A DNA stretch of 64,000 bases from Flavobacteriaceae bacterium MAR_2010_188 (lineage in GTDB: Bacteria; Bacteroidota; Bacteroidia; Flavobacteriales; Flavobacteriaceae), in contig LT629302.1 of NCBI GenBank assembly GCA_900104375.1, forward strand, positions 2,320,001-2,384,000, written 5' to 3'. Shown here piece after piece: positions 1 to 64,000 of this stretch. Positions within the stretch are counted from its first letter, which is position 1, and each line of letters begins with the position of its first letter. Made by a program: the position numbers and the translations under genes. Below the pieces are notes generated by a model. The model made no database searches. It was not told where the DNA came from and saw only the letters and a list, made by a program, of their open reading frames with translations.

Positions 1-1090
<1,090 letters not shown>

Positions 1091-1301
1091 TGCTTCTTAT
1101 AATGAGTTCCCGCACGGCGCCGGGGGCTCGCGTCCCCGGCACCGGCGGTGTCGCGCCACCCGGCCAAAAGGCCCGGCAGCGCCGTTATTTTTCATGTATC
1201 TTTTTCCAATATGTCAATGAACCTTTAAAAGTATTGAGGGTCCAGTATTGAGTATTAAGACGAATCCTGATACTCTGTACTTATATCTCTGTACTTTTTA
1301 G
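1091..1301 (-). other. tRNA-Ala to 23S spacer with processing stem and 7-base repeat arrays
   Basis: A GC-rich hairpin (1119-1125 paired with 1134-1140) lies next to the 23S 5' end and probably belongs to the RNase III processing stem. Two short tandem arrays of 7-base period follow. At 1230-1257 the units are agtattg, agggtcc, agtattg, agtatta. At 1273-1300 they are ctctgta, cttatat, ctctgta, cttttta. No gene is seen. Confidence 0.7.
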
Positions 1302-1375
1302 TGGAGAATATCGGAGTCGAACCGATGACCTCCTGCGTGCAAGGCAGGCGCTCTAGCCAGCTGAGCTAATCCCCC
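1302..1375 (-). tRNA. tRNA-Ala (anticodon TGC)
   Basis: The complement folds as a 74-base tRNA: acceptor GGGGGAT with ATTCTCC plus discriminator A, D-arm with AGCTCAGCTGG, anticodon loop TTGCACG (anticodon TGC, Ala), and T-loop GGTTCGACTCC. CCA is not encoded. It lies in the 16S-23S spacer downstream of tRNA-Ile, the usual arrangement in Bacteroidota rRNA operons. Confidence 0.98.
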
Positions 1376-1392
1376 GTCGTAGTTGGCAGATT

Positions 1393-1413
1393 CAGTATAC
1401 AGTACACAGTACC
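1393..1413 (-). repeat. 7-base tandem array in the tRNA-Ile/tRNA-Ala spacer
   Basis: There are three units: cagtata, cagtaca, cagtacc. On the complement they read as tgtactg-type words, which resemble the ctctgta words on the other side of tRNA-Ala (1273-1300), so the tRNA is loosely bracketed by inverted arrays. A second small array (ctaataa twice) is at 1501-1514. The rest of this 241-base spacer is AT-rich and holds a palindrome, gaagttgcgcaacttc, near 1438. Confidence 0.7.
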
Positions 1414-1549
1414 CTATAAATGAGCTGCAACGTAAACGAAGTTGCGCAACTTCTAAAATTTCCTTCAATCTTTAATGAACGTAATCACTAATTATTATTT
1501 CTAATAACTAATAACCGAAAACTATGTACCGCAAGCAAAGCTTGCCTTG

Positions 1550-1565
1550 TAGTCTCAGGCAGACT
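1550..1565 (-). repeat. 16-base copy of the tRNA-Ile 3' end
   Basis: Positions 1550-1565 are identical to 1617-1632, the last 16 bases of the tRNA-Ile gene (tagtctcaggcagact on the plus strand). The copy lies 67 bases downstream of the tRNA in its own reading direction, which is where a distal attachment-site copy would lie after integration into a tRNA 3' end. Only about 50 bases lie between the copies and no integrase is present. Confidence 0.8.
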
Positions 1566-1616
1566 TACCGCAACGAGTGCGGCATAAACTTCACGTCTGC
1601 TCTCGCCTACTCCCAG

Positions 1617-1690
1617 TAGTCTCAGGCAGACTCGAACTGCCGACCTCTACATTATCAGTGTAGCGCTCTAACCAGCTGAGCTATGAGACT
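1617..1690 (-). tRNA. tRNA-Ile (anticodon GAT)
   Basis: The complement forms a 74-base tRNA: acceptor AGTCTCA with TGAGACT plus discriminator A, D-arm AGCTCAGCTGGTTAGAGC, anticodon loop CTGATAA (anticodon GAT, Ile), and T-arm GGCAGTTCGAGTCTGCC. CCA is not encoded. It lies between 16S and tRNA-Ala in the rRNA spacer. Between it and the 16S 3' end are GC-rich hairpins (1757-1772, and about 1771-1790) that look like 16S processing stems. Confidence 0.98.
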
Positions 1691-1804
1691 CTGCCCGATC
1701 GAGATCGTGCCTAAAATATATTAAAAAAGGATCGACAGCGCGCATTAGCGAACGTTCCGGTCGCGGGACCGGCGGGGCCTCTCGGCCGCCATTTTTCTAT
1801 CTCT

Positions 1805-3327
<1,523 letters not shown>

Positions 3328-3478
3328 TATCTTATATACTTCTCGACGGCCGGTCGGTCTCCCGTCCGGTCCTGCTCTGGAACGTTCTCTAATCCGGCGG
3401 CCCCGAGGGGCCGCCTTACGCTGTCAATCCAATCTGTCAATCAACTTTACCGCCCCGGGGTCTCCCCTTTGGCGGGTG

Positions 3479-3509
3479 CAAATATAGCACCTTTTTCCGC
3501 TCCTACAAA
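3479..3509 (-). promoter_or_regulatory. rRNA promoter P1 (proximal)
   Basis: On the minus strand: -33 box TTTG (complement of 3506-3509), exactly 19 bases, then -7 box TATATTTG (complement of 3479-3486). This matches the Bacteroidota vegetative consensus TTTG-N19-TAnnTTTG. Transcription would start near 3472, giving a leader of about 145 bases before 16S. Confidence 0.85.
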
Positions 3510-3574
3510 ACATCCGCCGGTCTTTTTTTCCCGGCCCCCTGGTCCGCCATACGGCTTCCCCTTTTTAGCGGCTG

Positions 3575-3605
3575 CAAATATACGCCCCTTTTCCTTCCTT
3601 CCAAA
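3575..3605 (-). promoter_or_regulatory. rRNA promoter P2 (distal)
   Basis: This is a second perfect copy of the same arrangement, 96 bases upstream of P1: -33 TTTG (complement of 3602-3605), 19-base spacer, -7 TATATTTG (3575-3582). Sequence around both -7 boxes is similar (gcgg-tgcaaatata), so the pair looks like a duplication. An A/T-rich block lies directly upstream. Confidence 0.85.
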
Positions 3606-3775
3606 TCTTTTGATAAGATTTTTTGAAAAAAAATACAATCAACTAAAAGTCAGCAGTTTATAAATGTATTTTCTTAATATTCAGATTAGGATTAACTTTT
3701 ATAGAAGCTAACGCAATGGTCTTCAACTTCATGAAAAGGAAAATCTTTCATTCTTCAGCTTAATAAATGCCCTAT

Positions 3776-5740
3776 TTATAGGAAGAAATCCCACACGATG
3801 CCAAATCTGAGTGAAAAATCACGATAAGGATAATTTGGTGCGGAGAAAAAATTATATCCAGTGAAGGAAGAATTGAAGTGTTCTGCTATCAAAAATATGC
3901 GGGTTTGTCTGATTTTTGCGTTCACAAAAAAATCTAATCTTGGAAAATTACCTAGCTTTTCATCATTCTGAACATAGAATTCTGCTAGCAATGAATCATA
4001 ACCATTCATATTATATTCAGTAAAATAATTAAAGCTGACACCCGTCTGTAGAAATAAGGCTCGCTTAAATAGATGGTTTTGATAATAGAGAGTGTTTCTT
4101 GTAATTATCTCCGGCACGTTTATGACCTCACTTCCGCTAAGGACATTTTGATACATTATTGTATTATCGAGTCCGAAATTGCCAAAACGGAATTCCCTTC
4201 CTGCTTTTAACCTAACGTAATTTATATCATCATTATATTGTAATGGCTTCACATTGGTGTTTTCGTTCTTTGTGAAATAGGTATAATTAGAAATCGAAGT
4301 AACGTCTGCCTTTATATCGGCAATGTTTTTCAAATTAAATTCTACGTAGGCTGCTTTGGAAAATTGATTTTCGAACTGAGGATTGTACCAGTTATAGTTT
4401 GCATAATCACTTTGATATAATATATAGTTGTAATTAGGTCTAGAGTTATTGACGCTCGCACCGAATTGAATCTTGTTTTCTTCATTAAAATCGAAACCGC
4501 CAACGGCATTTACAAAATAGCCTTTTAGATTATCGGTTAGGTTAATGGAAAATTCACCATTAAGATAAACTTTGCCCAATCTATTATTATAGGTACCACC
4601 AATCTTAAAAAAATCATCTTTTATTCTATTCGGAATTTGGGTTCCATTTAGATTAACCACCGTATTGTAACCATAATTAATGTTCTGGTAATCTAGATTG
4701 GCCTGGACGGTCCCGAAATATTTCAAATTAAATCTAGCATATCCTCGAACCTTAAAATCTTCCAATGTCACCTTATCCCGAATGGTGGTTCCAAAAGCTT
4801 GACCAAAATACTCTGGCCTTGCCGCAGTCTGTTTGTACCTATAATATTTATCTTCAAAAGAAATGACATTTCCAATATCCAAAAAACCATTTTGTAAAGA
4901 GTCGTTCTGTTTTATTAAACTATATTCTTGCTCTAAATGAAATCTCTTACCAACCAGAATGTTTTCTGCGTCCTGAAAGTATGGGTCGAAGACAGACCGG
5001 TCTAGGAACTCATTGTCGCCTGACCTAAAATTCTCTACATCTTCATCTGTAATACCACCATTTTCGTTATTGAGCAAATCTTGAGTAACGATATGCCCCC
5101 TCGCCTTATACCGATTATTTTTACCATGATAGTTGGACATAACGCGGAAATTACCGGTACTGCTCAAAATATTCTGATATTTCCCAAGTGACCTCAACCC
5201 TTTATACCCAATAGCCATATTAAATTGGCGCGAGGTGTTTATCGTGAAAATGGCATCAAGCAGCTGGCCTTGTTCAAATGCTGATTTATAGAGGAGTTCT
5301 GTTAATGGTGTTGGAACATGGTAGTAATTGATATCCTCTATTTCTAAATAATTGAAATGCCTAGCCTGAGCTCCAAATTTTGGAATAGAACTATGGTTTG
5401 AAGAGAAATCTACAGAAAGATTGTTATAGGTCTGGCCTATGTTAGAAAAAGCCAATAAGTTAAAATTGTCCTTTCTTAGGTAGTTATACCTATAATACTT
5501 CTGAATGGTGAGAGTTGTATCCACATAAGTTGTGTCGTTCTTATGGTCTATGATCAAGTAATCTTTAATATCTGCCTTCTCCTTTAAAATCTTTCCTCGG
5601 TCGGTAGTTCCTCTCTGGGTTATAGAGTCTAAACCTTGTTGGGACCTTTGCTTAACTGGGCGCTCATTTATATCTTGTGCATTACCCTGAGAGATGCAGG
5701 TAATAATAAATAATATAAAAAACAGGTTTTTATGCATCAT
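3776..5740 (-). CDS. Putative outer-membrane porin (Porin_10-like)
   Basis: The protein has 654 residues, with a signal peptide at 1-21 ending near GNAQ, a short polar N-terminal region (to about 60), then a long run of alternating aromatic/polar strands typical of an outer-membrane beta-barrel. It closes on an aromatic residue (WDFFL), as barrels often do. Length and the YYRYNYLRKDNFNLLAF-type start of the barrel resemble the Bacteroidota putative porin family (PF14121). The substrate is unknown. The start has two adjacent ATG codons (5740, 5737). It is divergent from rnhB and single in its direction. Confidence 0.75.
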   Translation of the reverse strand: MMHKNLFFILFIITCISQGNAQDINERPVKQRSQQGLDSITQRGTTDRGKILKEKADIKDYLIIDHKNDTTYVDTTLTIQKYYRYNYLRKDNFNLLAFSNIGQTYNNLSVDFSSNHSSIPKFGAQARHFNYLEIEDINYYHVPTPLTELLYKSAFEQGQLLDAIFTINTSRQFNMAIGYKGLRSLGKYQNILSSTGNFRVMSNYHGKNNRYKARGHIVTQDLLNNENGGITDEDVENFRSGDNEFLDRSVFDPYFQDAENILVGKRFHLEQEYSLIKQNDSLQNGFLDIGNVISFEDKYYRYKQTAARPEYFGQAFGTTIRDKVTLEDFKVRGYARFNLKYFGTVQANLDYQNINYGYNTVVNLNGTQIPNRIKDDFFKIGGTYNNRLGKVYLNGEFSINLTDNLKGYFVNAVGGFDFNEENKIQFGASVNNSRPNYNYILYQSDYANYNWYNPQFENQFSKAAYVEFNLKNIADIKADVTSISNYTYFTKNENTNVKPLQYNDDINYVRLKAGREFRFGNFGLDNTIMYQNVLSGSEVINVPEIITRNTLYYQNHLFKRALFLQTGVSFNYFTEYNMNGYDSLLAEFYVQNDEKLGNFPRLDFFVNAKIRQTRIFLIAEHFNSSFTGYNFFSAPNYPYRDFSLRFGIVWDFFL

Positions 5741-5912
5741 TCAACTTTGGGCGTAAAATTACTATTTTGATGGAGATTTAATTAAACATTAAAACCTTTA
5801 TCTGAGGATTGAAAATTTCCTTCTTCATATTACGAAACTGTACCTTATATATATGTATGCGTAACTACCTTCGAAAAAGGTTTATTCTCATGTTCTTCAT
5901 TAATATTTAACT

Positions 5913-6533
5913 TTGAAAAAAAAATACCAATTGCCCTTAAAGATTAGCTTTTCAAAAATAGATGGAGAATGCGGGACCGATGAGGCCGGACGTGGTTGTC
6001 TGGCAGGACCAGTTACGGCAGCTGCAGTAATTCTACCAAAAAATTTTAGACACAAGCTTCTAAACGATTCTAAGCAGTTAAACGAAAAAGTCAGGAATGA
6101 GCTGCGACACGCAATTCATAAGAAAGCGCTTTGCTTTTCTTTTTTTCATATTTGGCCAGAGGAAATTGATAAAGTCAACATATTGAATGCGTCGATAGAA
6201 TGCATGCATCAATCAATTGGACTTTTAAAACCTATCCCAAAATTTATAATTGTGGATGGCAATCGATTTAAACCGTTTCCTGAAATCCCTCACCAAACAA
6301 TTATAAAAGGTGATTCTAAATATTTGAGCATCGCTGCAGCCTCCATTATCGCTAAAACGGAAAGGGACCAACTCATGCAAAATCTGCATGAAGAATATCC
6401 AATGTATAATTGGAAACAAAATAAAGGTTATCCCACTCTAGAACATCGGGAGGCCATTAGAGAATTTGGGATTACCAAATATCATAGAAAATCATTTAGA
6501 TTATTGCCAGAGCAGCTTAAATTGAAATTGTAA
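5913..6533 (+). CDS. rnhB: Ribonuclease HII
   Basis: The enzyme cuts the RNA strand of RNA/DNA hybrids, including single misincorporated ribonucleotides. It has 206 residues from the first possible start. Motif TDEAGRG gives D23 and E24. Further expected metal ligands are D115 (IVDGN) and D152 (IIAKTERD). No ATG is available in frame before residue 98. TTG at 5913 and TTG at 5931 are the candidates. A -7-like box, TAACTTTG (5908-5915), overlaps the first TTG, so if that promoter is used the start would be the TTG at 5931 (200 residues). A large lipoprotein gene follows after 28 bases. Confidence 0.95.
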
Positions 6534-6561
6534 CTTCTATATATTTGCAAAAACTTCCTTA

Positions 6562-8994
6562 ATGTTTAAAGTCTGGATCTATTTACTGCTGATTGCCCTA
6601 TTTCTAGGTTGCCAAAGCGATTTGCAGAAATCCGAAAACCTTACCAATTATTTACCAGCAGAGACTTCTATTTATTTTGAAGGTGAAGATTTTGACGAAA
6701 TAAAATCATCTATTGAAGAATCTAAGTTAATCTCGGAATTTACCAAATATCCGATGAATGATAAGCTCAGCAACATTATAAATACGCTGAAGCATTTAAA
6801 TTCAAAACATAAATCAGTATTAGGTTTTTCTAGAGGTAATGATCAGAAATTATTTTTCTCGTTGATTGTTAAATCCGATTCCACGATTTTCAAGAAAGAT
6901 TCTGTCCAGGATTTGAAGGTCGAGACATTTACCACCCAGGCGGGCTCGATTACCAAATATACCATTGATAGCACATCTATTTATTCTAAGCAAATCGATG
7001 ATATTCAATTTTACTCCAACAATGAGACTTTCACAAAGAACTTTGGCAAGGACGACACTAGCAGTCCTACGCCAAATAGATTTCAAAAACTGAAATCTAG
7101 TGATAAAACTGTGGTTCTTCAATCTAATGAGGAAGATGGATTTCCCATGCGGATATTCTTAAACGACAGCTTATCTCATCTAAAATTGGGAGATAGGATG
7201 TTCTTAGACTTGGTAGAAAACGATAACGAGGTTTATGCCAACGGTGTGGTAGAGAATATCAAAAATGACAGCTCATATATCGGATTGTTTAAAAACACGA
7301 TTCCCCAACTCAACCGGTTTTCAGAAATATCACCAGATAACATAGATTACGCCATGAGCGTAACCTTTGATGATCGAGAGGTTTTCTTGAAGAATTTAGG
7401 TAACATTTTCCCAGCAGATAGCTTAACAAATGTAAGCTGGCCGTTAAATAATACTATTGAAATCGCCCAAATTGAAAAGAATTCTGAAACGGTAATATTC
7501 ATACAAACGCTTGACCCAAGCACTTCTTTGAGTAATCTTCAAAATAAAAGTTTGTTTGAAACCTACCGAGAAGTAGAAATTTATAATCTTAATGAGGAAA
7601 AAAGTCCGTTTGTAGTTTTCAAAAATCTGTTTAGAAGCAGCAATCCTGATTATTTCTTTACAATCGATGAGTTTTTCCTTTTCTCTGATAATCTCGGTTT
7701 ATTGAAGGAATGTATCAGTGCCTACCAAAATGAAAACACCCTGAGCAAATCTGGTAGTTTTGAAGGTATTATGCAGAATATGAGCGATGAGGCTTCCACC
7801 TTTGTCTATTATAATGGTGTTAGATTAAATAAGCTGATTGACTTAAACTTTGACGAAGAAATAAATCTAAATTTTAAAAATTCTGAACGTTCTGCGATTC
7901 AACTTATAACAGATAGCGATTATGCCCACATCAACGCAGTTTTAAGAAAATCTGGTAAAACCTCTAGTAGGACTTCTGTGGCTGAGCAGCTACAAACAAC
8001 TATCGATTCAGAAATTTTAAACGGTCCCTACTTTTTGGAAAATAGCGAATCTAAAAGCATGGATTATTATGTACAGGACGTTAATAATAATTTACACGTT
8101 TTTGATAATAAGGGCAATGTTCTATTTAAAAAGTTATTGGATGGACCTATTCTAGGCAGAATTGAGCAACTAGATTCCTTCAAAAATGGCCGTAAGCAAT
8201 TAGCATTTACTACTGCCAAAACACTTTATGTTCTTTCTAGGGACGGTAAGGATGTAAGCAATTTTCCTGTTAAATTTAAAGATCAGGTTACCCAACCCCT
8301 GTCCTTGTTCGACTATGAAAATAATAGAATATACAGATTGCTGATTACCCAGGGCAAGGACTTGCTGATGATGGATAAAGATGGTAAACGGGTAAATGGA
8401 TTTAAATTTAAGCCTAACAATAACCCAATCACTAGTCAGCCAAAACATATCGTGCTTGGCCGTAAAGATTTCATTGCATTTAAAGAAGGTGACGGTATTA
8501 GAATGTTATCGAGAACCGGGGGAGATCGCATAAATGTTAGTACCAATTTCAATTATTCCGATAACGAATTGTACGAGTTAGACGATAAATTTTCGTTTAC
8601 TGATAGAACCGGAAATCTTGTTCAGATTGACCAAAATGGTGGGATTACAAAACAAGATTTAAAGATTGCCGAAACCCATAAATTTGTTTCAACTTCTAGA
8701 ACCGCGGTTTACCTCTCGGATAATCTTCTTAAAATAAGGACCAATTCTGTAGAACTTGATTTTGGAAATTACACTGATCCAAGGATTTTCTATATCAATG
8801 ATAAAATTTATGTGACGATTACCGACCTACAAACAAACAAGGTATATCTATTTGACAGTCAAGTAAAACCAATTTCAGGATTTCCTGTTTATGGAAGTTC
8901 TTCAATTGACATCGGTAAAATCGATAAGGACACAAACCTAGAAATCATTGTAAAAAGTGGCTCTAACGGAATTTTGATTTATCAATTAAACTAG
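6562..8994 (+). CDS. Large exported lipoprotein of unknown function
   Basis: The protein has 810 residues. The N-terminus is a lipoprotein signal with lipobox LFLGC (Cys16). After it, LPAETSIYFEG resembles the opening of DUF3352-type proteins, a tentative match. The first two thirds (about 20-470) is mixed alpha/beta. From about 490 on there are repeated strand blocks (for example LFDYENNRIYRLLITQ and LMMDKDGKRVNGF) like a beta-propeller of PQQ/VCBS type. It is probably attached to the cell envelope. TATATTTG at about 6540 could be its own -7 box. Function is not assigned. Confidence 0.7.
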   Translation: MFKVWIYLLLIALFLGCQSDLQKSENLTNYLPAETSIYFEGEDFDEIKSSIEESKLISEFTKYPMNDKLSNIINTLKHLNSKHKSVLGFSRGNDQKLFFSLIVKSDSTIFKKDSVQDLKVETFTTQAGSITKYTIDSTSIYSKQIDDIQFYSNNETFTKNFGKDDTSSPTPNRFQKLKSSDKTVVLQSNEEDGFPMRIFLNDSLSHLKLGDRMFLDLVENDNEVYANGVVENIKNDSSYIGLFKNTIPQLNRFSEISPDNIDYAMSVTFDDREVFLKNLGNIFPADSLTNVSWPLNNTIEIAQIEKNSETVIFIQTLDPSTSLSNLQNKSLFETYREVEIYNLNEEKSPFVVFKNLFRSSNPDYFFTIDEFFLFSDNLGLLKECISAYQNENTLSKSGSFEGIMQNMSDEASTFVYYNGVRLNKLIDLNFDEEINLNFKNSERSAIQLITDSDYAHINAVLRKSGKTSSRTSVAEQLQTTIDSEILNGPYFLENSESKSMDYYVQDVNNNLHVFDNKGNVLFKKLLDGPILGRIEQLDSFKNGRKQLAFTTAKTLYVLSRDGKDVSNFPVKFKDQVTQPLSLFDYENNRIYRLLITQGKDLLMMDKDGKRVNGFKFKPNNNPITSQPKHIVLGRKDFIAFKEGDGIRMLSRTGGDRINVSTNFNYSDNELYELDDKFSFTDRTGNLVQIDQNGGITKQDLKIAETHKFVSTSRTAVYLSDNLLKIRTNSVELDFGNYTDPRIFYINDKIYVTITDLQTNKVYLFDSQVKPISGFPVYGSSSIDIGKIDKDTNLEIIVKSGSNGILIYQLN

Positions 8995-9141
8995 GATTAC
9001 TCAGCTTTGTTAAATCATAAATCTGCTCCATATTTCTTCAAGATTCAACGCTCATTTAAGGTCTGCTATTTTTAGCGATATCACGAATATCTTTTCTGTT
9101 TTTACTACTATTGCAGCTTCAAGAATTAACTAGAATAACAA

Positions 9142-10191
9142 ATGATAAAACGCACCAAAGCCTCTTTGCATAAAACCATTCTCCATAAAGTTGGGAATAA
9201 ATTCAACAGTACTAAAAATGCTTTTTCGGAACAACTGTTAGACCTAGACGAAGCGAGTTACGACCTCATGTTGCCTTATCTTTTAAAACCTTTTGGTAGT
9301 GTTGCAGAAACTTTTCGCTTCAATCATCATTCTAACGTAGAACTGAATGAAATAAATAATTACAGTTCACAGCTATTAAAAGATTCTACCGATTTTATTG
9401 AAATTTCCAAACACATCGTGATGCATTTATTCGAGCAGTCTAATTCTGCCCAGATAAAAACGGGAGACGTGCTGATCTGTCTTTTTAATGATATTCAATA
9501 TGAAGATTATCAAACCGATGCCATTGGTATTTTCAAGATTGAGAGCAGAGCGCATTTTTTTCAAACGTACCTAGAAAACAATAGCTACGATATTATTTCT
9601 CAAAAAGGAATCCCAACGAAAAAGGTCGACAAAGGATGTTTGATATTGAATGCAGCGGACACCGAAGGAAAAATTGTGCTTAGCGTTGATCATAACAATT
9701 ACGATGCGCAGTATTGGACCAAAGGTTTTCTTAATGTGAAATATCCCGATGACAGCAACGAGCATACTAAGAATTATATAGAGATGTGCAGGGAATTCTC
9801 AAAGGAAGTTCTTCAGCCACAGTTTGGGATGAAAGAGCAGAGTTCGTTTCTTGCAAATACGGTCGACTTTTTAAAGGAAAATGAAATCGTTAATCTTGAA
9901 ACTTTTAAAGAACAGGTTTTTGATGAAGAAAATAGAGTTGAGCTCTTTGAAGATTTTCAAAAATTCTACGAAAGCGACAACAACATTGTAATCCGCAATC
10001 AGTTTGATGTTTCGGAAGTGGTTCTGAAAAAGCAAAAGCAAAAGATAAAAACTGAAATAAAATTAGATACCAATATTCAAATTAAATTGGATATTGATGC
10101 GCCAGACGCATCTGCAGAATATCTTGAAAGAGGTTACGATACGGAACGGAAAATGCACTTTTACAAAGTTTTTTTCAACGAAGAAGGCTAA
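9142..10191 (+). CDS. Nucleoid-associated protein, NdpA/YejK-like
   Basis: The protein has 349 residues and no signal peptide. The overall layout, with the YLLKPF-GSVAETFRFNH opening, the KTGDVLICLFNDI segment and the DNAQ/QYWTKGFLNVK block, matches the 37-kDa nucleoid-associated family (PF04245). That family binds DNA in E. coli (YejK), but its cellular role in Bacteroidota is unproven. The gene is convergent with lipB, with three bases between stop codons. Confidence 0.8.
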   Translation: MIKRTKASLHKTILHKVGNKFNSTKNAFSEQLLDLDEASYDLMLPYLLKPFGSVAETFRFNHHSNVELNEINNYSSQLLKDSTDFIEISKHIVMHLFEQSNSAQIKTGDVLICLFNDIQYEDYQTDAIGIFKIESRAHFFQTYLENNSYDIISQKGIPTKKVDKGCLILNAADTEGKIVLSVDHNNYDAQYWTKGFLNVKYPDDSNEHTKNYIEMCREFSKEVLQPQFGMKEQSSFLANTVDFLKENEIVNLETFKEQVFDEENRVELFEDFQKFYESDNNIVIRNQFDVSEVVLKKQKQKIKTEIKLDTNIQIKLDIDAPDASAEYLERGYDTERKMHFYKVFFNEEG

Positions 10192-10194
10192 AAA

Positions 10195-10914
10195 TTAATG
10201 TTGCAGTAATTCTTTATAACGTAGTTCTGCTTCAAACAGATTCTCGAAATGATAAAGAAGTTTTTGTTTAACCAAGGACATTTCAACTTCTTCAATCCCC
10301 AATTCAACATTTAAAGAGGTAACCGCCTTGCCACGGATGCCACAGGGAATAATATTATCGAAATAACCTAAATCAGCATTGACATTTAGGGCAAAACCGT
10401 GCATGGTGACCCATCTGCTCGCCCTAACTCCCATCGCGCATATTTTTCTAGCGAAAGGCGTTCCAACATCTAACCAAACTCCGGTTTCTCCTTTGCTACG
10501 TTCGGCTTTCAAATTAAATTCGGCAAGGGTTTTAATGATCATTTCTTCTAGGAGACGAAGATATTTATGTATATCGGTAAAGAAGTTTTCTAAATCTAGA
10601 ATAGGATAACCAACAATTTGACCAGGCCCGTGATAAGTAATATCGCCGCCACGATTGATTTTATAAAAGGTTGCGCCTTTCGCCGTAAGTTGATTTTCAT
10701 TAAGCAGAAGATTGGAGATATCACCGCTTTTACCAAGCGTATAGACGTGCGGATGCTCTACAAAGAGAAGATGATTTTTAGTTTTAGAATTTAAATTTTC
10801 TCGTCTATTCTTGATTTTAGTATCGACGACGGCCCTAAATAGTTGGTCCTGATAATCCCAAGTTTCCTTGTAATCTTTAAGTCCCAAATCTTCAATTAAA
10901 ACAACTTTGTTCAT
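10195..10914 (-). CDS. lipB: Lipoyl(octanoyl) transferase
   Basis: LipB moves octanoate from acyl carrier protein to lipoyl domains, the first step of lipoate assembly on 2-oxoacid dehydrogenases such as the E2 encoded at 39146-40456. It has 239 residues from ATG 10914. Motif RGGDITYHGPGQ is at 88-99. The catalytic pair is K157 (ARKICAMG) and C191 (IIPCGI). A TTG three codons upstream (10923) is less likely, since it lies inside a -7-like box TATCTTTG (10928-10921); that box would give a leader of only a few bases. Confidence 0.95.
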   Translation of the reverse strand: MNKVVLIEDLGLKDYKETWDYQDQLFRAVVDTKIKNRRENLNSKTKNHLLFVEHPHVYTLGKSGDISNLLLNENQLTAKGATFYKINRGGDITYHGPGQIVGYPILDLENFFTDIHKYLRLLEEMIIKTLAEFNLKAERSKGETGVWLDVGTPFARKICAMGVRASRWVTMHGFALNVNADLGYFDNIIPCGIRGKAVTSLNVELGIEEVEMSLVKQKLLYHFENLFEAELRYKELLQH

Positions 10915-10934
10915 AGAGAGCAAAGATAATCATT

Positions 10935-11093
10935 TCAACGTTTAGGATTGTTTAAGATGATTAAAGCCGCAATTACACCCGGCACCCAACCACAAATCCA
11001 TAATATGGTAACGATGATTATAGAACCACAACCTTTGTCAATGATTGCTAATGGCGGACATAAAATTGATAGGATGACTCTCCAAATACTCAT
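10935..11093 (-). CDS. Small YqaE/Pmp3-family membrane protein
   Basis: The gene encodes 52 residues: MSIWRVILSILCPPLAIIDK, then GCGSIIIVTILWICGW, then VPGVIAALIILNNPKR. Two hydrophobic helices with the PPLA-x-ID-x-G signature and the WVPGVIAA block identify the YqaE/Pmp3 (UPF0057) family of small membrane proteins, linked to membrane potential and salt stress in yeast and plants. It lies 20 bases upstream of lipB on the same strand and is divergent from lysS. Confidence 0.92.
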   Translation of the reverse strand: MSIWRVILSILCPPLAIIDKGCGSIIIVTILWICGWVPGVIAALIILNNPKR

Positions 11094-11146
11094 GATGATT
11101 TTGATTTTGATTGATGTAGTTATTTGACGTAATTACATAATCAATG

Positions 11147-11215
11147 TTACATTTTATCTCTAGCTAAAATCAATCTTAAAACAGTCCTCTAATTTTTAGA
11201 TAAAATGTAATTTTG
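11147..11215. promoter_or_regulatory. Symmetric divergent promoter region, yqaE-like gene / lysS
   Basis: A perfect 13-base inverted repeat (ttacattttatct at 11147-11159, agataaaatgtaa at 11198-11210) lies between the divergent genes. The right arm runs into TAATTTTG (11208-11215), a -7 box for lysS with a leader of about 30 bases. The left arm runs on the other strand into TAACATTG, a near-match for the divergent gene. Both -7 boxes therefore carry the same upstream sequence. No -33 box is clear. Confidence 0.55.
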
Positions 11216-11251
11216 CAAACCAATCCTATTTATTAGGCAAATATAAACGGC

Positions 11252-12946
11252 ATGCAGCTTTCAGAACTAGAAATAGTCCGTCGGGACAAATTGAAAAAAT
11301 TAAGGGAACTAGGAATTAATCCCTATCCAGCAGACCTTTATCAGGTTAATGATTTTGCATCGAGCGTTAAAAAGGATTTTAGAGAAGGCGAAGAAGTTAC
11401 TCTAGCAGGTCGCCTAATGTCTCGTAGGATACAAGGAAATGCCAGTTTCGCAGAACTTCAGGATTCTACCGGAAGAGTACAATTATATTTAAATAGAGAT
11501 GAAATTTGTCCGGACGAGGATAAAACTAAATACAATGAAGTCTATAAAAAACTCTTGGATATTGGAGATTTTATAGGGGTTAACGGAAGACTCTTTACTA
11601 CCAAAGTTGGCGAAAAAACCGTGATGGTAAATGACTTTACGGTTCTGAGCAAATCGCTGAGACCATTGCCACAACCAAGAGTTGATGCAGATGGGAAAAT
11701 TCACGATCCATTTACAGACCCAGAACAACGCTATCGGCAGCGTTATGCAGATTTAGTCGTAAATCCGCATGTAAAGGATGTCTTTGTGAAAAGAACAAAA
11801 CTTTTTAATGCCATGCGAGATTTCTTCAATAAAGCTGGTTATTTTGAAGTTGAAACTCCTATTCTACAACCGATTCCGGGAGGAGCCGCAGCTCGACCAT
11901 TTATGACGCATCATAATAGTCTGGATATTCCATTATACATGAGGATTGCCAATGAACTATATCTAAAACGCCTTATTGTTGGTGGTTTTGATGGTGTTTA
12001 TGAATTCTCCAAGAATTTTAGGAATGAAGGAATGGACCGCACCCATAATCCTGAATTTACCGCAATGGAAATCTATGTTGCTTATAAGGACTACAATTGG
12101 ATGATGGACTTTTGTGAAAAGCTCTTAGAATACTGCGCCACTGCGGTAAACGGAACCACAAAAACCACTTTTGGCAAACATGAGATAGACTTTAAAGCGC
12201 CATATCCAAGAGTCACGATGGCCGATGCCATTAAAGAATTCACTGGATTTGATATTAACGGTAAATCTGAAGCTGAAATAAGACAAGCTGCAAAAGATTT
12301 GGGAGTTGATGTTGACGACACGATGGGCAAAGGAAAATTGATCGACGAGATTTTTGGCGAAAAATGTGAAGGCAACTATATACAGCCAACTTTCATCACA
12401 GATTACCCTAAAGAAATGAGCCCATTATGTAAGGAACACCGCAGCAACCCAGAACTTACGGAACGTTTTGAATTAATGGTTTGCGGTAAAGAAATTGCAA
12501 ACGCCTATTCTGAACTTAATGACCCAATTGATCAAAGAGAAAGATTTGAGCACCAATTAAAACTTTCAGAAAAAGGTGATGATGAGGCGACTCAATTTAT
12601 CGATTATGATTTCTTAAGAGCCTTAGAGTACGGTATGCCTCCAACCGCCGGTATGGGGATTGGGATGGACCGATTAATTATGTTCCTTACCAACAATCAA
12701 TCGATACAAGAAGTGCTGTTCTTTCCTCAGATGAGGCCAGAAAGAAAACTTCCGGTTATGACCGAAGATGAGAAAGAATTATTCGAAATCTTAAAAGGAA
12801 ATTCACCGATGGAGCTAAATACTCTAAAAGATGCCTCGAGACTTTCAAACAAAAAATGGGACAAAACCATCAAAGGTCTTACTAAAAACGGTTTGGTAAA
12901 AGTCAAAAAAATCGACGATAATCTTATTGTTGAAATTGTAAACTAG
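11252..12946 (+). CDS. lysS: Lysyl-tRNA synthetase, class II
   Basis: The enzyme charges tRNA-Lys with lysine using ATP. It has 564 residues. An OB-fold anticodon-binding domain (about 55-160) is followed by the class II catalytic core: motif 2 FRNEGMDRTHNPEF from 256 and motif 3 GMGIGMDRL around 467-475. The protein is about 60 residues longer than E. coli LysS. The extra C-terminal part (about 500-564, ELFEILKGN to the end) looks like a small winged-helix domain. It is preceded by a -7 box at 11208 and stands as a single gene. Confidence 0.97.
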   Translation: MQLSELEIVRRDKLKKLRELGINPYPADLYQVNDFASSVKKDFREGEEVTLAGRLMSRRIQGNASFAELQDSTGRVQLYLNRDEICPDEDKTKYNEVYKKLLDIGDFIGVNGRLFTTKVGEKTVMVNDFTVLSKSLRPLPQPRVDADGKIHDPFTDPEQRYRQRYADLVVNPHVKDVFVKRTKLFNAMRDFFNKAGYFEVETPILQPIPGGAAARPFMTHHNSLDIPLYMRIANELYLKRLIVGGFDGVYEFSKNFRNEGMDRTHNPEFTAMEIYVAYKDYNWMMDFCEKLLEYCATAVNGTTKTTFGKHEIDFKAPYPRVTMADAIKEFTGFDINGKSEAEIRQAAKDLGVDVDDTMGKGKLIDEIFGEKCEGNYIQPTFITDYPKEMSPLCKEHRSNPELTERFELMVCGKEIANAYSELNDPIDQRERFEHQLKLSEKGDDEATQFIDYDFLRALEYGMPPTAGMGIGMDRLIMFLTNNQSIQEVLFFPQMRPERKLPVMTEDEKELFEILKGNSPMELNTLKDASRLSNKKWDKTIKGLTKNGLVKVKKIDDNLIVEIVN

Positions 12947-13027
12947 AATTTTAATTGCTAAGTTTTTTAGACGGTTCGACTTAACATGACCTCTTAATCG
13001 AACGTTTTATTTTTCTATCTTTACTCA

Positions 13028-14161
13028 ATGACCTTTATTGAGAACCCAGTTTATGTATTAGCTGTATTATGCTTAATGGTCATTCTTTCGGTATATGCCG
13101 CTAAAACTAAGTTCGGAAAAAAGGTCGGTGCCGCACTTATAGTTATTCTGTTCACGGCGGTTTTAGCAAATTTAAATCTGATTCCTTCCGCTTCAAATTC
13201 GATTCCTCTCTACGACGGGATTTTTAAATATCTCGCCCCGATTTCAATATTTTATTTACTGCTCGGAGTAAATTTAAGGTCACTAAAAAAGGCAGGAGCA
13301 CCAATGATTATCTTGTTTATAATTGGCTCATTGGCAACAACCCTGGGAATTTTGATTTCGTGGTTTATTCTTTCACCTCAAAACGTTTTGGGTGAAGATG
13401 GGCGTATAATTGCCGGAATGTTAACCGGGACATACACTGGTGGTAGCGTTAACTTTAATGCAGTAGCCCTAGAATATAATTTTCAAGAAAGAGGCATTCT
13501 ATATGCCGGAACGATTGCGGTAGACAACGTTGTTACCACAGTCTGGATTATCATAACGCTTGGGATTCCCGTATTTCTTCGCAGCTTTTGGAAGGATAAA
13601 AAAATAGATAACTCTCCGCAGCACCAAAGCCGAGACGTCGAAGAAATAATAAATCTGAAATCTTTAATGTGTTTAGCCTTCTTGGGAATTGCTGCTTATT
13701 ATCTTTCGGACCTAATTTCAATTTGGTTTCCGGCTATCCCTTCAATAATTACGTTATCCACTATCGGGATAATCCTTGCGCAAATACCATTTATCTCAAA
13801 ATTGAATGGCTCTCATATTTTGGGTCTTTATCTCGTCTATATTTTTCTTGCGGTCATCGGTGCCTATTGCGAATTGAGTTCGGTTATAGAATTACAAGAA
13901 GTTGGATTAACCTTACTTGCATTTACGTCCTTGGCGGTATTGATTCATGGATTAGTTTGTATCGTGTTGGGCGGACTCGTATATCGAGATTGGGATATGA
14001 TTGCAATTGCAAGCCAAGCCAACGTTGGCGGAGGTACAACTGCAATCGCATTAGCAGAAACATTTAATCGAAAAGAACTGATTCTGCCCGCAATATTAGT
14101 CGGAACACTGGGAAATGCCCTTGGGACTTATCTTGGTTTTCTGGTAGTTTATATCTTGTAA
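13028..14161 (+). CDS. DUF819 family integral membrane protein
   Basis: The protein has 377 residues and about ten hydrophobic helices. It shows two glycine-rich half-repeats, TGTYTGGSVNFNAVA near 140 and SQANVGGGTTAIALAE near 340, in the pattern of the DUF819 (YjcL-like, PF05684) family, an uncharacterised group related to anion/sodium symporters. TATCTTTA (about 13015-13022) just before the ATG resembles a -7 box. A GH5 gene follows after 21 bases and may be co-transcribed. No substrate can be given. Confidence 0.8.
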   Translation: MTFIENPVYVLAVLCLMVILSVYAAKTKFGKKVGAALIVILFTAVLANLNLIPSASNSIPLYDGIFKYLAPISIFYLLLGVNLRSLKKAGAPMIILFIIGSLATTLGILISWFILSPQNVLGEDGRIIAGMLTGTYTGGSVNFNAVALEYNFQERGILYAGTIAVDNVVTTVWIIITLGIPVFLRSFWKDKKIDNSPQHQSRDVEEIINLKSLMCLAFLGIAAYYLSDLISIWFPAIPSIITLSTIGIILAQIPFISKLNGSHILGLYLVYIFLAVIGAYCELSSVIELQEVGLTLLAFTSLAVLIHGLVCIVLGGLVYRDWDMIAIASQANVGGGTTAIALAETFNRKELILPAILVGTLGNALGTYLGFLVVYIL

Positions 14162-14182
14162 TACTTTTTATTTTGCTTTAAT

Positions 14183-15475
14183 ATGAAATATAACCCTTCA
14201 TCAATTAGTATAATTCTGATCTTAATATGTATGTTCTTCGTCTTCAACTGCGAAGAAAAGCATCCTGCCAATGCGGAAAAGATAGAAAAACAGGATTCAG
14301 TTTTACCCTTCTTTCAAACTAAAGGAAAGCAAATCATTGACCCAAAAGGGAACCCAATCATTTTAAAAGGAACTAATTTGGGACATTGGTTAATGCCCGA
14401 AGGTTATATGTTTAAGATGGAACAAGTCAATTCTCCCCGGAAAATAGATGAGCTACTTTACGAATTAATCGGACCAGATAGTTTAACCAGCTTTTGGAAT
14501 GGTTTTCTGGAAAACTACATCACCCAAGCAGACATAAAATATTTAAAAAGGATAGGAAGTAATCATGTGAGAGTTCCATTTCACTATAAATTATTTACAC
14601 AAGATCTTTATTTAGGCAAGAGAAATGCTGGTTTTGAATATTTGGATAAAGTAGTTGAATGGTGCAAAGAAGAAGACCTTTATGTTCTGTTGGATATGCA
14701 CGCTGCACCTGGAGGACAAACCGGCGATAACATTGATGATAGCTACGGATATCCCTATCTTCTAAAAAGTAAATCCAGTCAGGATTTGATGACCGAGATT
14801 TGGGCGGAAATTGCCGAGCACTACAAGGACGACCCCACAATTTTGGGTTACGATATTGTAAACGAGCCAGTAGCACATTATTTTAACGATCAATTGCCAG
14901 AACTAAACCACGAGCTTTTTCTACTCTATAAACGGATTATAAATGAAGTAAGGCAAGTGGACCCGAGACATACCATATTCCTGAACGGCTCAGTTTGGAG
15001 TGGAAATTTTGATGTCTTTGAAGAAATGATCGATGATAACATCGTTTATGAATTCCATAAATATTGGTTTGAGGTCAATCAAGAGTCTGTACAATATTAT
15101 CTAGATTTCAGCGAAAAGAATCAAGTACCGATATATATAGGAGAGACTGGTGAAAACACTGATGAGTGGGTAAAAGATTTTAGATCGCTACTTGATAATA
15201 ATGATATTAGCTGGTGTTTTTGGCCATACAAAAAAATGAATAATACCAGCGGTATAATGAATTTTGAAGAGCCCAAAAACTATTCCGCAATTACTGATTA
15301 CGCGAAGTCCGATAGAAGTTCTTATGCTAAACTACGGGAAAATAGGCCCAATGTTCAAAAAGTCCAGGAAGCACTAAATCAATTTGTAATGAATTGTAAC
15401 TATATTAATTGTTTCGAAAATGTAGGGTATGTCGAAGCTCTCGGATTTACAACTGATTCAATCTCCAATAAATAA
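14183..15475 (+). CDS. Glycoside hydrolase family 5 lipoprotein (cellulase-like)
   Basis: The protein has 430 residues with a lipoprotein signal, lipobox VFNC around residue 24. The catalytic domain begins near 50 (GTNLGHWLMPEGYMF) and has the GH5 fold signatures: RVPFHY, DMHAAPGGQ, the acid/base E228 in VNEP, and nucleophile E321 in IGETGE. It is probably a surface or periplasmic endo-beta-glycanase, and exo-1,3-glucanase-like features (HAAPGGQ) make beta-glucan a plausible substrate. It is not close to a SusC/SusD pair here. The substrate is inferred only. Confidence 0.85.
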   Translation: MKYNPSSISIILILICMFFVFNCEEKHPANAEKIEKQDSVLPFFQTKGKQIIDPKGNPIILKGTNLGHWLMPEGYMFKMEQVNSPRKIDELLYELIGPDSLTSFWNGFLENYITQADIKYLKRIGSNHVRVPFHYKLFTQDLYLGKRNAGFEYLDKVVEWCKEEDLYVLLDMHAAPGGQTGDNIDDSYGYPYLLKSKSSQDLMTEIWAEIAEHYKDDPTILGYDIVNEPVAHYFNDQLPELNHELFLLYKRIINEVRQVDPRHTIFLNGSVWSGNFDVFEEMIDDNIVYEFHKYWFEVNQESVQYYLDFSEKNQVPIYIGETGENTDEWVKDFRSLLDNNDISWCFWPYKKMNNTSGIMNFEEPKNYSAITDYAKSDRSSYAKLRENRPNVQKVQEALNQFVMNCNYINCFENVGYVEALGFTTDSISNK

Positions 15476-15741
15476 TTCAGTTTCTATCTGGGCTCATTCA
15501 ATTGAGTTAACATTTTATAAGAAAAATTACATCTTATAAATCATTTCATCGAATATTTATATATCTTTATCCAAGTTTTACTGCTTGATCATTAATTTTG
15601 AGCGGTTGTAAAACATGTGGTTTATAACCTGTTAACAAATTAATCCAACTCCCTCATTTTGAATGTCTAATTAATTTAAGTTTGGTCTTAAAGCCTGCTT
15701 ATGTGCGTGTTACAATTTTTAATTAATCAAAACAAATCAAT
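15476..15741. other. AT-rich intergenic region before a T9SS cargo gene
   Basis: There are 266 bases with no gene. TAATTTTG at 15593-15600 fits a Bacteroidota -7 box and would give a leader of about 135 bases for the downstream gene. No -33 box or clear terminator is seen. Confidence 0.4.
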
Positions 15742-16971
15742 ATGAAAATAACTTTACCCCTATTTATCCTTTTACTTAGCATCACAGCCTTCTCACAGAT
15801 TCAGGTACTTACCACTAATGTGGATACTAACGATTTGGTTTACGACCCAATTACTGACCGTATATATGCGAGCATACCCGGCAGCAACGGGGTAAATGGT
15901 AATAGTATTGGTGCCATTAATCCAAATACTTCAACTTTGGTCTATACGGTTCCGATGGGAAATGAGCCTACTGTTTTGGCTCTATCTGATGATGGTCAGT
16001 ATATCTATTCAGGTTTTTCAGGAGAATCGACCGTTAGAAGATTTATTGTAGCTACAAAAACGGCTGGAATTCAAGTTAACCTAGGTTCTGACGCAACTAA
16101 TGGCGCTTTGTTTGCTGAAGATATTGAGGTCGTTCCCGGATTAGCTACGAGCTTTGTTGTTTCACGTTATAGCAAAACCTCAGGCACTACCCACGAAGGG
16201 ATTGCACTTTACGATGGCTCAACTATGAGACCAAATACAACCAGCGATGCAGCTGGCAGCAAAACCATTGAGTTTTCTGGCAATGGCACGTTATTTAGCT
16301 ACAACACTTCAACGGAGTTGATAGGTGAAATTACCGTCGATGCCAATGGCGTAAGCGCTACAACTGGTTTAGCTGGAATATTAAGTGGCGATGTAGATTT
16401 TACAATTCATGAAGAGATTTTATATGCCTCTGATGGTACTGTGGTTGATGTATCTGGAACACCTACGGTAATAGGTCAATTTCCTGCCGCCAATGGTCCT
16501 GGGATGTACGATGAAAATTTTGATCTGGTGGTTTACGCAAGTTATGATGACGCTGGTGTAATTACCTTTAAACGATATAACCCAACAACTTTTGCATTGG
16601 TAGACGATACCGATATTACACAAGCCACCGGAAGCGTTGGAAATATCACAATATGTGGTGAAGGATGTTATTCTTTTAATACTTCGGATAATAAGGTAGT
16701 GATTGTAAGAAATCTTGTTTTAGGAGCGAAAGAGTTTATGGTAGAGCCACAAATTAGTATGTATCCTAATCCTGCGAAAGACTTTTTTACAATTAAATCC
16801 AACAGACAAATAAAATCGCTGAGCATCATTGATATCAACGGAAGAATTGTTTCTAACGTTTCTTATCAGACAGAGAACATAGATGTTAGAAATCTTAGCC
16901 AAGGACTCTATATCGTTAAAGTGGTCGATTCTAATGACGCAGCTTTTACCGAGAAGTTGATTATAAGATAA
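15742..16971 (+). CDS. Exported protein with type IX secretion sorting domain
   Basis: The protein has 409 residues, with a signal peptide at about 1-18 (LLLSITAFSQ). The body (20-325) is a chain of strand repeats (VYDPITDRIYAS, ALSDDGQYIYSG, DVSGTPTVIG) like a seven-bladed YncE/WD-type beta-propeller. The last 75 residues are a type A T9SS C-terminal domain: MYPNPAKDFFTI, then SIIDINGRIV, RNLSQGLYIVKV and the terminal EKLIIR. It is therefore likely secreted across the outer membrane and attached at the cell surface. The ligand is unknown. It is followed by a strong terminator. Confidence 0.88.
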   Translation: MKITLPLFILLLSITAFSQIQVLTTNVDTNDLVYDPITDRIYASIPGSNGVNGNSIGAINPNTSTLVYTVPMGNEPTVLALSDDGQYIYSGFSGESTVRRFIVATKTAGIQVNLGSDATNGALFAEDIEVVPGLATSFVVSRYSKTSGTTHEGIALYDGSTMRPNTTSDAAGSKTIEFSGNGTLFSYNTSTELIGEITVDANGVSATTGLAGILSGDVDFTIHEEILYASDGTVVDVSGTPTVIGQFPAANGPGMYDENFDLVVYASYDDAGVITFKRYNPTTFALVDDTDITQATGSVGNITICGEGCYSFNTSDNKVVIVRNLVLGAKEFMVEPQISMYPNPAKDFFTIKSNRQIKSLSIIDINGRIVSNVSYQTENIDVRNLSQGLYIVKVVDSNDAAFTEKLIIR

Positions 16972-17031
16972 TTATTTAAATAAATGTAAAATCCTGACTT
17001 TCAGTTAATTTAATTCAGCCTCCATTTAACG

Positions 17032-17064
17032 CACCCAAGAATGTATTTTCTTGGGTGTTTTTTT
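17032..17064 (+). terminator. Intrinsic terminator after the T9SS cargo gene
   Basis: A 10-base stem (17032-17041 with 17048-17057, arms cacccaagaa / ttcttgggtg) has a 6-base loop and is followed by seven T. It lies 60 bases past the stop codon at 16971. Confidence 0.92.
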
Positions 17065-17159
17065 ATGCGTTAAAGATTTCCTAAAAGGCAATGTTTATAT
17101 AGGTTTACAAAGCTATTTCTCTATTTTGTCGGTACTTAATCCAGAAATTCCACAAAATT

Positions 17160-19649
17160 TTGAAAAATCTTTACACAAAGTGCTTGGCAATCCTGTCAAT
17201 CTTCGTTGTTATTTCATGTTCAACCGCGAAAAAATCAAGTTCTTCTAAAACGGGAGAATCTACCTCTGAGACTAAAAAACCTGGAAAGGATGATATCCAA
17301 CCCTACGATAAGGTCGTGACCAAAGAAGCGGTTTCGGATTCTGGTTTATTTATGGTCCATAAAGTTGATTCTAAATTTTTATACGAAATTCCAGATTCAC
17401 TTTTTGATAGAGAAATGCTGATGGTAACTAGAATCGCAAAAACCGCAAATGGTATAGGTTTCGGCGGTGGAAAACAAAATGAGCAAGTTCTACGTTGGCA
17501 AAAAAAGGATAAAAAAGTTATTCTAAGGGTTGTTTCTCACAATGTGAGCGCAGCCGATTCACTTCCTGTATACGAAGCTGTGGTAAACTCTAATTTTGAA
17601 CCCGTGCTTTATACATTTCCAATTAAAGCTTATGGAAAAGATTCTACAAGTACAGTGGTAGATGTTACCGAGCTTTTTGAAAAGGATGTGAAGGCATTAG
17701 GTTTTCCTAATAATGCTAGAAACCGATATAAAATCACAAGATTGGATGAAAATCTTTCTTATATCGAATCCATCAAAAGCTACCCACAGAATATAGAAAC
17801 AAGGCACGTAAAGACTTATGCCGCAAATGAGCCACCTTCTAATTCTAGCACGGGAACCATCTCTTTAGAATTTAATAATTCTATGGTGCTTCTTCCTAAA
17901 GTACCGATGAAGCGTCGCTACTTTGACGAACGCGTAGGTTGGTTTACTTCAGGAACTACGGATTACGGTTTGGAAGACCAACGAAGTAAAACGGTAGAAT
18001 TTCTTGACCGTTGGAGATTAGAAGTTAAGGATGAAGACCTCGAGAAATTTAAGAGAGGTGAATTGGTAGAACCTAAGAAACAGATTGTATACTATATAGA
18101 CCGTGCGACTCCTCTGAAGTGGAGACCTTACATAAAACAAGGTATCGAAGACTGGCAGGTGGCTTTTGAAGCTGCTGGTTTTAAAAATGCAATCATTGCG
18201 AAAGACCCACCAACTATTGAAGAAGATCCAGATTGGAGCCCAGAGGATGTTAGATTTTCTGTGGTTAGGTATTTAGCCTCTTCAGTAAAAAATGCAAGTG
18301 GACCCCACGTTAGCGATCCTAGATCAGGAGAAATACTTGAAAGCGATATTAACTGGTACCACAACGTAATGTCGCTTTTAAGAGGATGGTTCTTTGTACA
18401 AACTGCAGCTATTAATCCAAATGCTCAGCGTCCCGAATTCAAAGATGAAATAATGGGAAGATTGATACGGTTCGTATCGTCGCATGAAGTTGGTCATACC
18501 CTTGGCCTCCCTCATAATATGGGAAGCAGTGTTGCTTATCCGGTTGAAAAACTCAGGGATGCAGAATTCACCCAAAAATATGGGACCGCCCCCTCTATCA
18601 TGGATTATGCACGATTTAATTACGTAGCTCAACCGGGAGATGAAGGCGTAGCATTGATGCCCGATATTGGGGTCTATGACAAATATGCGATCAACTGGGG
18701 TTATCGTCCTATTCTTGATGCACCGACGGCAGAATCAGAAAAGGCAACTCTAAACAAATGGATTATGAAGCACGCGGGTGATCCCTTATATAGATTTGGA
18801 AGACAACAAGGAGGTGATATTGTAGACCCGAGTTCCCAAACCGAAGATTTAGGTGATGATGCTATGCTTGCCAGTTCTTACGGAATTAAAAACCTAAAGC
18901 GAATTGTACCTAAACTAATTGAATATACTACCGAACCCGGCGAAGATTATGCGGATCTTGATGAAATGTACGGACATGTGATATCACAGTTCAATAGATA
19001 TATGGGGCATGTTTCTAACAATATTGGAGGTGTCTATGAAATTTATAAAACTTCAGATGAGAAAGGCGCGGTATATACTCCCGTCCCTAAGGAGAAACAA
19101 GAAGATGCACTTAAATTTATTGACGAAAACTTATTTAAAACACCCGATTGGTTAATAGACAAGGAGATTTTCGGTAGGATAGAGTTTTCTGGTTCTGTAG
19201 AAAGGATAAGAAAACTTCAAGAAAGAACCCTAAACAATATACTTAGTTTGGCAAAAATGGCCAGAATTATCGAAAACGAAACCTTAAATGTTGGCACTGC
19301 TTACACTTTACCAGATATGATGAGTGATTTACGCAATGGAATTTGGTCAGAAGTTAAATCAGGCAAAGCAATCGATACCTATAGAAGAAACCTACAACGT
19401 GCACATATCGATAGGTTGTCATATCTGATGACAGCAGAAAATCTAGAACAGCGGTCAGGAAGTCGCTCCTTTAAATCTACTACGGTCAATACTTCGCAGT
19501 CAGATATTAGATCTGTTGCAAGATCGGAATTGAATACTTTACAAAGTCAAATTAGATCTGGTTTATCAAGAACCTCTGATCAGATGAGCAGAATTCATCT
19601 TCAAGATGCAAATGAACGAATAGAAATGATATTGAATCCAGTGAAGTAA
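17160..19649 (+). CDS. Zinc-dependent metalloprotease lipoprotein (DUF5117/DUF4953 type)
   Basis: The protein has 829 residues. The start codon is TTG at 17160, chosen because it gives a clean lipoprotein signal (MKNLYTKCLAILSIF, lipobox VISC at about 20); no ATG fits. The metzincin zinc motif HEVGHTLGLPH is at H442-H452 with catalytic E443. SIMDYARFNYVAQPGD after it looks like the Met-turn. The architecture resembles the Bacteroidota family with DUF5118, DUF5117 and DUF4953 domains in order. It is a probable periplasmic or surface protease. Substrate unknown. Confidence 0.88.
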   Translation: MKNLYTKCLAILSIFVVISCSTAKKSSSSKTGESTSETKKPGKDDIQPYDKVVTKEAVSDSGLFMVHKVDSKFLYEIPDSLFDREMLMVTRIAKTANGIGFGGGKQNEQVLRWQKKDKKVILRVVSHNVSAADSLPVYEAVVNSNFEPVLYTFPIKAYGKDSTSTVVDVTELFEKDVKALGFPNNARNRYKITRLDENLSYIESIKSYPQNIETRHVKTYAANEPPSNSSTGTISLEFNNSMVLLPKVPMKRRYFDERVGWFTSGTTDYGLEDQRSKTVEFLDRWRLEVKDEDLEKFKRGELVEPKKQIVYYIDRATPLKWRPYIKQGIEDWQVAFEAAGFKNAIIAKDPPTIEEDPDWSPEDVRFSVVRYLASSVKNASGPHVSDPRSGEILESDINWYHNVMSLLRGWFFVQTAAINPNAQRPEFKDEIMGRLIRFVSSHEVGHTLGLPHNMGSSVAYPVEKLRDAEFTQKYGTAPSIMDYARFNYVAQPGDEGVALMPDIGVYDKYAINWGYRPILDAPTAESEKATLNKWIMKHAGDPLYRFGRQQGGDIVDPSSQTEDLGDDAMLASSYGIKNLKRIVPKLIEYTTEPGEDYADLDEMYGHVISQFNRYMGHVSNNIGGVYEIYKTSDEKGAVYTPVPKEKQEDALKFIDENLFKTPDWLIDKEIFGRIEFSGSVERIRKLQERTLNNILSLAKMARIIENETLNVGTAYTLPDMMSDLRNGIWSEVKSGKAIDTYRRNLQRAHIDRLSYLMTAENLEQRSGSRSFKSTTVNTSQSDIRSVARSELNTLQSQIRSGLSRTSDQMSRIHLQDANERIEMILNPVK

Positions 19650-19677
19650 AATATAAGTGTGCTTAGTTAAAAGAAAA

Positions 19678-20499
19678 TCAATCAAGCACTTCATTTATCC
19701 AATTTTGATATGCTTCAAAAGTCACTAAATTATTATGACCTCCTCCTTTTACGATGGTCATTGATGAACTGTCTTTTGGAGCATTTTCATATAATTTCTT
19801 TCCAGAAGAAAGTGGAACTACAATATCTAAGGTACCATGAATGATGTCTATTGGGCACCTAACATTTTCAATGTATTGGAAAGTTGGGATTTTGTATTTC
19901 AGCATTCTTCTTACCGGAAATAGGGGAAAACGAAATTGCGCCACATCTACCAAGCTATAATATGGCGTTTCTAAAAGCAATCGTTTGGGTGTATTATTAG
20001 ACGCTAAATAAGTTGCGATTCCGGTGCCCAGCGAACGACCATAAATAATAATTTGATCTTCTGAATAAGTTTTTAAAAGATAATCGTAACTAAATTGTGC
20101 ATCATCGTATAACGCTTGCTCGCTCAATTTTCCCTTACTTTTTCCGTAGGTTCTATAATCGATGACAAATACATTATAATCTAAGTCTACGAAGTATTCA
20201 GAAATATGACCCCAGCGTGAAAGATCACCGGCATTACCGTGAAAATAAAGTATCACACCTTTTGGATTTTCACTTTTAAAGTAGAGGGCATTTAAGCTAG
20301 ACTTTTCCGAAGATTTCAAAAATACCTCTTCAAAATTGTGTCTAAATTCAAATTTAAAATCCTTCTTAAGTTTGGAAGGCCTAAAAATTAAAAGATGTTG
20401 AATATAATATAATGCAGCTCCTACTGCCATAAACGCAACGAAACTGCCGAAACTATATTTATATCTTCTTTTGAATTTGCCTTCTCGTCTTAAGGACAT
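19678..20499 (-). CDS. Membrane-anchored alpha/beta hydrolase
   Basis: The protein has 273 residues. An N-terminal membrane helix (about 16-35, SFGSFVAFMAVGAALYYIQ) precedes an alpha/beta-hydrolase fold: oxyanion motif HGNAGD, nucleophile elbow GRSLGTG with the catalytic Ser, an Asp in HGTLDIVVP, and the His in GGGHNNL. It is similar in build to the BEM46/ABHD13-like serine hydrolases. The natural substrate is not known. It is convergent with the metalloprotease gene. Confidence 0.85.
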   Translation of the reverse strand: MSLRREGKFKRRYKYSFGSFVAFMAVGAALYYIQHLLIFRPSKLKKDFKFEFRHNFEEVFLKSSEKSSLNALYFKSENPKGVILYFHGNAGDLSRWGHISEYFVDLDYNVFVIDYRTYGKSKGKLSEQALYDDAQFSYDYLLKTYSEDQIIIYGRSLGTGIATYLASNNTPKRLLLETPYYSLVDVAQFRFPLFPVRRMLKYKIPTFQYIENVRCPIDIIHGTLDIVVPLSSGKKLYENAPKDSSSMTIVKGGGHNNLVTFEAYQNWINEVLD

Positions 20500-20563
20500 C
20501 TAAATTGGTAATTTCGAAATGACTTTAATTTTATTAAAAAACTCAAATTAAGGATGAACACTA

Positions 20564-22207
20564 TTAAAGCCCTAGCACGTCTACGCCTTGCTCAAAGATA
20601 ACATCTACCGGAATGTCTGCTTCGGTAAGTCTATCTAAATCTGATTGTAATTCAGCTGAAATCAATCCTTTTTCAGAAACAAGTTTTGCAACACCATCGT
20701 AGTCGCCATTACCTTGAAGGGTCAAGATTTCTTTTGAAAGCGCTTCCATAGCGGATTGCATTTTTTCAAAATTAACTTTGTAGGTCCCATCTTCATTTCG
20801 GGTGAAAGCTCCTTGTTCTTTAAAGAAGTTAAATCTAATCATATTGGCCTTTCCGTGCGCGCTAGAAGCGCCAAACCGAACTGATCTAAAGATGCCCGCC
20901 ATAAAGGTTACCATATTATTTTTAAGGTCAGATGTAAGTTCGCCTTTTTGACTCACTTGTTGAATCATATAAAGACCAAGAATGTCTGCTTTGCCTTCTT
21001 CTAATGCGCTTCCGTGTTCTTTTAAGGAATTTCTTACCGTTCCTTTATTGTTGATAGTGTTTTTTATTCCTAAACCGTGAGCGACTTCATGAAACATGGT
21101 GTTTTCAAAAAACGCATCAAACGTAATATGTTGGCGTTGACTTTCCTCTATTAAAACATCCGCGATTGGGATCATGATTTTATCAAACTTAGCTCTCATT
21201 GCATTTTTAAGTTGAAGTCGTCTCGTTCCTTTCTTCAGTTGAACTTCTTCGTCATTTGGAAGATTTATCGCAATGGTCTTACTGCCAGAATTACAATCGC
21301 CTGCATAGTAAACTACATCATAAGCATTAAGGTCGCTATCTGTTCCCGGAGTTTCCTTTTTATACTTTTCTTCAACCGGAAGACCTTTTTGAAGTTCTGG
21401 TAAGTAAGCGCTAAACTTAGCCAGACGTTGGCTCCATTCTTGGTCCTTTATTAAGACGTATCCTTCATGCGCTGCTTTATTGCCAAACAATTGGTCTTCA
21501 TAAGTTTCAATAGGACCTATAACTACGTCAATGTCGTTATCCTTCATATCCATCCATGCCAAATCACTTTCTTGATACTTGTCATTTAACATGGCTTGTG
21601 CGCGTAACTCCAAGTACTTTTTGAAGCCAGCATCATCCGCCAGTTTTGAAGCTTCAATTAATAAATCGGAAACTTCCTTTACCTCATTTTCAAATTGAAC
21701 ATGATATGGAATAGAATATAGCTTGCCAAGACTATCCCGTCTGATAAAATTATAAATACTCTCTTTATCGGTAATGGATGCGGCTTCAAATTCTTCCTTG
21801 GTCATATCGGACGGGTAAAAATTAGCTCCCGCTGGCTTGGGACCAACTCCTTCAACAAAAGGGGCGTTACCATCTAACCTATCCCATGGACCATAATTTA
21901 TCATTACATATTTTTTCGTGTCATCGTCGGCTAAAGTATTGATAAGGCTGTCTTTATTGCCGTAAGTTTCATACCAGAATAAATCATTCATCTTATCTGC
22001 CGCCTTAATTAAAATCGGAATCATTTTTCTTTGATTATCCGAGAGGCTATCGAGACTTGCGGTTAGTTTTACACGAACATATTTATTTAAATTGTTTTCC
22101 ATTTCGGTGTGTTCTATTTCGGGCTGCTCATTATTCTCAACCTCTTTTTTTTCTTCGATACAAGAAAAAATAAGAGATATCGAAAAAAGTAAAATCAAGT
22201 GCTTCAT
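20564..22207 (-). CDS. Peptidase M49-like (dipeptidyl-peptidase III family) lipoprotein
   Basis: The protein has 547 residues from ATG 22207, chosen because it opens a lipoprotein signal (MKHLILLFSISLIFSC); an in-frame ATG 13 codons upstream would bury this signal. Zinc motif HEVAH is at H373-H377 and the second motif EEGKAD (third ligand Glu) follows about 35 residues later, as in M49 peptidases (EExxA/D). The classical DPP III motif is the longer HELLGH; this group has the short HExxH form. It probably removes dipeptides in the periplasm. Confidence 0.8.
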   Translation of the reverse strand: MKHLILLFSISLIFSCIEEKKEVENNEQPEIEHTEMENNLNKYVRVKLTASLDSLSDNQRKMIPILIKAADKMNDLFWYETYGNKDSLINTLADDDTKKYVMINYGPWDRLDGNAPFVEGVGPKPAGANFYPSDMTKEEFEAASITDKESIYNFIRRDSLGKLYSIPYHVQFENEVKEVSDLLIEASKLADDAGFKKYLELRAQAMLNDKYQESDLAWMDMKDNDIDVVIGPIETYEDQLFGNKAAHEGYVLIKDQEWSQRLAKFSAYLPELQKGLPVEEKYKKETPGTDSDLNAYDVVYYAGDCNSGSKTIAINLPNDEEVQLKKGTRRLQLKNAMRAKFDKIMIPIADVLIEESQRQHITFDAFFENTMFHEVAHGLGIKNTINNKGTVRNSLKEHGSALEEGKADILGLYMIQQVSQKGELTSDLKNNMVTFMAGIFRSVRFGASSAHGKANMIRFNFFKEQGAFTRNEDGTYKVNFEKMQSAMEALSKEILTLQGNGDYDGVAKLVSEKGLISAELQSDLDRLTEADIPVDVIFEQGVDVLGL

Positions 22208-22350
22208 TGTATTTTTTGTTAGAAAAGTCACTTCAAAGTTAATCAAATTAAAGGTTTGAGGATAGGTTAAAAGACCGTTAAAAGATATACTTAGATTAAA
22301 CTTTTATAAATTCTATTCGTCCTATAGTAGAACAAACAAATTTTTATACC

Positions 22351-22818
22351 ATGAAAAAATTATTAATAATCGCCGTGGCCTTTGTAAGCTTACAAGCCGT
22401 GGCACAAGACAAAAAATCTGACCGAATGGATATGCGCAAAGAGCGTATGGAACAATATCAAGCAATGACCGCAGAAGAATTGGCCACCATACAGACTAAA
22501 AAAATGACTTTGGCCCTAGATTTGAATGACGCTCAACAAACTAAGATTAATGCTATAAATCTTGAAGAAGCCAAATTACGTAAGTCTATTATGGAGGAGA
22601 GAAAGGCGATGAAGGAAGAAGAAAGAAAGGAAATGACTAAAGATCAAAGAGTCGCAAAGATGAACGAGAGGTTAGACCGCCAGATTGCTACCAAAGCAAA
22701 AATGAAAGAAATCTTAACTGAAGAGCAATACACAAAATGGGAAGCTTCCCATAAGAGAGGTGCACGTGATGCCCACAGACAAGGCAAGCGTGAACCGATG
22801 AAAAGAAACAAACAATAA
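22351..22818 (+). CDS. Small exported helical protein, Spy/CpxP- or DUF4890-like
   Basis: The protein has 155 residues, with a signal peptide at 1-18 (LQAVAQ). The mature part is almost wholly helical and highly charged (Lys, Arg, Glu, Met), with LTEEQYTKWEA near the end, reminiscent of the LTxxQ repeats of CpxP/Spy envelope chaperones. Similar Bacteroidota proteins are filed as DUF4890. The role is inferred only. A terminator follows. Confidence 0.65.
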   Translation: MKKLLIIAVAFVSLQAVAQDKKSDRMDMRKERMEQYQAMTAEELATIQTKKMTLALDLNDAQQTKINAINLEEAKLRKSIMEERKAMKEEERKEMTKDQRVAKMNERLDRQIATKAKMKEILTEEQYTKWEASHKRGARDAHRQGKREPMKRNKQ

Positions 22819-22838
22819 AACGTCCTACTTATATTATG

Positions 22839-22868
22839 AAGAGGCATCGAAATTCGATGCCTCTTTCT
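22839..22868 (+). terminator. Intrinsic terminator
   Basis: A 10-base stem (22841-22850 with 22854-22863; arms gaggcatcga / tcgatgcctc) is followed by a T-rich tail. It ends the small helical-protein gene and sits between convergent genes. On the other strand the T-run is poor, so it serves mainly the plus strand. Confidence 0.8.
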
Positions 22869-22875
22869 TTATCTT

Positions 22876-24168
22876 CTATTTTAAAGTGCGGGCAACTTCG
22901 CCCACAGCTTTAATGGTTTCATCTAAATCTTCATAGGTCAAAGCATCAGAAATAAACCAAGTTTCAAAGGCACTTGGAGGCATGTAAATCCCTTGATTGA
23001 GCATTCCATGAAAAAATTTGATAAAAGTATCGTTATTACCCTTCGCGGCACTTTCAAAATCCGTAACCGTACCACCGCAAAAATGAACAGAAATCATGGA
23101 TCCTACTCTGTTTATAGTGTGCACGATTTGATTCTCATTCAAAATTTTCGCCATCTCTAAATGTAGATACGCAGTCTTTTCTCTTATACTGTCATAGACA
23201 TTAGGTCGACTGTCTAATTCCTTAAGCATTGCATAACCAGCAGCCATCGCAAGAGGATTACCACTTAATGTCCCAGCTTGGTAAACTTTACCAACCGGTG
23301 CTAGATGGTCCATAATCTCATCTCGAGCAGCAAAGGCACCTACCGGCAATCCACCCCCAATTACTTTTCCGAAGCATAGAATATCGGCGCTAACTCCGTA
23401 AAGTTCTTGAGCGCCTCCTTTTGCCAGTCTAAAGCCGGTCATAACCTCATCAAAAATCACCAATACTCCGTGAGAATGACATAATTCTACCAAATTGAGA
23501 AGGAAATTCTCTTTAGGCGCAATACATCCCATATTACCTGCTACAGGTTCTATAATAAGGCAGGCAATCTGATCTGGATTTGCAATCAGGATTTGTCTCA
23601 CACTTTCCAGATCATTGAACTTGGCAATCTTAGTATCTTGAACAACACCAACAGTAACTCCTGGGCTGGTTGGAGTTCCAAAGGTTGCTCCACCACTGCC
23701 TGCTTGGATTAAAAAGGCATCGCTATGACCATGGTAACATCCGGCGAATTTTATGATTTTGTCCCTTCCTGTAAAACCTCTGGCCAATCTCACGGCGCTC
23801 ATACAAGCTTCGGTCCCGGAATTAACAAATCTAATTTTGTCGATGTTTGGCACCATACTAATGGCCAGTTCTGCGATTTTATTTTCGATTTCGGTCGGCA
23901 TACCGAAAGAAGTTCCCTTCTCGGCCTTTTCTTTTATCGCCTCTACTACTGGCGGATATGCGTGTCCGAGAATCATCGGTCCCCACGAATTAATATAATC
24001 TATAAAGCGATTGTTATCTTCATCATAGATATAAGCGTCTTTAGCTGCTTTTGCAAAAACCGGTCTTCCGCCAACCGCATTAAAAGCTCTTACTGGAGAA
24101 TTAACACCGCCCGGCATCAACTTCTCCGCTTCCATAAATAATGAACTACTTCTTTTATATTCTAACAT
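22876..24168 (-). CDS. hemL: Glutamate-1-semialdehyde 2,1-aminomutase
   Basis: The enzyme converts glutamate-1-semialdehyde to 5-aminolevulinate in the C5 route of heme synthesis. It has 430 residues and is full length. Signatures are [12 protein letters not shown] at 18-29, [27 protein letters not shown], and PLP lysine K268 in [15 protein letters not shown]. It is the last gene of a tight operon; its ATG starts one base after the stop of the glucosaminidase gene. Confidence 0.97.
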
Positions 24169-24169
24169 C

Positions 24170-25021
24170 TTAATTTGATTTTATGATGAGCACTTGTCCT
24201 ACCGAAAGGTTTGTGCCCGATAATCGATTTAAATTTTTTAATTCTTCAACTGAAGTATTGTAACGACGAGAAAGTGAATAGAGAGTATCTCCCTTTCTCA
24301 CTCTGTAAGTAAGAGGCTCGATGGCTTCTACTTCAGCAATTTCTTGTTTATCGTCTAAATAAGAAAGGTTTTCATCATTTAGCACTTTCGCATCATACCT
24401 ATAAAGCTCGTATCTCTCAATCAAGGTTATGAGTTTTTCAGGATATTTTCTATCTGTAGCATACCCAGCTTCTCGCAATTCCTTCGCCCAACCTTTATAA
24501 TCACCATCTCTAAGCTGAAATAATTTTGCATACCTTTTTCTTCCGGTCAAAAATTCTGAGTGATCCTCGTAAGAAGACATTGCATGCTCATATTTCCTGA
24601 AACATTCTTGGGAAGCATCGTCATCATGATAGATTTTCTTACCCGTCCAATCGTGACATTTAATCCCAAAATGATTGTTAGCCTCTACCGCGAGTCTCCC
24701 TTTCCCCGAGCCTGATTCCAAAATTCCTTGCGCTAATGTGATACTGGCCGGGATTTTATATTTCTGCATTTCCCTTATGGCAATATCTTTATAATCGTAG
24801 ATGTACTGTTCGGTAGCATTTTTAAACTTGCGAACCGACATATCTACGTCTTCTGCAACCTCTTCAACAATAAGTTCTTCTTCTGTTTTTTTAGGTTCGG
24901 CCTTTACAACCCGTTCTGTCTTATGTCGGCTACGATCTCTTTTGGTAACTACGCCTTTTTTCGATTTACAACTAAAAACGATGCTGCTTATAAAGAGTAA
25001 TATCAATAGTTTTCTAATCAT
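24170..25021 (-). CDS. Glucosaminidase-LysM lipoprotein (peptidoglycan hydrolase)
   Basis: The protein has 283 residues with lipobox IVFSC (Cys18). A glucosaminidase (FlgJ/LytD-type) domain covers about 60-215: [16 protein letters not shown] gives the catalytic Glu, followed by [12 protein letters not shown] and [14 protein letters not shown] LysM domain closes the protein (about 238-283, [19 protein letters not shown]). It likely cleaves glycan strands in the cell wall. Its start overlaps the stop of the upstream deaminase-like gene (ATGA). Confidence 0.92.
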
Positions 25022-25932
25022 TGTATTAAGGGCAAATTTTTATTCTTTAATTTTTGATTCATACCTTCGATTCCCTGTAGTCCTCCACTGTGTATTGCAA
25101 CTATAGAAATGTTATCCTTAAAATAACCATTCTCAATCAGATTTAAAAGCCCAAACATCATTTTTCCGGTGTAAATCGGGTCTAGTTGAATTTTAAAACG
25201 TTTGCTGAAACAGTTTATAAAACCGATTAATTCTGAATTTATTTTAGCATATCCGCCAAAATGGGACTCGGTAATTAATTTCCAGTTTTTCTGATTTACA
25301 AATTTAGCAATATCAGTTTTTAAAAAATCTCCTTTCAATGCCGGAAATCCTAGAACTTGTTGACGGGGTTTTGAACAATTAATCAATCCGGCCATGGTGC
25401 CGCCCGTTCCTACCGAACAGCAAATCACATCAAAATCGATTTCAGCTGAGCTCAATATCTCCTCGCAACCTTTCACCGCCAAGTTATTGGTTCCGCCTTC
25501 CGGCAACATATAAAAGTCGCCGAACTCTTGTTTTAATTTATTTTGAAAGTCATCCGTTTCCTTGCTTCGATAATCTTCTCGACTGATGAATTTCAGAATC
25601 ATTCCATTGAACTTGGCATATTTTAAAGTGGAATTTTCATTGACTTTTGCGGAGAGTTCTTCACCACGAATAATCCCGATTGTCTTGAATCCAAAAATTT
25701 TCCCTGCCGCAGAAACCGCTGCAATATGGTTAGAAAATGCTCCGCCAAAAGTTAATAGCGTCGTCTGATTTTGACTTTTGGCTTCGCTTAGATTGTATTT
25801 AAGCTTTCTATATTTATTGCCAGATATTTCGGGATTAATTAGGTCTTCCCGTTTAATGAATAGTTTGATATTCTGTTTGTTTTCTATCCGCAATTCTTGG
25901 AGAACACTCTTTGACTCGTCAAATTTTATCAT
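25018..25932 (-). CDS. PLP-dependent ACC deaminase / D-cysteine desulfhydrase family protein
   Basis: The protein has 304 residues. Fold-type II PLP enzyme: the lysine is in SGNKYRKLKYNL near 38-46, then TFGGAFSNHIAAVSAAG and CCSVGTGGTMAGL (phosphate-binding loop). The family includes 1-aminocyclopropane-1-carboxylate deaminase and D-cysteine desulfhydrase; the sequence alone does not separate them, and D-cysteine desulfhydrase is the more common activity in bacteria. Both ends overlap neighbours by ATGA. Confidence 0.85.
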   Translation of the reverse strand: MIKFDESKSVLQELRIENKQNIKLFIKREDLINPEISGNKYRKLKYNLSEAKSQNQTTLLTFGGAFSNHIAAVSAAGKIFGFKTIGIIRGEELSAKVNENSTLKYAKFNGMILKFISREDYRSKETDDFQNKLKQEFGDFYMLPEGGTNNLAVKGCEEILSSAEIDFDVICCSVGTGGTMAGLINCSKPRQQVLGFPALKGDFLKTDIAKFVNQKNWKLITESHFGGYAKINSELIGFINCFSKRFKIQLDPIYTGKMMFGLLNLIENGYFKDNISIVAIHSGGLQGIEGMNQKLKNKNLPLIQ

Positions 25933-26258
25933 TTGCCAAAGTATTTAAAGAATGCCCAAATTTTTCTGGTCTCTAGGTAATTTAAGTTCTGGTGGTTTAG
26001 GTAGCATTCTTTTTCAAATGAAATCGACTTATAAGCTTTTCGGAAGTCTTTCAACTTAAAATAATGAACTAAAAATTCAAGAAAATACCAGATGAAGAAA
26101 GGCAGGATCAGTAATTCTAACTGTTGCCGAAGATGGATCAATTCATGATTGATCAATACTTTATTCAACTTTAAATCGGGATATTTCAAAAATATAAATG
26201 GAAAGATGGTAAGGCCTATATAACCTTTTGGCACCAAATATTTTGAAATTATAACCAT
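25929..26258 (-). CDS. Small membrane-associated HExxH protein, function unknown
   Basis: The protein has 109 residues. A hydrophobic start (GYIGLTIFPFIFL) is followed by NHELIHLRQQ, a zinc-peptidase-like HExxH helix, then a second strongly hydrophobic stretch (LLILPFFIWYFLEFLVHYF). No domain name is recalled. The HELIH-xx-Q pattern could be a minimal metallopeptidase or a structural coincidence. Its stop overlaps the start of the deaminase-like gene (ATGA), so it is translated with it. Confidence 0.7.
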   Translation of the reverse strand: MVIISKYLVPKGYIGLTIFPFIFLKYPDLKLNKVLINHELIHLRQQLELLILPFFIWYFLEFLVHYFKLKDFRKAYKSISFEKECYLNHQNLNYLETRKIWAFFKYFGK

Positions 26259-26280
26259 TTATGTTCGCGATTCGTTAAGT

Positions 26281-26658
26281 CTAAAGCACTTTGTTCGCCA
26301 GATATCTTTGTACTTCGTAAACATCGATACTACGATTAAACTTTTTGCTTACCGTTGGCGAATCTTCACTAGAAATCCAAATCTTAAGTTCTGCGTCCAA
26401 GTCGAGAGTGCCGGCAGATTCTAAGGAAAACCTAGAAATATTCTTATACGGCATCGATTTAAATTCAGACTTAGAACCAGTAATTCCTTGAATATCCACC
26501 AAAATCAAACGCTTATTCGTAAACATAAAAATATCCCTAAAAAGCTTGAAGCCTAATTCTACTTCTTCACCTTCAATCAATAATTTACCGTATTTCTCAT
26601 TGAGCTTATCCGTAGAAATCTCGCTTGCATTTCCTAAAATCTTGTTGATGAAACCCAT
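26281..26658 (-). CDS. PH-domain protein (bPH type)
   Basis: The protein has 125 residues from ATG 26658, which gives the usual MGFINKILGNASE start; an in-frame ATG 17 codons upstream is less likely. The sequence KLLIEGEEVELGFKL, FRDIFMFTNKRLILVD, then YKNISRFSLESAGTLDLDAEL matches the bacterial PH-like domain (PF08000/YvbH-like). It is cytoplasmic with no signal. Role unknown. It is 22 bases upstream of the HExxH gene and probably in the same operon. Confidence 0.85.
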   Translation of the reverse strand: MGFINKILGNASEISTDKLNEKYGKLLIEGEEVELGFKLFRDIFMFTNKRLILVDIQGITGSKSEFKSMPYKNISRFSLESAGTLDLDAELKIWISSEDSPTVSKKFNRSIDVYEVQRYLANKVL

Positions 26659-26772
26659 AATATTTTTCAATTTAAAATTATAGTCAGACCTTGTCCGTAT
26701 AACATACAAATTTAAAATTCCTTAAGGAGCAAAACCACAAGTGGAAATTTCATTTTCAAGTATCTTTGTAAT

Positions 26773-26937
26773 ATGAAAGAGAAGATTCCTATTGAAGATG
26801 GAGATTTTTATTTAACTGCAGAGGGCTATCGATGCTTTACCGAGCAATATCACTTAAAAAGAGGCTATTGTTGCGAAAGCGGGTGTAGACATTGTCCTTA
26901 CGGTTATGACCCAAAAACAAATAAGTACAGAGAATGA
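26773..26937 (+). CDS. Small cysteine-rich DUF5522-type protein
   Basis: The gene encodes 54 residues: MKEKIPIEDGDFYLTAEGYR then CFTEQYHLKRG and YCCESGCRHCPYGYDPKTN. The CC-x2-GC-x2-CPYGY block is the mark of the DUF5522 family and could bind a metal. Its stop overlaps the hutU start (ATGA at 26934-26937), indicating translational coupling. A -7-like box TATCTTTG (26761-26768) ends four bases before the ATG, so the message may be almost leaderless. Confidence 0.9.
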   Translation: MKEKIPIEDGDFYLTAEGYRCFTEQYHLKRGYCCESGCRHCPYGYDPKTNKYRE

Positions 26938-28919
26938 TGCGAGATTTTAAAGAAGAAATATTAGAAGGAATTCCGGACCAACTGCCGAATAAAAAAGAAT
27001 ACGATTCTTCAGTAAACCACGCGCCACGGCGCAAGGATATTTTGAATAGTACTGAAAAGAAACTTGCCCTGCGAAATGCACTGCGCTATTTTAAACCAGA
27101 ATTCCATAAAGTTTTGCTCGATGAATACCTTCATGAGTTAAATGAATACGGCCGAATCTATATGTATCGCTTTCGACCTGAAAATAAAATCTTTGCCAGG
27201 CCAATCAATGATTATCCGGCTAAGTCCAAGCAAGCTGCGGCAATAATGCTGATGATTCAAAATAATTTGGACGATAATGTTGCCCAGCACCCGCATGAAT
27301 TGATTACCTACGGAGGCAACGGAGCGGTTTTCCAGAATTGGGCACAATATAGACTGACCATGCAATATTTGGCAAACATGACCGATGAGCAAACCTTGGC
27401 CATGTATTCTGGACATCCCATGGGTCTGTTCCCTTCCCATAAAGATGCACCGAGAGTGGTAGTTACCAATGGCATGATGATTCCTAACTATTCCAAACCA
27501 GATGATTGGGAAAAGTTCAATGCGCTCGGAGTTACCCAATATGGACAGATGACCGCAGGAAGCTTTATGTACATCGGTCCCCAAGGCATTGTTCACGGAA
27601 CAACTATAACCGTATTGAACGCATTTAGAAAAATCAAAAAATCGCCTCATGGTCATTTGTTCCTCACCTCCGGGCTCGGCGGCATGAGCGGTGCTCAACC
27701 AAAAGCAGGCAACATTGCCGGTTGCATTACAGTTTGCGCAGAGGTGAATGAAAAAGCAGTATACACCAGACATTCTCAAGGCTGGGTAGATGAAGTAATT
27801 TCAGATTTGGAGCTACTGGTAAAACGGGTGAAAAAGGCTAAAGATGAAGGTGAAACGGTTTCCATTGCTTACCATGGAAATGTGGTTGATGTATGGGAAA
27901 AATTTTTAGAACAACGCATTACCGTTGAATTGGGAAGTGACCAGACCTCACTTCACAACCCGTGGTCTGGCGGCTATTATCCAGCCGGCTTAAGTTTTGA
28001 AGAAGCTAACCAGCTTATGAGAAATAATCCAGAGAAATTTAAGGAGAAAGTAAAAGAAAGCCTGCGACGCCAGGTTGAAGCAATTAACAGTCATTCAGAA
28101 ACCGGAACTTATTTTTTCGATTATGGTAATGCCTTTTTATTGGAAGCTTCCCGTGCAGACGCAGATATTTTTAAAGAAGATGAAAAGGAATTTAGATATA
28201 ATAGTTACGTTCAGGATATTATGGGCCCGATGTGTTTCGATTATGGTTTTGGGCCGTTCCGTTGGGTTTGCGCTTCCGGTAAACCTGAAGATTTAGAAAG
28301 AACCGATAAGATTGCCACCAAAGTTTTAGAAGAATTATTGCAAGATGCGCCGGCAGAAATCCAGAAACAATTATCGGATAATATTCAATGGATTAAAGGT
28401 GCCCAAGAAAATAAACTAGTGGTTGGCTCACAAGCCAGAATTCTATATGCAGATGCTGAAGGTCGTATCAAAATCGCAAATGCCTTTAACGAGGCTATCC
28501 AAAAAGGCGAAATCGGAAACATTGTTTTAGGAAGGGACCATCACGATGTTTCAGGAACGGACTCTCCTTATCGAGAAACCTCTAATATTTATGACGGCTC
28601 ACAGTTTACCGCAGATATGGCCATCCAGAATGTTATTGGTGATAGTTTTAGAGGAGCTACTTGGGTGAGTATTCATAACGGTGGCGGGGTTGGTTGGGGA
28701 GAAGTAATTAACGGGGGATTTGGTATGGTTCTTGATGGTAGTGAAGATGCGGAAAGGCGTCTAAATTCAATGCTTTTCTGGGATGTCAACAATGGGATTG
28801 CCCGGCGAAATTGGGCCAGAAATGAAGGAGCCATTTTTGCTATAAAACGCGCAATGGTACTTCAACCAAATCTCAAAGTAACTATTCCAAACATCGTCGA
28901 TGACGATTTACTGAATTAA
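26934..28919 (+). CDS. hutU: Urocanate hydratase
   Basis: The enzyme hydrates urocanate to imidazolonepropionate in histidine breakdown, using tightly bound NAD as electrophile. It has 661 residues, the long form common in Bacteroidota (about 555 in many Proteobacteria). Signatures are TYGGNGAVFQNWAQYRL, ASGLGGMSGAQPKA-like GLGGMSGAQPKAGN, the DQTSLHNPWSGGYYP block, FDYGFGPFRWVCASG, and GRDHHDVSGTDSPYRET. The other hut genes are not next to it. It is the second gene after the DUF5522 gene. Confidence 0.96.
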   Translation: MMRDFKEEILEGIPDQLPNKKEYDSSVNHAPRRKDILNSTEKKLALRNALRYFKPEFHKVLLDEYLHELNEYGRIYMYRFRPENKIFARPINDYPAKSKQAAAIMLMIQNNLDDNVAQHPHELITYGGNGAVFQNWAQYRLTMQYLANMTDEQTLAMYSGHPMGLFPSHKDAPRVVVTNGMMIPNYSKPDDWEKFNALGVTQYGQMTAGSFMYIGPQGIVHGTTITVLNAFRKIKKSPHGHLFLTSGLGGMSGAQPKAGNIAGCITVCAEVNEKAVYTRHSQGWVDEVISDLELLVKRVKKAKDEGETVSIAYHGNVVDVWEKFLEQRITVELGSDQTSLHNPWSGGYYPAGLSFEEANQLMRNNPEKFKEKVKESLRRQVEAINSHSETGTYFFDYGNAFLLEASRADADIFKEDEKEFRYNSYVQDIMGPMCFDYGFGPFRWVCASGKPEDLERTDKIATKVLEELLQDAPAEIQKQLSDNIQWIKGAQENKLVVGSQARILYADAEGRIKIANAFNEAIQKGEIGNIVLGRDHHDVSGTDSPYRETSNIYDGSQFTADMAIQNVIGDSFRGATWVSIHNGGGVGWGEVINGGFGMVLDGSEDAERRLNSMLFWDVNNGIARRNWARNEGAIFAIKRAMVLQPNLKVTIPNIVDDDLLN

Positions 28920-28941
28920 CTGTCTTATAAATATAAAATCT

Positions 28942-29490
28942 ATGAAAAACATTATTAAAACATTACCGGTACTGATGGTTTTCTTTTTATTGGCATCTTG
29001 TAGCTCGGTTAGAGTTGCATCAGATTACGATAAGAACACATCCTTTGGCGAATACAAAACATTTGCCTTCTTCAAAAATGGCATCGACAAGGCCGAAATC
29101 AACGATATTGATAAAAGGCGCATCTTACGCGCCATAGAATCAGAACTTATAGCGAAAGGCTTTACCAAATCAGATAATCCGGATATGCTTGTCAGCATAT
29201 TCACTAAATCGAGAGAGAACATAAATGTTTATAACAACAATATGGGGTTTGGTGGATTTGGTTGGGGATGGGGATGGAATCCTTGGTTCTGGAACAACAA
29301 CCCAACTACAGTTTCAAGAAGCACTGAAGGAGTATTATTTATTGATTTAATCGATGCAGATAAAAAAGAACTGGTTTGGCAAGGAATGGGTACCGGTTAT
29401 TTAACTGACCGCATGGATAAGAAAGATGAAAGAGTTCAAGAATTTGTAAATAAAATCATGGAGAAATATCCTCCAACTATGGGACAATAA
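28942..29490 (+). CDS. DUF4136 lipoprotein
   Basis: The protein has 182 residues with lipobox LLASC (Cys20). SSVRVASDYDKNTSFGEYKTFAFF opens a DUF4136 domain that ends near LVWQGMGTGYL and the helix KDERVQEFVNKIMEKYPP. A glycine/tryptophan-rich insert (GFGGFGWGWGWNPWFWNN) lies at about 101-118. It is an envelope protein of unknown role. It starts 22 bases after hutU and ends at a strong terminator. Confidence 0.85.
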   Translation: MKNIIKTLPVLMVFFLLASCSSVRVASDYDKNTSFGEYKTFAFFKNGIDKAEINDIDKRRILRAIESELIAKGFTKSDNPDMLVSIFTKSRENINVYNNNMGFGGFGWGWGWNPWFWNNNPTTVSRSTEGVLFIDLIDADKKELVWQGMGTGYLTDRMDKKDERVQEFVNKIMEKYPPTMGQ

Positions 29491-29510
29491 AATCTTATTC
29501 AATATATTAT

Positions 29511-29542
29511 AAAAGGCATCCAAAAAATCGGATGCCTTTTTT
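29511..29542 (+). terminator. Intrinsic terminator after the DUF4136 gene
   Basis: An 11-base stem (29511-29521 with 29530-29540; arms aaaaggcatcc / ggatgcctttt) has an 8-base loop and ends in a T-run. It closes the DUF5522-hutU-DUF4136 unit. Confidence 0.9.
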
Positions 29543-29598
29543 ATTTGTCAGAAACTGAGGTTAATAGATTCATTTTTAAGGCAGTTATATTAAAAGCT

Positions 29599-29606
29599 TA
29601 TCTTTG
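29599..29606 (+). promoter_or_regulatory. -7 box upstream of the SulP gene
   Basis: TATCTTTG matches TAnnTTTG and lies 23 bases before the ATG at 29630, downstream of a terminator. No good -33 TTTG is seen 19 bases upstream, so the assignment rests on the -7 box alone. Confidence 0.45.
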
Positions 29607-29629
29607 CCGACTTTCAGAAGACCTTTATA

Positions 29630-31276
29630 ATGACACTCAGACAAAGAACTATTGCCAATTTCACCCAAAATCCTAAAAATGATATTCTTTCAGGATTAAC
29701 TGTCGCTCTCGCTCTAGTTCCAGAGGCGGTAGCATTTGCTTTTGTAGCGGGTGTAGATCCGCTAGTAGGACTCTATGGCGCCTTTATGATGGGAATTGTA
29801 ACTGCCTTATTTGGTGGCCGTCCCGGAATGATTTCTGGCGCAACCGGAGCAATGGCGGTAGTTATGGTTCATCTTATTCAAAAAGGGAATGAGATTGGTG
29901 TCAGTCTAGACGCACCTATTGAAAATCTTGGTTTGCAATGGCTATTTATAACTTTATTGATTGTTGGGGCCATTCAAATTTTAGCTGGGATTTTGCGATT
30001 AGGGAAGTTTGTTAGACTTATTCCGCATTCAGTTATGATGGGATTTGTTAATGGATTGGCAATCGTAATTTTTCTATCACAGCTGGGCCTTTTCAAAAAA
30101 ACAATCGATGGCGAATCCAGTTTTATGCAGGGGATAGAATTATGGACAATGTTAGGCTTAGTTGGCTTAACCATGGCCATCATGTTTGGACTTCCCAAAC
30201 TTACCAAAAAAATTCCCGCGGCCTTAACTGCAATTGTTGTGGTCGCAGCAATAGTAATATTTGGGAAAGTCGATGTTAGTACCGTCGGTTCCTTTATTCG
30301 TGAAGGTGGCGGACAAGGTTTAGAAGGTGGCTTACCAAGCTTTCAAGATCAGATTTTTGGTTTGATAAACACCCTCGATGGGCATTTCTTAAGTCTTATT
30401 TTACCAACTGCATTCATTTTAGCTGCGGTCGGTCTAATTGAATCCTTAATGACATTGACCTTGATTGACGAACTTACCGAAACCCGTGGAAGCGGTAATC
30501 GAGAATGTGTTGCACAGGGTGGCGCGAATATATTAAATGGACTTTTCGGAGGAATGGGCGGTTGCGCCATGATTGGGCAATCCTTAATCAATATTGAATC
30601 TGGTGGACGTGGCCGATTATCTGGTGCTGTAGCAGCAATAGCGCTGTTATGTTTTGTATTGTTCGGCGCACCCTTAATAGAACAAATCCCGATTGCGGCG
30701 CTAGTTGGGGTAATGTTTATGGTAGTTATTGGGACCTTTGCCTGGAGCAGTTTCAGGATAATTAGAAAAATTCCGCTTTCGGACGCTATCGTATTGGTTA
30801 CGGTTTCTGCCATCACGGTTTGGCAAGATTTGGCTATCGCAGTCATTATCGGAGTCATCATGTCGGCATTAGTTTTTGCTTGGAAAAATGCTACCATGAT
30901 TAGGGCCCGAAAGAGATTTAAGGAAGATGGCACAAAAATCTATGAAATCTGGGGACCACTATTCTTCGGTTCTATCCAAAACTTCAATAGTAAATTTGAT
31001 GTAAAGAATGATCCGGACAATGTTGAAATAGACTTTGTTGAATCCCGTATTAGCGATCACTCTGCACTAGAAGCACTCTTCAACTTGGTAAATAAATATG
31101 AAGCTGAAGGCAAATCGATTAAATTGAAGCATTTAAGTGAAGATTGCAAGGAACTTATGTACAAAGCAAGCCCTAAATTTCATGAGGTTATCGTTGAAGA
31201 TATAGATGATCCGAGATATTATTTAGCGGCGGATCCCGAACAATTCCCAAAGCCACTTTCAGAATATAATCTATAA
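29630..31276 (+). CDS. SulP-family inorganic anion transporter
   Basis: The protein has 548 residues. About ten to twelve membrane helices cover 25-425, beginning DILSGLTVALALVPEAVAFA, the sulfate-transporter signature region, with GLYGAFMMGIVTALFGGRPGMISGATGA. A STAS domain follows (about 440-535). It probably moves sulfate, bicarbonate or another anion with sodium or protons; the anion cannot be read from sequence. It has a single-gene unit with its own promoter and terminator. Confidence 0.93.
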   Translation: MTLRQRTIANFTQNPKNDILSGLTVALALVPEAVAFAFVAGVDPLVGLYGAFMMGIVTALFGGRPGMISGATGAMAVVMVHLIQKGNEIGVSLDAPIENLGLQWLFITLLIVGAIQILAGILRLGKFVRLIPHSVMMGFVNGLAIVIFLSQLGLFKKTIDGESSFMQGIELWTMLGLVGLTMAIMFGLPKLTKKIPAALTAIVVVAAIVIFGKVDVSTVGSFIREGGGQGLEGGLPSFQDQIFGLINTLDGHFLSLILPTAFILAAVGLIESLMTLTLIDELTETRGSGNRECVAQGGANILNGLFGGMGGCAMIGQSLINIESGGRGRLSGAVAAIALLCFVLFGAPLIEQIPIAALVGVMFMVVIGTFAWSSFRIIRKIPLSDAIVLVTVSAITVWQDLAIAVIIGVIMSALVFAWKNATMIRARKRFKEDGTKIYEIWGPLFFGSIQNFNSKFDVKNDPDNVEIDFVESRISDHSALEALFNLVNKYEAEGKSIKLKHLSEDCKELMYKASPKFHEVIVEDIDDPRYYLAADPEQFPKPLSEYNL

Positions 31277-31301
31277 AAAAAGCGACCAATTGGTCGCTTT
31301 T
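31275..31301. terminator. Bidirectional intrinsic terminator
   Basis: The perfect palindrome aaaagcgaccaattggtcgc with trailing tttt (31277-31300) lies between the convergent SulP gene and the small lipoprotein gene. It has A-runs on one side and T-runs on the other, so it can stop transcription from both sides. Confidence 0.85.
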
Positions 31302-31321
31302 CTAATTCTTAAAACTTCAGA

Positions 31322-31561
31322 TTAATTATCGTCGTTATCGGTTTTTACCTTTATTTTGGTATCGCCATCGTCTTCCTTGATTTTCACTGATTTATCGTCA
31401 GTTTCCATCTTAATTTTATCGCCATCCTCGCTAACATCGATATCTGCTCCTTCATCCTTCATTTCTTCAATAAGCTTTTCCTTCTCAGATTTTTCTCTAC
31501 AAGAAAGAAAGCTCGTGCTGACAAATAATGACATCATAATTAAAAAAAATACTTTTTTCAT
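31322..31561 (-). CDS. Small acidic lipoprotein
   Basis: The protein has 79 residues, with a lipoprotein signal and lipobox FLSC (Cys21). The mature part is nearly all charged residues with alternating Lys/Asp strands (DKIKMETDDKSVKIKEDD). No family is recalled. It is a probable envelope protein, with a single-gene unit facing SulP across a shared terminator. Confidence 0.7.
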   Translation of the reverse strand: MKKVFFLIMMSLFVSTSFLSCREKSEKEKLIEEMKDEGADIDVSEDGDKIKMETDDKSVKIKEDDGDTKIKVKTDNDDN

Positions 31562-31705
31562 ATTAAAAACTATTTAGATTTGAAGCGAATGTAGTGTTTA
31601 ATTTGATTGGCGATGCCAAAGCATTGTTAAACACGTTGTAAAGCAAATCGTTCTTATATTCCAATCGTTTAATATAAAGGCAGAATATTAAAACGGAGTG
31701 ATAAT

Positions 31706-33136
31706 TCAGTTCTTTCTTGAGGAATCATTTGAAAGATCTACCATTTCAACTTTAAACCCGTTCTTAATGACCATATTGATGTTCTGTGTTTCAGCTATAT
31801 TTTTAAGCGGATTTCCGTTTAGGATAACTAAATCTGCCACTTTACCAACTTCCACCGTTCCGTAATCCGTATCCTTTTTCAAGAATCTCGCACCATTGTA
31901 CGCTGAAGCTCTTAATGTTTCAAGCGGAGTTAAACCAGCTTTTACCATCGCTTCGAGTTCTTTATGAAGTGAAATCCCAGGATAAACATAAGAATTAAAT
32001 GCTCCAGTATCAGAACCTGCCAAAAGACTAACGCCATTTTCCTGAAGATTTTTTGTAAGCTTCTGAAAAAAAGTATCGAGTTCTTTCCGTTCCTGTCTAG
32101 CTTTTGCTGATGCGTTGAGCGCTCCATTGATTCGCCCTTCATAAGTTTTTATAAACCCAGGCTCCATCAGGGATAAATAATCATCTTTACTATGGTCTAC
32201 CTCATCCAAATAACTCAGCACCCCACCAATATGAAGAGTGGGAACAACGTACACATTGTTATCTTTTAGAAGTTGAAAGGTTTCTGATGCGGTTGAATCA
32301 TTATAAGTTTTTCTTAGTTGTGCTAGCGACTCCCAAAATCCGATTTCCTTTTTCTTAATCGCTTCGGTTATTTCCTCTTCCTCAGATGAACAACCCTTCA
32401 AAACATAATACAAATGCTCAATTGCTCCGATTCCGGCTTTAACGGTTTCATCAACCGTCACACTAAACGGCATATGGCCAGAAGTAATCAATCCACGGTT
32501 AGCAGCTTGCCTGATCGTTTCTAAATAATTTTCACCTGAAATTGTGCTATCGTACAGTTTTACAAAATCAACCTTCAAACTTTGTAGAGAATCCAGCGCC
32601 TTATTAATGTTATCATCATTTTCGACCTCTAGAGAGCCCGCCCAAGTTGCCTTAGGTCCGTCAATCTTTGCACCAGAAGTAAAAATCATTGGTCCGGCAA
32701 GAATGTTTGATTCTATCTCTTTTTTCCACTTATTAACTTCTAAAGCTAAATCGCCGCCTGCATCCCTAACCGTGGTTATTCCGTTATTTAGATAAAGTTG
32801 TAGAAAATCCTTATTGGCTTTAATTAAAGAGTCACCGCCTCTAAAATGCACATGATTATCCCAAAACCCTGGAAGGAGGTATTTCCCAGAAACATTAAAC
32901 CTCTTCATCGCATTGTTTTTCTCCTTATCATCGGGCGAACTGATTTTAACGATTCTTCCTTGATTTATATAAACATCACTTAAGCTGACTTCGCCCGTTT
33001 CTAATGAAATCACATTTGCATTACTCAATACCAAATCATAGGATTCTGGACTTTGCCCTTTATTATCTGCTTCGGATTCATTCTTACATGAAAAAATGAA
33101 AATGAAAAATATAGAATAGAAAATAACTTTATTCAT
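31706..33136 (-). CDS. Amidohydrolase-family lipoprotein (1)
   Basis: The protein has 476 residues from ATG 33136, which opens a lipoprotein signal (MNKVIFYSIFFIFIF, lipobox FSC). Amidohydrolase (imidazolonepropionase/prolidase-like) fold: metal HxH in WDNHVHFRGGD, a Lys in VKLYDS, His in SGHMPFS and EHLYY, Asp in LAGSDTGAF, and a closing metallo-dependent barrel sheet (VEVGKVADLVILNGNPL). It overlaps the upstream paralogue by eight bases (ATGAATAA). It is probably a periplasmic peptidase or lactonase. Substrate unknown. Confidence 0.85.
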   Translation of the reverse strand: MNKVIFYSIFFIFIFSCKNESEADNKGQSPESYDLVLSNANVISLETGEVSLSDVYINQGRIVKISSPDDKEKNNAMKRFNVSGKYLLPGFWDNHVHFRGGDSLIKANKDFLQLYLNNGITTVRDAGGDLALEVNKWKKEIESNILAGPMIFTSGAKIDGPKATWAGSLEVENDDNINKALDSLQSLKVDFVKLYDSTISGENYLETIRQAANRGLITSGHMPFSVTVDETVKAGIGAIEHLYYVLKGCSSEEEEITEAIKKKEIGFWESLAQLRKTYNDSTASETFQLLKDNNVYVVPTLHIGGVLSYLDEVDHSKDDYLSLMEPGFIKTYEGRINGALNASAKARQERKELDTFFQKLTKNLQENGVSLLAGSDTGAFNSYVYPGISLHKELEAMVKAGLTPLETLRASAYNGARFLKKDTDYGTVEVGKVADLVILNGNPLKNIAETQNINMVIKNGFKVEMVDLSNDSSRKN

Positions 33137-34376
33137 TCTTGTAAATTTTACCATCCTTCATAACAAAGGACACATTTCTAAGAGTGTTTATATCTTCAAC
33201 CGGATTCCCTTCAACCGCAATTAAATCGGCCAGATAATTTGTTTTGATTTCGCCCAAATTTTTAAGATGAAAAACTTTAGCGTTCAACGAAGTGGCAGAT
33301 TTCAAAACTTGAAGCGGTTTCATTCCATATTCTACCATTAGTTCCAATTCCTTATAATTCTCACCATGAGTAAAAACCCCAACATCACCACCAAAAACTA
33401 TTTCGACGCCAGCATCTAAAGCCATTTTAAAGGATTTTTTCTTTTCGGTAATTCGTGCTGGCTCTGGGTCAGATGTTTTATTCCATCCCTCATATTGCAA
33501 AATTGCATCACCGGCGGCAAGGGTCGGGCAAAGTGCAACTCCTTTTTCTTTCATTAATTTAAAAATTTCTATTGTTCCGCCATCACCGTGCTCTATAGTT
33601 TCTACGCCACCTAAAACAGCCCGCCTCATCCCCTCGGGAGTGCTAGCATGGGCAACCACGTAACGACCGGCACTTTCGGCAGTTTCAACCATTTTCTCTA
33701 TTTCATTTAAGGTGAAGGTTGCTTGTGATTCCTCACCCGAACGCCAACGATAATCAGAGTAAATCTTAATTAAATCAGCCCCGTTACCCAATTGCCTTCT
33801 TACCACGGAGATAACTTGGTCGCCACTCGCCTCTTCCGCTCCTAAAGGAACCGTTACCCCATCGTGAAAACCTTTTGGACCATAAGCGCCAGTCGCAACT
33901 ATGGCGGGACCCGCAACCAGCAATCTTGGACCAATTACGATTGAATCTTCAATCGATTTTTTTAAATACACATCGGTGTATCCCGCACCTTCCGAGCCTA
34001 AATCGCGCATGGTGGTAACTCCCGCCATCAGCGAATTCTTTGCCGCAACCGTACCACGGATAGCACGTTCTACAGGTGATTCCTTAAGCACTTGATCATT
34101 CCAACTGGTTTCGTTATAAGGGTGAAGTAGCAAATGCGAATGACCCTCAATAAGTCCGGGCATTAAGGTCTTGCCTTTTAAATCGATAACTGTTGTTACA
34201 CTTGTGGTTTTAATCTCAGACTCTTTTCCAACTTGTACTATTTTATTTCCTTCAACCAAAACAACCCAACCTTCGTGCATTTCTATCCCATCAAAAACTC
34301 GGTCTGGTTTTAATAAGGTTTGGCAATAAGAAAAAGTTGAAAGAATTGCGAAAAAGAGGATAAAGAGAAGCTTCAT
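33129..34376 (-). CDS. Amidohydrolase-family exported protein (2)
   Basis: The protein has 415 residues with a signal peptide (about 1-19, STFSYCQ). It has the same fold as the next gene: EGHSHLLLHPY supplies the HxH, then TTMRDLGSEG, ADLIKIYSDYRW (possible carboxylated Lys), VAHASTPEG, IEHGDGG and FGGDVGVFTHGENY. It resembles Xaa-Pro dipeptidases of the amidohydrolase superfamily (Sgx9260/Cc2672 type). It is divergent from an M20 peptidase; the three may form a peptide-scavenging group. Confidence 0.88.
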   Translation of the reverse strand: MKLLFILFFAILSTFSYCQTLLKPDRVFDGIEMHEGWVVLVEGNKIVQVGKESEIKTTSVTTVIDLKGKTLMPGLIEGHSHLLLHPYNETSWNDQVLKESPVERAIRGTVAAKNSLMAGVTTMRDLGSEGAGYTDVYLKKSIEDSIVIGPRLLVAGPAIVATGAYGPKGFHDGVTVPLGAEEASGDQVISVVRRQLGNGADLIKIYSDYRWRSGEESQATFTLNEIEKMVETAESAGRYVVAHASTPEGMRRAVLGGVETIEHGDGGTIEIFKLMKEKGVALCPTLAAGDAILQYEGWNKTSDPEPARITEKKKSFKMALDAGVEIVFGGDVGVFTHGENYKELELMVEYGMKPLQVLKSATSLNAKVFHLKNLGEIKTNYLADLIAVEGNPVEDINTLRNVSFVMKDGKIYKNE

Positions 34377-34463
34377 TTGTTCATGGTATTAATAGGTTTC
34401 AAGTTAATAAAAATAGCTCTTAATAATTTTCTATCTTGTTAGGTATAAAAGATAAAACCTGAT

Positions 34464-35759
34464 ATGAAAAAGACTTCCCTCACCCTACTCCTTATGTGTT
34501 TGTTATTCAACCTAATGAGTGCCCAAAAACTTTCAAAAGCCGAAAAACAAATAATCAAGAGCGTAGAATCTAATAACAAAGACGCGATTTCATTCCTTAA
34601 AGATGCCGTAAACATTAATAGCGGAACCAAAAATCCAGAAGGAGTTAAAGAGGTTGGGGTCCTATTTACAAATGCCTTTAAAGAGTTGAATTTCGAGACG
34701 AAATGGATAGACATGCCTGCAGAAATCAATCGGGCGGGCCATTTTTTTGCTGAAACATCTGGCACTAAAGGAAAAAAACTTCTTTTAATTGGCCATTTAG
34801 ATACGGTTTTTGAAGCGGATAGTCCTTTTCAACAATTTGAAATGGTTAACGATAGCACCGCCCACGCTCCTGGAGGAAACGACATGAAAGGTGGCGACGT
34901 TATTATATTATACGCACTAAAGGCGTTGAAAGATAATAACCTGCTAAAGGATGCACAGATAATTGTCGCATTAACTGGAGATGAAGAGGATGCGGGCAAT
35001 CCTTTAGAAATAAGCCGAAAGGACTTGATCGACGCGGCAAAACGGAGCGATATTGCATTAGGATTTGAAACTTCTACGGGTTTTAATAATGCTACGGTTG
35101 CAAGACGAGGTTCTTCTGGTTGGGTTTTAGAATCCACTGGAAAACGAGCTCATTCAGCCGGAATTTTTACCGAATCCACTGGTGCTGGAGCTATTTTTGA
35201 AATATCACGAATCTTGAATCAATTTTATACCGAGGTTAAGGGCGAAGAATATTTAACTTTCAATCCAGGTCTAATTTTAGGCGGTACTACGGTAAGCATC
35301 GATTCACTTTCGGATAAAGCAACAGCCGATGGAAAATCTAATGTTGTTGCCCAAACCGCAGTGGTTAAAGGTGGACTTAGATTTATTTCTGAAGAACAAA
35401 AAGAGAATACCCGAGAAAAAATGAGCAAAATCGTAGAGAAAAGTTTGCCACAGACTTCTTCTAAAATCACTTTTTCTGATATGTATCCGGCGATGAGCCC
35501 AACCGAAGGAAATAGTCAACTTTTACAGGTACTCAATCAAGTGAGCTTAGATTTGGGTCAAGGTGAAGTTGTGGCTTACGACCCTGGAAAACGCGGCGCA
35601 GCCGATACATCCTTTGTCGCAGAATATGTTGATTGTTTAGATGGATTAGGAACGATGGGGCGTGGAGCTCATACTTTAGAGGAAACGGTCAATTTAAAAA
35701 CAATCGAAAATCTTACCAAAAGAACCGCTCTACTTATTTACAGATTGATTAATCAATAG
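34464..35759 (+). CDS. M20-family zinc peptidase (glutamate carboxypeptidase-like)
   Basis: The protein has 431 residues with a signal peptide at 1-20. Two-zinc M20 core: GHLDTVF (first His-x-Asp), GGNDMKGGDV (bridging Asp), TGDEEDAG (catalytic Glu and ligand Glu), a dimerisation domain from about 205 to 310, and the last ligand His in GRGAHTLEE. It resembles CPG2-type glutamate carboxypeptidases. It is probably periplasmic. Its stop overlaps the end of the convergent E1 gene by seven bases. Confidence 0.92.
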   Translation: MKKTSLTLLLMCLLFNLMSAQKLSKAEKQIIKSVESNNKDAISFLKDAVNINSGTKNPEGVKEVGVLFTNAFKELNFETKWIDMPAEINRAGHFFAETSGTKGKKLLLIGHLDTVFEADSPFQQFEMVNDSTAHAPGGNDMKGGDVIILYALKALKDNNLLKDAQIIVALTGDEEDAGNPLEISRKDLIDAAKRSDIALGFETSTGFNNATVARRGSSGWVLESTGKRAHSAGIFTESTGAGAIFEISRILNQFYTEVKGEEYLTFNPGLILGGTTVSIDSLSDKATADGKSNVVAQTAVVKGGLRFISEEQKENTREKMSKIVEKSLPQTSSKITFSDMYPAMSPTEGNSQLLQVLNQVSLDLGQGEVVAYDPGKRGAADTSFVAEYVDCLDGLGTMGRGAHTLEETVNLKTIENLTKRTALLIYRLINQ

Positions 35760-37891
35760 TTTAAAAGTTCCTCAATTTTTTTCTTAACCTTTTCGGTTGA
35801 TGGAATCATTCTTTCCTCCAAAATTGAATTAAGCGGAATGGCGGGCATGTTTTCACTACCAATGGTCATAACCGGCGCATCTAAAAATTGGAAACATTCT
35901 TCTTGAATTTTTCCGGCCAGCGCAAGCGCAAAACTATTGCTGGAAGGCTCTTCGGTGACTACAAGACATTTTCCGGTTTTTTTGACCGATTTGAAAATAG
36001 TTTCTTCATCCAACGGAAAAAGAGTTCTTAAATCTATGACTTCAACTTGGTCTCTTATCCCTTTTGTGCCATTTATCGCCCAATGTACTCCCATCCCATA
36101 ACTCACGATGGTTAAGGTTTCTTTGTCTTCTTGTTTCCAGATTTCCTGTAATACATTTGCCTTTCCAAAAGGCAATATATAATCTTCGGATGGCTCAATA
36201 GACGTTGCTCCCTTTGTTCCTGGAACTTTGCTCCAGTACAATCCTTTATGCTCTAGTATCACCACGGGATTTGGGTCGTAATAGGCAGCTTTAATCAGAC
36301 CTTTTAAGTCGGCACCATTAGAAGGATAAGCAATTTTAATCCCTCGGATATTAGTGACGATGCTTTCAATTGAAGAAGAATGGTACGGTCCGCCACTTCC
36401 GTAAGCTCCAATCGGAACTCTAAGAATCATACTCACCGGCCATTTACCATTCGACAGATAACAACTTCGGCTAACCTCGGTAAAAAGTTGATTTAAGCCC
36501 GGCCAAATATAATCGGCAAACTGAACCTCAACTATTGGCTTTAGGCCTACGGCACTCATACCTACGGTAGAACCCACGATAAAGGCTTCTTGTATTGGAG
36601 TATTAAAAACACGATTGTCACCAAACTTCTGGGCCAAGGTTGCGGCTTCCCTAAAAACGCCACCAAGTCTTCCACCTACATCCTGGCCATATAAAAGACA
36701 TTCAGGATGCTTCTTCATCAATTCTTCAACCGCAAATAATGCACAATCTACCATTACCACTTTATCTTTTCCACTTGGTGACCTATCACCGGTTTCTTCG
36801 GTTATTTCTGTCGGCGCAAAATCATGGGTAAATAAATCATCGGCGGCTGGGTCTTCTGCATTTTTGGCCAGCTCAAAATCTTCTTTTACCTTCTGGTAGG
36901 CGTCTTTTTTAATTTGATTTATATCTGAATCTGAAAATCCATTATCAGTAAGTTGATTTTTTAAAACCGGATAAGGGTCTCTAGACTTAGCTTCTTCCAA
37001 ATCATCTCGATACCATTCCATCCTTACCCCTGAAGTATGGTGATTGAGCAAAGGAACTTTTGCGTGAACTAGGAAAGGTCTTCGTTCTTTTCGAATAGTG
37101 GAAATGACCTTTTCAATCGCTTGATAACTTTCAATAAAATCTGCACCATCAATGCTGATGGCTTCTAATCCTTTGAAACCTTTCGCATACTCGAAGGCGT
37201 TTTGAGACCTTGTTTCTTCTGCATTTGCAGAAATATCCCAACCATTATCTTGGACCAAATAAAGAATAGGAAGCTGTTTTAAGGCCGCCATCTGGAAGGC
37301 TTCTGCAATTTCTCCTTCCGTAACGGAAGCGTCACCAAGCGAGCACACAACGATTGGAGAATTACCACCAAGGCGGGAATCTTCTGAGTGCACTGAGGAA
37401 TCATAATTATTGCGGGCAATATTCTCCCCAACATCATTTTGCCCTTCATCTGAATTGAGATTATCGCTTTCGCGGTAATTAAAGCCCATTGCTACACCAG
37501 TAGCAGGAATTGCCTGCATCCCGGTCGCTGAAGATTGATGTGGAATCTTAGGCTTGTCGGCATCCCGCAGACTTGGGTGACAGTAATATGAACGTCCAGC
37601 AGAAAAAGGATCATCTTTCTTGGCAAACAACTGCAACATTAAATCGTACGGTCTAAGCCCAAATGAAAGCAACATGGCATCGTCCCGATAATACGGAAAC
37701 GCATAATCTTGCGGCAATAATTGTAGTCCTAAAGCAATTTGGATTACCTCATGACCTCGTGAGGTGGCATGAACATATTTTGAAACAAGTTTAAAATTTT
37801 CTTCATAAATCTCCGTCATCGCCTTTGCGGTGCAGAGCGTTTTAAAAGCTCTTTCAAGTATATCCTTTTCTATTTTCTTAGTCACTGCCAT
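35753..37891 (-). CDS. 2-oxoisovalerate dehydrogenase E1, alpha and beta parts fused
   Basis: The protein has 712 residues. Residues about 1-340 are an E1-alpha subunit with the thiamine pyrophosphate motif region (CSLGDASVTEGEIAEAF to DNGWDIS). Residues about 380-712 are E1-beta (LYGQDVGGRLGGVFREA, then PIQEAFIVGSTVGMSA, and the C-terminal VTEEPSSNSFA). It decarboxylates branched-chain 2-oxoacids, passing acyl groups to the E2 encoded at 39146-40456, with ilvE between. E3 is not in the window. The alpha-beta fusion is common in Bacteroidota. It is the last gene of the long minus-strand run. Confidence 0.93.
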   Translation of the reverse strand: MAVTKKIEKDILERAFKTLCTAKAMTEIYEENFKLVSKYVHATSRGHEVIQIALGLQLLPQDYAFPYYRDDAMLLSFGLRPYDLMLQLFAKKDDPFSAGRSYYCHPSLRDADKPKIPHQSSATGMQAIPATGVAMGFNYRESDNLNSDEGQNDVGENIARNNYDSSVHSEDSRLGGNSPIVVCSLGDASVTEGEIAEAFQMAALKQLPILYLVQDNGWDISANAEETRSQNAFEYAKGFKGLEAISIDGADFIESYQAIEKVISTIRKERRPFLVHAKVPLLNHHTSGVRMEWYRDDLEEAKSRDPYPVLKNQLTDNGFSDSDINQIKKDAYQKVKEDFELAKNAEDPAADDLFTHDFAPTEITEETGDRSPSGKDKVVMVDCALFAVEELMKKHPECLLYGQDVGGRLGGVFREAATLAQKFGDNRVFNTPIQEAFIVGSTVGMSAVGLKPIVEVQFADYIWPGLNQLFTEVSRSCYLSNGKWPVSMILRVPIGAYGSGGPYHSSSIESIVTNIRGIKIAYPSNGADLKGLIKAAYYDPNPVVILEHKGLYWSKVPGTKGATSIEPSEDYILPFGKANVLQEIWKQEDKETLTIVSYGMGVHWAINGTKGIRDQVEVIDLRTLFPLDEETIFKSVKKTGKCLVVTEEPSSNSFALALAGKIQEECFQFLDAPVMTIGSENMPAIPLNSILEERMIPSTEKVKKKIEELLNY

Positions 37892-38039
37892 TTAAACTTT
37901 AAAGAAATCTCACCAGTTTTTGAGAAGTGGTAAGGTCTTAATTATTTATTCTTTTAGAATTCGTCAATTCGATATTATTGAAATCTATTTTTTGAAGTTT
38001 TTGCATTAGGGATTGAGGGATTTGTTGGCAGGCCCGACC

Positions 38040-39149
38040 TCAATTCTGCGAAACTTTTTGTTTCGCAATCGGGGTAACACCCAAATTAGAATCTACTTTC
38101 TTCATCCAATTAAACTTATCCTCAATCTTGCCGTTGCGAATTCCGTTTAAAGTTTTTAGCACCATCTCGGCAACGGGATTATCCTTAGAAATATGAATGG
38201 TTTTTTTTCCAAAACCAATCTCTTCAATCATGGCAATCCCTACCGCAGTGCCGGTACCAAATGCTTCTTCTAAGCTTCCGGCCATTTCGGCCTCAATAAT
38301 TTCATCGATGGAAATAGGTCTCTCAGAAACTTTATACCCTTTATCTTGTAAAATCTCGATAACGCTCATTCGAGTAATTCCTCTTAAAATTGCTCCATCC
38401 AAGTTCGGGGTGATTATTTCTCCATTGATTTTGAAGAAAATATTCATGGTGCCAACCTCTTGAATATATTTATGTTCTACGCCGTCTAACCAAAGAACTT
38501 GATCGTAACCTTTCGCTTTCGCTTTTTCGGTTGGCCTAATCGCCGCGGCATAATTACCGGCCGCTTTAGCTTCTCCGGTACCGCCTTCCATCGCTCGGAT
38601 ATACTTTTTCTCTGCAAAAAGCTTAATTTTTTTGGTAAAAAAGGGTCCTGAAGGCGAAGCGATAATTATAAATTTGAAATGTGTGGCAGCTCTCATCCCA
38701 ATAAATGGTTCGTCGGCATACATAAACGGTCTTAAATAAAGCGCACTTCCTTCTTGCGGTGGAATCCAGCTTTTTTCTACAGCCACTAAGGATTTTACTG
38801 CGTCTACAAATAATTCTTCTGGGACAGAGGGCATGCCAAGCCTATCGGCACTTTTGTTAAGCCGTTTAGCATTTTGCTCTGGCCTAAAAAGCATCGGGAC
38901 TCCTTTTTGGTCGGTAGTTGCCTTCATCCCTTCAAAAATCGCTTGACCGTAATGTAAAGCCATCGCCGCTGGATGCGTTGGAATGAGACTTAAAGGTTCG
39001 ACCCTTGGATTCGTCCATTTTCCATTTTCGGAATCGCAGATAAACATATGGTCGGTAAAGGTTTTACCTAGCGGAATGTTTTCAAAATCTACTTTGTCTA
39101 CTTTAGATTCTTTAGTTCTGGTAATTTTTATTTGTTTTTTCATTTTCAT
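38040..39149 (-). CDS. ilvE: Branched-chain amino acid aminotransferase
   Basis: The protein has 369 residues, fold-type IV PLP enzyme. HYGQAIFEGMKA near 66-77, LYLRPFMYADEP, the PLP lysine region GNYAAAIRPTEKAKAKGYDQVLWLDG, EVGTMNIFF, and GTAVGIAMIEEIGF are as in class-II BCATs. It interconverts Leu/Ile/Val and their 2-oxoacids. Its ATG overlaps the stop of the E2 gene (ATGA). Lying between E2 and E1 it points to branched-chain amino acid breakdown (or branched fatty-acid primer supply) rather than biosynthesis only. Confidence 0.94.
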   Translation of the reverse strand: MKMKKQIKITRTKESKVDKVDFENIPLGKTFTDHMFICDSENGKWTNPRVEPLSLIPTHPAAMALHYGQAIFEGMKATTDQKGVPMLFRPEQNAKRLNKSADRLGMPSVPEELFVDAVKSLVAVEKSWIPPQEGSALYLRPFMYADEPFIGMRAATHFKFIIIASPSGPFFTKKIKLFAEKKYIRAMEGGTGEAKAAGNYAAAIRPTEKAKAKGYDQVLWLDGVEHKYIQEVGTMNIFFKINGEIITPNLDGAILRGITRMSVIEILQDKGYKVSERPISIDEIIEAEMAGSLEEAFGTGTAVGIAMIEEIGFGKKTIHISKDNPVAEMVLKTLNGIRNGKIEDKFNWMKKVDSNLGVTPIAKQKVSQN

Positions 39150-40456
39150 AATTCTCGGTTCACATCAAAATTTTCTAAATTTTCGGCAATTCTCTTTAAA
39201 AAACTTCCTCCTAAAAATCCATCTACAACTCGATGATCAAAAGAAAGCGAGAGAAACATCATATCGCGAATGGCAATTTCATATCCCTTTGTGGTTTCTA
39301 AAACCTCAGCTCTTTTTTTAATGATTCCCAAGGCCAAGATTGCCACTTCGGGTTGATTGATTATGGGCGTTCCCATTAGACTACCAAAAGTCCCAACGTT
39401 CGAAATTGTAAAGGTTCCGCCTTTAATCTCATCGCCTTTAAGATTATTATTTCTTGCTTTATCGGCGAGTTCATTTACATTTTTTGCCAAGGACACTAAA
39501 TCTTTTTGGTCAGCATTCTTTACCACGGGCACAATCAGATTACCGCTAGGCAAAGCAGCGGCCATACCTATATTGATGTCTTCCTTTACAATAATAGTAT
39601 TACCATCTACCGAGGCATTTATATTCGGAAAGTCTTTTATAGCCTTTGCTACAGCCTCGATAAAGAGTGGCGTAAAGGTTAATTTTTCACCATACTTTTT
39701 CTGAAAATTGGCTTTATTCAAATTTCGCCAGTCGACCAGGCTTGTCAAATCAGCTTCTACATAAGAGGTAACATGCGGAGACGTATGCATGGAATAAACC
39801 ATATGGTCGGCAATCATCTGCCGCATACGATCCATCTTTACAACTTTTCCAGTTCCTTTGTCAAAATTTAAGTCGGGCACCTTAAAACCAGAATTATCTG
39901 TCTTTGACGGTTGGGGGAATTTATACGGCCGACCTTCATTTATGTACTCAAAAAGGTCACTTTTCCTTAATCTCCCATTTTTCCCAGTTGAAGGAATTCT
40001 TGAAAGTTCTTCAAAACTGATGTGCTGTTCTTTAGCAATATTGATTATTAAAGGTGAAAAGAATTGATTTTCATTTGAAACTGTAAAGTTTTTGTTGGAA
40101 TCGGTTTTGGATAAAGGTTTATCAGCTGATTTGTTAGTTTGATTTACATTGTTTGAATCTCGTTCAACTTCATCCTCAATTTGAATCTTCTTTTTTTTGT
40201 TTGAAACGCCATTTTCTGAGATTTCTAGGATTGCTAGAACTTGTCCTACTTCAACAACATCGTTGGCGGCAAATTTTATTTCTTTAATAACTCCAGAATT
40301 GGGCGCAGGGACTTCATTATCGACTTTATCTGTTGCGACTTCTAGCAAAATGTCTTCTTCATCAAAAGAATCACCTTCTTTAACGAGCCAATTTATGATT
40401 GTTCCTTCGGTTATGCTCTCGCCCATCTTGGGCATTTTTAATTCAAATTTTGACAT
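39146..40456 (-). CDS. Branched-chain 2-oxoacid dehydrogenase E2 (dihydrolipoyl acyltransferase)
   Basis: The protein has 436 residues. A lipoyl domain (1-80) carries lipoyl lysine K44 in EVATDKVDNEVPAP; a polar linker (85-125) follows; then the peripheral-subunit binding domain (about 130-172, IPSTGKNGRLRKSDL), and the acyltransferase domain (about 205-436) with TISNVGTFGS and the catalytic LSFDHRVVDG. It passes acyl groups to CoA. Residues match the branched-chain type, and linkage to ilvE and E1 supports this. 83 bases separate it from paaY; an inserted repeat fills the gap. Confidence 0.93.
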   Translation of the reverse strand: MSKFELKMPKMGESITEGTIINWLVKEGDSFDEEDILLEVATDKVDNEVPAPNSGVIKEIKFAANDVVEVGQVLAILEISENGVSNKKKKIQIEDEVERDSNNVNQTNKSADKPLSKTDSNKNFTVSNENQFFSPLIINIAKEQHISFEELSRIPSTGKNGRLRKSDLFEYINEGRPYKFPQPSKTDNSGFKVPDLNFDKGTGKVVKMDRMRQMIADHMVYSMHTSPHVTSYVEADLTSLVDWRNLNKANFQKKYGEKLTFTPLFIEAVAKAIKDFPNINASVDGNTIIVKEDINIGMAAALPSGNLIVPVVKNADQKDLVSLAKNVNELADKARNNNLKGDEIKGGTFTISNVGTFGSLMGTPIINQPEVAILALGIIKKRAEVLETTKGYEIAIRDMMFLSLSFDHRVVDGFLGGSFLKRIAENLENFDVNREL

Positions 40457-40468
40457 TTCTTTCTATTT

Positions 40469-40533
40469 GTCATTGCGAGGACAAAGGGCGAAGCAATCTG
40501 TTGTTGAGATTCCTTCACTTCGTTCGGAATGAC
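40469..40533. repeat. Intergenic palindromic repeat (cattgcgagg...ggaatgac type)
   Basis: The first block (gtcattgcgagg to gaagcaatct) can fold through attgc/gcaat. The second block (gattcc-ttcacttcgttc-ggaatgac) folds through attcc/ggaat. Such paired palindromes are frequent dispersed repeats in bacterial intergenic DNA. Here it sits between the E2 and paaY genes, inside the presumed operon. Confidence 0.65.
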
Positions 40534-40539
40534 TTTACA

Positions 40540-41136
40540 TTACTTTTTCATAAAATCCCGAAGCGTAGCATACGCCTCTTCTTGCATCTTCATATTTTCC
40601 GGAACCTTTCTTAATGGTTCAACTTCTCGCAAGCTATCATGGCATTCCTTGGGCAACTGCTGATAAAGCCTTGTTCCTTTTGTTTTCCAGTCTATCATTT
40701 CATCACTCACCCGTCTTATAATCTTCGCAGGATTACCAACCACCAACCTTCTTCGGGGAATAACCGTTTCAGCTTTCACAAAAGTCATAGCTCCGATTAT
40801 GCTTTCCTCCCCAATCTGTGAATCATCCATAATCACAGAATTCATTCCTACTAAAACATTTCGACCAATATTAGCTCCATGGATAATTGCTCCATGACCA
40901 ATATGAGCGCTTTCGGATAAGGTAATTGATTTTCCTGGAAACATGTGGATAGTACAATTCTCCTGCACATTCACTCCATCTTCTAAAATTATTTGGCCCC
41001 AGTCGCCTCGAATCGCAGCCCCTGGACCGACATAGCAATCCTTACCGATTATTACATTACCAGTAACGGCCGCTAAAGGATGCACAAAACTGCTTTCATG
41101 AACCACGGGTATATATTCCTGAAACGAAAAAATCAT
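40540..41136 (-). CDS. paaY: PaaY-like hexapeptide-repeat thioesterase / gamma-carbonic-anhydrase fold
   Basis: The protein has 198 residues. Left-handed beta-helix of hexapeptide repeats (VTGNVIIGKDCYVGPGAAIRGDWG onward), with metal-site histidines in CTIHMFPG and the HIGHGAIIHGANIG block. PaaY of the phenylacetate cluster has this fold and hydrolyses dead-end ring-1,2-epoxide CoA products. Its position directly after a crotonase and within the paa genes supports the name. Its ATG follows the crotonase stop without a gap (TAAATG). Confidence 0.88.
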   Translation of the reverse strand: MIFSFQEYIPVVHESSFVHPLAAVTGNVIIGKDCYVGPGAAIRGDWGQIILEDGVNVQENCTIHMFPGKSITLSESAHIGHGAIIHGANIGRNVLVGMNSVIMDDSQIGEESIIGAMTFVKAETVIPRRRLVVGNPAKIIRRVSDEMIDWKTKGTRLYQQLPKECHDSLREVEPLRKVPENMKMQEEAYATLRDFMKK

Positions 41137-41892
41137 TTATTTAAATCGTTTTAGAGTTTCCTTAGTAAAATCACTCAACACTAAACGTCCACTTATATTT
41201 GCTCGCTCTACTAATAATTGATCCCAATCTTCAGTGCCCCTCCAGAATATTTTTTTCATTTCCTTCATTGCTTCCTGATTATATGAACAAAGTTTAGTCG
41301 CAAATTCCTCTACTGCAGTATCTAGTTCTTCGGTTGAATCAAATACATGAGTAAAAAGTCCCTTGTCCTTTGCCCATTCTGCCGAGTAAAATGTATCTGC
41401 ATCGATCGCAATTTGTGACATGCCACTTATTCCTAATTTTCTTTCAACGGCTGGCCCAACTACAAACGGACCGATTCCTATATTTAATTCGCTAAGTTTA
41501 ATAGCAGCAAACTTAGTCGCCATACAGTAATCGGTTGCAGATGCCAACCCAACGCCACCACCAACAGTTTTACCTTGGACTCTACCAATGATAAACTTCG
41601 GGCATTTTCTCATTGCATTGATAACATTTGCAAACCCAGAGAAAAATATCCTGCCCGTTTCTTGATCATTGATATTGATCAATTCCTTAAAACTTGCCCC
41701 GGCGCAAAACGTTCTATCTCCTCCACTTTTAAGAACTATTAATTTCACATCCTCATCATTTCCTGCGTCAGTAATTGTTTCGGCTAATCTTGCCAATAAA
41801 TCACCCGGAAGAGAATTGTGTGACGGATGAAAAAATTCAATATAGGCTATGTTATTTTCTATGTGTTTATTTACGTATGGTGCTTTACTCAT
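41137..41892 (-). CDS. Enoyl-CoA hydratase/isomerase family protein (PaaF-like position)
   Basis: The protein has 251 residues, crotonase fold: CoA/oxyanion segment RTFCAGASFKEL near 60-71 and KTVGGGVGLASATDYCMA near 106-123. The usual catalytic Glu pair of hydratases is not plain: the second position reads IGIGPFVVGPAVERKLG. In paa clusters the second crotonase beside PaaG is PaaF (2,3-dehydroadipyl-CoA hydratase), the most likely role, but assignment rests on context. It is followed at once by paaY. Confidence 0.8.
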   Translation of the reverse strand: MSKAPYVNKHIENNIAYIEFFHPSHNSLPGDLLARLAETITDAGNDEDVKLIVLKSGGDRTFCAGASFKELININDQETGRIFFSGFANVINAMRKCPKFIIGRVQGKTVGGGVGLASATDYCMATKFAAIKLSELNIGIGPFVVGPAVERKLGISGMSQIAIDADTFYSAEWAKDKGLFTHVFDSTEELDTAVEEFATKLCSYNQEAMKEMKKIFWRGTEDWDQLLVERANISGRLVLSDFTKETLKRFK

Positions 41893-41993
41893 AATTCCTT
41901 ATCTAGTCAGATGTATGTATACTATAGTTTTGACAATTTTCTAAATCTCTTGCGAATGTGGAATAAGTCCGCTAATACTTCCCAGCAACTTTT

Positions 41994-44489
41994 TTAAATA
42001 AGCCCAAACTGCTCAAAATGGTGATTTAAATGTTTTCTCTCCATTAAGTACCATTCATATTCATTCAAATCGCCAAAGACCACATTTTTCGTTCTGGCTT
42101 CTGGATTCTCCTTAAAAAACTCTATATATTTTGAACGGGCCTCCACCATTTTTGATTTGGCTTCATCGATGTCTTTAAACCTTAATTCTTTCATGTTTGA
42201 TTTCTCGGTTAAGGGAAATTCAAAATTCCTTGGCATCTTATCGTAAGTATATAAACTTGCATGTACTTTTTCTAGATGCATTTCAGGAGTATTAACATCA
42301 AAATCTTGAATTTCACCTGAAGCAATCCTATAGGTATACTCCAGATGTTCAAGCATGTGTTGAGGACTCATCGACCCCCACTTCGGTTTGCTTTCTGCAG
42401 TTATATTATTCAACAATTCATCAATTTTGTCGTCGGTCATTTCAACAAAAGTTTCCTGTTTTTTCTGAACCATGGTCAAAATTGTTGCGAGTGCAACCAA
42501 CTCATCTTCAGAATCGAAAACCTCAACAAACCATTTTACAATTCCACTTGGATGTTCCGCCGAAGCAACATCACGATCAACTTTTTGCTTGCAGGTTAAA
42601 CGAACATAAATGGTATCATTGTGATAAAGGGGGCGTAAGAATCTACAATCTTCAAGTCCATAATTAGCAGCTACGGGGCCTTTATTAGGATAGACAAAAA
42701 GACCTGCAGCGGCAGAAATTATAAAGTAACCGTGCGCGGTTCGCTTTTCGAAAATGCTTCCATCTAAAGACGTAATATCCGTATGTGCATAGAAATGGTC
42801 CCAAGTAACATTTCCAAAGTTGATAATATCGGTATCGGTAAGGGTTCTTTTATGTGTCTTTAGTGACATTCCGGCTTCAATATCATCCCAGTGATATTTA
42901 AAAGGATGCATTTCTGCCTCCTTATACTTTGCGTTGGGTTGATAAATACCTGTAATTTCGGTCAATGTAGTGGGAGAACCTTGTATTGCAGTTCGTTGCA
43001 GATAATGCTTGATGCCTCTCATACCGCCCATTTCTTCGCCTCCACCTGCTCTCCCTGGCCCACCGTGTACCAAATTAGGAAGTGGAGAACCGTGACCCGT
43101 ACTTTCTTTTGCGCTCTCACGGTTTAAGACTAAGATCCTACCATGGTGGCTTGCGGCATTGATTACATAATCTTTAGCGATATTATCATCATTCGTTGCA
43201 ATTGATGACACTAGTGAACCTTTACCCATTAGGGCAAGTTTTATCGCATCATCCAAGGTTTTGTAAGGCATAATGGTGCATACGGGCCCAAAAGCTTCTC
43301 TTTCGTGAATTACTGTACTTTCAAAAGGATGGTTAGCTCTTAATAAAATCGGACTTATAAATGCTCCTTGCTCGTAAGCTGCGCCAATGGTGTCGATTTT
43401 ATCCAGATTCCCATAAACAATTTCTGCTTCTTTGGCTAAATCATTTACTGAATCCCTAACCGCTTCAACTTGAGTTTTACTTATCAGTGACCCCATTCTT
43501 ACCTCTTTTAATCTTGGGTCACCAATGGTTACTTTATCAAGAGCCTGTGCTAAAGCGATTTGAACATCTTCAATTAAATTTTCAGGTACGATAACCCTTC
43601 TGATTGCGGTACATTTTTGACCACACTTCACGGTCATTTCCTTACGGACTTCTTTTATGAATAAATCGAATTCCGGAGTGCCGGACACTGAATCTTCACC
43701 CAAAACTGAAGCATTAAGACTGTCGGCCTCCATTGTAAACGGAACCGATTCTTGGATGATTCGTGGGTGAGCTTTCAATAATCGTCCTGTTTTGGCAGAA
43801 CCAGTAAAGGTTACAACATCTTGAGATTCGACGGAGTCCAAAATATTTTTTATAGTTCCATTAATTAACTGCAAAGATCCTTCAGGAAGAATTCCGGAAG
43901 CGATAATTTCTCGTGCTACAGCTTCAGCCAAATAAGAAGATGAAGGCGCTGGTAGAACTACCGCTGGAACACCCGCCATCCAGTTAACCGCACATTTTTC
44001 TAACATTCCCCAAACCGGAAAGTTGAAAGCATTGATATGTACCGCAACTCCTTTTTTTGGCACCATGATATGGTGAGCCATAAAACGTCCGCCTCTCGAA
44101 AGGTCAATTGGGTCGCCTTCTACATGAAAAGGTTGATTGGGAAACAATTTCCTAAGTGAAGCATTGGCAAATAAATTTCCAAAACCTCCTTCAATATCAA
44201 TCCAGCTATCGACCCTTGTAGCTCCAGTTTTATAGCTTATTTCATAAAATTGTTCTTTCTTTTTAGTTAGATAGAGAGCGAGGCTTTTGATCATATTGCC
44301 ACGTTCTTGAAAAGTCATTTTTCTAAGAGATTCACCTTTTGTTCTTCCATATTGAAGGATTTCAGGAATATCCAGACCGTCGATAGAAATATTACCGATA
44401 ACTTCTGAAGTAATAGAATCTAGAACAGGATAACCATCTTCAGTCCCTTCTTTCCATTGTCCTTGAATGTAATGTTGAATTTTACTCAT
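41994..44489 (-). CDS. paaZ: PaaZ: ring-opening enoyl-CoA hydratase/semialdehyde dehydrogenase, with extra DinB-like C-terminus
   Basis: The protein has 831 residues, about 150 longer than usual PaaZ. Domains: aldehyde dehydrogenase (1 to about 520) with catalytic Cys in KCGQKCTAIRR and Glu in TMEADS; MaoC-type hydratase (about 535-672) with FYAHTDITSLDGS and ARTAHGYFIISAAAG-like RTAHGYFIIS. Residues 676-831 form an added helical domain with MSPQHMLEHLEY (H711, H715) and MERKHLNHHFEQFG (H820, H823, H824), the spacing of metal-binding DinB/DUF1569 bundles. It opens oxepin-CoA and oxidises the resulting semialdehyde. A small hairpin (44497-44510) lies just before the ATG. Confidence 0.93.
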   Translation of the reverse strand: MSKIQHYIQGQWKEGTEDGYPVLDSITSEVIGNISIDGLDIPEILQYGRTKGESLRKMTFQERGNMIKSLALYLTKKKEQFYEISYKTGATRVDSWIDIEGGFGNLFANASLRKLFPNQPFHVEGDPIDLSRGGRFMAHHIMVPKKGVAVHINAFNFPVWGMLEKCAVNWMAGVPAVVLPAPSSSYLAEAVAREIIASGILPEGSLQLINGTIKNILDSVESQDVVTFTGSAKTGRLLKAHPRIIQESVPFTMEADSLNASVLGEDSVSGTPEFDLFIKEVRKEMTVKCGQKCTAIRRVIVPENLIEDVQIALAQALDKVTIGDPRLKEVRMGSLISKTQVEAVRDSVNDLAKEAEIVYGNLDKIDTIGAAYEQGAFISPILLRANHPFESTVIHEREAFGPVCTIMPYKTLDDAIKLALMGKGSLVSSIATNDDNIAKDYVINAASHHGRILVLNRESAKESTGHGSPLPNLVHGGPGRAGGGEEMGGMRGIKHYLQRTAIQGSPTTLTEITGIYQPNAKYKEAEMHPFKYHWDDIEAGMSLKTHKRTLTDTDIINFGNVTWDHFYAHTDITSLDGSIFEKRTAHGYFIISAAAGLFVYPNKGPVAANYGLEDCRFLRPLYHNDTIYVRLTCKQKVDRDVASAEHPSGIVKWFVEVFDSEDELVALATILTMVQKKQETFVEMTDDKIDELLNNITAESKPKWGSMSPQHMLEHLEYTYRIASGEIQDFDVNTPEMHLEKVHASLYTYDKMPRNFEFPLTEKSNMKELRFKDIDEAKSKMVEARSKYIEFFKENPEARTKNVVFGDLNEYEWYLMERKHLNHHFEQFGLI

Positions 44490-44679
44490 ATCAATGCCTG
44501 CAAACGCAGGTATCTTTTTTTTCAGGTTATTTTAATCGCTTAACTTTTTCCATGAGAACAAACACATAAAATGTGAGATTGCTGCCTATGAAGGAACTCT
44601 TTCAATAATTGCGGAGAACCTTGCCCAACACCAACGCATCCCGAATCGCTGTGCTCTCGGGACTTCGCTTTGCTCAGCA
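44490..44679. repeat. paaJ-paaZ gap with hairpins and a remnant of a thiolase 3' end
   Basis: The gap holds a cctgc-aaac-gcagg hairpin (44497-44510). At 44601-44638 there is a stretch like the 3' end of paaJ (44695-44733): on the complement it reads CVGVGQG, then diverges and is frameshifted by a one-base gap. Next comes a palindrome, tcccgaatcgctgtgctctcggga (44639-44662). The 38-base match suggests an old local duplication or the tail of a lost thiolase. Confidence 0.65.
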
Positions 44680-45894
44680 TCATAAGTTAACATTTTCAAT
44701 TATTGCAGCGTACCCTTGTCCAACTCCAACGCACATTGTAATAAGGGCGTAGCGCTTGCCTTTTTCCTTTAATTCTAGAGCGGCAGAATGTGCAAGACGA
44801 GTACCCGTAACGCCAAGTGGGTGGCCAATCGCGATTGCACCACCGTTTGGATTTATCCGAGGGTCATCATCTTTTAATCCCCATGCTCTGATGCATGCCA
44901 GTGCTTGCGCGGCAAAAGCTTCGTTAAGCTCAATTACGTCAATATCTTCCATCGTAAGTCCTGCTTTTTCCAATGCTTTGTTAGAAGCCTCAACCGGACC
45001 CATGCCCATTATACGTGGTTCTACCCCTACTACCGCGGAACTAACAATTCTGGCTAGAGGTTTTAAGTTATATTTTTTCACAGCGTCTTCTGAAGCAATA
45101 ATAGTAGCAGCAGAACCGTCATTTAGACCAGAAGAGTTTCCGGCGGTAACGCTTCCGTTTTCTTTTTTGAAAGCAGGACGTAATTTTGCCAGAACTTCTA
45201 AGGTTGTATCAGGTTTGATGAATTCATCTTCAGAAAATTTTATAGTATCTCTTTTCCTTTGTGGGATTTCTACGGTCATTATTTCTTTTGAAAGCCGTCC
45301 ATTTTCTTGGGACTTCGCAGCCTTCATCTGACTGTTAAAAGCAAATTTATCTTGGTCTTCTCGTGAAATATTATACTTCTCAACCAGATTTTCGGCCGTG
45401 TTACCCATGCCATCCGTTCCGTATAATTCTTCCATTTTTGGATTAACAAATCGCCATCCAAAACTTGAATCGTACATTTCTGAATCGTTGCCAAAAGCGG
45501 AAGCAGACTTGGAAATCACGTATGGTCCTCTGGTCATATTTTCTACACCACCAGCAATAAAAATATCTCCGTCACCAGCCTTAATCGCTCTATTGGCATG
45601 GATTATTGCTGAAAGTCCCGAACTGCATAGTCTATTTATAGTTTCACCTGGTACACTAAATGGAAGTCCGGCCAATAGTGAAGCCATTCTGGCAACATTG
45701 CGGTTATCTTCTCCCGCTTGGTTTGCACAACCGAGAATTACATCATCGTAAGCATCTTTAGGAATAGTTGGATTTCTCTTGACGATTTCTTTAATCACCA
45801 TGGCACCCAAATCATCCGTCCTCACTGCCGAAAGCGTTCCTTTGTAGTTTCCTAACGGAGTTCTTATTCCGTCTATTATATATGCTTCTTTCAC
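44680..45894 (-). CDS. paaJ: 3-oxoadipyl-CoA / 3-oxo-5,6-dehydrosuberyl-CoA thiolase
   Basis: The protein has 404 residues, complete thiolase: acyl-binding C90 (TINRLCSSGLSAI), His in IAIGHPLGVTGTR, and the second Cys in MCVGVGQG at the C-terminus. GGVENMTRGPYVISK matches degradative 3-oxoadipyl-CoA thiolases (PcaF/PaaJ). It performs both thiolytic steps of the phenylacetate route. The start codon is GTG (45894). It lies between paaI and paaZ. A 7-base repeat array sits directly upstream. Confidence 0.94.
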   Translation of the reverse strand: MKEAYIIDGIRTPLGNYKGTLSAVRTDDLGAMVIKEIVKRNPTIPKDAYDDVILGCANQAGEDNRNVARMASLLAGLPFSVPGETINRLCSSGLSAIIHANRAIKAGDGDIFIAGGVENMTRGPYVISKSASAFGNDSEMYDSSFGWRFVNPKMEELYGTDGMGNTAENLVEKYNISREDQDKFAFNSQMKAAKSQENGRLSKEIMTVEIPQRKRDTIKFSEDEFIKPDTTLEVLAKLRPAFKKENGSVTAGNSSGLNDGSAATIIASEDAVKKYNLKPLARIVSSAVVGVEPRIMGMGPVEASNKALEKAGLTMEDIDVIELNEAFAAQALACIRAWGLKDDDPRINPNGGAIAIGHPLGVTGTRLAHSAALELKEKGKRYALITMCVGVGQGYAAIIENVNL

Positions 45895-45898
45895 AATT

Positions 45899-45933
45899 AG
45901 TTTTTGGTTTTTAGTTTTCAGTTGTTAGTGGTT
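45899..45933. repeat. 7-base tandem array at the paaI-paaJ junction
   Basis: There are five units in phase: agttttt, ggttttt, agttttc, agttgtt, agtggtt. The array begins four bases before the paaJ start codon (minus strand) and fills much of the 77-base gap to paaI. Confidence 0.75.
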
Positions 45934-45971
45934 GTTCTTCTCTAACGTCTTTGTTCTGAAATCTCTATTCT

Positions 45972-46388
45972 TTAATCGATCTCCCAATCCTTTGATGTTC
46001 GATAGACTACACCTTTAAAAAGTGCAACTAATTCATTCCCTCTTTTAACTTCCACAATATTAAAACCAAGTTTATTATTGACCTTTTCTATAACAGATTC
46101 GGCCTCTAAATAATCGCCTTCGTTTAAAGCTTCAATATGATTGATACTCGTTTCAATAGAAACCGCGTATTTACCATGAGTGTTGGCACAAAAACCAAAA
46201 GCAGTATCCGCTAATGAATAGCTGATTCCGCCATGGGCTTTGTTCATACTATTCAACATTTCTTTTCTAACGGTTAGACCCACTTTACATCTACCCAATT
46301 GACATTCTAAAATCTCAATTCCCAGCCATTGACTAAAGGGATCTTGCGATAGCATTTTTTCAGGGATGAGGCTTCCTTTTAAAGGCAT
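45972..46388 (-). CDS. paaI: PaaI hotdog-fold acyl-CoA thioesterase
   Basis: The protein has 138 residues, single hotdog domain: HGGISYSLADTAFGFCANT gives H52-G54 and catalytic D61. PaaI releases CoA from stalled phenylacetate-pathway CoA esters. The start ATG (46388) lies inside the last 7-base repeat unit (taatgcc on the coding strand) of the inserted four-helix-bundle cassette, so the cassette supplies or replaced the start region. Confidence 0.9.
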   Translation of the reverse strand: MPLKGSLIPEKMLSQDPFSQWLGIEILECQLGRCKVGLTVRKEMLNSMNKAHGGISYSLADTAFGFCANTHGKYAVSIETSINHIEALNEGDYLEAESVIEKVNNKLGFNIVEVKRGNELVALFKGVVYRTSKDWEID

Positions 46389-46811
46389 TAGGTATTTGGG
46401 ATTAGGGATTAGTTTTTTCTTTTCTCTCTAAAATTTTCTTTCTTAGAGAAGATAGCATTTTTGTTAATTCTGAAATCAGTTTTCTGTTTTCTTCATCTTC
46501 TTCAAAAGTAATATATAACCTTCTTTTGCCTTTTGTACTGCAACTTACACATTCATTTGCGCTATATATTGCGTAATTTAAATGCTTAACGAATTGTGCA
46601 TCTGAACCAGGATTGCCCTCTGCAATATTTAAAGCTATTGAATCCGCAGCTCTTCGGAACTGCGAGGACAAAGCATATAATTCATAAGCCGGAAACTTTT
46701 TAACAAAACCATCAACTACTTCACCAAAATCTATGGCTTTTTGATACACCTGTAAATCTTCAAATTTAAAATGATAGCTACTATCCATACTAATGCCTAA
46801 TGCCTAATGCC
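46384..46811. mobile_element. Four-helix-bundle cassette 1 with inverted 7-base repeat arrays
   Basis: The left array (46384-46413) reads inward ggcatta, ggtattt, gggatta, gggatta, gt. The right array (complement of 46811-46789) reads inward ggcatta, ggcatta, ggcatta, gt. The two are therefore terminal inverted arrays in the same phase. Between them is one gene (46402-46788). The left array contains the end of that gene and the paaI ATG; the right abuts the paaH stop codon. No target duplication is visible. Mobility is inferred, not shown. Confidence 0.65.
46402..46788 (-). CDS. Four-helix-bundle protein (23S rRNA intervening-sequence protein family)
   Basis: The protein has 128 residues. 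FKFEDLQVYQKAIDFGEVVDGF, FRRAADSIALNIAEG and FVKHLNYAIYSANE are the family marks (PF05635, TIGR02436). It is predicted to be wholly helical. Homologues occur inside 23S rRNA intervening sequences in Leptospira and Coxiella, and the Avd protein of diversity-generating retroelements is a structural relative. No function is established for free-standing copies. Its last codons (ACT AAT CCC TAA) are formed by the repeat array. It sits between paaH and paaI and shares no metabolic logic with them. Confidence 0.92.
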   Translation of the reverse strand: MDSSYHFKFEDLQVYQKAIDFGEVVDGFVKKFPAYELYALSSQFRRAADSIALNIAEGNPGSDAQFVKHLNYAIYSANECVSCSTKGKRRLYITFEEDEENRKLISELTKMLSSLRKKILERKEKTNP

Positions 46812-48026
46812 CTATTTGAAAAACCTACTACCACTATTAAGCATACTCCTCAATAGCGGACTACAGCGATATCGATCTTCTCGATAGGTTTCATATAATG
46901 AATCTATTGTATTAACACACCAATCAATTCCTTTTTCATTTGCCCAAGCCAATAGACCTTTTGGATAATTAACCCCTTTGGTCATGGCATTGTCGATATC
47001 TTCTGCCGAGGCGATATTCCAAAATAGAGCATCGGCTGCTTCATTAATCAACATTACAAGGATTCTATTGAAAATTTCTGTTTTTAGTTCTGGTCCGGCA
47101 TTCATTGCACTTCTTACCACGATTTTACCAGCTTCATCATAGTCATAATAACCTTTTCCGGATTTTCTTCCAAGGTAACCGGCTTCTGCAAATCTTTTTT
47201 GGGTAAAGGAGGGCCTATATCTGGGGTCGTAGTAGAAGGCTTCAAATACAGTTTCGGTAACCGTATAGTTAATGTCGTTCCCAATAAAATCCATCAATTC
47301 AAAAGGTCCCATTTTAAATCCGCCCAAATCCCGCATACTCATATCGATAGTCTCAATATCTGCAATCCCTTCCTCATAGATCCGTAAAGACTCACCATAA
47401 AAAGGACGCGCCACTCTATTGACGATAAATCCTGGTGTATCCTTGGCCACCGCCACGGTCTTGCCCCAACTTTTAATTGTTTCAATAACAGCATCTAAAA
47501 CTACTTCCGAAGTCTGTATGGCCGGAATCACTTCAACCAGCTTCATTAAAGGTGCTGGATTAAAAAAATGTATCCCTAAACACCGTGCTGGTCTATTTAG
47601 ACTTGCTGCAATTGAGGCAATTGAGAGACTAGATGTATTAGAAGCAATGATACACTTATCAGAAACTATATTTTCTAAATCTGAAAAGACTTTTTGCTTA
47701 ATATCAAGGTTTTCGATTATGGCTTCAATGATTAAATCCGAATTCTTTAAGGCAGTTAAATGTTCAGAATATTCAATATTTCCTTGAATCCGGTTCTTTT
47801 CATTTTCATCGATTCTTCCTTTCTCAATTAATCGTAACAGAACCTTTTCCAAATTTGCTTTAGACATTCCTAGAGCAGCATTATTGGTATCAAAAACCAG
47901 AACTTTACAGTCCGCAGTAGCCGCAACTTGCGCAATGCCACTGCCCATAGTTCCTGCTCCAATTACTCCAACAAATTGGATTGTTGATTGCTGATTTTTG
48001 ATCGTTGATTGTTGATTTTCTGTCAT
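46812..48026 (-). CDS. paaH: 3-hydroxyacyl-CoA dehydrogenase
   Basis: The protein has 404 residues. Rossmann NAD site GVIGAGTMGSGIAQVA begins near residue 19, later than usual. HFFNPAPLMKLVEVI holds the catalytic His, and DTPGFIVNRVARPFY follows. It oxidises 3-hydroxyadipyl-CoA to 3-oxoadipyl-CoA. The first 17 residues (MTENQQSTIKNQQSTIQ) are coded by a 42-base array of six 7-base units (47979-48020), so the N-terminus has been extended by repeat expansion; a TIQ-proximal internal start is not available as ATG. Confidence 0.93.
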   Translation of the reverse strand: MTENQQSTIKNQQSTIQFVGVIGAGTMGSGIAQVAATADCKVLVFDTNNAALGMSKANLEKVLLRLIEKGRIDENEKNRIQGNIEYSEHLTALKNSDLIIEAIIENLDIKQKVFSDLENIVSDKCIIASNTSSLSIASIAASLNRPARCLGIHFFNPAPLMKLVEVIPAIQTSEVVLDAVIETIKSWGKTVAVAKDTPGFIVNRVARPFYGESLRIYEEGIADIETIDMSMRDLGGFKMGPFELMDFIGNDINYTVTETVFEAFYYDPRYRPSFTQKRFAEAGYLGRKSGKGYYDYDEAGKIVVRSAMNAGPELKTEIFNRILVMLINEAADALFWNIASAEDIDNAMTKGVNYPKGLLAWANEKGIDWCVNTIDSLYETYREDRYRCSPLLRSMLNSGSRFFK

Positions 48027-48062
48027 TTAATCCTTAAAAGTCTTGGTTCTTGGTTCTGGTTT
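47979..48062. repeat. Two 7-base tandem arrays at the paaH start and the dehydratase end
   Basis: Array A (47979-48020): gattgtt, gattgct, gattttt, gatcgtt, gattgtt, gattttc, read as the N-terminal codons of paaH on the other strand. Array B (48042-48062): cttggtt, cttggtt, ctggttt, abutting the stop codon of the upstream dehydratase gene (48063-48065). The words differ between arrays but the period is seven in both. Confidence 0.8.
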
Positions 48063-48998
48063 CTAAAACGGCAAGTTGCTTAAATCGACATTCCCGCCAG
48101 AAATGATTATCCCGATTTTTTTATTTTGAAATCTTTGCTTTTCTTTCATCAAGGCTGCAAATGGAACGGCGCTTGAAGGTTCGATGATAATCTTCATCCT
48201 TTCCCAAATAAGTTTCATCGCTTTAATGATTTCTTCTTCTTCAACCGTTATAATTTCCTTTATTTCATCTTTTATAATCGGAAAATTTCTATCTCCGAGA
48301 TTGGTCCTCAGTCCATCCGCAATTGTTTCTGCAGTTTCATTGGTTTCAATTTCACCACTTTTAAGGGAGCGATAGGCATCATCTGCATTGCTAGGCTCTG
48401 TGCCAATGACTTCACATTTATCTGAAAAATACTTTACAGCTAATGCAGAACCTGCGATTAGGCCACCGCCGCCAACAGGGACGAATATATAATCGAGGTC
48501 TGCTTGTTCCATCAACAATTCCATAGCCGCAGTACCTTGACCGTAAATCACTTCGTCATCGTTTGAAGGATGTATAAATGTTGCTCCTTTTTCAGTTCTA
48601 ACCTTTTCTGCCATTGCTTCGCGCGCTGCAGCAGTAGATTCACTTTCAATAATTTCACCACCATAACCTGCAACCGCGTATTTCTTCACCAATGGCGCAT
48701 TTTTCGGCATAACGATATAGGCTTTTACTCCTATTTTTCTAGCCGCCAAGGATAAAGCTTGAGCAAAATTTCCAGAAGAATGGGTTACTACTCCTTTTTC
48801 TCTGTCCTCTTCAGAAAGTTGTAAAATAGCGTTTGTAGCACCCCGCATTTTATACGCGCCCATTTTTTGAAAGTTTTCACACTTAAAAAAAACCTCTGCA
48901 CCTACCATTTCATTTAGGAGCATCGATGATAAAACAGTGGTATTGTGGATGTATGGCTTTATCCGTTCATGTACTTCTAACATTACTTCTTTGGTCAT
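48063..48998 (-). CDS. PLP-dependent threonine dehydratase / serine racemase-like enzyme
   Basis: The protein has 311 residues, fold-type II PLP enzyme. PLP lysine in GAYKMRGATNA near 48-58, SSGNFAQALSLAA, and glycine loop VPVGGGGLIAGSA. It lacks the C-terminal ACT-type regulatory domain of biosynthetic IlvA, so it resembles the short catabolic dehydratases and serine racemases. It is tightly packed in the paa run: its ATG follows the paaG stop directly... on the coding strand paaG ends TAG and this gene starts ATG with no gap. A role in phenylacetate breakdown is not known. Confidence 0.85.
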   Translation of the reverse strand: MTKEVMLEVHERIKPYIHNTTVLSSMLLNEMVGAEVFFKCENFQKMGAYKMRGATNAILQLSEEDREKGVVTHSSGNFAQALSLAARKIGVKAYIVMPKNAPLVKKYAVAGYGGEIIESESTAAAREAMAEKVRTEKGATFIHPSNDDEVIYGQGTAAMELLMEQADLDYIFVPVGGGGLIAGSALAVKYFSDKCEVIGTEPSNADDAYRSLKSGEIETNETAETIADGLRTNLGDRNFPIIKDEIKEIITVEEEEIIKAMKLIWERMKIIIEPSSAVPFAALMKEKQRFQNKKIGIIISGGNVDLSNLPF

Positions 48999-49781
48999 CT
49001 ACTTTCCTTTAAAATTAGGTTTTCTCTTTTCTATAAAGGCCGAAACTCCTTCTTTGTAATCTTCACTTTGGGCAGCTTCAATTTGAAACTTGGACTCCAA
49101 GTCCAGCTGACTTACCAATCCATTGGTCATCGATTGATTCAAAAGATGCTTAATCATACCTAATGCTTTAGTTGGAAGGTTTGCTAGTTTATTTGCAATT
49201 TCGTCAACTTCATTATTGTAATTTTCAGCGGAAAGCACCTTGTAAATCATCCCAATTCTTTCTGCTTCAGTGGCATTAATTTTATCTCCTAACATAGATA
49301 ATGCTGACGCTTTTTGAAACCCGATTAGACGAGGTAGAAAAAAAGTACCGCCACTATCAGGAATGAGTCCAATTAGACTGAAAGCCTGGATAAAACTCGC
49401 GTTTTCGTGCGCTACTACTATATCACAAGAAAGCGCAATGTTTGCCGCGGCACCTGCTGCAACTCCATTAACTGCTGCGAGAATGGGCTTATCAATCAAT
49501 CGGATTCGTCTAATAATGGGATTATAATGTTCATCCAAAATCTTTTGAAAACCTGGATTTAGATTCGGTGTCGTCACCTCTTTTAAATCCTGACCAGCAC
49601 CAAAAGCTTTTCCGCTCCCGGTGATTACAATTGCTCGTACCTCATCATCCTTTTCGCATTCATCCAACGTCTCTTGCAGAGCAAATGCCATTTCACGGTT
49701 GAAACTATTAAAGACCTCGGGACGATTTAACGTAATCGTCGCAATTTTGTTCTCTATATTAAGAAGTATGGTATTACTCAT
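48999..49781 (-). CDS. paaG: PaaG: ring-epoxide isomerase (2-(1,2-epoxy-dihydrophenyl)acetyl-CoA isomerase)
   Basis: The protein has 260 residues from ATG 49781, which overlaps the paaD stop (ATGA); an ATG three codons earlier is possible. Crotonase fold: AFGAGQDLKEV near 60-70 and AAGAAANIALSCDIVVA, then IGLIPDSGGTFFLPRLIG carrying the acidic residue typical of PaaG. It turns the ring epoxide into oxepin-CoA, the substrate of PaaZ. Confidence 0.93.
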   Translation of the reverse strand: MSNTILLNIENKIATITLNRPEVFNSFNREMAFALQETLDECEKDDEVRAIVITGSGKAFGAGQDLKEVTTPNLNPGFQKILDEHYNPIIRRIRLIDKPILAAVNGVAAGAAANIALSCDIVVAHENASFIQAFSLIGLIPDSGGTFFLPRLIGFQKASALSMLGDKINATEAERIGMIYKVLSAENYNNEVDEIANKLANLPTKALGMIKHLLNQSMTNGLVSQLDLESKFQIEAAQSEDYKEGVSAFIEKRKPNFKGK

Positions 49782-50290
49782 TTTAAGCATTTAAAATAAT
49801 CGAATGTTTCTTGGCATGTTTCGCATTTAAACATTGCCTTGCACGCCGTAGAGCCAAATTGGCTAATCATTTGCGTATTTGTGGAACCACAATTGGTACA
49901 TTTTAATATTTTCTTATTCCCGAGCAGTGCGTCTTTGTCCGCTGTAGCAGATAAAGGAGCAGCGACTCCGTATTTTTCTAGTGCCGCTCTACCTTTCGGG
50001 GTAATCCAGTCGGTTGTCCAAGCGGGCGCTAAGACCAATTCAATATGTGCGGTGTAGCCTGCTTCCTTTAGTGCGGATTTAACATCGTCCCCAATAACAT
50101 CCATTGCAGGACAGCCACTATAAGTTGGGGTCAATTCAACCGTTACTATTTTTCCATCGATTTTAACAGAACGAACAATACCCATATCCATTATTGACAG
50201 AACCGGAATTTCAGGGTCAAAGACTTGTTCCAGAATCGGAATCAATTCTTTAGAAATCTCTTGCTCTTTTATGTTTTTTGTTTCGTTCAC
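49778..50290 (-). CDS. paaD: Phenylacetyl-CoA epoxidase subunit PaaD
   Basis: The protein has 170 residues. MIP18/DUF59-type N-terminal domain (ILEQVFDPEIPVLSIMDMGIVR, TYSGCPAMDVI) followed by a zinc-ribbon-like C-terminus with CTNCG and CETCQ pairs. PaaD is needed for assembly or iron-sulfur maturation of the PaaABCE epoxidase. It lies directly between paaC and paaG. Confidence 0.95.
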   Translation of the reverse strand: MNETKNIKEQEISKELIPILEQVFDPEIPVLSIMDMGIVRSVKIDGKIVTVELTPTYSGCPAMDVIGDDVKSALKEAGYTAHIELVLAPAWTTDWITPKGRAALEKYGVAAPLSATADKDALLGNKKILKCTNCGSTNTQMISQFGSTACKAMFKCETCQETFDYFKCLK

Positions 50291-50339
50291 TGATTTATTT
50301 TCACCTTTGTAAAGGATTCCTGCCTTCGCAGAAATTGTG

Positions 50340-51092
50340 TTACCATTCCATATTTGGATAGGTGCGCTGCATATATTGTAAATCGTTTAAAAGGTAACCC
50401 ATATGTTCGGTATGAATCCCTTCTTTTCCTCCCTTTTGAAAATATTTTGATTCGGGAATTCTTATAGTTGCTTCTTCTAGTATTGAATTTACCTCAGAAT
50501 AGTAAGATTCCTTTAATTTTGAAACATCCACCCCAATTCCTTCTTCAACCATTCTCATTTCATTTTCGGTCAATAGGAAAAGCTCATTGGTATAAGGCCA
50601 TAAATCATTAATCGCCTTTTGCATTCGTTGATGGCTTTCGTCGGTACCGTCTCCCAATCTCTTTACCCAATCGGAAGAAAATCTTTTATGATAGGTAACT
50701 TCCTTTAATGATTTTGTCGCAATTGCTGAAAGTTTCATATCATGGCTCTTTTCTAATTCTTTCAAAAATGGCAAGTGGTAAGAATCAAATAAAAATTGTT
50801 TTCCGATGGTAAACGCGAAATCATTATTAGGCTGTTCAACCAATAGAACGTTTACATATTCTCGTTCAGTTCGAAGCATTGCAATATCGTCTTCGGTCCT
50901 ACCATCTGCCATCAATTTGGCAGCATACTGATAATAATTACGAACCTGGCCCAATAAGTCAAGTGAGATATTTGTGCATGCAATGTCGGTTTCCAGATTG
51001 GGACCATGACCGCATAATTCGCCAAGACGCTGGCCTAAGATTAAACTGTTGTCTGCGATTCCGAGGATGTAATTGTATAAGTTTTTATTCAT
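50340..51092 (-). CDS. paaC: Phenylacetyl-CoA epoxidase subunit PaaC
   Basis: The protein has 250 residues, all-helical ferritin-like protein: DNSLILGQRLGELCGHGPNLETDIA near the start, LLGQVRNYYQYAA, TYHKRFSSDWVKRLGDGT, and HTEHMGYLLNDLQYMQRTYP at the C-terminus. PaaC is the structural partner of the catalytic PaaA. The upstream gap to paaB is filled by four-helix-bundle cassette 2. The gap downstream to paaD holds a small palindrome (ttcctgccttcgcagaaat). Confidence 0.95.
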   Translation of the reverse strand: MNKNLYNYILGIADNSLILGQRLGELCGHGPNLETDIACTNISLDLLGQVRNYYQYAAKLMADGRTEDDIAMLRTEREYVNVLLVEQPNNDFAFTIGKQFLFDSYHLPFLKELEKSHDMKLSAIATKSLKEVTYHKRFSSDWVKRLGDGTDESHQRMQKAINDLWPYTNELFLLTENEMRMVEEGIGVDVSKLKESYYSEVNSILEEATIRIPESKYFQKGGKEGIHTEHMGYLLNDLQYMQRTYPNMEW

Positions 51093-51107
51093 TTTTTAAT
51101 ACTATAA

Positions 51108-51529
51108 CTTGAAGTTGAAGTTGAAGTTGAATTTATTTAGAGTTTTTCAACATCGTTACAACTATTCTAATTAATTGGTCGATTTCGTTCTTTAATTCAC
51201 TCAAATTAGTTTTAGGAAATAATCCTGCCTTACTTTGAATGTTAAGATTTCTTTCGCACTCTCTCAGCTCTTTCAAGCATATTCTTAATTTATTTATTTT
51301 ATCTTTTGAAGTACCAGCTCCTAATACTTCTCCATAATTTAAAGCGGAAGAACATGATGAACGGATAAGTTGCTTTGCTAGATAATCGCCGGAATAAGAC
51401 TCAGGTCTTTTATCGTATAACATTATAATATTTGCGGCAAAACTTTCTAACCTGTCGCTTAAATCGTATCTCGCTTCACTCATTCTTTATAAGTACTGTC
51501 AACTTCATCAAATTCAACTTCAACTTCAA
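51108..51529. mobile_element. Four-helix-bundle cassette 2 with inverted 6-base repeat arrays
   Basis: The left array (51108-51134) reads inward cttgaa, gttgaa, gttgaa, gttgaa, ttt. The right array on the complement (51529-51510) ends in the same inward 20 bases, giving a perfect inverted repeat of 51115-51134 with 51510-51529. One gene (51133-51483) lies inside. The element exactly fills the paaB-paaC junction: the right arm is seven bases from the paaB stop. It has the same build as cassette 1 with different repeat words and a 6-base period. No target duplication is seen. Confidence 0.65.
51133..51483 (-). CDS. Four-helix-bundle protein (second, diverged copy)
   Basis: The protein has 116 residues, helical: YDLSDRLESFAANIIMLYDK, LAKQLIRSSCSSALNYGEV, INKLRICLKELRECERNL and a final ELKNEIDQLIRIVVTMLKNSK. 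It is the family of IVS-type four-helix-bundle proteins (PF05635/TIGR02436) but of a clearly different subgroup from the copy at 46402-46788. It interrupts the paaABCDE epoxidase genes between paaB and paaC. The stop codon lies in the left repeat array. Confidence 0.88.
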   Translation of the reverse strand: MSEARYDLSDRLESFAANIIMLYDKRPESYSGDYLAKQLIRSSCSSALNYGEVLGAGTSKDKINKLRICLKELRECERNLNIQSKAGLFPKTNLSELKNEIDQLIRIVVTMLKNSK

Positions 51530-51536
51530 ATTCGTC

Positions 51537-51821
51537 CTACATATGCTTCACCTCATCGGGCAATTCATAAAAAGTAGGATGTCTATAAACTTTATCCTGT
51601 GCTGGCTCAAACATTTCGCCATTGTGTTCAGGGTTCGAAGCCGTGATGTGTTTGGATTCTACCACCCAAATACTTACTCCCTCATTTCTTCTGGTGTAAA
51701 CATCCCGTGCATTTTCCATTGCCATTTCTGCATCTGCAGCATGCAGACTTCCAAAATGTCTATGTTCCAGTCCGTTTTTGCTTCTTACGAAGACTTCCCA
51801 AAGTGGCCAGTTTTTTTTCAT
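51537..51821 (-). CDS. paaB: Phenylacetyl-CoA epoxidase subunit PaaB
   Basis: The protein has 94 residues from ATG 51821 (MKKNWPLWEVFVRSKNGLEH), the normal PaaB length and start. GSLHAADAEMAMENARDVYTRR and the VVESKHITAS block are characteristic. The reading frame stays open to 51980 through an inserted repeat (51828-51890), but that extension is not PaaB. PaaB bridges the PaaAC dimers. Confidence 0.95.
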   Translation of the reverse strand: MKKNWPLWEVFVRSKNGLEHRHFGSLHAADAEMAMENARDVYTRRNEGVSIWVVESKHITASNPEHNGEMFEPAQDKVYRHPTFYELPDEVKHM

Positions 51822-51827
51822 CTTGTG

Positions 51828-51890
51828 CCCGCGAAGGCGGGTATTTTTTAAATTGATTCTATTTGTGAGATGCTGAAACAAGTTCAGCAT
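51828..51890. repeat. Palindromic repeats between paaA and paaB
   Basis: There are two hairpins: cccgc-gaag-gcggg (51828-51841), and atgctgaa-acaag-ttcagcat (51870-51890). On the coding strand the second reads through as VMLNLFQHLT in frame with paaB, a familiar signature of dispersed repeats of this type. They separate paaA from paaB by 89 bases. Confidence 0.7.
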
Positions 51891-51910
51891 GACATTACAG
51901 TTTAAGCCTT

Positions 51911-52867
51911 TTAAATTGCCTCTCTTTCTTTTCTTTCTACACGTTTCTCGGCATAAGTAACCGCAGCGTCCCTCACCCATTCTCCTTCATCCCAAGCTTC
52001 AACTCTATCTTTAATTCTTTCTTTATTACATGGTCCATGACCTTTTACGACTTGCCAAAATTCGTCCCAGTCGATTGCGCCGAAATCATAATGGCCAGTT
52101 TCATCATTAAACTTTAAATCTGGGTCTGGTACAGTAATTCCTAAAATATCTGCTTGGGGAACGGTCTGGTCAATAAATTGCTGACGCAAATCATCATTGG
52201 ATTTTCTTTTGAGCTTCCACTTCATAGATTGTTCTGTGTGCACAGATTGGTCATCCGTCGGCCCGAGCATCATTAGCGCTGGCCACCACCATCTATTTAG
52301 TGCATCTTGAGCCATTGCTTTTTGTTCTTCTGTTCCTCGACAAAGCTTAAGCATAATCTCGTAACCTTGTCTTTGATGAAAACTTTCTTCTTTGCAAACC
52401 CTAACCATGGCGCGTGCGTAAGGCCCAAAAGAGGTACTGCATAATGGAACCTGATTGATTATTGCAGCACCGTCTACCAACCATCCAATGGCTCCAATAT
52501 CTGCCCAGGTCAAGGTTGGGTAATTAAATATGCTTGAATATTTCGCCTTTCCTGTATGCAATTGCTCGTACATTTCATCTCGAGAAATCCCTAGCGTTTC
52601 AGTGGCACTGTATAAATAAAGACCGTGACCTGCTTCATCTTGAACCTTTGCCAATAATGCAACTTTCCTTCTTAAGGATGGCGCACGACTGATCCAGTTA
52701 CCTTCTGGCAACATGCCTACAATTTCAGAATGGGCATGCTGTGACATCTGCCTAATATGCGTCTGTCTGTATTTTTCTGGCATCCAATCTTTGGGCTCGA
52801 TTTTTTCATCGCGAGCGATGCGAGCTTCAAATTGTTCTTCTAGATTTTTTATTTGTTCGTCACTCAT
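51911..52867 (-). CDS. paaA: Phenylacetyl-CoA epoxidase catalytic subunit PaaA
   Basis: The protein has 318 residues, diiron ferritin-like enzyme. Iron-ligand helices are seen in [23 protein letters not shown] (Glu and ExxH) and [18 protein letters not shown] (Glu and ExxH), plus [16 protein letters not shown]. It adds one oxygen atom to the phenyl ring of phenylacetyl-CoA. It is the second gene of the run, after paaE. Confidence 0.96.
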
Positions 52868-52956
52868 AATTCGTGAGTTTTAATTTTTTATTTATTAAGC
52901 CTAAATTTTGAAGAGATTCCCGAATTCTCGGGAATGCTCAAAAGCCAAAAGCTTGC

Positions 52957-54030
52957 TCACACATCAAAATCGACCACCACTTTTTCGCTAGTTGGGACCG
53001 CTTGGCAGCTTAACACATAGTTTTGGGCGACCTCTTTATCTTCAAGCGCATAATTCTTTTTCATCTTAACACTGCCTTCCTTCAATTTACATTTACAAGT
53101 GCTGCAAACCCCACCTTTACAGGCATAGGGCAAATCTGCTCCCGCTGCTAGTGCGCCATCAAGAATATTATCGAAATCGTCATCCATTGTAAAATGGAAT
53201 TCCTTCCCGCCATCTATAATGGTAACCTTGGTGCCTTCCTTTCTATCGATTAAGGCTTCGGCAATCTGCCTTTCTTCATCTTCGGAACTTCCACTGAAAA
53301 ATAGCTCGTAATGAATTTTTTCTTTAGGAAGACCAGCTTCTACCAACTCATCCCTAATTAAAAAAATCATCTGTTGTGGACCACATATAAAACAATGGTC
53401 GGTATCTTCAATATCGATAAACCGGTTGGTCAGGATAGATAACTTTTCCTTATCGAACCTTCCATTTAAAAATGGAATATCGCGTTGTTCTTTGGTCAAG
53501 AAATAAAAGACCTGAAAACGTCCGAAGAACTCGTTCTTTAATTGCTCGATTTCTTCCTTAAAGATAATGGATTTAACAGTACGATTCAAGTAAAACAACT
53601 TGAAGGTACTCTGTGGCTCTGTGTGTAAATGGGTCTTTATAATCGATAGAAGCGGGGTTATACCACTACCGGCAGCAAAGCCGATATAGTTATTAGCCGC
53701 ATATTGATCAATTTCAACAAAAAATTCACCATGCGGTGGCATTATTTGAAGTGAGTCACCTTTCTTTAATTCATTAAAGGCAAAGTTTGAAAAAACGCCA
53801 TCGCGGATGGTTTTTACTGCAACCGTCCATTTTTTATCGATAGGGCTCGAACAAAGCGAATAATTACGCCTTACATCTTCGCCATTTATAGTTTTTCTAA
53901 GTGTAATATGCTGACCTTGTCGGTACTTAAATTTGTTTTGTAGCTCGTCAGGAATCTCAAAGCCAACCACTACGCAGTCCTTCGTTTCCTTATAAATTTC
54001 GCTAACCTTGATATCGTACCAATCTGCCAT
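52957..54030 (-). CDS. paaE: Phenylacetyl-CoA epoxidase reductase subunit PaaE
   Basis: The protein has 357 residues. FAD domain (RQGQHITLRKTINGEDVRRNYSLCS near 40), NAD(P)H domain (GFAAGSGITPLLSIIKT near 122), and a C-terminal plant-type 2Fe-2S ferredoxin domain with CKGGVCSTCKC and a later Cys in VLSCQ. It passes electrons from NAD(P)H to PaaA. It is the first gene of the run here (paaE before paaA). The downstream gap holds a ttcccgaattctcgggaa palindrome near 52917-52934. Confidence 0.95.
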   Translation of the reverse strand: MADWYDIKVSEIYKETKDCVVVGFEIPDELQNKFKYRQGQHITLRKTINGEDVRRNYSLCSSPIDKKWTVAVKTIRDGVFSNFAFNELKKGDSLQIMPPHGEFFVEIDQYAANNYIGFAAGSGITPLLSIIKTHLHTEPQSTFKLFYLNRTVKSIIFKEEIEQLKNEFFGRFQVFYFLTKEQRDIPFLNGRFDKEKLSILTNRFIDIEDTDHCFICGPQQMIFLIRDELVEAGLPKEKIHYELFFSGSSEDEERQIAEALIDRKEGTKVTIIDGGKEFHFTMDDDFDNILDGALAAGADLPYACKGGVCSTCKCKLKEGSVKMKKNYALEDKEVAQNYVLSCQAVPTSEKVVVDFDV

Positions 54031-54040
54031 AAGAATAATG

Positions 54041-54058
54041 AACTAACGTTTGTTAGTT
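54041..54058 (-). promoter_or_regulatory. Probable PaaR operator
   Basis: Perfect inverted repeat aactaac-gttt-gttagtt, 11 bases before the paaE ATG and directly downstream of a -7 box at 54066-54073. A TetR-family dimer is the expected ligand. PaaR-type repressors are known to be released by phenylacetyl-CoA; whether this protein responds to it is inferred. Confidence 0.75.
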
Positions 54059-54065
54059 TGATATA

Positions 54066-54073
54066 CAAATATA
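54066..54073 (-). promoter_or_regulatory. -7 box of the paa operon
   Basis: The complement reads TATATTTG, a perfect TAnnTTTG. Transcription would start near 54058-54060, inside the operator. A -33 TTTG is not present 19 bases upstream, where the end of the paaR gene lies, so the promoter may be weak or activator-helped. Confidence 0.7.
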
Positions 54074-54090
54074 GAGAAAATTATATATAA

Positions 54091-54657
54091 CTATTTGTTA
54101 ATTCCTTCAATCAGGACTAGGCTTAAGTCTGAAGCTAAAGTTGGAATATTGAGATTTTCTTTCTTAGGAATCCAGAGATATAAGGAACGCAGGGTTGAAA
54201 GGACAGAAAAAAGCATCACCTCTACATCCAAATCCATAAATTCATTTCTTTCAATACCTTGTTTCAGAATCTTGCGGAAGCGCTCTTCGTATTTGTTTCT
54301 TAGCTCTAAATAATATTCCAGTTTATCCTCTAGGTGCATCCAATCATTATTAAGCGAAGCCATTCCATAAGGATTTTCACTTGTAATAATTACATGGAGT
54401 TTTACGATTGCCCTTAATTTATCTGAAGCTGATAGATTATTCTCCTCGATTTCTTTAATACCTTCAGTAAAATCTTCCGCGATAGAAATGATGATTTCTT
54501 TTAATATCTCTTGTTTTGAATTGATGTGGTTGTAAAGACTGGCCGCCTTTATCCCCAACTCGGTCGCCAAGTCCCGCATGGTTACCGCACTGTAGCCACG
54601 TTCCTTAAATAATTTGGATGCAGTATTAATAATTTGGCTCTTCCTATTGTCTTGCAT
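54091..54657 (-). CDS. paaR: TetR/AcrR-family repressor of the paa genes
   Basis: The protein has 188 residues. N-terminal helix-turn-helix (about 8-54: IINTASKLFKERGYSAVTMRDLATELGIKAASLYNHINSK) is a typical TetR DNA-binding domain; the rest is the helical ligand-binding half. It lies immediately upstream of paaE on the same strand, with an inverted-repeat operator in the 60-base gap. The likely inducer is phenylacetyl-CoA. The name rests on family plus position. Confidence 0.88.
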   Translation of the reverse strand: MQDNRKSQIINTASKLFKERGYSAVTMRDLATELGIKAASLYNHINSKQEILKEIIISIAEDFTEGIKEIEENNLSASDKLRAIVKLHVIITSENPYGMASLNNDWMHLEDKLEYYLELRNKYEERFRKILKQGIERNEFMDLDVEVMLFSVLSTLRSLYLWIPKKENLNIPTLASDLSLVLIEGINK

Positions 54658-54704
54658 TCTTTTCTTTCTATCTATTTCTGTAAATTTATAGAAAATGAGA
54701 GACT

Positions 54705-55010
54705 ATGGGACTTTTTGACTTTGTAATAGATATTAGGATAAAGAAATTGAAGCGCTACATCGCAAACGGAGCGGTATTGTTGGATGTGAGAAATAAAGAT
54801 GAAATTAAAAACGGTAAAATTGAAGGTTCTCTGAATATCCCTTTTGATGATTTACAAGATGGGGTGGATGAATTGAAGAAAATGAAAAAACCGATCATTG
54901 TTCACTGCGAAAGTGGCGGGCGCTCTGCAAAAGCTGCCCAATATCTCACTCTTAATAACATTGATGCAGTGAATGGTGGTAGCTGGAAAAACCTTAAAAA
55001 GCTGTTATAG
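54705..55010 (+). CDS. Single-domain rhodanese-like protein
   Basis: The protein has 101 residues. The domain covers the whole protein: AVLLDVRNKDEIKNGKIEGSLNIPFDDL, active-site C68 in HCESGGRSAKAAQYL, and NGGSWKNL at the end. It is a possible sulfur carrier or thiosulfate sulfurtransferase of the GlpE/PspE size class. No signal peptide is seen. It overlaps the end of the convergent DUF4230 gene by six bases. Confidence 0.9.
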   Translation: MGLFDFVIDIRIKKLKRYIANGAVLLDVRNKDEIKNGKIEGSLNIPFDDLQDGVDELKKMKKPIIVHCESGGRSAKAAQYLTLNNIDAVNGGSWKNLKKLL

Positions 55011-55616
55011 CTTTATAGATTGAAGTTCTTCCTCTTTACCAATAACTTTGTCTTCATAAGTTAAGGTCCAACCCATAGAATTGGTCAGAATGTAGAATTT
55101 AGCCAGTTCGCTGATGAGTCGGTTTTTCGCATTCGTTTTAATTGAGGAGGCTTCAACTTTTTTGAGCAGCGATTTGTTTACCGATTGTTTGATTTTGTTA
55201 TAGTCCTTAGCTTCAAACGGATTTAGATAATCTGCGGTAACGTCGTAATATTCAAAATCTGGACTTATATTTATTTCTTCCTCAGGAATATTCTTTATAA
55301 TCAGATTCTTGTTCGCTTCATCAATTTCATATTCTATTAAACTCAGGTCATAAGAAACTGTAACGTCGGCATTTACAACCACCAATGCTTTTTTCTCTAC
55401 ACTTATCAGATTCCCAAAGATTGCTTTAGAGTTTTTAAAGTTGAAGACTTGACTAAAGTGACCTTCTGTCACTACCAGCTTACCGACATTCTTAATCTGT
55501 TCTTGAATAAGTGCTGAATTTTCCTGAAGGATTTCCTTTTCAGAATTATCGTCAAAATAACGAAAACCGAAAAGCACAACTAGAATAAGGATAATAATAA
55601 GAAGTAGGTTACGCAT
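55005..55616 (-). CDS. DUF4230 membrane-anchored protein
   Basis: The protein has 203 residues. One N-terminal membrane helix (LLLIIILILVVLFGFRYF) precedes a mixed alpha/beta part with KLVVTEGHFSQVFNFKNSKA, ALVVVNADVTVSYDLSLIEY and YLNPFEAKDYNKIKQ, the layout of DUF4230. Role unknown. An intrinsic terminator stands 16 bases before its start codon, so expression may be attenuated. Confidence 0.8.
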   Translation of the reverse strand: MRNLLLIIILILVVLFGFRYFDDNSEKEILQENSALIQEQIKNVGKLVVTEGHFSQVFNFKNSKAIFGNLISVEKKALVVVNADVTVSYDLSLIEYEIDEANKNLIIKNIPEEEINISPDFEYYDVTADYLNPFEAKDYNKIKQSVNKSLLKKVEASSIKTNAKNRLISELAKFYILTNSMGWTLTYEDKVIGKEEELQSIKL

Positions 55617-55631
55617 GTAACGAATTTAAAC

Positions 55632-55680
55632 AAAAAAAAAGCATTGGCTTAATTGAGTGATTAATCTCAAACCAATGCTT
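55632..55680 (-). terminator. Intrinsic terminator in front of the DUF4230 gene
   Basis: On the minus strand: aagcattgg (complement of 55672-55680), an inner ttgag/ctcaa stem, ccaatgctt, then nine T (complement of 55632-55640). No annotated gene ends here. It follows a possible 16-residue peptide (ATG 55734, stop 55684-55686), and a -7-like box TACATTTG (complement of 55706-55713) is close. It may be a leader attenuator or the end of a small RNA. Confidence 0.7.
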
Positions 55681-55853
55681 ATTCTAAAACTGATTAATAG
55701 CATTACAAATGTATGGCGATGCAAATGCTTTCATTGATACAATCGAATCAAGATTTTGTTCTATTACACTTATTTCAAATTGAATTATGGCCCTTCAGAA
55801 TGTTAATAATTTTTGCGCTAAATTAGTAAGGTTCAACCTTTACAATATACATC

Positions 55854-56978
55854 ATGGCAATCGACAGAAGAAATTGGCTTAAAACGGCAACGCTAGCCGG
55901 AGGATTTACTTTATTTAATCCACTTGGCGGAATAGAAAATCTGACCGCAGAAGAAAAAATAAAGTTCCGACCACGTCCACTCAGCACACCAATTAGGTTA
56001 AGTTCTAATGAAAACCCTTATGGACCTTCTGCACTAGTAAGAAAAGCCGTGACCACCGCTTTCGATGAAGGTTGTCGCTATCCGTATTCTTATGCGGGAG
56101 AACTAGAAGAGATATTGGCAAAGAAACATGGTGTAGAACCTGAAAGCGTGATCATTACTGGCGGGTCTACAGAAGGTTTAAAAATTGCGGGCATAACCTT
56201 TACTCAAGGAGGAGGAGAAATTATTGCTGCCGAGCCTACCTTTAAAGCAATGATGGACTACGCCAAGATGTGGGGTGCACAAATAGATTGGGTACCGGTG
56301 GGTGAAGATATGGGCTACGATTTAGAAGCTGTGGAAAAGAGAATCGATTCTAATACCAAGATGGTCTTTTTATGTAATCCAAATAATCCTACTTCCACAT
56401 TACTTCCAGCAGACGCTCTGACTGATTTCTGTGATTCTGTAAGCAACCGCACCATTGTATTTAGTGATGAAGCTTATTACGATTACATTGAAGATCCAAA
56501 TTATCCGTCGATGATCGAGTTGGTTAAGAAGGGGAAAGATGTAGTAGTTTCTAAAACGTTCTCTAAGGTTTACGGAATGGCTGGTATGCGCATTGGTTAT
56601 TTGATCGCAAAACCAGAACTTGCTGCGGTGATTAGAAAAAACGTTGTGGCGATGAGTAACGTTTATGCAATTGAAGGAGCAAAACAGGCCCTTTTGGACC
56701 AAGAATTCTACGATTTCTCTATCAAGAAAAATGCTGAAGCCAAGAAAATGATTTACACAACTTTGGACGAACTCAATTTACCATATGTGAATTCTAGTAC
56801 AAACTTCGTGTTCTTTAAATCGGGACGGCCAATACAAGAACTTCATGCGGATATGCTGAGCAAAGGGATTAACGTAGGTAGACCCTTCGCTCCATTTTTG
56901 GACTGGTGCAGAATAAGCACAGGAACTATCGAAGAAGTAGCGCTCTTTAATAAAGCTCTGACTGAAGTTTATTCGTAG
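55854..56978 (+). CDS. Tat-exported aminotransferase, histidinol-phosphate aminotransferase-like
   Basis: The protein has 374 residues. The N-terminus DRRNWLKTATLAGGFTLF is a twin-arginine signal (R5, R6). The rest is a complete fold-type I PLP enzyme: SSNENPYGPS, CNPNNPT, DEAYYDYI, and PLP lysine in SKTFSKVYGMAGMRIGYL. Closest in build to HisC-like class I/II aminotransferases. Folded export suggests a periplasmic role, so HisC of histidine synthesis is unlikely. No operon partner is present. Confidence 0.88.
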   Translation: MAIDRRNWLKTATLAGGFTLFNPLGGIENLTAEEKIKFRPRPLSTPIRLSSNENPYGPSALVRKAVTTAFDEGCRYPYSYAGELEEILAKKHGVEPESVIITGGSTEGLKIAGITFTQGGGEIIAAEPTFKAMMDYAKMWGAQIDWVPVGEDMGYDLEAVEKRIDSNTKMVFLCNPNNPTSTLLPADALTDFCDSVSNRTIVFSDEAYYDYIEDPNYPSMIELVKKGKDVVVSKTFSKVYGMAGMRIGYLIAKPELAAVIRKNVVAMSNVYAIEGAKQALLDQEFYDFSIKKNAEAKKMIYTTLDELNLPYVNSSTNFVFFKSGRPIQELHADMLSKGINVGRPFAPFLDWCRISTGTIEEVALFNKALTEVYS

Positions 56979-56992
56979 TTGGATGCTGGTAA

Positions 56993-57065
56993 GTTGTTAG
57001 TTGTTAGGGAAACAAAACCAGGGAAGTCCAACAAGTGTTTGTTCTTTGTTCTTTGTTCTTTGTTC
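56993..57065. repeat. Two 7-base arrays between the aminotransferase and gldC genes
   Basis: gttgtta occurs twice at 56993-57006, and tttgttc occurs four times, perfectly, at 57038-57065. They occupy the 100-base gap between two convergent genes. The words are unrelated to each other but the period is the same. Confidence 0.85.
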
Positions 57066-57078
57066 TCTGAAACAAAAT

Positions 57079-57411
57079 CTACTTCTTTAACTCTAGTTTC
57101 TCGGCAAAATAATCGCAGAAATCCTTCATAGTCGCAGTCATTTTATCATCCTGGGTTGCACGATTGAAGGTGTCGGTTAATGCCACTAAGGTCTGATGGA
57201 AGAATATCTTCATCTCGTCTACCGGCATATCTTTAGTCCAAAGATCAATCCTCAATGTTTCTTGTGCCTTACTATCCCAAACAGATAATAGCATTGCCTT
57301 AGCATCTTCTTGGTCAATACCCCCATCTTCTGCGGTCCAAGTTAAAGTTTCCGGGATGCGATTTTCGTCTAGCTCTACATCCAAAGTGATGCGTGATTTA
57401 TGATTTGCCAT
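57079..57411 (-). CDS. gldC: Gliding motility protein GldC
   Basis: The protein has 110 residues, without signal peptide. It has the size and sequence layout of GldC (ITLDVELDENRIPETLTWTAEDGG, AKAMLLSVWDSK, MKIFFHQTLVALTDTF). GldC supports gliding in Flavobacterium; its mechanism is unclear. Its ATG overlaps the gldB stop (TAATG), as in flavobacterial gldBC operons. Confidence 0.95.
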   Translation of the reverse strand: MANHKSRITLDVELDENRIPETLTWTAEDGGIDQEDAKAMLLSVWDSKAQETLRIDLWTKDMPVDEMKIFFHQTLVALTDTFNRATQDDKMTATMKDFCDYFAEKLELKK

Positions 57412-58385
57412 TACTTGTTGGGTTTGTATTTCGAATTTTTAAAAATTTCATCGGCCTCTAACTCCATCATCTTTAGGAAAGGCGTGTCATTATTGTTCAT
57501 ATAGGATTTTACAATCTGCCATCCTATATACTGTCCTAATCTTCCCGGAGCTTCATTATCCAATTCGAGGTAAAACTTAGAAAATGGTGCCGGTGCGATA
57601 AACCGACTTGGCAAACTACTGTCGGTACTATATAACAATTCGTTTTCTATAAAATAAGTCCAGATTTGGTATTCATTCGCCATGGCCCAGCCTAATTGTT
57701 CTCCGTTATAGCCCATTCTTATTGCCTCGGTTTCAAACGGTATGACTTTATCCTTAAAGTAGAGTTGCTTTCCAAAGAAAATCATTTCATCCAAAAATGT
57801 CTTCTTCTGTGATTGATAAGTATATTTTTCAGCATAATCTCCCGCAAGGTCAGAAACGATCTGTTCAGTTTCCATATTCTGGGTGGTATACATTGGTATA
57901 TTTCCGTAGAATTCATGCTCGCTCCCTAAATAAGTATCTAACGCGATTAGGACGATGCTATCGGTAACAATAGTTTTGTTGCGATAATCTACTGATGAAG
58001 TTGCGGTTATTACCCGCGGTATTGAAAATGTTTTATCGTAATACTTTAAATGCTGAAACAACCTTTTAATATCGTGTTCAACTTCAGTAAGATTTGGATA
58101 TTTCTTTGCGACTTCCTTAAAAAGAACTAGTTGGAGAGAATCTTGCTGTTCCATTATATAAAGCGAATCTGGTATTCTATCAACTAAAATAAATGGATAT
58201 TGCTCTCGCAATTTCGGCAGCTCATTGATTGAAGCTTTAGAAAAAGCTTCATCAAATCTTTCGATCTGAAAATCTACAGGGATTTCACTAATTTCTTTTT
58301 CTAGCTTATTATCTTCTTCACAAGCGAAAAATATCAGAAGAAACATCAAAATCAACAGATGACCAAATCGAGAAAAGTTTTTCAA
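57411..58385 (-). CDS. gldB: Gliding motility lipoprotein GldB
   Basis: The protein has 324 residues with lipobox LIFFAC (Cys22). PVDFQIERFDEAFSKA, then DTYLGSEHEFYGNIPMY and the AIRMGYNGEQLGWAMANEYQIW block are typical of GldB, a protein required for gliding and T9SS function in F. johnsoniae. It fits the T9SS cargo gene at 15742. A minus-strand -7 box (TACCTTTG, complement of 58441-58448) lies about 55 bases upstream. Confidence 0.95.
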   Translation of the reverse strand: MKNFSRFGHLLILMFLLIFFACEEDNKLEKEISEIPVDFQIERFDEAFSKASINELPKLREQYPFILVDRIPDSLYIMEQQDSLQLVLFKEVAKKYPNLTEVEHDIKRLFQHLKYYDKTFSIPRVITATSSVDYRNKTIVTDSIVLIALDTYLGSEHEFYGNIPMYTTQNMETEQIVSDLAGDYAEKYTYQSQKKTFLDEMIFFGKQLYFKDKVIPFETEAIRMGYNGEQLGWAMANEYQIWTYFIENELLYSTDSSLPSRFIAPAPFSKFYLELDNEAPGRLGQYIGWQIVKSYMNNNDTPFLKMMELEADEIFKNSKYKPNK

Positions 58386-58427
58386 AATTCTTAAATTTAA
58401 ATGATTTAATTAGCGTGTTCGATTCCT

Positions 58428-58448
58428 TATTTTTGTTATACAAAGGTA
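58428..58448. promoter_or_regulatory. Divergent -7 boxes for nadE and gldB
   Basis: TATTTTTG (58428-58435) reads toward nadE and TACCTTTG (complement of 58441-58448) reads toward gldB. Both fit TAnnTTTG and sit back-to-back in a 91-base gap, so polymerases bound at the two sites would compete. Clear -33 boxes are lacking. Confidence 0.5.
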
Positions 58449-58476
58449 GAAAAAAGACACATAAGACTTACGGATA

Positions 58477-59271
58477 ATGCAAACAGAAAAAGTAGCAAAA
58501 CATATCATAGATTGGTTAAGGGATTACGCCAAAAACGCAAAGGTGAATGGTTTTGTGGTTGGCATCTCTGGCGGAATAGATTCTGCGGTAACCTCTACGC
58601 TCTGTGCGGAAACTGGGATGGACGTTCTTTGTTTGGAAATGCCCATACACCAAGCTAGCAGTCACGTTAGTAGAGCCCAAGAACAAATAGAGCAGTTAAA
58701 ATCTCGTTATAGCAATGTAAATTCTAGAGAGATAGACTTAACTCCGGTTTTTGAAGAATTTAAAACTGAAGTTTCCCTAGATGGTGAACAAAAAGTGGTA
58801 GATATGGCCTTGGCTAACACTAGGGCAAGATTACGGATGACTACTCTTTATTATCATGCAGGTTTGAAAGGCCTTTTGGTAGCAGGAACCGGTAATAAGG
58901 TTGAAGACTTTGGAGTTGGTTTTTATACCAAATATGGTGACGGCGGAGTTGATTTAAGCCCAATTGCCGATTTACTTAAATCTGAAGTCTACCAATTAGG
59001 AACCTATCTTAAAGTTCCAGAATCCATTATGAAAGCTGCCCCAAGTGACGGTTTATTTGGTGATGCGAGAAGTGATGAAGACCAGATTGGCGCATCTTAC
59101 GATGAACTAGAATGGGCAATGGAAATGGAGGAAGGAGGTAAGACAGCTCTCGACTTCAACGGTAGAGAACAAGAAGTTTTTACAATTTATAAGCGTTTCA
59201 ACAGCAGCAACAAACATAAAATGCTACCAATACCTACATGTATTATTCCAAAGGATATGTTAATTACGTAA
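58477..59271 (+). CDS. nadE: NH3-dependent NAD synthetase
   Basis: The enzyme makes NAD from deamido-NAD, ammonia and ATP. It has 264 residues: PP-loop SGGIDS at 31-36, later VAGTGNKVEDFGVGFYTKYGDGGVDLSP and LKSEVYQLGTYLKVPESI. No glutaminase domain is present, so free ammonia is the nitrogen donor. A 123-base gap follows before the response regulator. Confidence 0.96.
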   Translation: MQTEKVAKHIIDWLRDYAKNAKVNGFVVGISGGIDSAVTSTLCAETGMDVLCLEMPIHQASSHVSRAQEQIEQLKSRYSNVNSREIDLTPVFEEFKTEVSLDGEQKVVDMALANTRARLRMTTLYYHAGLKGLLVAGTGNKVEDFGVGFYTKYGDGGVDLSPIADLLKSEVYQLGTYLKVPESIMKAAPSDGLFGDARSDEDQIGASYDELEWAMEMEEGGKTALDFNGREQEVFTIYKRFNSSNKHKMLPIPTCIIPKDMLIT

Positions 59272-59341
59272 GAAATACTTGTATTTCCATTAGTCTAAAA
59301 GATTTTTTACTACATTTACGTTAGTGTCTCCACACCAGTGA

Positions 59342-59360
59342 AGGACAATAATATTGTCCT
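59342..59360. promoter_or_regulatory. Palindrome upstream of the response-regulator gene
   Basis: A perfect 19-base palindrome around a central base, aggacaata-a-tattgtcct, lies 35 bases before the ATG at 59395. It is not a terminator, since the A/T run is on the wrong side for either strand. It may be an operator or a 5'-leader hairpin. TACATTTA at 59311-59318 is a possible -7 box upstream. Confidence 0.5.
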
Positions 59361-59394
59361 AAAAAAACCTAATAACTAATCAAAACTAATTATC

Positions 59395-60024
59395 ATGATC
59401 AGAGTATTGATCGTTGACTCCCATCCAGTAGTTTTACGTGGATTGGAAGCTCTATTAAACAACACTGAAGATTTTAAGGTAGTAGGAAGCGTAAAGAACG
59501 GAATCGAAATATTCGAATTCGTTAGGCGATACACTGTAGACGTCATCGTCTCAGAAATTGACCTTCCAGAACTTAATGGTATTACCGCATTGCGTGCAAT
59601 TAAAAAAGAACACAAAGAAATAAGGGTAGTGATGTTTAGTCACCAACCTGAAGAAATCTATGCAATCAGTTCTTTAAAAGCCGGCGCTTCTGCATATGTA
59701 CCTAAGACTGCAGATGGTGAAACCATTAAAACTGCTATCAAAAAAGTCTTTGAAGGTGGAATTTTCCTTACTGAAAAAATGTCTAAACAGCTTAATTATG
59801 ACGACTCTAAGAAAACCAAGAGCCGCCTTTTTAAACGCTTGTCGACAAGAGAGGTAGAAGTCCTAAAACTTCTTTCTATAGGTAAGAAGAATAAAGAAAT
59901 AGCGATAGAGCTAGGCATTAACGAAAAAACAGTAAGTACCTATAAGGCCAGACTGTACAAGAAATTGAACGTTACAAACCTTGTAGACCTTATCCATCAA
60001 GCTGAGCATAGAAGCTTAACTTAG
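59395..60024 (+). CDS. LuxR/NarL-type response regulator with atypical receiver
   Basis: The protein has 209 residues. Receiver domain 1-120, then a C-terminal LuxR helix-turn-helix (about 143-205: LSTREVEVLKLLSIGKKNKEIAIELGINEKTVSTYKARL). The receiver keeps S82 and K104, but the acidic pair is D8-S9 instead of two acids, and the phosphorylation position aligned with NarL family DLNMP is E54 (VSEIDLP). Glu mimics a phosphorylated Asp, so the protein is probably locked active or acts without phosphorylation. No kinase gene is adjacent. Confidence 0.92.
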   Translation: MIRVLIVDSHPVVLRGLEALLNNTEDFKVVGSVKNGIEIFEFVRRYTVDVIVSEIDLPELNGITALRAIKKEHKEIRVVMFSHQPEEIYAISSLKAGASAYVPKTADGETIKTAIKKVFEGGIFLTEKMSKQLNYDDSKKTKSRLFKRLSTREVEVLKLLSIGKKNKEIAIELGINEKTVSTYKARLYKKLNVTNLVDLIHQAEHRSLT

Positions 60025-60027
60025 GAT

Positions 60028-61998
60028 TTAAGTTTTTCCGTTTACCACTTTTCCGAGTTTCCTGGATAAAAGCATTTTTAATCCCAGATAATCCTTTACG
60101 TCTTCTAGTATCGTTTGGGTATCTGTCTCCTTGTTCAATGTTTCATTTTGAAATTCGGCCACCTTCTTATCGATTAAGAAACAGCGAAGACTTAATATTG
60201 TCTGGTTTACCAGTTGTGGAATAGTTTGTTTCTTTTGCTTAGGGAATATGTTTTTTCTGTTCCAGTCGTGCAACCTGTAGCGCTCATCGTTCATTAGGAT
60301 AGTCGTCACTTCATTGGCCATTTCTTGGTCTATTTTTGTAATAAACTCATCCATTTTAAAATCTGGATTCTGATTTAGCAAATCAATAATTGTATAGTAC
60401 AAAGACTTAAAATTCTCATTGGTAAATTGCATTTCGTCTTCCTGAAGGTCGAGATACACCTTTTCAAAAACCTTAGCTTCCTGAATCACCGGTTCTAATT
60501 GAAGCTCCCCACTTTCATTTTCCTTTAAGACCAAATCTTCAAATTTCTCGGTCTCATTTCCGTAGAGCAAAAGTATTTCTATCATCTGCCGCTCCAACTC
60601 GTACTGTAAATCTACTTTTGGAGATTCCTTCTTTTCATCCCTAACAATTTCAAAAGCTCTTTGTTCTTGTCGATTCTGTTTGTGAGCGTCGCTAAAATCC
60701 TTTTTAAATATCTGCGCTAAGGTGCTAAAGAGCACATTTTCGCTAATATCCATAATATAGGCGCATTCCTTAATGTAAACTTCGCGCTTTATCTGATCCG
60801 GAATTTTTGAGATACTTTCAACGATATCTCTTATGGTTTCGGCCTTTTTAATTGGATCCTTTTTTGCTTCCTTTACTAATGCAGAAGCTTTAAATTGAAT
60901 AAAATCTTGAGTGTTCTCTTCGAGATAAAGTGTTATTTCTTCTAAAGTATTGTTCTTGGCAAAACTGTCTGGGTCTTCTCCTTCAGCAAAAGAACAAACT
61001 TTTACGTTCATACCCTGCTCTAGAATCAGGTCAATACCTCTAAGCGACGCCCTGATACCTGCCGCATCACCATCAAACAAAACGGTGATATTTTTAGTCA
61101 ATCGATTTATAAGTCTAATTTGCTCTGGGGTCAGTGCAGTACCCGAAGATGAGACCACATTTTTTATTCCTCTCTGGGACATCTGAATCACATCCGTGTA
61201 GCCTTCAACCAAATAACAATTATCTTCTTTTGCAATTCTTTGTTTGGCGTGATAAATCCCATATAGCACTTTACTCTTGTGGTAAACAGCGCTTTCAGGC
61301 GAATTAAGATATTTAGCAGCCTTTTTATCTAAGGTGAGAATCCTTCCGCCGAAACCCAAAACCCGTCCCGACATACTTTGAATCGGGAACATAATCCTTC
61401 CCTTAAAACGGTCGAATCTTCTTTCTTCCTTAACAATGGTAAGTCCGGTTTTTTCGAGATAATCTATATTGTAGCCTTTGCTTAAGGCTTCGTCTGAAAA
61501 TGCTTGCCACTCGTCCAATGAATAGCCAAGTTCAAATTTCTTTATCGTTTCATCAGTAAATCCTCGTTCCTTAAAATAACTGAGACCGATTGCCTTGCCC
61601 TGTTCTGTTTTGTGAAGTATTTTTTGAAAGTATTTATTCGCAAATTCATTGATTAAATAAAGGCTTTCTAGCTCATTGGCCTCTTCTTTTGCTTCATCGG
61701 ATTGTACGGTTTCTTCAATTTCGATATTATATTTTCTGGCGAGATATTTTATTGCTTCCGGATAGGTAAAATGCTCATGCTCCATTAAAAATGAAATAGC
61801 ATTACCTCCTTTTCCGCTTGAAAAATCTTTCCAAATCTGCTTTACCGGAGAAACCATAAAACTCGGCGAACGCTCTTCCGTAAACGGACTTAGTCCCTTA
61901 AAATTACTACCTGATTTTTTAAGTTGAACAAAATCACCAATCACCTCTTCTACCTTGGCGGTTTCAAAAACAGTATCTATGGTGGATTTAGAAATCAA
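60028..61998 (-). CDS. dnaG: DNA primase, lacking the usual zinc ligands
   Basis: The enzyme makes RNA primers for replication. It has 656 residues: N-terminal domain (1-100), TOPRIM core (EGYTDVIQMS, then LFDGDAAGIRA), and a C-terminal helicase-binding region. In E. coli-type primases the zinc ribbon reads CPFH and YHCFGCG; here the same places read SPFT (37-40) and WKDFSSG (56-62), so none of the three Cys and one His ligands is kept, while the flanking fold (SPSFMVSP, GNAISFLMEHE) is. It is convergent with the response-regulator gene. Confidence 0.96.
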   Translation of the reverse strand: MISKSTIDTVFETAKVEEVIGDFVQLKKSGSNFKGLSPFTEERSPSFMVSPVKQIWKDFSSGKGGNAISFLMEHEHFTYPEAIKYLARKYNIEIEETVQSDEAKEEANELESLYLINEFANKYFQKILHKTEQGKAIGLSYFKERGFTDETIKKFELGYSLDEWQAFSDEALSKGYNIDYLEKTGLTIVKEERRFDRFKGRIMFPIQSMSGRVLGFGGRILTLDKKAAKYLNSPESAVYHKSKVLYGIYHAKQRIAKEDNCYLVEGYTDVIQMSQRGIKNVVSSSGTALTPEQIRLINRLTKNITVLFDGDAAGIRASLRGIDLILEQGMNVKVCSFAEGEDPDSFAKNNTLEEITLYLEENTQDFIQFKASALVKEAKKDPIKKAETIRDIVESISKIPDQIKREVYIKECAYIMDISENVLFSTLAQIFKKDFSDAHKQNRQEQRAFEIVRDEKKESPKVDLQYELERQMIEILLLYGNETEKFEDLVLKENESGELQLEPVIQEAKVFEKVYLDLQEDEMQFTNENFKSLYYTIIDLLNQNPDFKMDEFITKIDQEMANEVTTILMNDERYRLHDWNRKNIFPKQKKQTIPQLVNQTILSLRCFLIDKKVAEFQNETLNKETDTQTILEDVKDYLGLKMLLSRKLGKVVNGKT

Positions 61999-62460
61999 AT
62001 TAGAGTATGAATTAGCAAGAAAACTTTCTTGAAGGATTGAACACGTAAAAATACTATAAAATGAAGCTCTGAAAAAATCTTAGAGTTATAGTATTGAAAA
62101 AGCCTTCAACCCAAATAATGGCTATTTAGCGAGTTATATAGAAATGTTCTTTAGTGCTTACTCGGGTGAAGTATATGCCACGAATTCCCGAATGTTTTTT
62201 GGGGCTAACCTGTCGTAGTATATGCAATGAGTTAACGAATGGTCTTTGGTGCTTAGCCGGGCGTATTTTATGCCACGGATTCACTAATTGTAAATTTGCT
62301 TACTAGGGCTTCCATTACGCAAAAGTCAATAGAACAAATTCGTGAATCCGTGGCACCTTTTACGCAAAAAAGCCTTTCAAAAATAATTCTTGAATTCGTG
62401 GCTTCCATTACTCAGAATTCCATCAAACACCTTTTCTTAGTCCCTTACATTTATATCATA
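61999..62460. repeat. Intergenic block with nested inverted and direct repeats
   Basis: There are 462 bases without a gene. A 45-base direct repeat (62143-62187 and 62238-62282, 36 of 45 identical) ends in gccacgaattc / gccacggattc. Inverted partners follow: 62272-62289 pairs with 62337-62354 (17 of 18), and 62177-62193 pairs with 62386-62402 (15 of 17). The arms nest, so the stretch can form a long double hairpin. It is probably a dispersed repeat of the cacgaattc type. Confidence 0.7.
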
Positions 62461-63549
62461 TTAATCAAAATCAAAACGTACACCCAAAGAGATATTGTTT
62501 TGATTAACTAACTGATTCTTAAAAATTGTATTTAAATCATACTTTGCATAAAGACTTACATCGCCAATACCAACGTATCCACTTAGTCCATAAACAAAAT
62601 CAGAAGTATTATAATCCTTGCGTATTTTTTGTTTGACCCGATCACTGTCTTCTTTATATTTTAATTTTTGTTGGGTACCTATATTGAAACCTGCGTAGCC
62701 ACCGATACCTACTTTAAATTGCTCGTGGGTAGAATATCTAAAATAGGTATCTCGCTCTATTTTTTTAGATGGGCCGAATTCAAAATGAAGTGGCACAACA
62801 ATATTGGTCATCCTAAATTCTGATTTATTTAAGTCCACCGGGAAATCTATCAAGTTGGACATATCACCATCCTGTTCAAAATATAGATTGTCCTTGGCGT
62901 TTAATTTGTTCCATTGTAATGATAAACCGTACTTAAACCTCATTCCATTAGAATTTTGAAGCACTCTGGTTTTCCAAGCCCAACCAAGTTCCACAAATCC
63001 GGAACCAGCAAGTTCATAAGGAGAATCACCAAAGTCTGAGCCATCGATTATTGCATTATTAAAACCGATTGCAAAAACCAGGTCGGTTGTAGTCCGTACA
63101 TCATAGCGTTTTGGCCTATTATTACCTTTAATCTTAAAACCGGCGAAATTGTCACCATCGGTCCCCAAACTAAAACCGATATAAGAATCGTCTTCCATAG
63201 AAGTCTGATAGTTTTCGTCGTTTCGTCTCAATAATTCAATTTTGTTATCTATTATGGCCATTCTATTCTCGATGTTTAGAGCCCTTTTCTCGGCAGCTTC
63301 GCGTTTAAATTTTTCTGCTTCTTCCGAATTAATACTGCCATTTTCTAGGCGTTGATTGATTGACTCGACCTCTACTTTCAGAAATTCTTTTTCGGCCTCC
63401 ATAATCCGGTCCTTTAAATTTAAAAGAACCTGGATTTTCTTGGGATTTCTATCTTCTGATAAGGAATCCTCGCTTGGAGTTTGGGCTTGCATTTGATTAG
63501 TGATTAGATATAGAAATCCCATCACTACCATTTTTGTAATAGTGTTCAT
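62461..63549 (-). CDS. Outer-membrane barrel protein with coiled-coil N-terminus
   Basis: The protein has 362 residues with a signal peptide at about 1-22 (NQMQAQ). Residues 30-115 form a charged coiled coil (VEVESINQRLENGSINSEEAEKF, KRALNIENRMAIIDNKIELL). From about 120 to the end there are alternating strands (YIGFSLGTDGDNFAGFKI, FVELGWAWKTRV, ISLGVRFDFD), ending on F/D like an outer-membrane barrel. Function unknown. It is 82 bases downstream of the gene cut by the right edge, probably one operon. Confidence 0.75.
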   Translation of the reverse strand: MNTITKMVVMGFLYLITNQMQAQTPSEDSLSEDRNPKKIQVLLNLKDRIMEAEKEFLKVEVESINQRLENGSINSEEAEKFKREAAEKRALNIENRMAIIDNKIELLRRNDENYQTSMEDDSYIGFSLGTDGDNFAGFKIKGNNRPKRYDVRTTTDLVFAIGFNNAIIDGSDFGDSPYELAGSGFVELGWAWKTRVLQNSNGMRFKYGLSLQWNKLNAKDNLYFEQDGDMSNLIDFPVDLNKSEFRMTNIVVPLHFEFGPSKKIERDTYFRYSTHEQFKVGIGGYAGFNIGTQQKLKYKEDSDRVKQKIRKDYNTSDFVYGLSGYVGIGDVSLYAKYDLNTIFKNQLVNQNNISLGVRFDFD

Positions 63550-63631
63550 AACTGTTCGTTTTTTGATTTTAATTAATGATTTTTACTTTTTTATTGAATT
63601 TACCAGACCAGTAACCTAGCTCAAAAGTTCT

Positions 63632-64000
63632 TTAATTGTTTCGTTGCACTACCGCCGTTTTTACGGTTTCATAACTGTTTTTTAAGGCATCGAAAACCTT
63701 CTCTCGGAAAGAATCCTGTAAGTCTGCCTCAACGTCTTGAAGCAAAGCATCGGCATCTACAATCCTGGTATTTGCATTATAAATTCTTTTATTTATCAAT
63801 TCCTTTTGCGCAGATTTTAAAAGTGAATCAATCTCTCTTTCGGTTACACTAATATTATCTTGTTGCAGTTTTTTAATTTCGGCAACCACTTCGTTAATCT
63901 TTAAAGCTTCCGCAGATAATTCTGAGGACAATTCAGCTTTGGGTTGTTGGTCGGCCAATAAGGTTGCGGTGTTTGGATTTTCAGATTCTTCTTCAGCTAT
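63632..64000 (-). CDS. Hypothetical helical protein, 5' end outside the window
   Basis: The reading frame remains open to the right edge: upstream of the possible TTG at 63958 it continues ...IAEEESENPNTATLLADQQ, so the gene starts beyond 64000. The visible 122 residues are charged and helical (EIDSLLKSAQKELINKRIYNANTR, LLQDVEADLQDSFREKVFDALKNS). In flavobacteria, similar pairs (helical protein, then barrel protein) often follow a sigma factor gene; this is a guess from memory. No family assigned. Confidence 0.7.
   Translation of the reverse strand: MAEEESENPNTATLLADQQPKAELSSELSAEALKINEVVAEIKKLQQDNISVTEREIDSLLKSAQKELINKRIYNANTRIVDADALLQDVEADLQDSFREKVFDALKNSYETVKTAVVQRNN

Follow-up and report, generated by a model that had tools for sequence, protein, structure and literature searches.

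The stretch analysed here, 64,000 nucleotides of contig LT629302.1 of Flavobacteriaceae bacterium MAR_2010_188 (positions 2,320,001 to 2,384,000; hereafter the window), carries a paa operon (phenylacetate degradation) on its minus strand. Between paaH and paaI of this operon, and not inside a 23S rRNA gene, lies a PF05635 gene which is bracketed by two short tandem arrays, termed here the 5′ and 3′ arms in the sense of the gene (Table 1). Read inward, both arms consist of one word family in equal phase with gt after each: ggcatta ggtattt gggatta gggatta gt from the paaI side (46384–46413), and three ggcatta followed by gt from the paaH side on the reverse strand (46811–46789), i.e., four units versus three. 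The GT of the 5′ arm is followed by the ATG of the bundle gene, which is spaced by 23 bp from paaH and by 13 bp from paaI. The paaI start codon (46386–46388) is inside the first unit of the 3′ arm and the stop codon of the bundle gene (46402–46404) is inside the third, with this arm overlapping the last codons of the gene. Direct reading, TRF and simulation bear out the preliminary description of the locus, in which inverted, in-phase arrays of four and three units ending in gt had been noted around the gene, one of them containing the paaI start codon and the last codons of the bundle gene.

Both arrays are recovered by TRF with a period of 7. The array scores of either arm were never equalled in 20,000 simulations using a first-order Markov model of the local sequence, and the inverted match of the arms has a p value of 5e-5 in Markov simulation; neither the arrays nor their inverted pairing can be put down to chance. 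The assignment of the gene to PF05635, initially proposed without a database search, is upheld by Pfam (E = 4.6e-25; 88.3 bits versus a curated cut-off of 33.8), and Rfam gives no match at the element. A second PF05635 gene, missing from the preliminary description, occupies the paaB–paaC junction of the same operon (Table 1). Its flanking arrays have a 6-bp period and are likewise inverted partners, with a score of 22 versus a null 95th percentile of 11.

Table 1. Features of the two PF05635 elements and their host genes (positions in the window; arms named in gene sense)
Feature	Position	Strand	Evidence
PF05635 (S23 / 23S rRNA intervening sequence protein) gene, 128 aa, four-helix bundle	46402..46788	-	Pfam, AlphaFold model
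5′ arm: 3 perfect GGCATTA + GT, directly past the paaH stop codon	46789..46811	-	read sequence, TRF
3′ arm: 4 units, inverse of the 5′ arm	46384..46413	-	read sequence, TRF
Host gene upstream: paaH, 3-hydroxyacyl-CoA dehydrogenase	46812..48026	-	Pfam 3HCDH_N + 3HCDH; neighbour conserved in relatives
Host gene downstream: paaI-type thioesterase	45972..46388	-	Pfam 4HBT
Second PF05635 gene, 116 aa, same operon, paaB–paaC junction	51133..51483	-	Pfam E 1.7e-12; operon map
5′ arm of second element, 6-bp period	51508..51533	-	TRF 4.3 copies
3′ arm of second element, 6-bp period, TTGAAG on + strand	51109..51131	-	TRF 3.8 copies

Further repeats and an additional gene are present in the window. A heptamer array inside the start of paaH (47979–48019) is translated as NQQSTIKNQQSTI, indicating that such arrays can end up within host proteins. 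A gene resembling PLP-dependent threonine/serine dehydratases or racemases (48063–48998) is located between paaH and an enoyl-CoA hydratase gene; it is also found in the paa operon of one other genome (G010), and is absent from most mapped relatives. At 62143–62288, a 48-bp unit is repeated in tandem (3.1 copies).

The AlphaFold model of the window protein (pLDDT 91.7) has four helices and matches the S23 structures 2gsc (Z 19.6, rmsd 1.2) and 2rld (Z 16.7, rmsd 1.5), each of which has five chains in its deposition. The next-best structural match is Avd (4dwl; Z 14.2, rmsd 1.5 Å, sequence identity ~12%); chains of the ribonucleoprotein of diversity-generating retroelements (DGRs) are at Z 14 to 14.6, and unrelated helical bundles at rmsd ~4. 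The relatedness to Avd which had been suggested for this family is thus found at the level of fold; by sequence, a profile search gave no Avd match in the PDB at E up to 1. The resemblance to Avd, taken together with the arms, suggests that the S23 protein may bind nucleic acid. The median dN/dS is 0.12 over 111 close pairs, which indicates that the protein is maintained by selection. It is the sole protein of the element and matches PF05635 alone in Pfam, with no transposase domain and no transposase catalytic residues. Two genomes rich in copies, G007 (10 copies) and G008 (15 copies), gave no RVT_1 match at E 1e-8, which leaves spread via a resident reverse transcriptase unsupported; the source genome has one RVT_1 match, more than 350 kb away. 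Annotations of PF05635 genes read ‘four helix bundle protein’ or S23, and we know of no function assigned to them.

Matching arms at PF05635 genes

The 3.8-Mb source genome contains 13 PF05635 genes, one of which is split into two matches (14 hits). Short tandem arrays are seen by eye beside nearly all copies, and a strict array score is passed on both sides by five of 12 copies, compared with none of 269 control ORFs. Twenty stretches spaced evenly over the genome were used as the control. The array words vary among copies (AAATTCC, TTTCAAAG, GAATGAT, TTGAAG, GGCATTA), and the host junctions, named from our reading of the translations, include sdhA–sdhB, atpA–atpG (a pseudogene), two parts of metH, fadJ–thiolase, thiolase–acyl-CoA dehydrogenase, ruvC–hemW, paaH–paaI and paaB–paaC. 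Every intact copy is in sense with both neighbours. At metH, the element lies between two parts of MetH (L003; G000:C1:2403446-2403760); two further loci (L073 and L083) apparently have the same arrangement, which may mark a split of metH.

Analysis of further genomes extends the single case of the preliminary description to a general pattern, in which the word differs per locus, the two arms match each other and the gene is in sense orientation. Sampling of 60 genomes of the family and 61 of the phylum found PF05635 genes in 44 and 42, respectively. At 69 loci, left arms compared with the reverse complement of right arms score 16.2 for their own partner versus 9.9 for arms of other loci (p < 1e-4), and this inverted match exceeds any direct match. 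In 79 named loci fetched independently, the corresponding scores are 17.4 and 11.0; this set spans contigs labelled Planctomycetota, Chlorobiota, Clostridia, Treponema and Nomurabacteria, some of which are metagenome bins whose label is possibly wrong. Over 226 unique elements, the inverted score is 16.1 for own arms versus 9.5 for mispaired arms, with a far lower permutation maximum, although the loci in these arm statistics share phylogeny and are not independent. Words differ between loci and arms match within one element, and so do the periods: where clear on both sides, they are equal in 105 of 111 elements (7/7 in 89, 8/8 in nine, 6/6 in seven; mixed in six). The unit of a gene with two arrays and the rule of matching arms are well supported. 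As one arrangement recurs at most copies and at hundreds of loci, it looks like a widespread, apparently undescribed element of mobile type rather than a local oddity.

The fadJ–thiolase junction gives a view of arm evolution, because what is apparently one element occupies it in 21 genera, with words that vary by lineage. Own arms fit each other better than they fit the arms of orthologues (p = 2e-4 after centring), and the arms of this element evolve together. In one member (L177), a 14-base double unit is repeated ~10 times in the grown 5′ arm, and the 3′ arm has expanded to ~4 longer units; arm copy numbers can thus expand separately.

The closest known thing to the present elements is the intervening sequence (IVS) of 23S rRNA with an S23p frame. 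In Coxiella burnetii, the 23S IVS carries an S23p frame, described as expendable, and 28-bp terminal inverted repeats which are cut by RNase III; two to three GACAGAT heptamers, in strain-dependent number, precede the frame, and these heptamers and inverted repeats, at one rRNA site, are not linked as arms in that study (PMC4990558). The elements described here share with the 23S IVS the protein family, a frame in sense with the host transcript, bracketing terminal inverted repeats and heptamer tandem repeats beside the frame (whose number varies in Coxiella). Unlike the IVS, they lie between protein genes in many copies per genome, their arms are tandem arrays of a locus-specific word and, in contrast to the expendable Coxiella frame, their protein is under purifying selection.

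These likenesses would fit an mRNA counterpart of the 23S IVS, in which a selected RNA stem in the operon transcript is cut by RNase III so as to free the S23 message and spare its neighbours. Consistent with such a stem, 60 of the 64 elements with neighbours called on both sides are in sense with both (four are antisense to both), RNA duplexes of own arms are stronger than those of mispaired arms (−32.7 versus −21.6 kcal/mol), and the Coxiella IVS itself combines an S23p frame with RNase III-cut repeats and strain-variable heptamers (PMC4990558). The predicted RNA fold of the window element (L010) has 28 arm–arm pairs. At two other loci (L001 and L009), however, the arms hardly pair in the predicted full-length fold. 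G·U-type mismatches, whose excess over A·C-type ones would be the expected trace of RNA pairing, number 170 versus 218 of A·C type, and the ratio is the same in the mispaired control; the power of this test is limited as it aligns the repeats in their best register. The absence of a G·U excess weakens the case for an RNA stem under selection and suggests that the arm match is kept at the DNA level, for which reason a DNA hairpin is ranked above an RNA stem. We consider the mRNA-stem explanation unlikely. The 5′ arm contains more G than C in 181 elements versus 39 with the opposite bias, and the 3′ arm shows the reverse (175 versus 39); control ORFs show no such bias.

Gene-less arrays, empty sites and probable spread

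Heptamer arrays also occur without a PF05635 gene: ~16 clusters were found in 464 kb of the source genome, and 7-bp arrays have been published for Bacteroidetes, Cyanobacteria and Beggiatoaceae (PMC4679880). Both observations would fit ordinary intergenic microsatellites with the gene as a chance passenger. However, the free direct arrays of the source genome have no inverted partner above null, whereas both S23 loci of the window have one; arm periods agree within elements, gene-less junctions in relatives carry no arrays (see below), and control ORFs are not framed on both sides. Inverted pairing largely refutes the microsatellite explanation, which we regard as very improbable. The idea that arrays as such are specific to PF05635 genes was likewise dropped, since free direct arrays exist and only the inverted pairing is specific; of the special feature seen in the preliminary description, the inverted matching pair stands and the heptamer array alone does not. 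Two solitary arrays are present in the window, at 45897–45929 (TTAGTTT-like) and 57038–57066 (TTTGTTC); the former, between paaI and the thiolase gene, is possibly what remains of a hairpin.

Some gene-less arrays are inverted. Heptamer hairpins of 70–95 bp without a gene are found at paa junctions in several genomes, e.g., at paaA–paaB in G151, at paaB–C and paaC–D in G315 and G014, and at paaC–D and paaZ–ECH2 in G325; one such hairpin is known in the source genome (L063:18557-18665). Among gene-less gaps, 18 of 178 are above a level which 1.8 would be expected to exceed, and their autocorrelation at period 7 is 0.38 versus ~0.30 at most other periods. A different kind of palindromic repeat, TGTCATGCTGAACTTGTTTCAGCATCT, occurs in the paaA–paaB gap of the window (51868–51894), with the same motif at a junction in another genome (L301:6058-6084), and a CCTTGAGCGCAGTCGAAGG type that resembles it is present at other junctions; these repeats look like a separate dispersed repeat family.

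In four relatives, one of them of the same genus, paaH and paaI are adjacent without the element, with a gap of ~0–2 bp and no array; the empty sites that the preliminary description proposed to look for thus exist and, together with the unframed control ORFs, speak against both of the refutations set out in it. Ten other junctions of the source genome, each compared with two relatives (20 comparisons), have no array in any case; most gaps are <60 bp, and a few have different neighbours or longer unrelated gaps. The lack of arrays at gene-less junctions suggests that arrays arrive with the gene, and rules out that they were in place beforehand as targets for insertion. Within the same genus, the one other genome carries a single PF05635 gene versus 13 in the source genome. 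Across the paa operons of 21 genomes, PF05635 genes are found at seven junctions (paaA–B, paaB–C, paaC–D, ECH1–paaH, paaH–I, paaI–J and ECH2–paaY), with differences between genomes within one genus. Relatives of the window gene with 72–84% identity are located at paaH–paaI in several genera, one with 77% identity is at paaB–paaC with the same GGCATTAGGGATTTG word, a decayed one is at paaI–paaJ, and more distant ones are in other operons. When genes share at least 60% identity but neither neighbour is related, arm similarity is 26.9 versus 19.4 for distant genes (the pairs are not independent), suggesting that arms travel with the gene.

Other comparisons point to age and loss. Several placements are old and kept over many genera, as at fadJ–thiolase. 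Neither a recent arrival nor a target-site duplication was seen in the comparisons made; the closest empty allele compared is a loss derivative. In this closest pair at high flank identity (G100 versus G112/G128), the gene has been lost and a single array is left. A fresh insertion in G100 was rejected, as the empty allele retains a heptamer array resembling the 5′ arm and a more distant genus (G120) has the gene at that junction; the leftover array suggests that some free arrays may be scars. A second candidate for fresh transposition, two PF05635 genes at neighbouring junctions in G168 (L307:2594-2945 and 3365-3716; 95–97% identical), was set aside because near identity begins at about codon 15 and extends to the stop, with different arms and first codons, which makes gene conversion likelier.

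These data also bear on a vertically inherited regulator, in which S23 would bind its own arms, as DNA or RNA, to tune neighbours such as paa, fad, sdh and met genes, and mobility would be only apparent, reflecting old duplication, gene conversion and loss. Retention of one junction in many genera, purifying selection on the protein, sense orientation in metabolic operons, loss with one array left and gene conversion between copies are all consistent with such a regulator. It is at odds with the patchy distribution within a genus (13 copies versus one), the differing paa junctions and the occurrence in unrelated operons across phyla, and we judge it improbable. The element itself is likely to move, as far as can be judged from comparing sequences. 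The mobile unit proposed in the preliminary description is supported in part: gene and arrays come and go together, and related genes at several junctions have similar arms, but neither a target duplication nor a recent insertion was seen.

Related systems and proposed explanation

Besides the 23S IVS, several known systems resemble the present elements in part. As in REPIN/RAYT, inverted repeats that can form hairpins lie outside genes, some accompanied by a gene and many on their own. The RAYT gene encodes a Y1 tyrosine transposase, and within a genome the REPs share a conserved sequence (PMC3116915), whereas here the gene encodes a small helical bundle of PF05635 with no Y1 transposase and the word is locus-specific. 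TAACTGA-type heptamer repeats (STRR) are tandem intergenic 7-bp units as well; those described from Bacteroidetes, Cyanobacteria and Beggiatoaceae are direct arrays of a single word except for one inverted case, and an S23 gene is not mentioned (PMC4679880). The present elements differ in having a PF05635 gene between two arrays of opposite orientation. Avd of DGRs has the same fold, but sequence identity is low and the copy-rich G007 and G008 have no RVT_1 match. MITEs are similar to the gene-less forms as short inverted-repeat units at many sites, but here no common terminal sequence and no target duplication are seen. Unlike in classical DNA transposons or IS elements, the inverted-repeat words differ between elements and a transposase domain is absent. 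No description of intergenic PF05635 genes with inverted arrays was found in the literature searched, which mostly excludes subscription journals.

The explanation that we prefer, with a probability of roughly one half, is an S23p hairpin element: a single unit whose arms are co-maintained through a DNA hairpin, which S23 binds, and which spreads or has spread. The unit consists of an inverted repeat that has a PF05635 gene as its loop and arrays of a 6–8 bp (mostly 7-bp) word as its arms, and it occupies junctions of co-transcribed host genes in sense orientation. The similar arms of related units at different junctions suggest that the unit spreads as a whole, or did so in the past. The word drifts by locus and lineage, the arms of one element remaining complementary and equal in period. 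When single-stranded, e.g., on the lagging strand, the arms could pair as a DNA hairpin, and slippage and strand-switch copying would pass changes from arm to arm. A pentameric S23 protein might bind the hairpin and promote its maintenance or transfer. Gene-less hairpins at like junctions would derive from units that have shed the gene, and solitary arrays may mark places where a unit was lost. Movement, copying through a DNA hairpin and its binding by S23 are steps that we infer; the unit itself, its matching arms with their shared period, the array-free empty sites, the sense bias, the occurrence of one subfamily at several junctions and the purifying selection on the protein are observed. 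The sense bias and the G-rich 5′ arms still ask for an explanation beyond a symmetric DNA hairpin alone, and suggest a role for transcription or for one DNA strand.

A broader proposal is offered tentatively, at less than even odds: the S23p hairpin elements might represent a new element class in several phyla. In this class, a pentameric four-helix-bundle protein would read an inverted array by its shape or period rather than by its sequence, and would move or maintain the array among co-transcribed genes, while the arm words co-evolve. The 23S IVS would then be a case that landed in rRNA, and gene-less hairpins would be dependants.

PF05635 genes are now tied to a defined DNA structure at hundreds of loci, mostly in Bacteroidota. 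This makes the role of S23p and of the rRNA IVS testable, with candidate binding sites for every copy, and provides a possible origin for some of the scattered heptamer arrays of these genomes. It also presents a case in which both ends of an element co-evolve, with their sequence free to vary. If these elements move, they would do so without any known transposase.

Follow-up and report, generated by a model that had tools for sequence, protein, structure and literature searches.

Intervening sequences (IVSs) with an S23p open reading frame (ORF) are found in 23S rRNA of Leptospira and others as well as of Coxiella burnetii. The Coxiella IVS measures 428 nt, with an S23p ORF and a 28-bp stem; tandem GACAGAT heptamers lie ahead of the ORF, and RNase III cuts at the first of these repeats (PMC4990558). 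S23 proteins are pentamers (PMC4990558, citing Lin 2006), the function of S23p is described as not known, and the Coxiella S23p is apparently not expressed (PMC4990558). For array-flanked S23 genes outside rRNA, we found no description in the open-access literature, subscription papers falling mostly outside the scope of this search.

The gene described here belongs to the same protein family and lies between paaB and paaC in a stretch of 64,000 nucleotides (the window). It and its relatives resemble the Coxiella IVS in several respects: a gene of this family sits in the loop, in sense orientation and with tandem heptamers beside the ORF; the length is about 430–480 nt and the terminal inverted repeats measure about 20–30 bp; and in GACAGAT, too, AG recurs with a period of 7 nt on the 5′ arm. 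However, the elements here are hosted by polycistronic mRNA, at a junction and not in a 23S helix, there are many copies per genome, and the words vary by lineage, the paaB–paaC element in the window being hexameric. Furthermore, the protein is under purifying selection here, whereas that of Coxiella seems not to be expressed, and RNase III cutting is a proposal here. Since the paaB–paaC cassette lies between two protein genes and not inside a 23S helix, the location that defines the class, it is not a 23S rRNA IVS, though it probably works like one.

Anatomy of the paaB–paaC element

The features of the element and of related arrays in the window are collected in Table 1.

Table 1. Positions in the window of the paaB–paaC element, its host genes and related cassette features.
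Feature	Position	Strand	Details
S23 / 23S rRNA IVP family (four-helix bundle) gene	51133..51483	-	116 aa, pI 9.0
paaB, upstream host gene	51537..51824	-	PF06243, E 2.7e-44; start set at MKKNWPLWE
paaC, downstream host gene	50340..51092	-	PF05138, E 1.2e-92
5′ arm, sense GAATTTGAAGTTGAAGTTGAATTT	51508..51533	-	about 4 hexamers; first base 3 nt past the paaB stop
3′ arm, sense AAATTCAACTTCAACTTCAACTTC	51106..51134	-	inverted array; ends just ahead of the paaC start
Cassette 1 gene, of this family; neighbours paaH and a PaaI-type thioesterase gene	46402..46788	-	PF05635, E 4.6e-25
Cassette 1 5′ arm, GGCATTA x3	46789..46811	-	tandem repeats and junction comparison
Cassette 1 3′ arm, ACCTAATGCC...	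46383..46401	-	overlaps the beginning of the gene that follows
Candidate 3′-arm scar of a lost third cassette	47979..48019	-	array word GATTGTTGATTGCTGATTTTT; codes PaaH N-terminus NQQSTIKNQQSTI

The product of the gene belongs to the S23/IVP protein family, with matches to PF05635 (E 1.7e-12, 47.9 bits at a curated cut-off of 33.8) and TIGR02436 (E 2.1e-20, 72.9 bits at a curated cut-off of 24). An AF2 monomer model has a pLDDT of 90, and its best fold matches are 2rld (B. thetaiotaomicron BT_0352, Z 16.9) and 2gsc (X. campestris XCC0516, Z 16.4), against 12–13 for unrelated bundles. Both share the fold over the whole chain, and their function is unreported.

A reading from the sequence alone (the sequence-only reading) had described this gene as flanked by a perfect 20-base inverted repeat of hexamers, and this is confirmed: the perfect repeat is exactly 20 bp long (51115–51134 with 51510–51529) and, once extended, the arms match over 24 nt at 96%. 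The hexamers are GAAGTT / TTGAAG, which TRF returns as TTGAAG x3.8 plus the inverse array. At spacings up to 600, no perfect inverted repeat in the window is as long as this one: its nearest unrelated rival reaches 14, and ten Markov resamples gave 12–16. The arm score is 43, as compared to a median of 18 with flanks swapped among family members, a procedure that retains their repetitive make-up. On the sense strand, the gene is an in-loop S23p ORF with a possible stem of at least 20 bp, and the arms pair with each other in the predicted RNA MFE fold of the insert (z -3.2), in a repetitive stretch whose register is not unique. Rfam covariance models gave no match above gathering score between 44000 and 58500.

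The window harbors a further cassette of the family, cassette 1. The earlier view that the two are independent holds up: their words are unrelated (GAAGTT and GGCATTA) and, while both proteins match PF05635, BLASTP finds no significant similarity between them (22% over 63 aa, E 9.4). The array at the PaaH N-terminus is a probable 3′-arm scar of a lost third cassette that has turned coding, because that place upstream of paaH is occupied in genome G014 by a complete element (L102) whose word is identical. In the same operon of G014, the paaB–paaC junction carries a gene-less inverted heptamer hairpin (L111) with the word of L102.

Gene-less single heptamer arrays are also present in intergenic positions of the window (45897–45929, 48041–48061 and 56992–57066; words TTAGTTT, TCTTGGT, AGTTGTT and TTTGTTC). 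We considered the arrays at 45897, 48041, 56992 and 57038 as hidden inverted pairs and rejected this, as by eye a complementary partner is absent. Between paaA and paaB, positions 51828–51900 hold a repeat similar to the REP-like repeat tgtcatcctgaacttgtttcaggatctcat, and this repeat and similar ones fill the same intercistronic gaps in L104, L115, L119, L121 and other loci without the cassette. REP or MITE-type palindromes of Bacteroidota intergenic gaps occupy the same junctions and are apparently hairpin-capable but, unlike the S23 elements, they have a fixed sequence, no gene and no tandem words.

Arms and words across the family

The genome has 13 S23/IVP family hits, including the paaB–paaC gene, and PF05635 was found in 232 of 296 Bacteroidota genomes sampled, many of which carry 5–15 copies. 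We scored inverted arms around 111 family members from this genome and its relatives and around 107 control ORFs. With a threshold of at least 26, arms were found for 76% of the members; the corresponding figures were 4% with swapped flanks and 2% for the control ORFs, and the median best match between upstream and downstream flank was 31 versus 18 after swapping. About a quarter of family members have no clear arms. In a phylum-wide sample of 30 loci, 53% reached the threshold, versus 5%. These results support the view that gene and inverted arrays form a unit, one that recurs for most of the family members tested.

The units are tightly packed into operons. Where both neighbours were scored, 87 of 92 members are co-directional with both; the arms start at a median of 4 nt past the upstream stop and end at a median of 11 nt ahead of the next ATG, and the median insert length is about 480 nt. 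In RNA MFE folds, 26 bases of the family flanks pair, compared to 10 after swapping. Two individual loci may be mentioned: L005 / L007 (G000:C1:3462064-3462784) is a tandem pair of family genes with GCTACTG-type arrays common to both, and L013 (G000:C1:3046588) is a decayed copy with internal stops and arms that are still recognisable.

Across the family, the dominant word unit is 7 nt (302 votes, versus 73 for shuffled sequence), and its core is polar, with AG on the 5′ arm and CT on the 3′ arm. Among 103 non-redundant members, 42 have AG repeated every 7 nt on the 5′ arm and 5 have CT, while on the 3′ arm CT is so spaced in 34 and AG in 5. By eye, the paaB–paaC element of the window belongs to a subfamily with GAANNY hexamers. 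The word otherwise varies between lineages. Members that are at least 60% identical and sit at different loci have a word similarity of 0.60, versus about 0.22–0.25, most of these pairs being drawn from the GAANNY subfamily. Gene and word class travel together, because an element in the greA–HIT junction of Dokdonia sinensis, whose protein is about 80% identical to several paaB–paaC members, has the same GAANNN word; among its relatives, the family gene is present at this site in 0/29. We also considered that the word might derive from the target site, which is unsupported, since empty paaB–paaC and greA–HIT sites lack it.

The two arms change together. Among paaB–paaC orthologues, arms score 39.0 with their own partner and 32.7 +/- 1.1 with permuted partners (0/5000 permutations), a result to which kinship among the orthologues contributes. 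In Nonlabens the words are wholly changed (AAAATC; AAATTT/AAATC; AAAATR), and the arms are matched in each orthologue. The cassette-1 junction, compared across 30 relatives, likewise favours own arms, more weakly (78/5040 permutations). The sequence-only reading had proposed a system of a bundle gene plus inverted arrays with interchangeable words. The recurrent unit, with repeats around other members of the family, is borne out, whereas the words are not freely interchangeable: they track the lineage of the gene, also where the loci differ, drift with the arms matched and retain the polar AG/CT core family-wide.

Gain, loss and conversion of the cassette

An identical insert in all relatives, which would have spoken against the earlier proposal, was not seen when the paaB–paaC junction was compared across species. 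Presence is patchy: the orthologous gene occupies 11 of 71 Flavobacteriaceae-level junctions, and 2 of the 11 are damaged. One junction (L106) shows an apparent fusion of both arms with the gene missing, in two others (L113 and L141) what remains is the right arm together with the 3′ end of the gene, and in further junctions the gap is absent altogether or occupied by a REP-like repeat. A scan of the genome collection added carriers in Gelidibacter, Winogradskyella, Psychroserpens, Mangrovimonas, Nonlabens and others.

On the paaC tree, at least 19 presence changes are needed, hardly below the 22.5 obtained with shuffled labels, and strict vertical inheritance as the sole story is therefore rejected. 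Loss of the cassette is frequent, and repeated gain or replacement is likely from these comparisons, also because two close relatives have PaaC proteins that are 93% identical and cassette proteins that are only 65% identical. Without Nonlabens, the correlation between bundle protein and PaaC is r 0.40, below the largest permuted value of 0.58. The median dN/dS of the cassette protein is 0.07, which indicates purifying selection. The insertion at paaB–paaC is old and partly vertical, with many losses, and is no fresh arrival.

Bizionia paragorgiae carries copies both between paaA and paaB and between paaB and paaC (L123 / L175), whose genes are 95% identical and whose arms differ, the identity lying chiefly downstream of about codon 13, up to the stop. 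Recent transposition was considered for this pair and set aside, since identity limited to the gene and differing arms fit gene conversion better. Gene conversion within the gene is probable from these sequences, and the differing arms appear to be a sign of fast arm evolution.

A proposed intervening element in messenger RNA and its alternatives

We lean, with some confidence, towards a mobile or once-mobile intervening-sequence element in polycistronic mRNA, with arms that would form an RNase III-type stem, because protein, size, stem, sense orientation and heptamers match the Coxiella IVS. Its unit would be one S23/IVP gene with two inverted arms of short tandem words, placed on the sense strand between the stop codon and the next start codon of operon genes. 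In the transcript, the arms would pair into a stem of about 20–30 bp and displace the IVP gene into the loop, as in the 23S rRNA IVS. RNase III would then cut the stem, which would separate the flanking messages and release that of the IVP. The protein is kept by selection; it probably binds the RNA of its own element, as is suggested by its basic character and its kinship both to S23 proteins, which are pentameric, and to the DGR protein Avd. The patchy presence and the occurrence of one word class at unrelated loci are observed, and how copies move is an inference. What counts against this reading is the missing G-U excess discussed below, the quarter of members without arms, the seemingly unexpressed S23p of Coxiella and the repetitive register of the stem.

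The polar, spaced AG core suggests what the protein might read. In a more far-reaching version, which is tentative and which we regard as rather doubtful, a ring-shaped S23/IVP protein would read AG or GAA, spaced every 6–7 nt, on its own 5′ arm and so govern whether the stem forms, its own release and how both flanking genes are expressed. The elements would then be phylum-wide mRNA elements in which the other letters of the word may drift if both arms drift jointly.

Alternatively, the unit may be a cis-regulatory module, in which the pentameric IVP would bind the spaced AG (or GAA) words of the 5′ arm in a TRAP-like manner and set stem versus open form, thereby regulating both its own synthesis and how the next gene is translated. 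The conserved period of 7 and the mirrored polarity of the two arms fit such binding, though ancestral-word inheritance could yield an identical polarity. Arms that abut the downstream ATG, a pI of 8.9, the pentamers formed by S23 proteins and the work of the fold relative Avd in an RNP (8ub7) all agree with this proposal, which we nonetheless consider unlikely, as many relatives have the operon without the element.

Just as unlikely, in our estimate, is an element acting at the level of DNA, with arms that are terminal inverted repeats or cruciform-forming ends, that match via template switching or conversion during replication, and with a sense orientation that is the residue of selection. 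On the sense strand, G-U and A-C arm mismatches number 113 versus 147 (29 versus 32 among orthologues). Selection for RNA pairing predicts an excess of G-U, such that its absence counts against an RNA-level constraint, and DNA-level copying may therefore maintain the likeness of the arms. The recurrence of gene and word class at unrelated loci and the fused-arm remnant without a gene (L106) point the same way. However, the unit has no transposase gene and no conserved end sequence, and near-identical copies with conserved ends were not found; the genome's own paralogues at separate loci are at most 59% identical, and their element ends differ. No target-site duplication was seen by eye at the paaB–paaC and greA–HIT sites, where the boundaries are repetitive. 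The near-total co-orientation with both neighbours and the polar AG/CT core likewise argue against a DNA-level element, and there is no evidence that the paaB–paaC unit is a standard transposon.

An ordinary old insertion, in which a gene that is selfish or neutral has settled in operon gaps that tolerate it, with slippage-prone junk for arms and no mechanism, agrees with the gene-less heptamer arrays of the window and with the patchy presence and many losses. We judge it quite improbable, because slippage alone does not match inverted arms 350–400 nt apart, control genes are almost without matched pairs, the swap tests disfavour it, and the words of orthologues change on both sides together.

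That the gene encodes a DGR accessory protein (Avd) is scarcely credible, as the four-helix bundle is shared with this part of an RNA–protein machine (4dwl Z 12.7, 8ub7 Z 13.0) but at 9–10% identity and with no neighbouring reverse transcriptase (RT), and the cassette is not part of a DGR, because the genome has a single RT match, which lies in a protein with a seemingly protease-like N-terminal part and at a distance of about 99 kb from the closest member of the family. This lone RT domain (L273, G000:C1:2016193) belongs to a 797-aa protein, apparently trypsin-like/protease-like in its N-terminal part, beside an MBL-fold-like gene; judged by eye, the two are possibly a defence system.

To return to the intervening element in messenger RNA, S23-type elements are known from ribosomal RNA, and what appears to be new is a putative hairpin element with a gene of this family in messenger RNAs. 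Its arms are an unusual case in which two arrays that are hundreds of bases apart change their words jointly. The gene for the 'four helix bundle protein' is very common in Bacteroidota and unexplained. If hairpin elements in messenger operons carry S23 genes as their cargo, this gives the family a context and a testable function, the cutting or regulating of polycistronic RNA; the orthologous junctions, dozens of them, some occupied and others empty, would in that case lend themselves to a natural succession of experiments.
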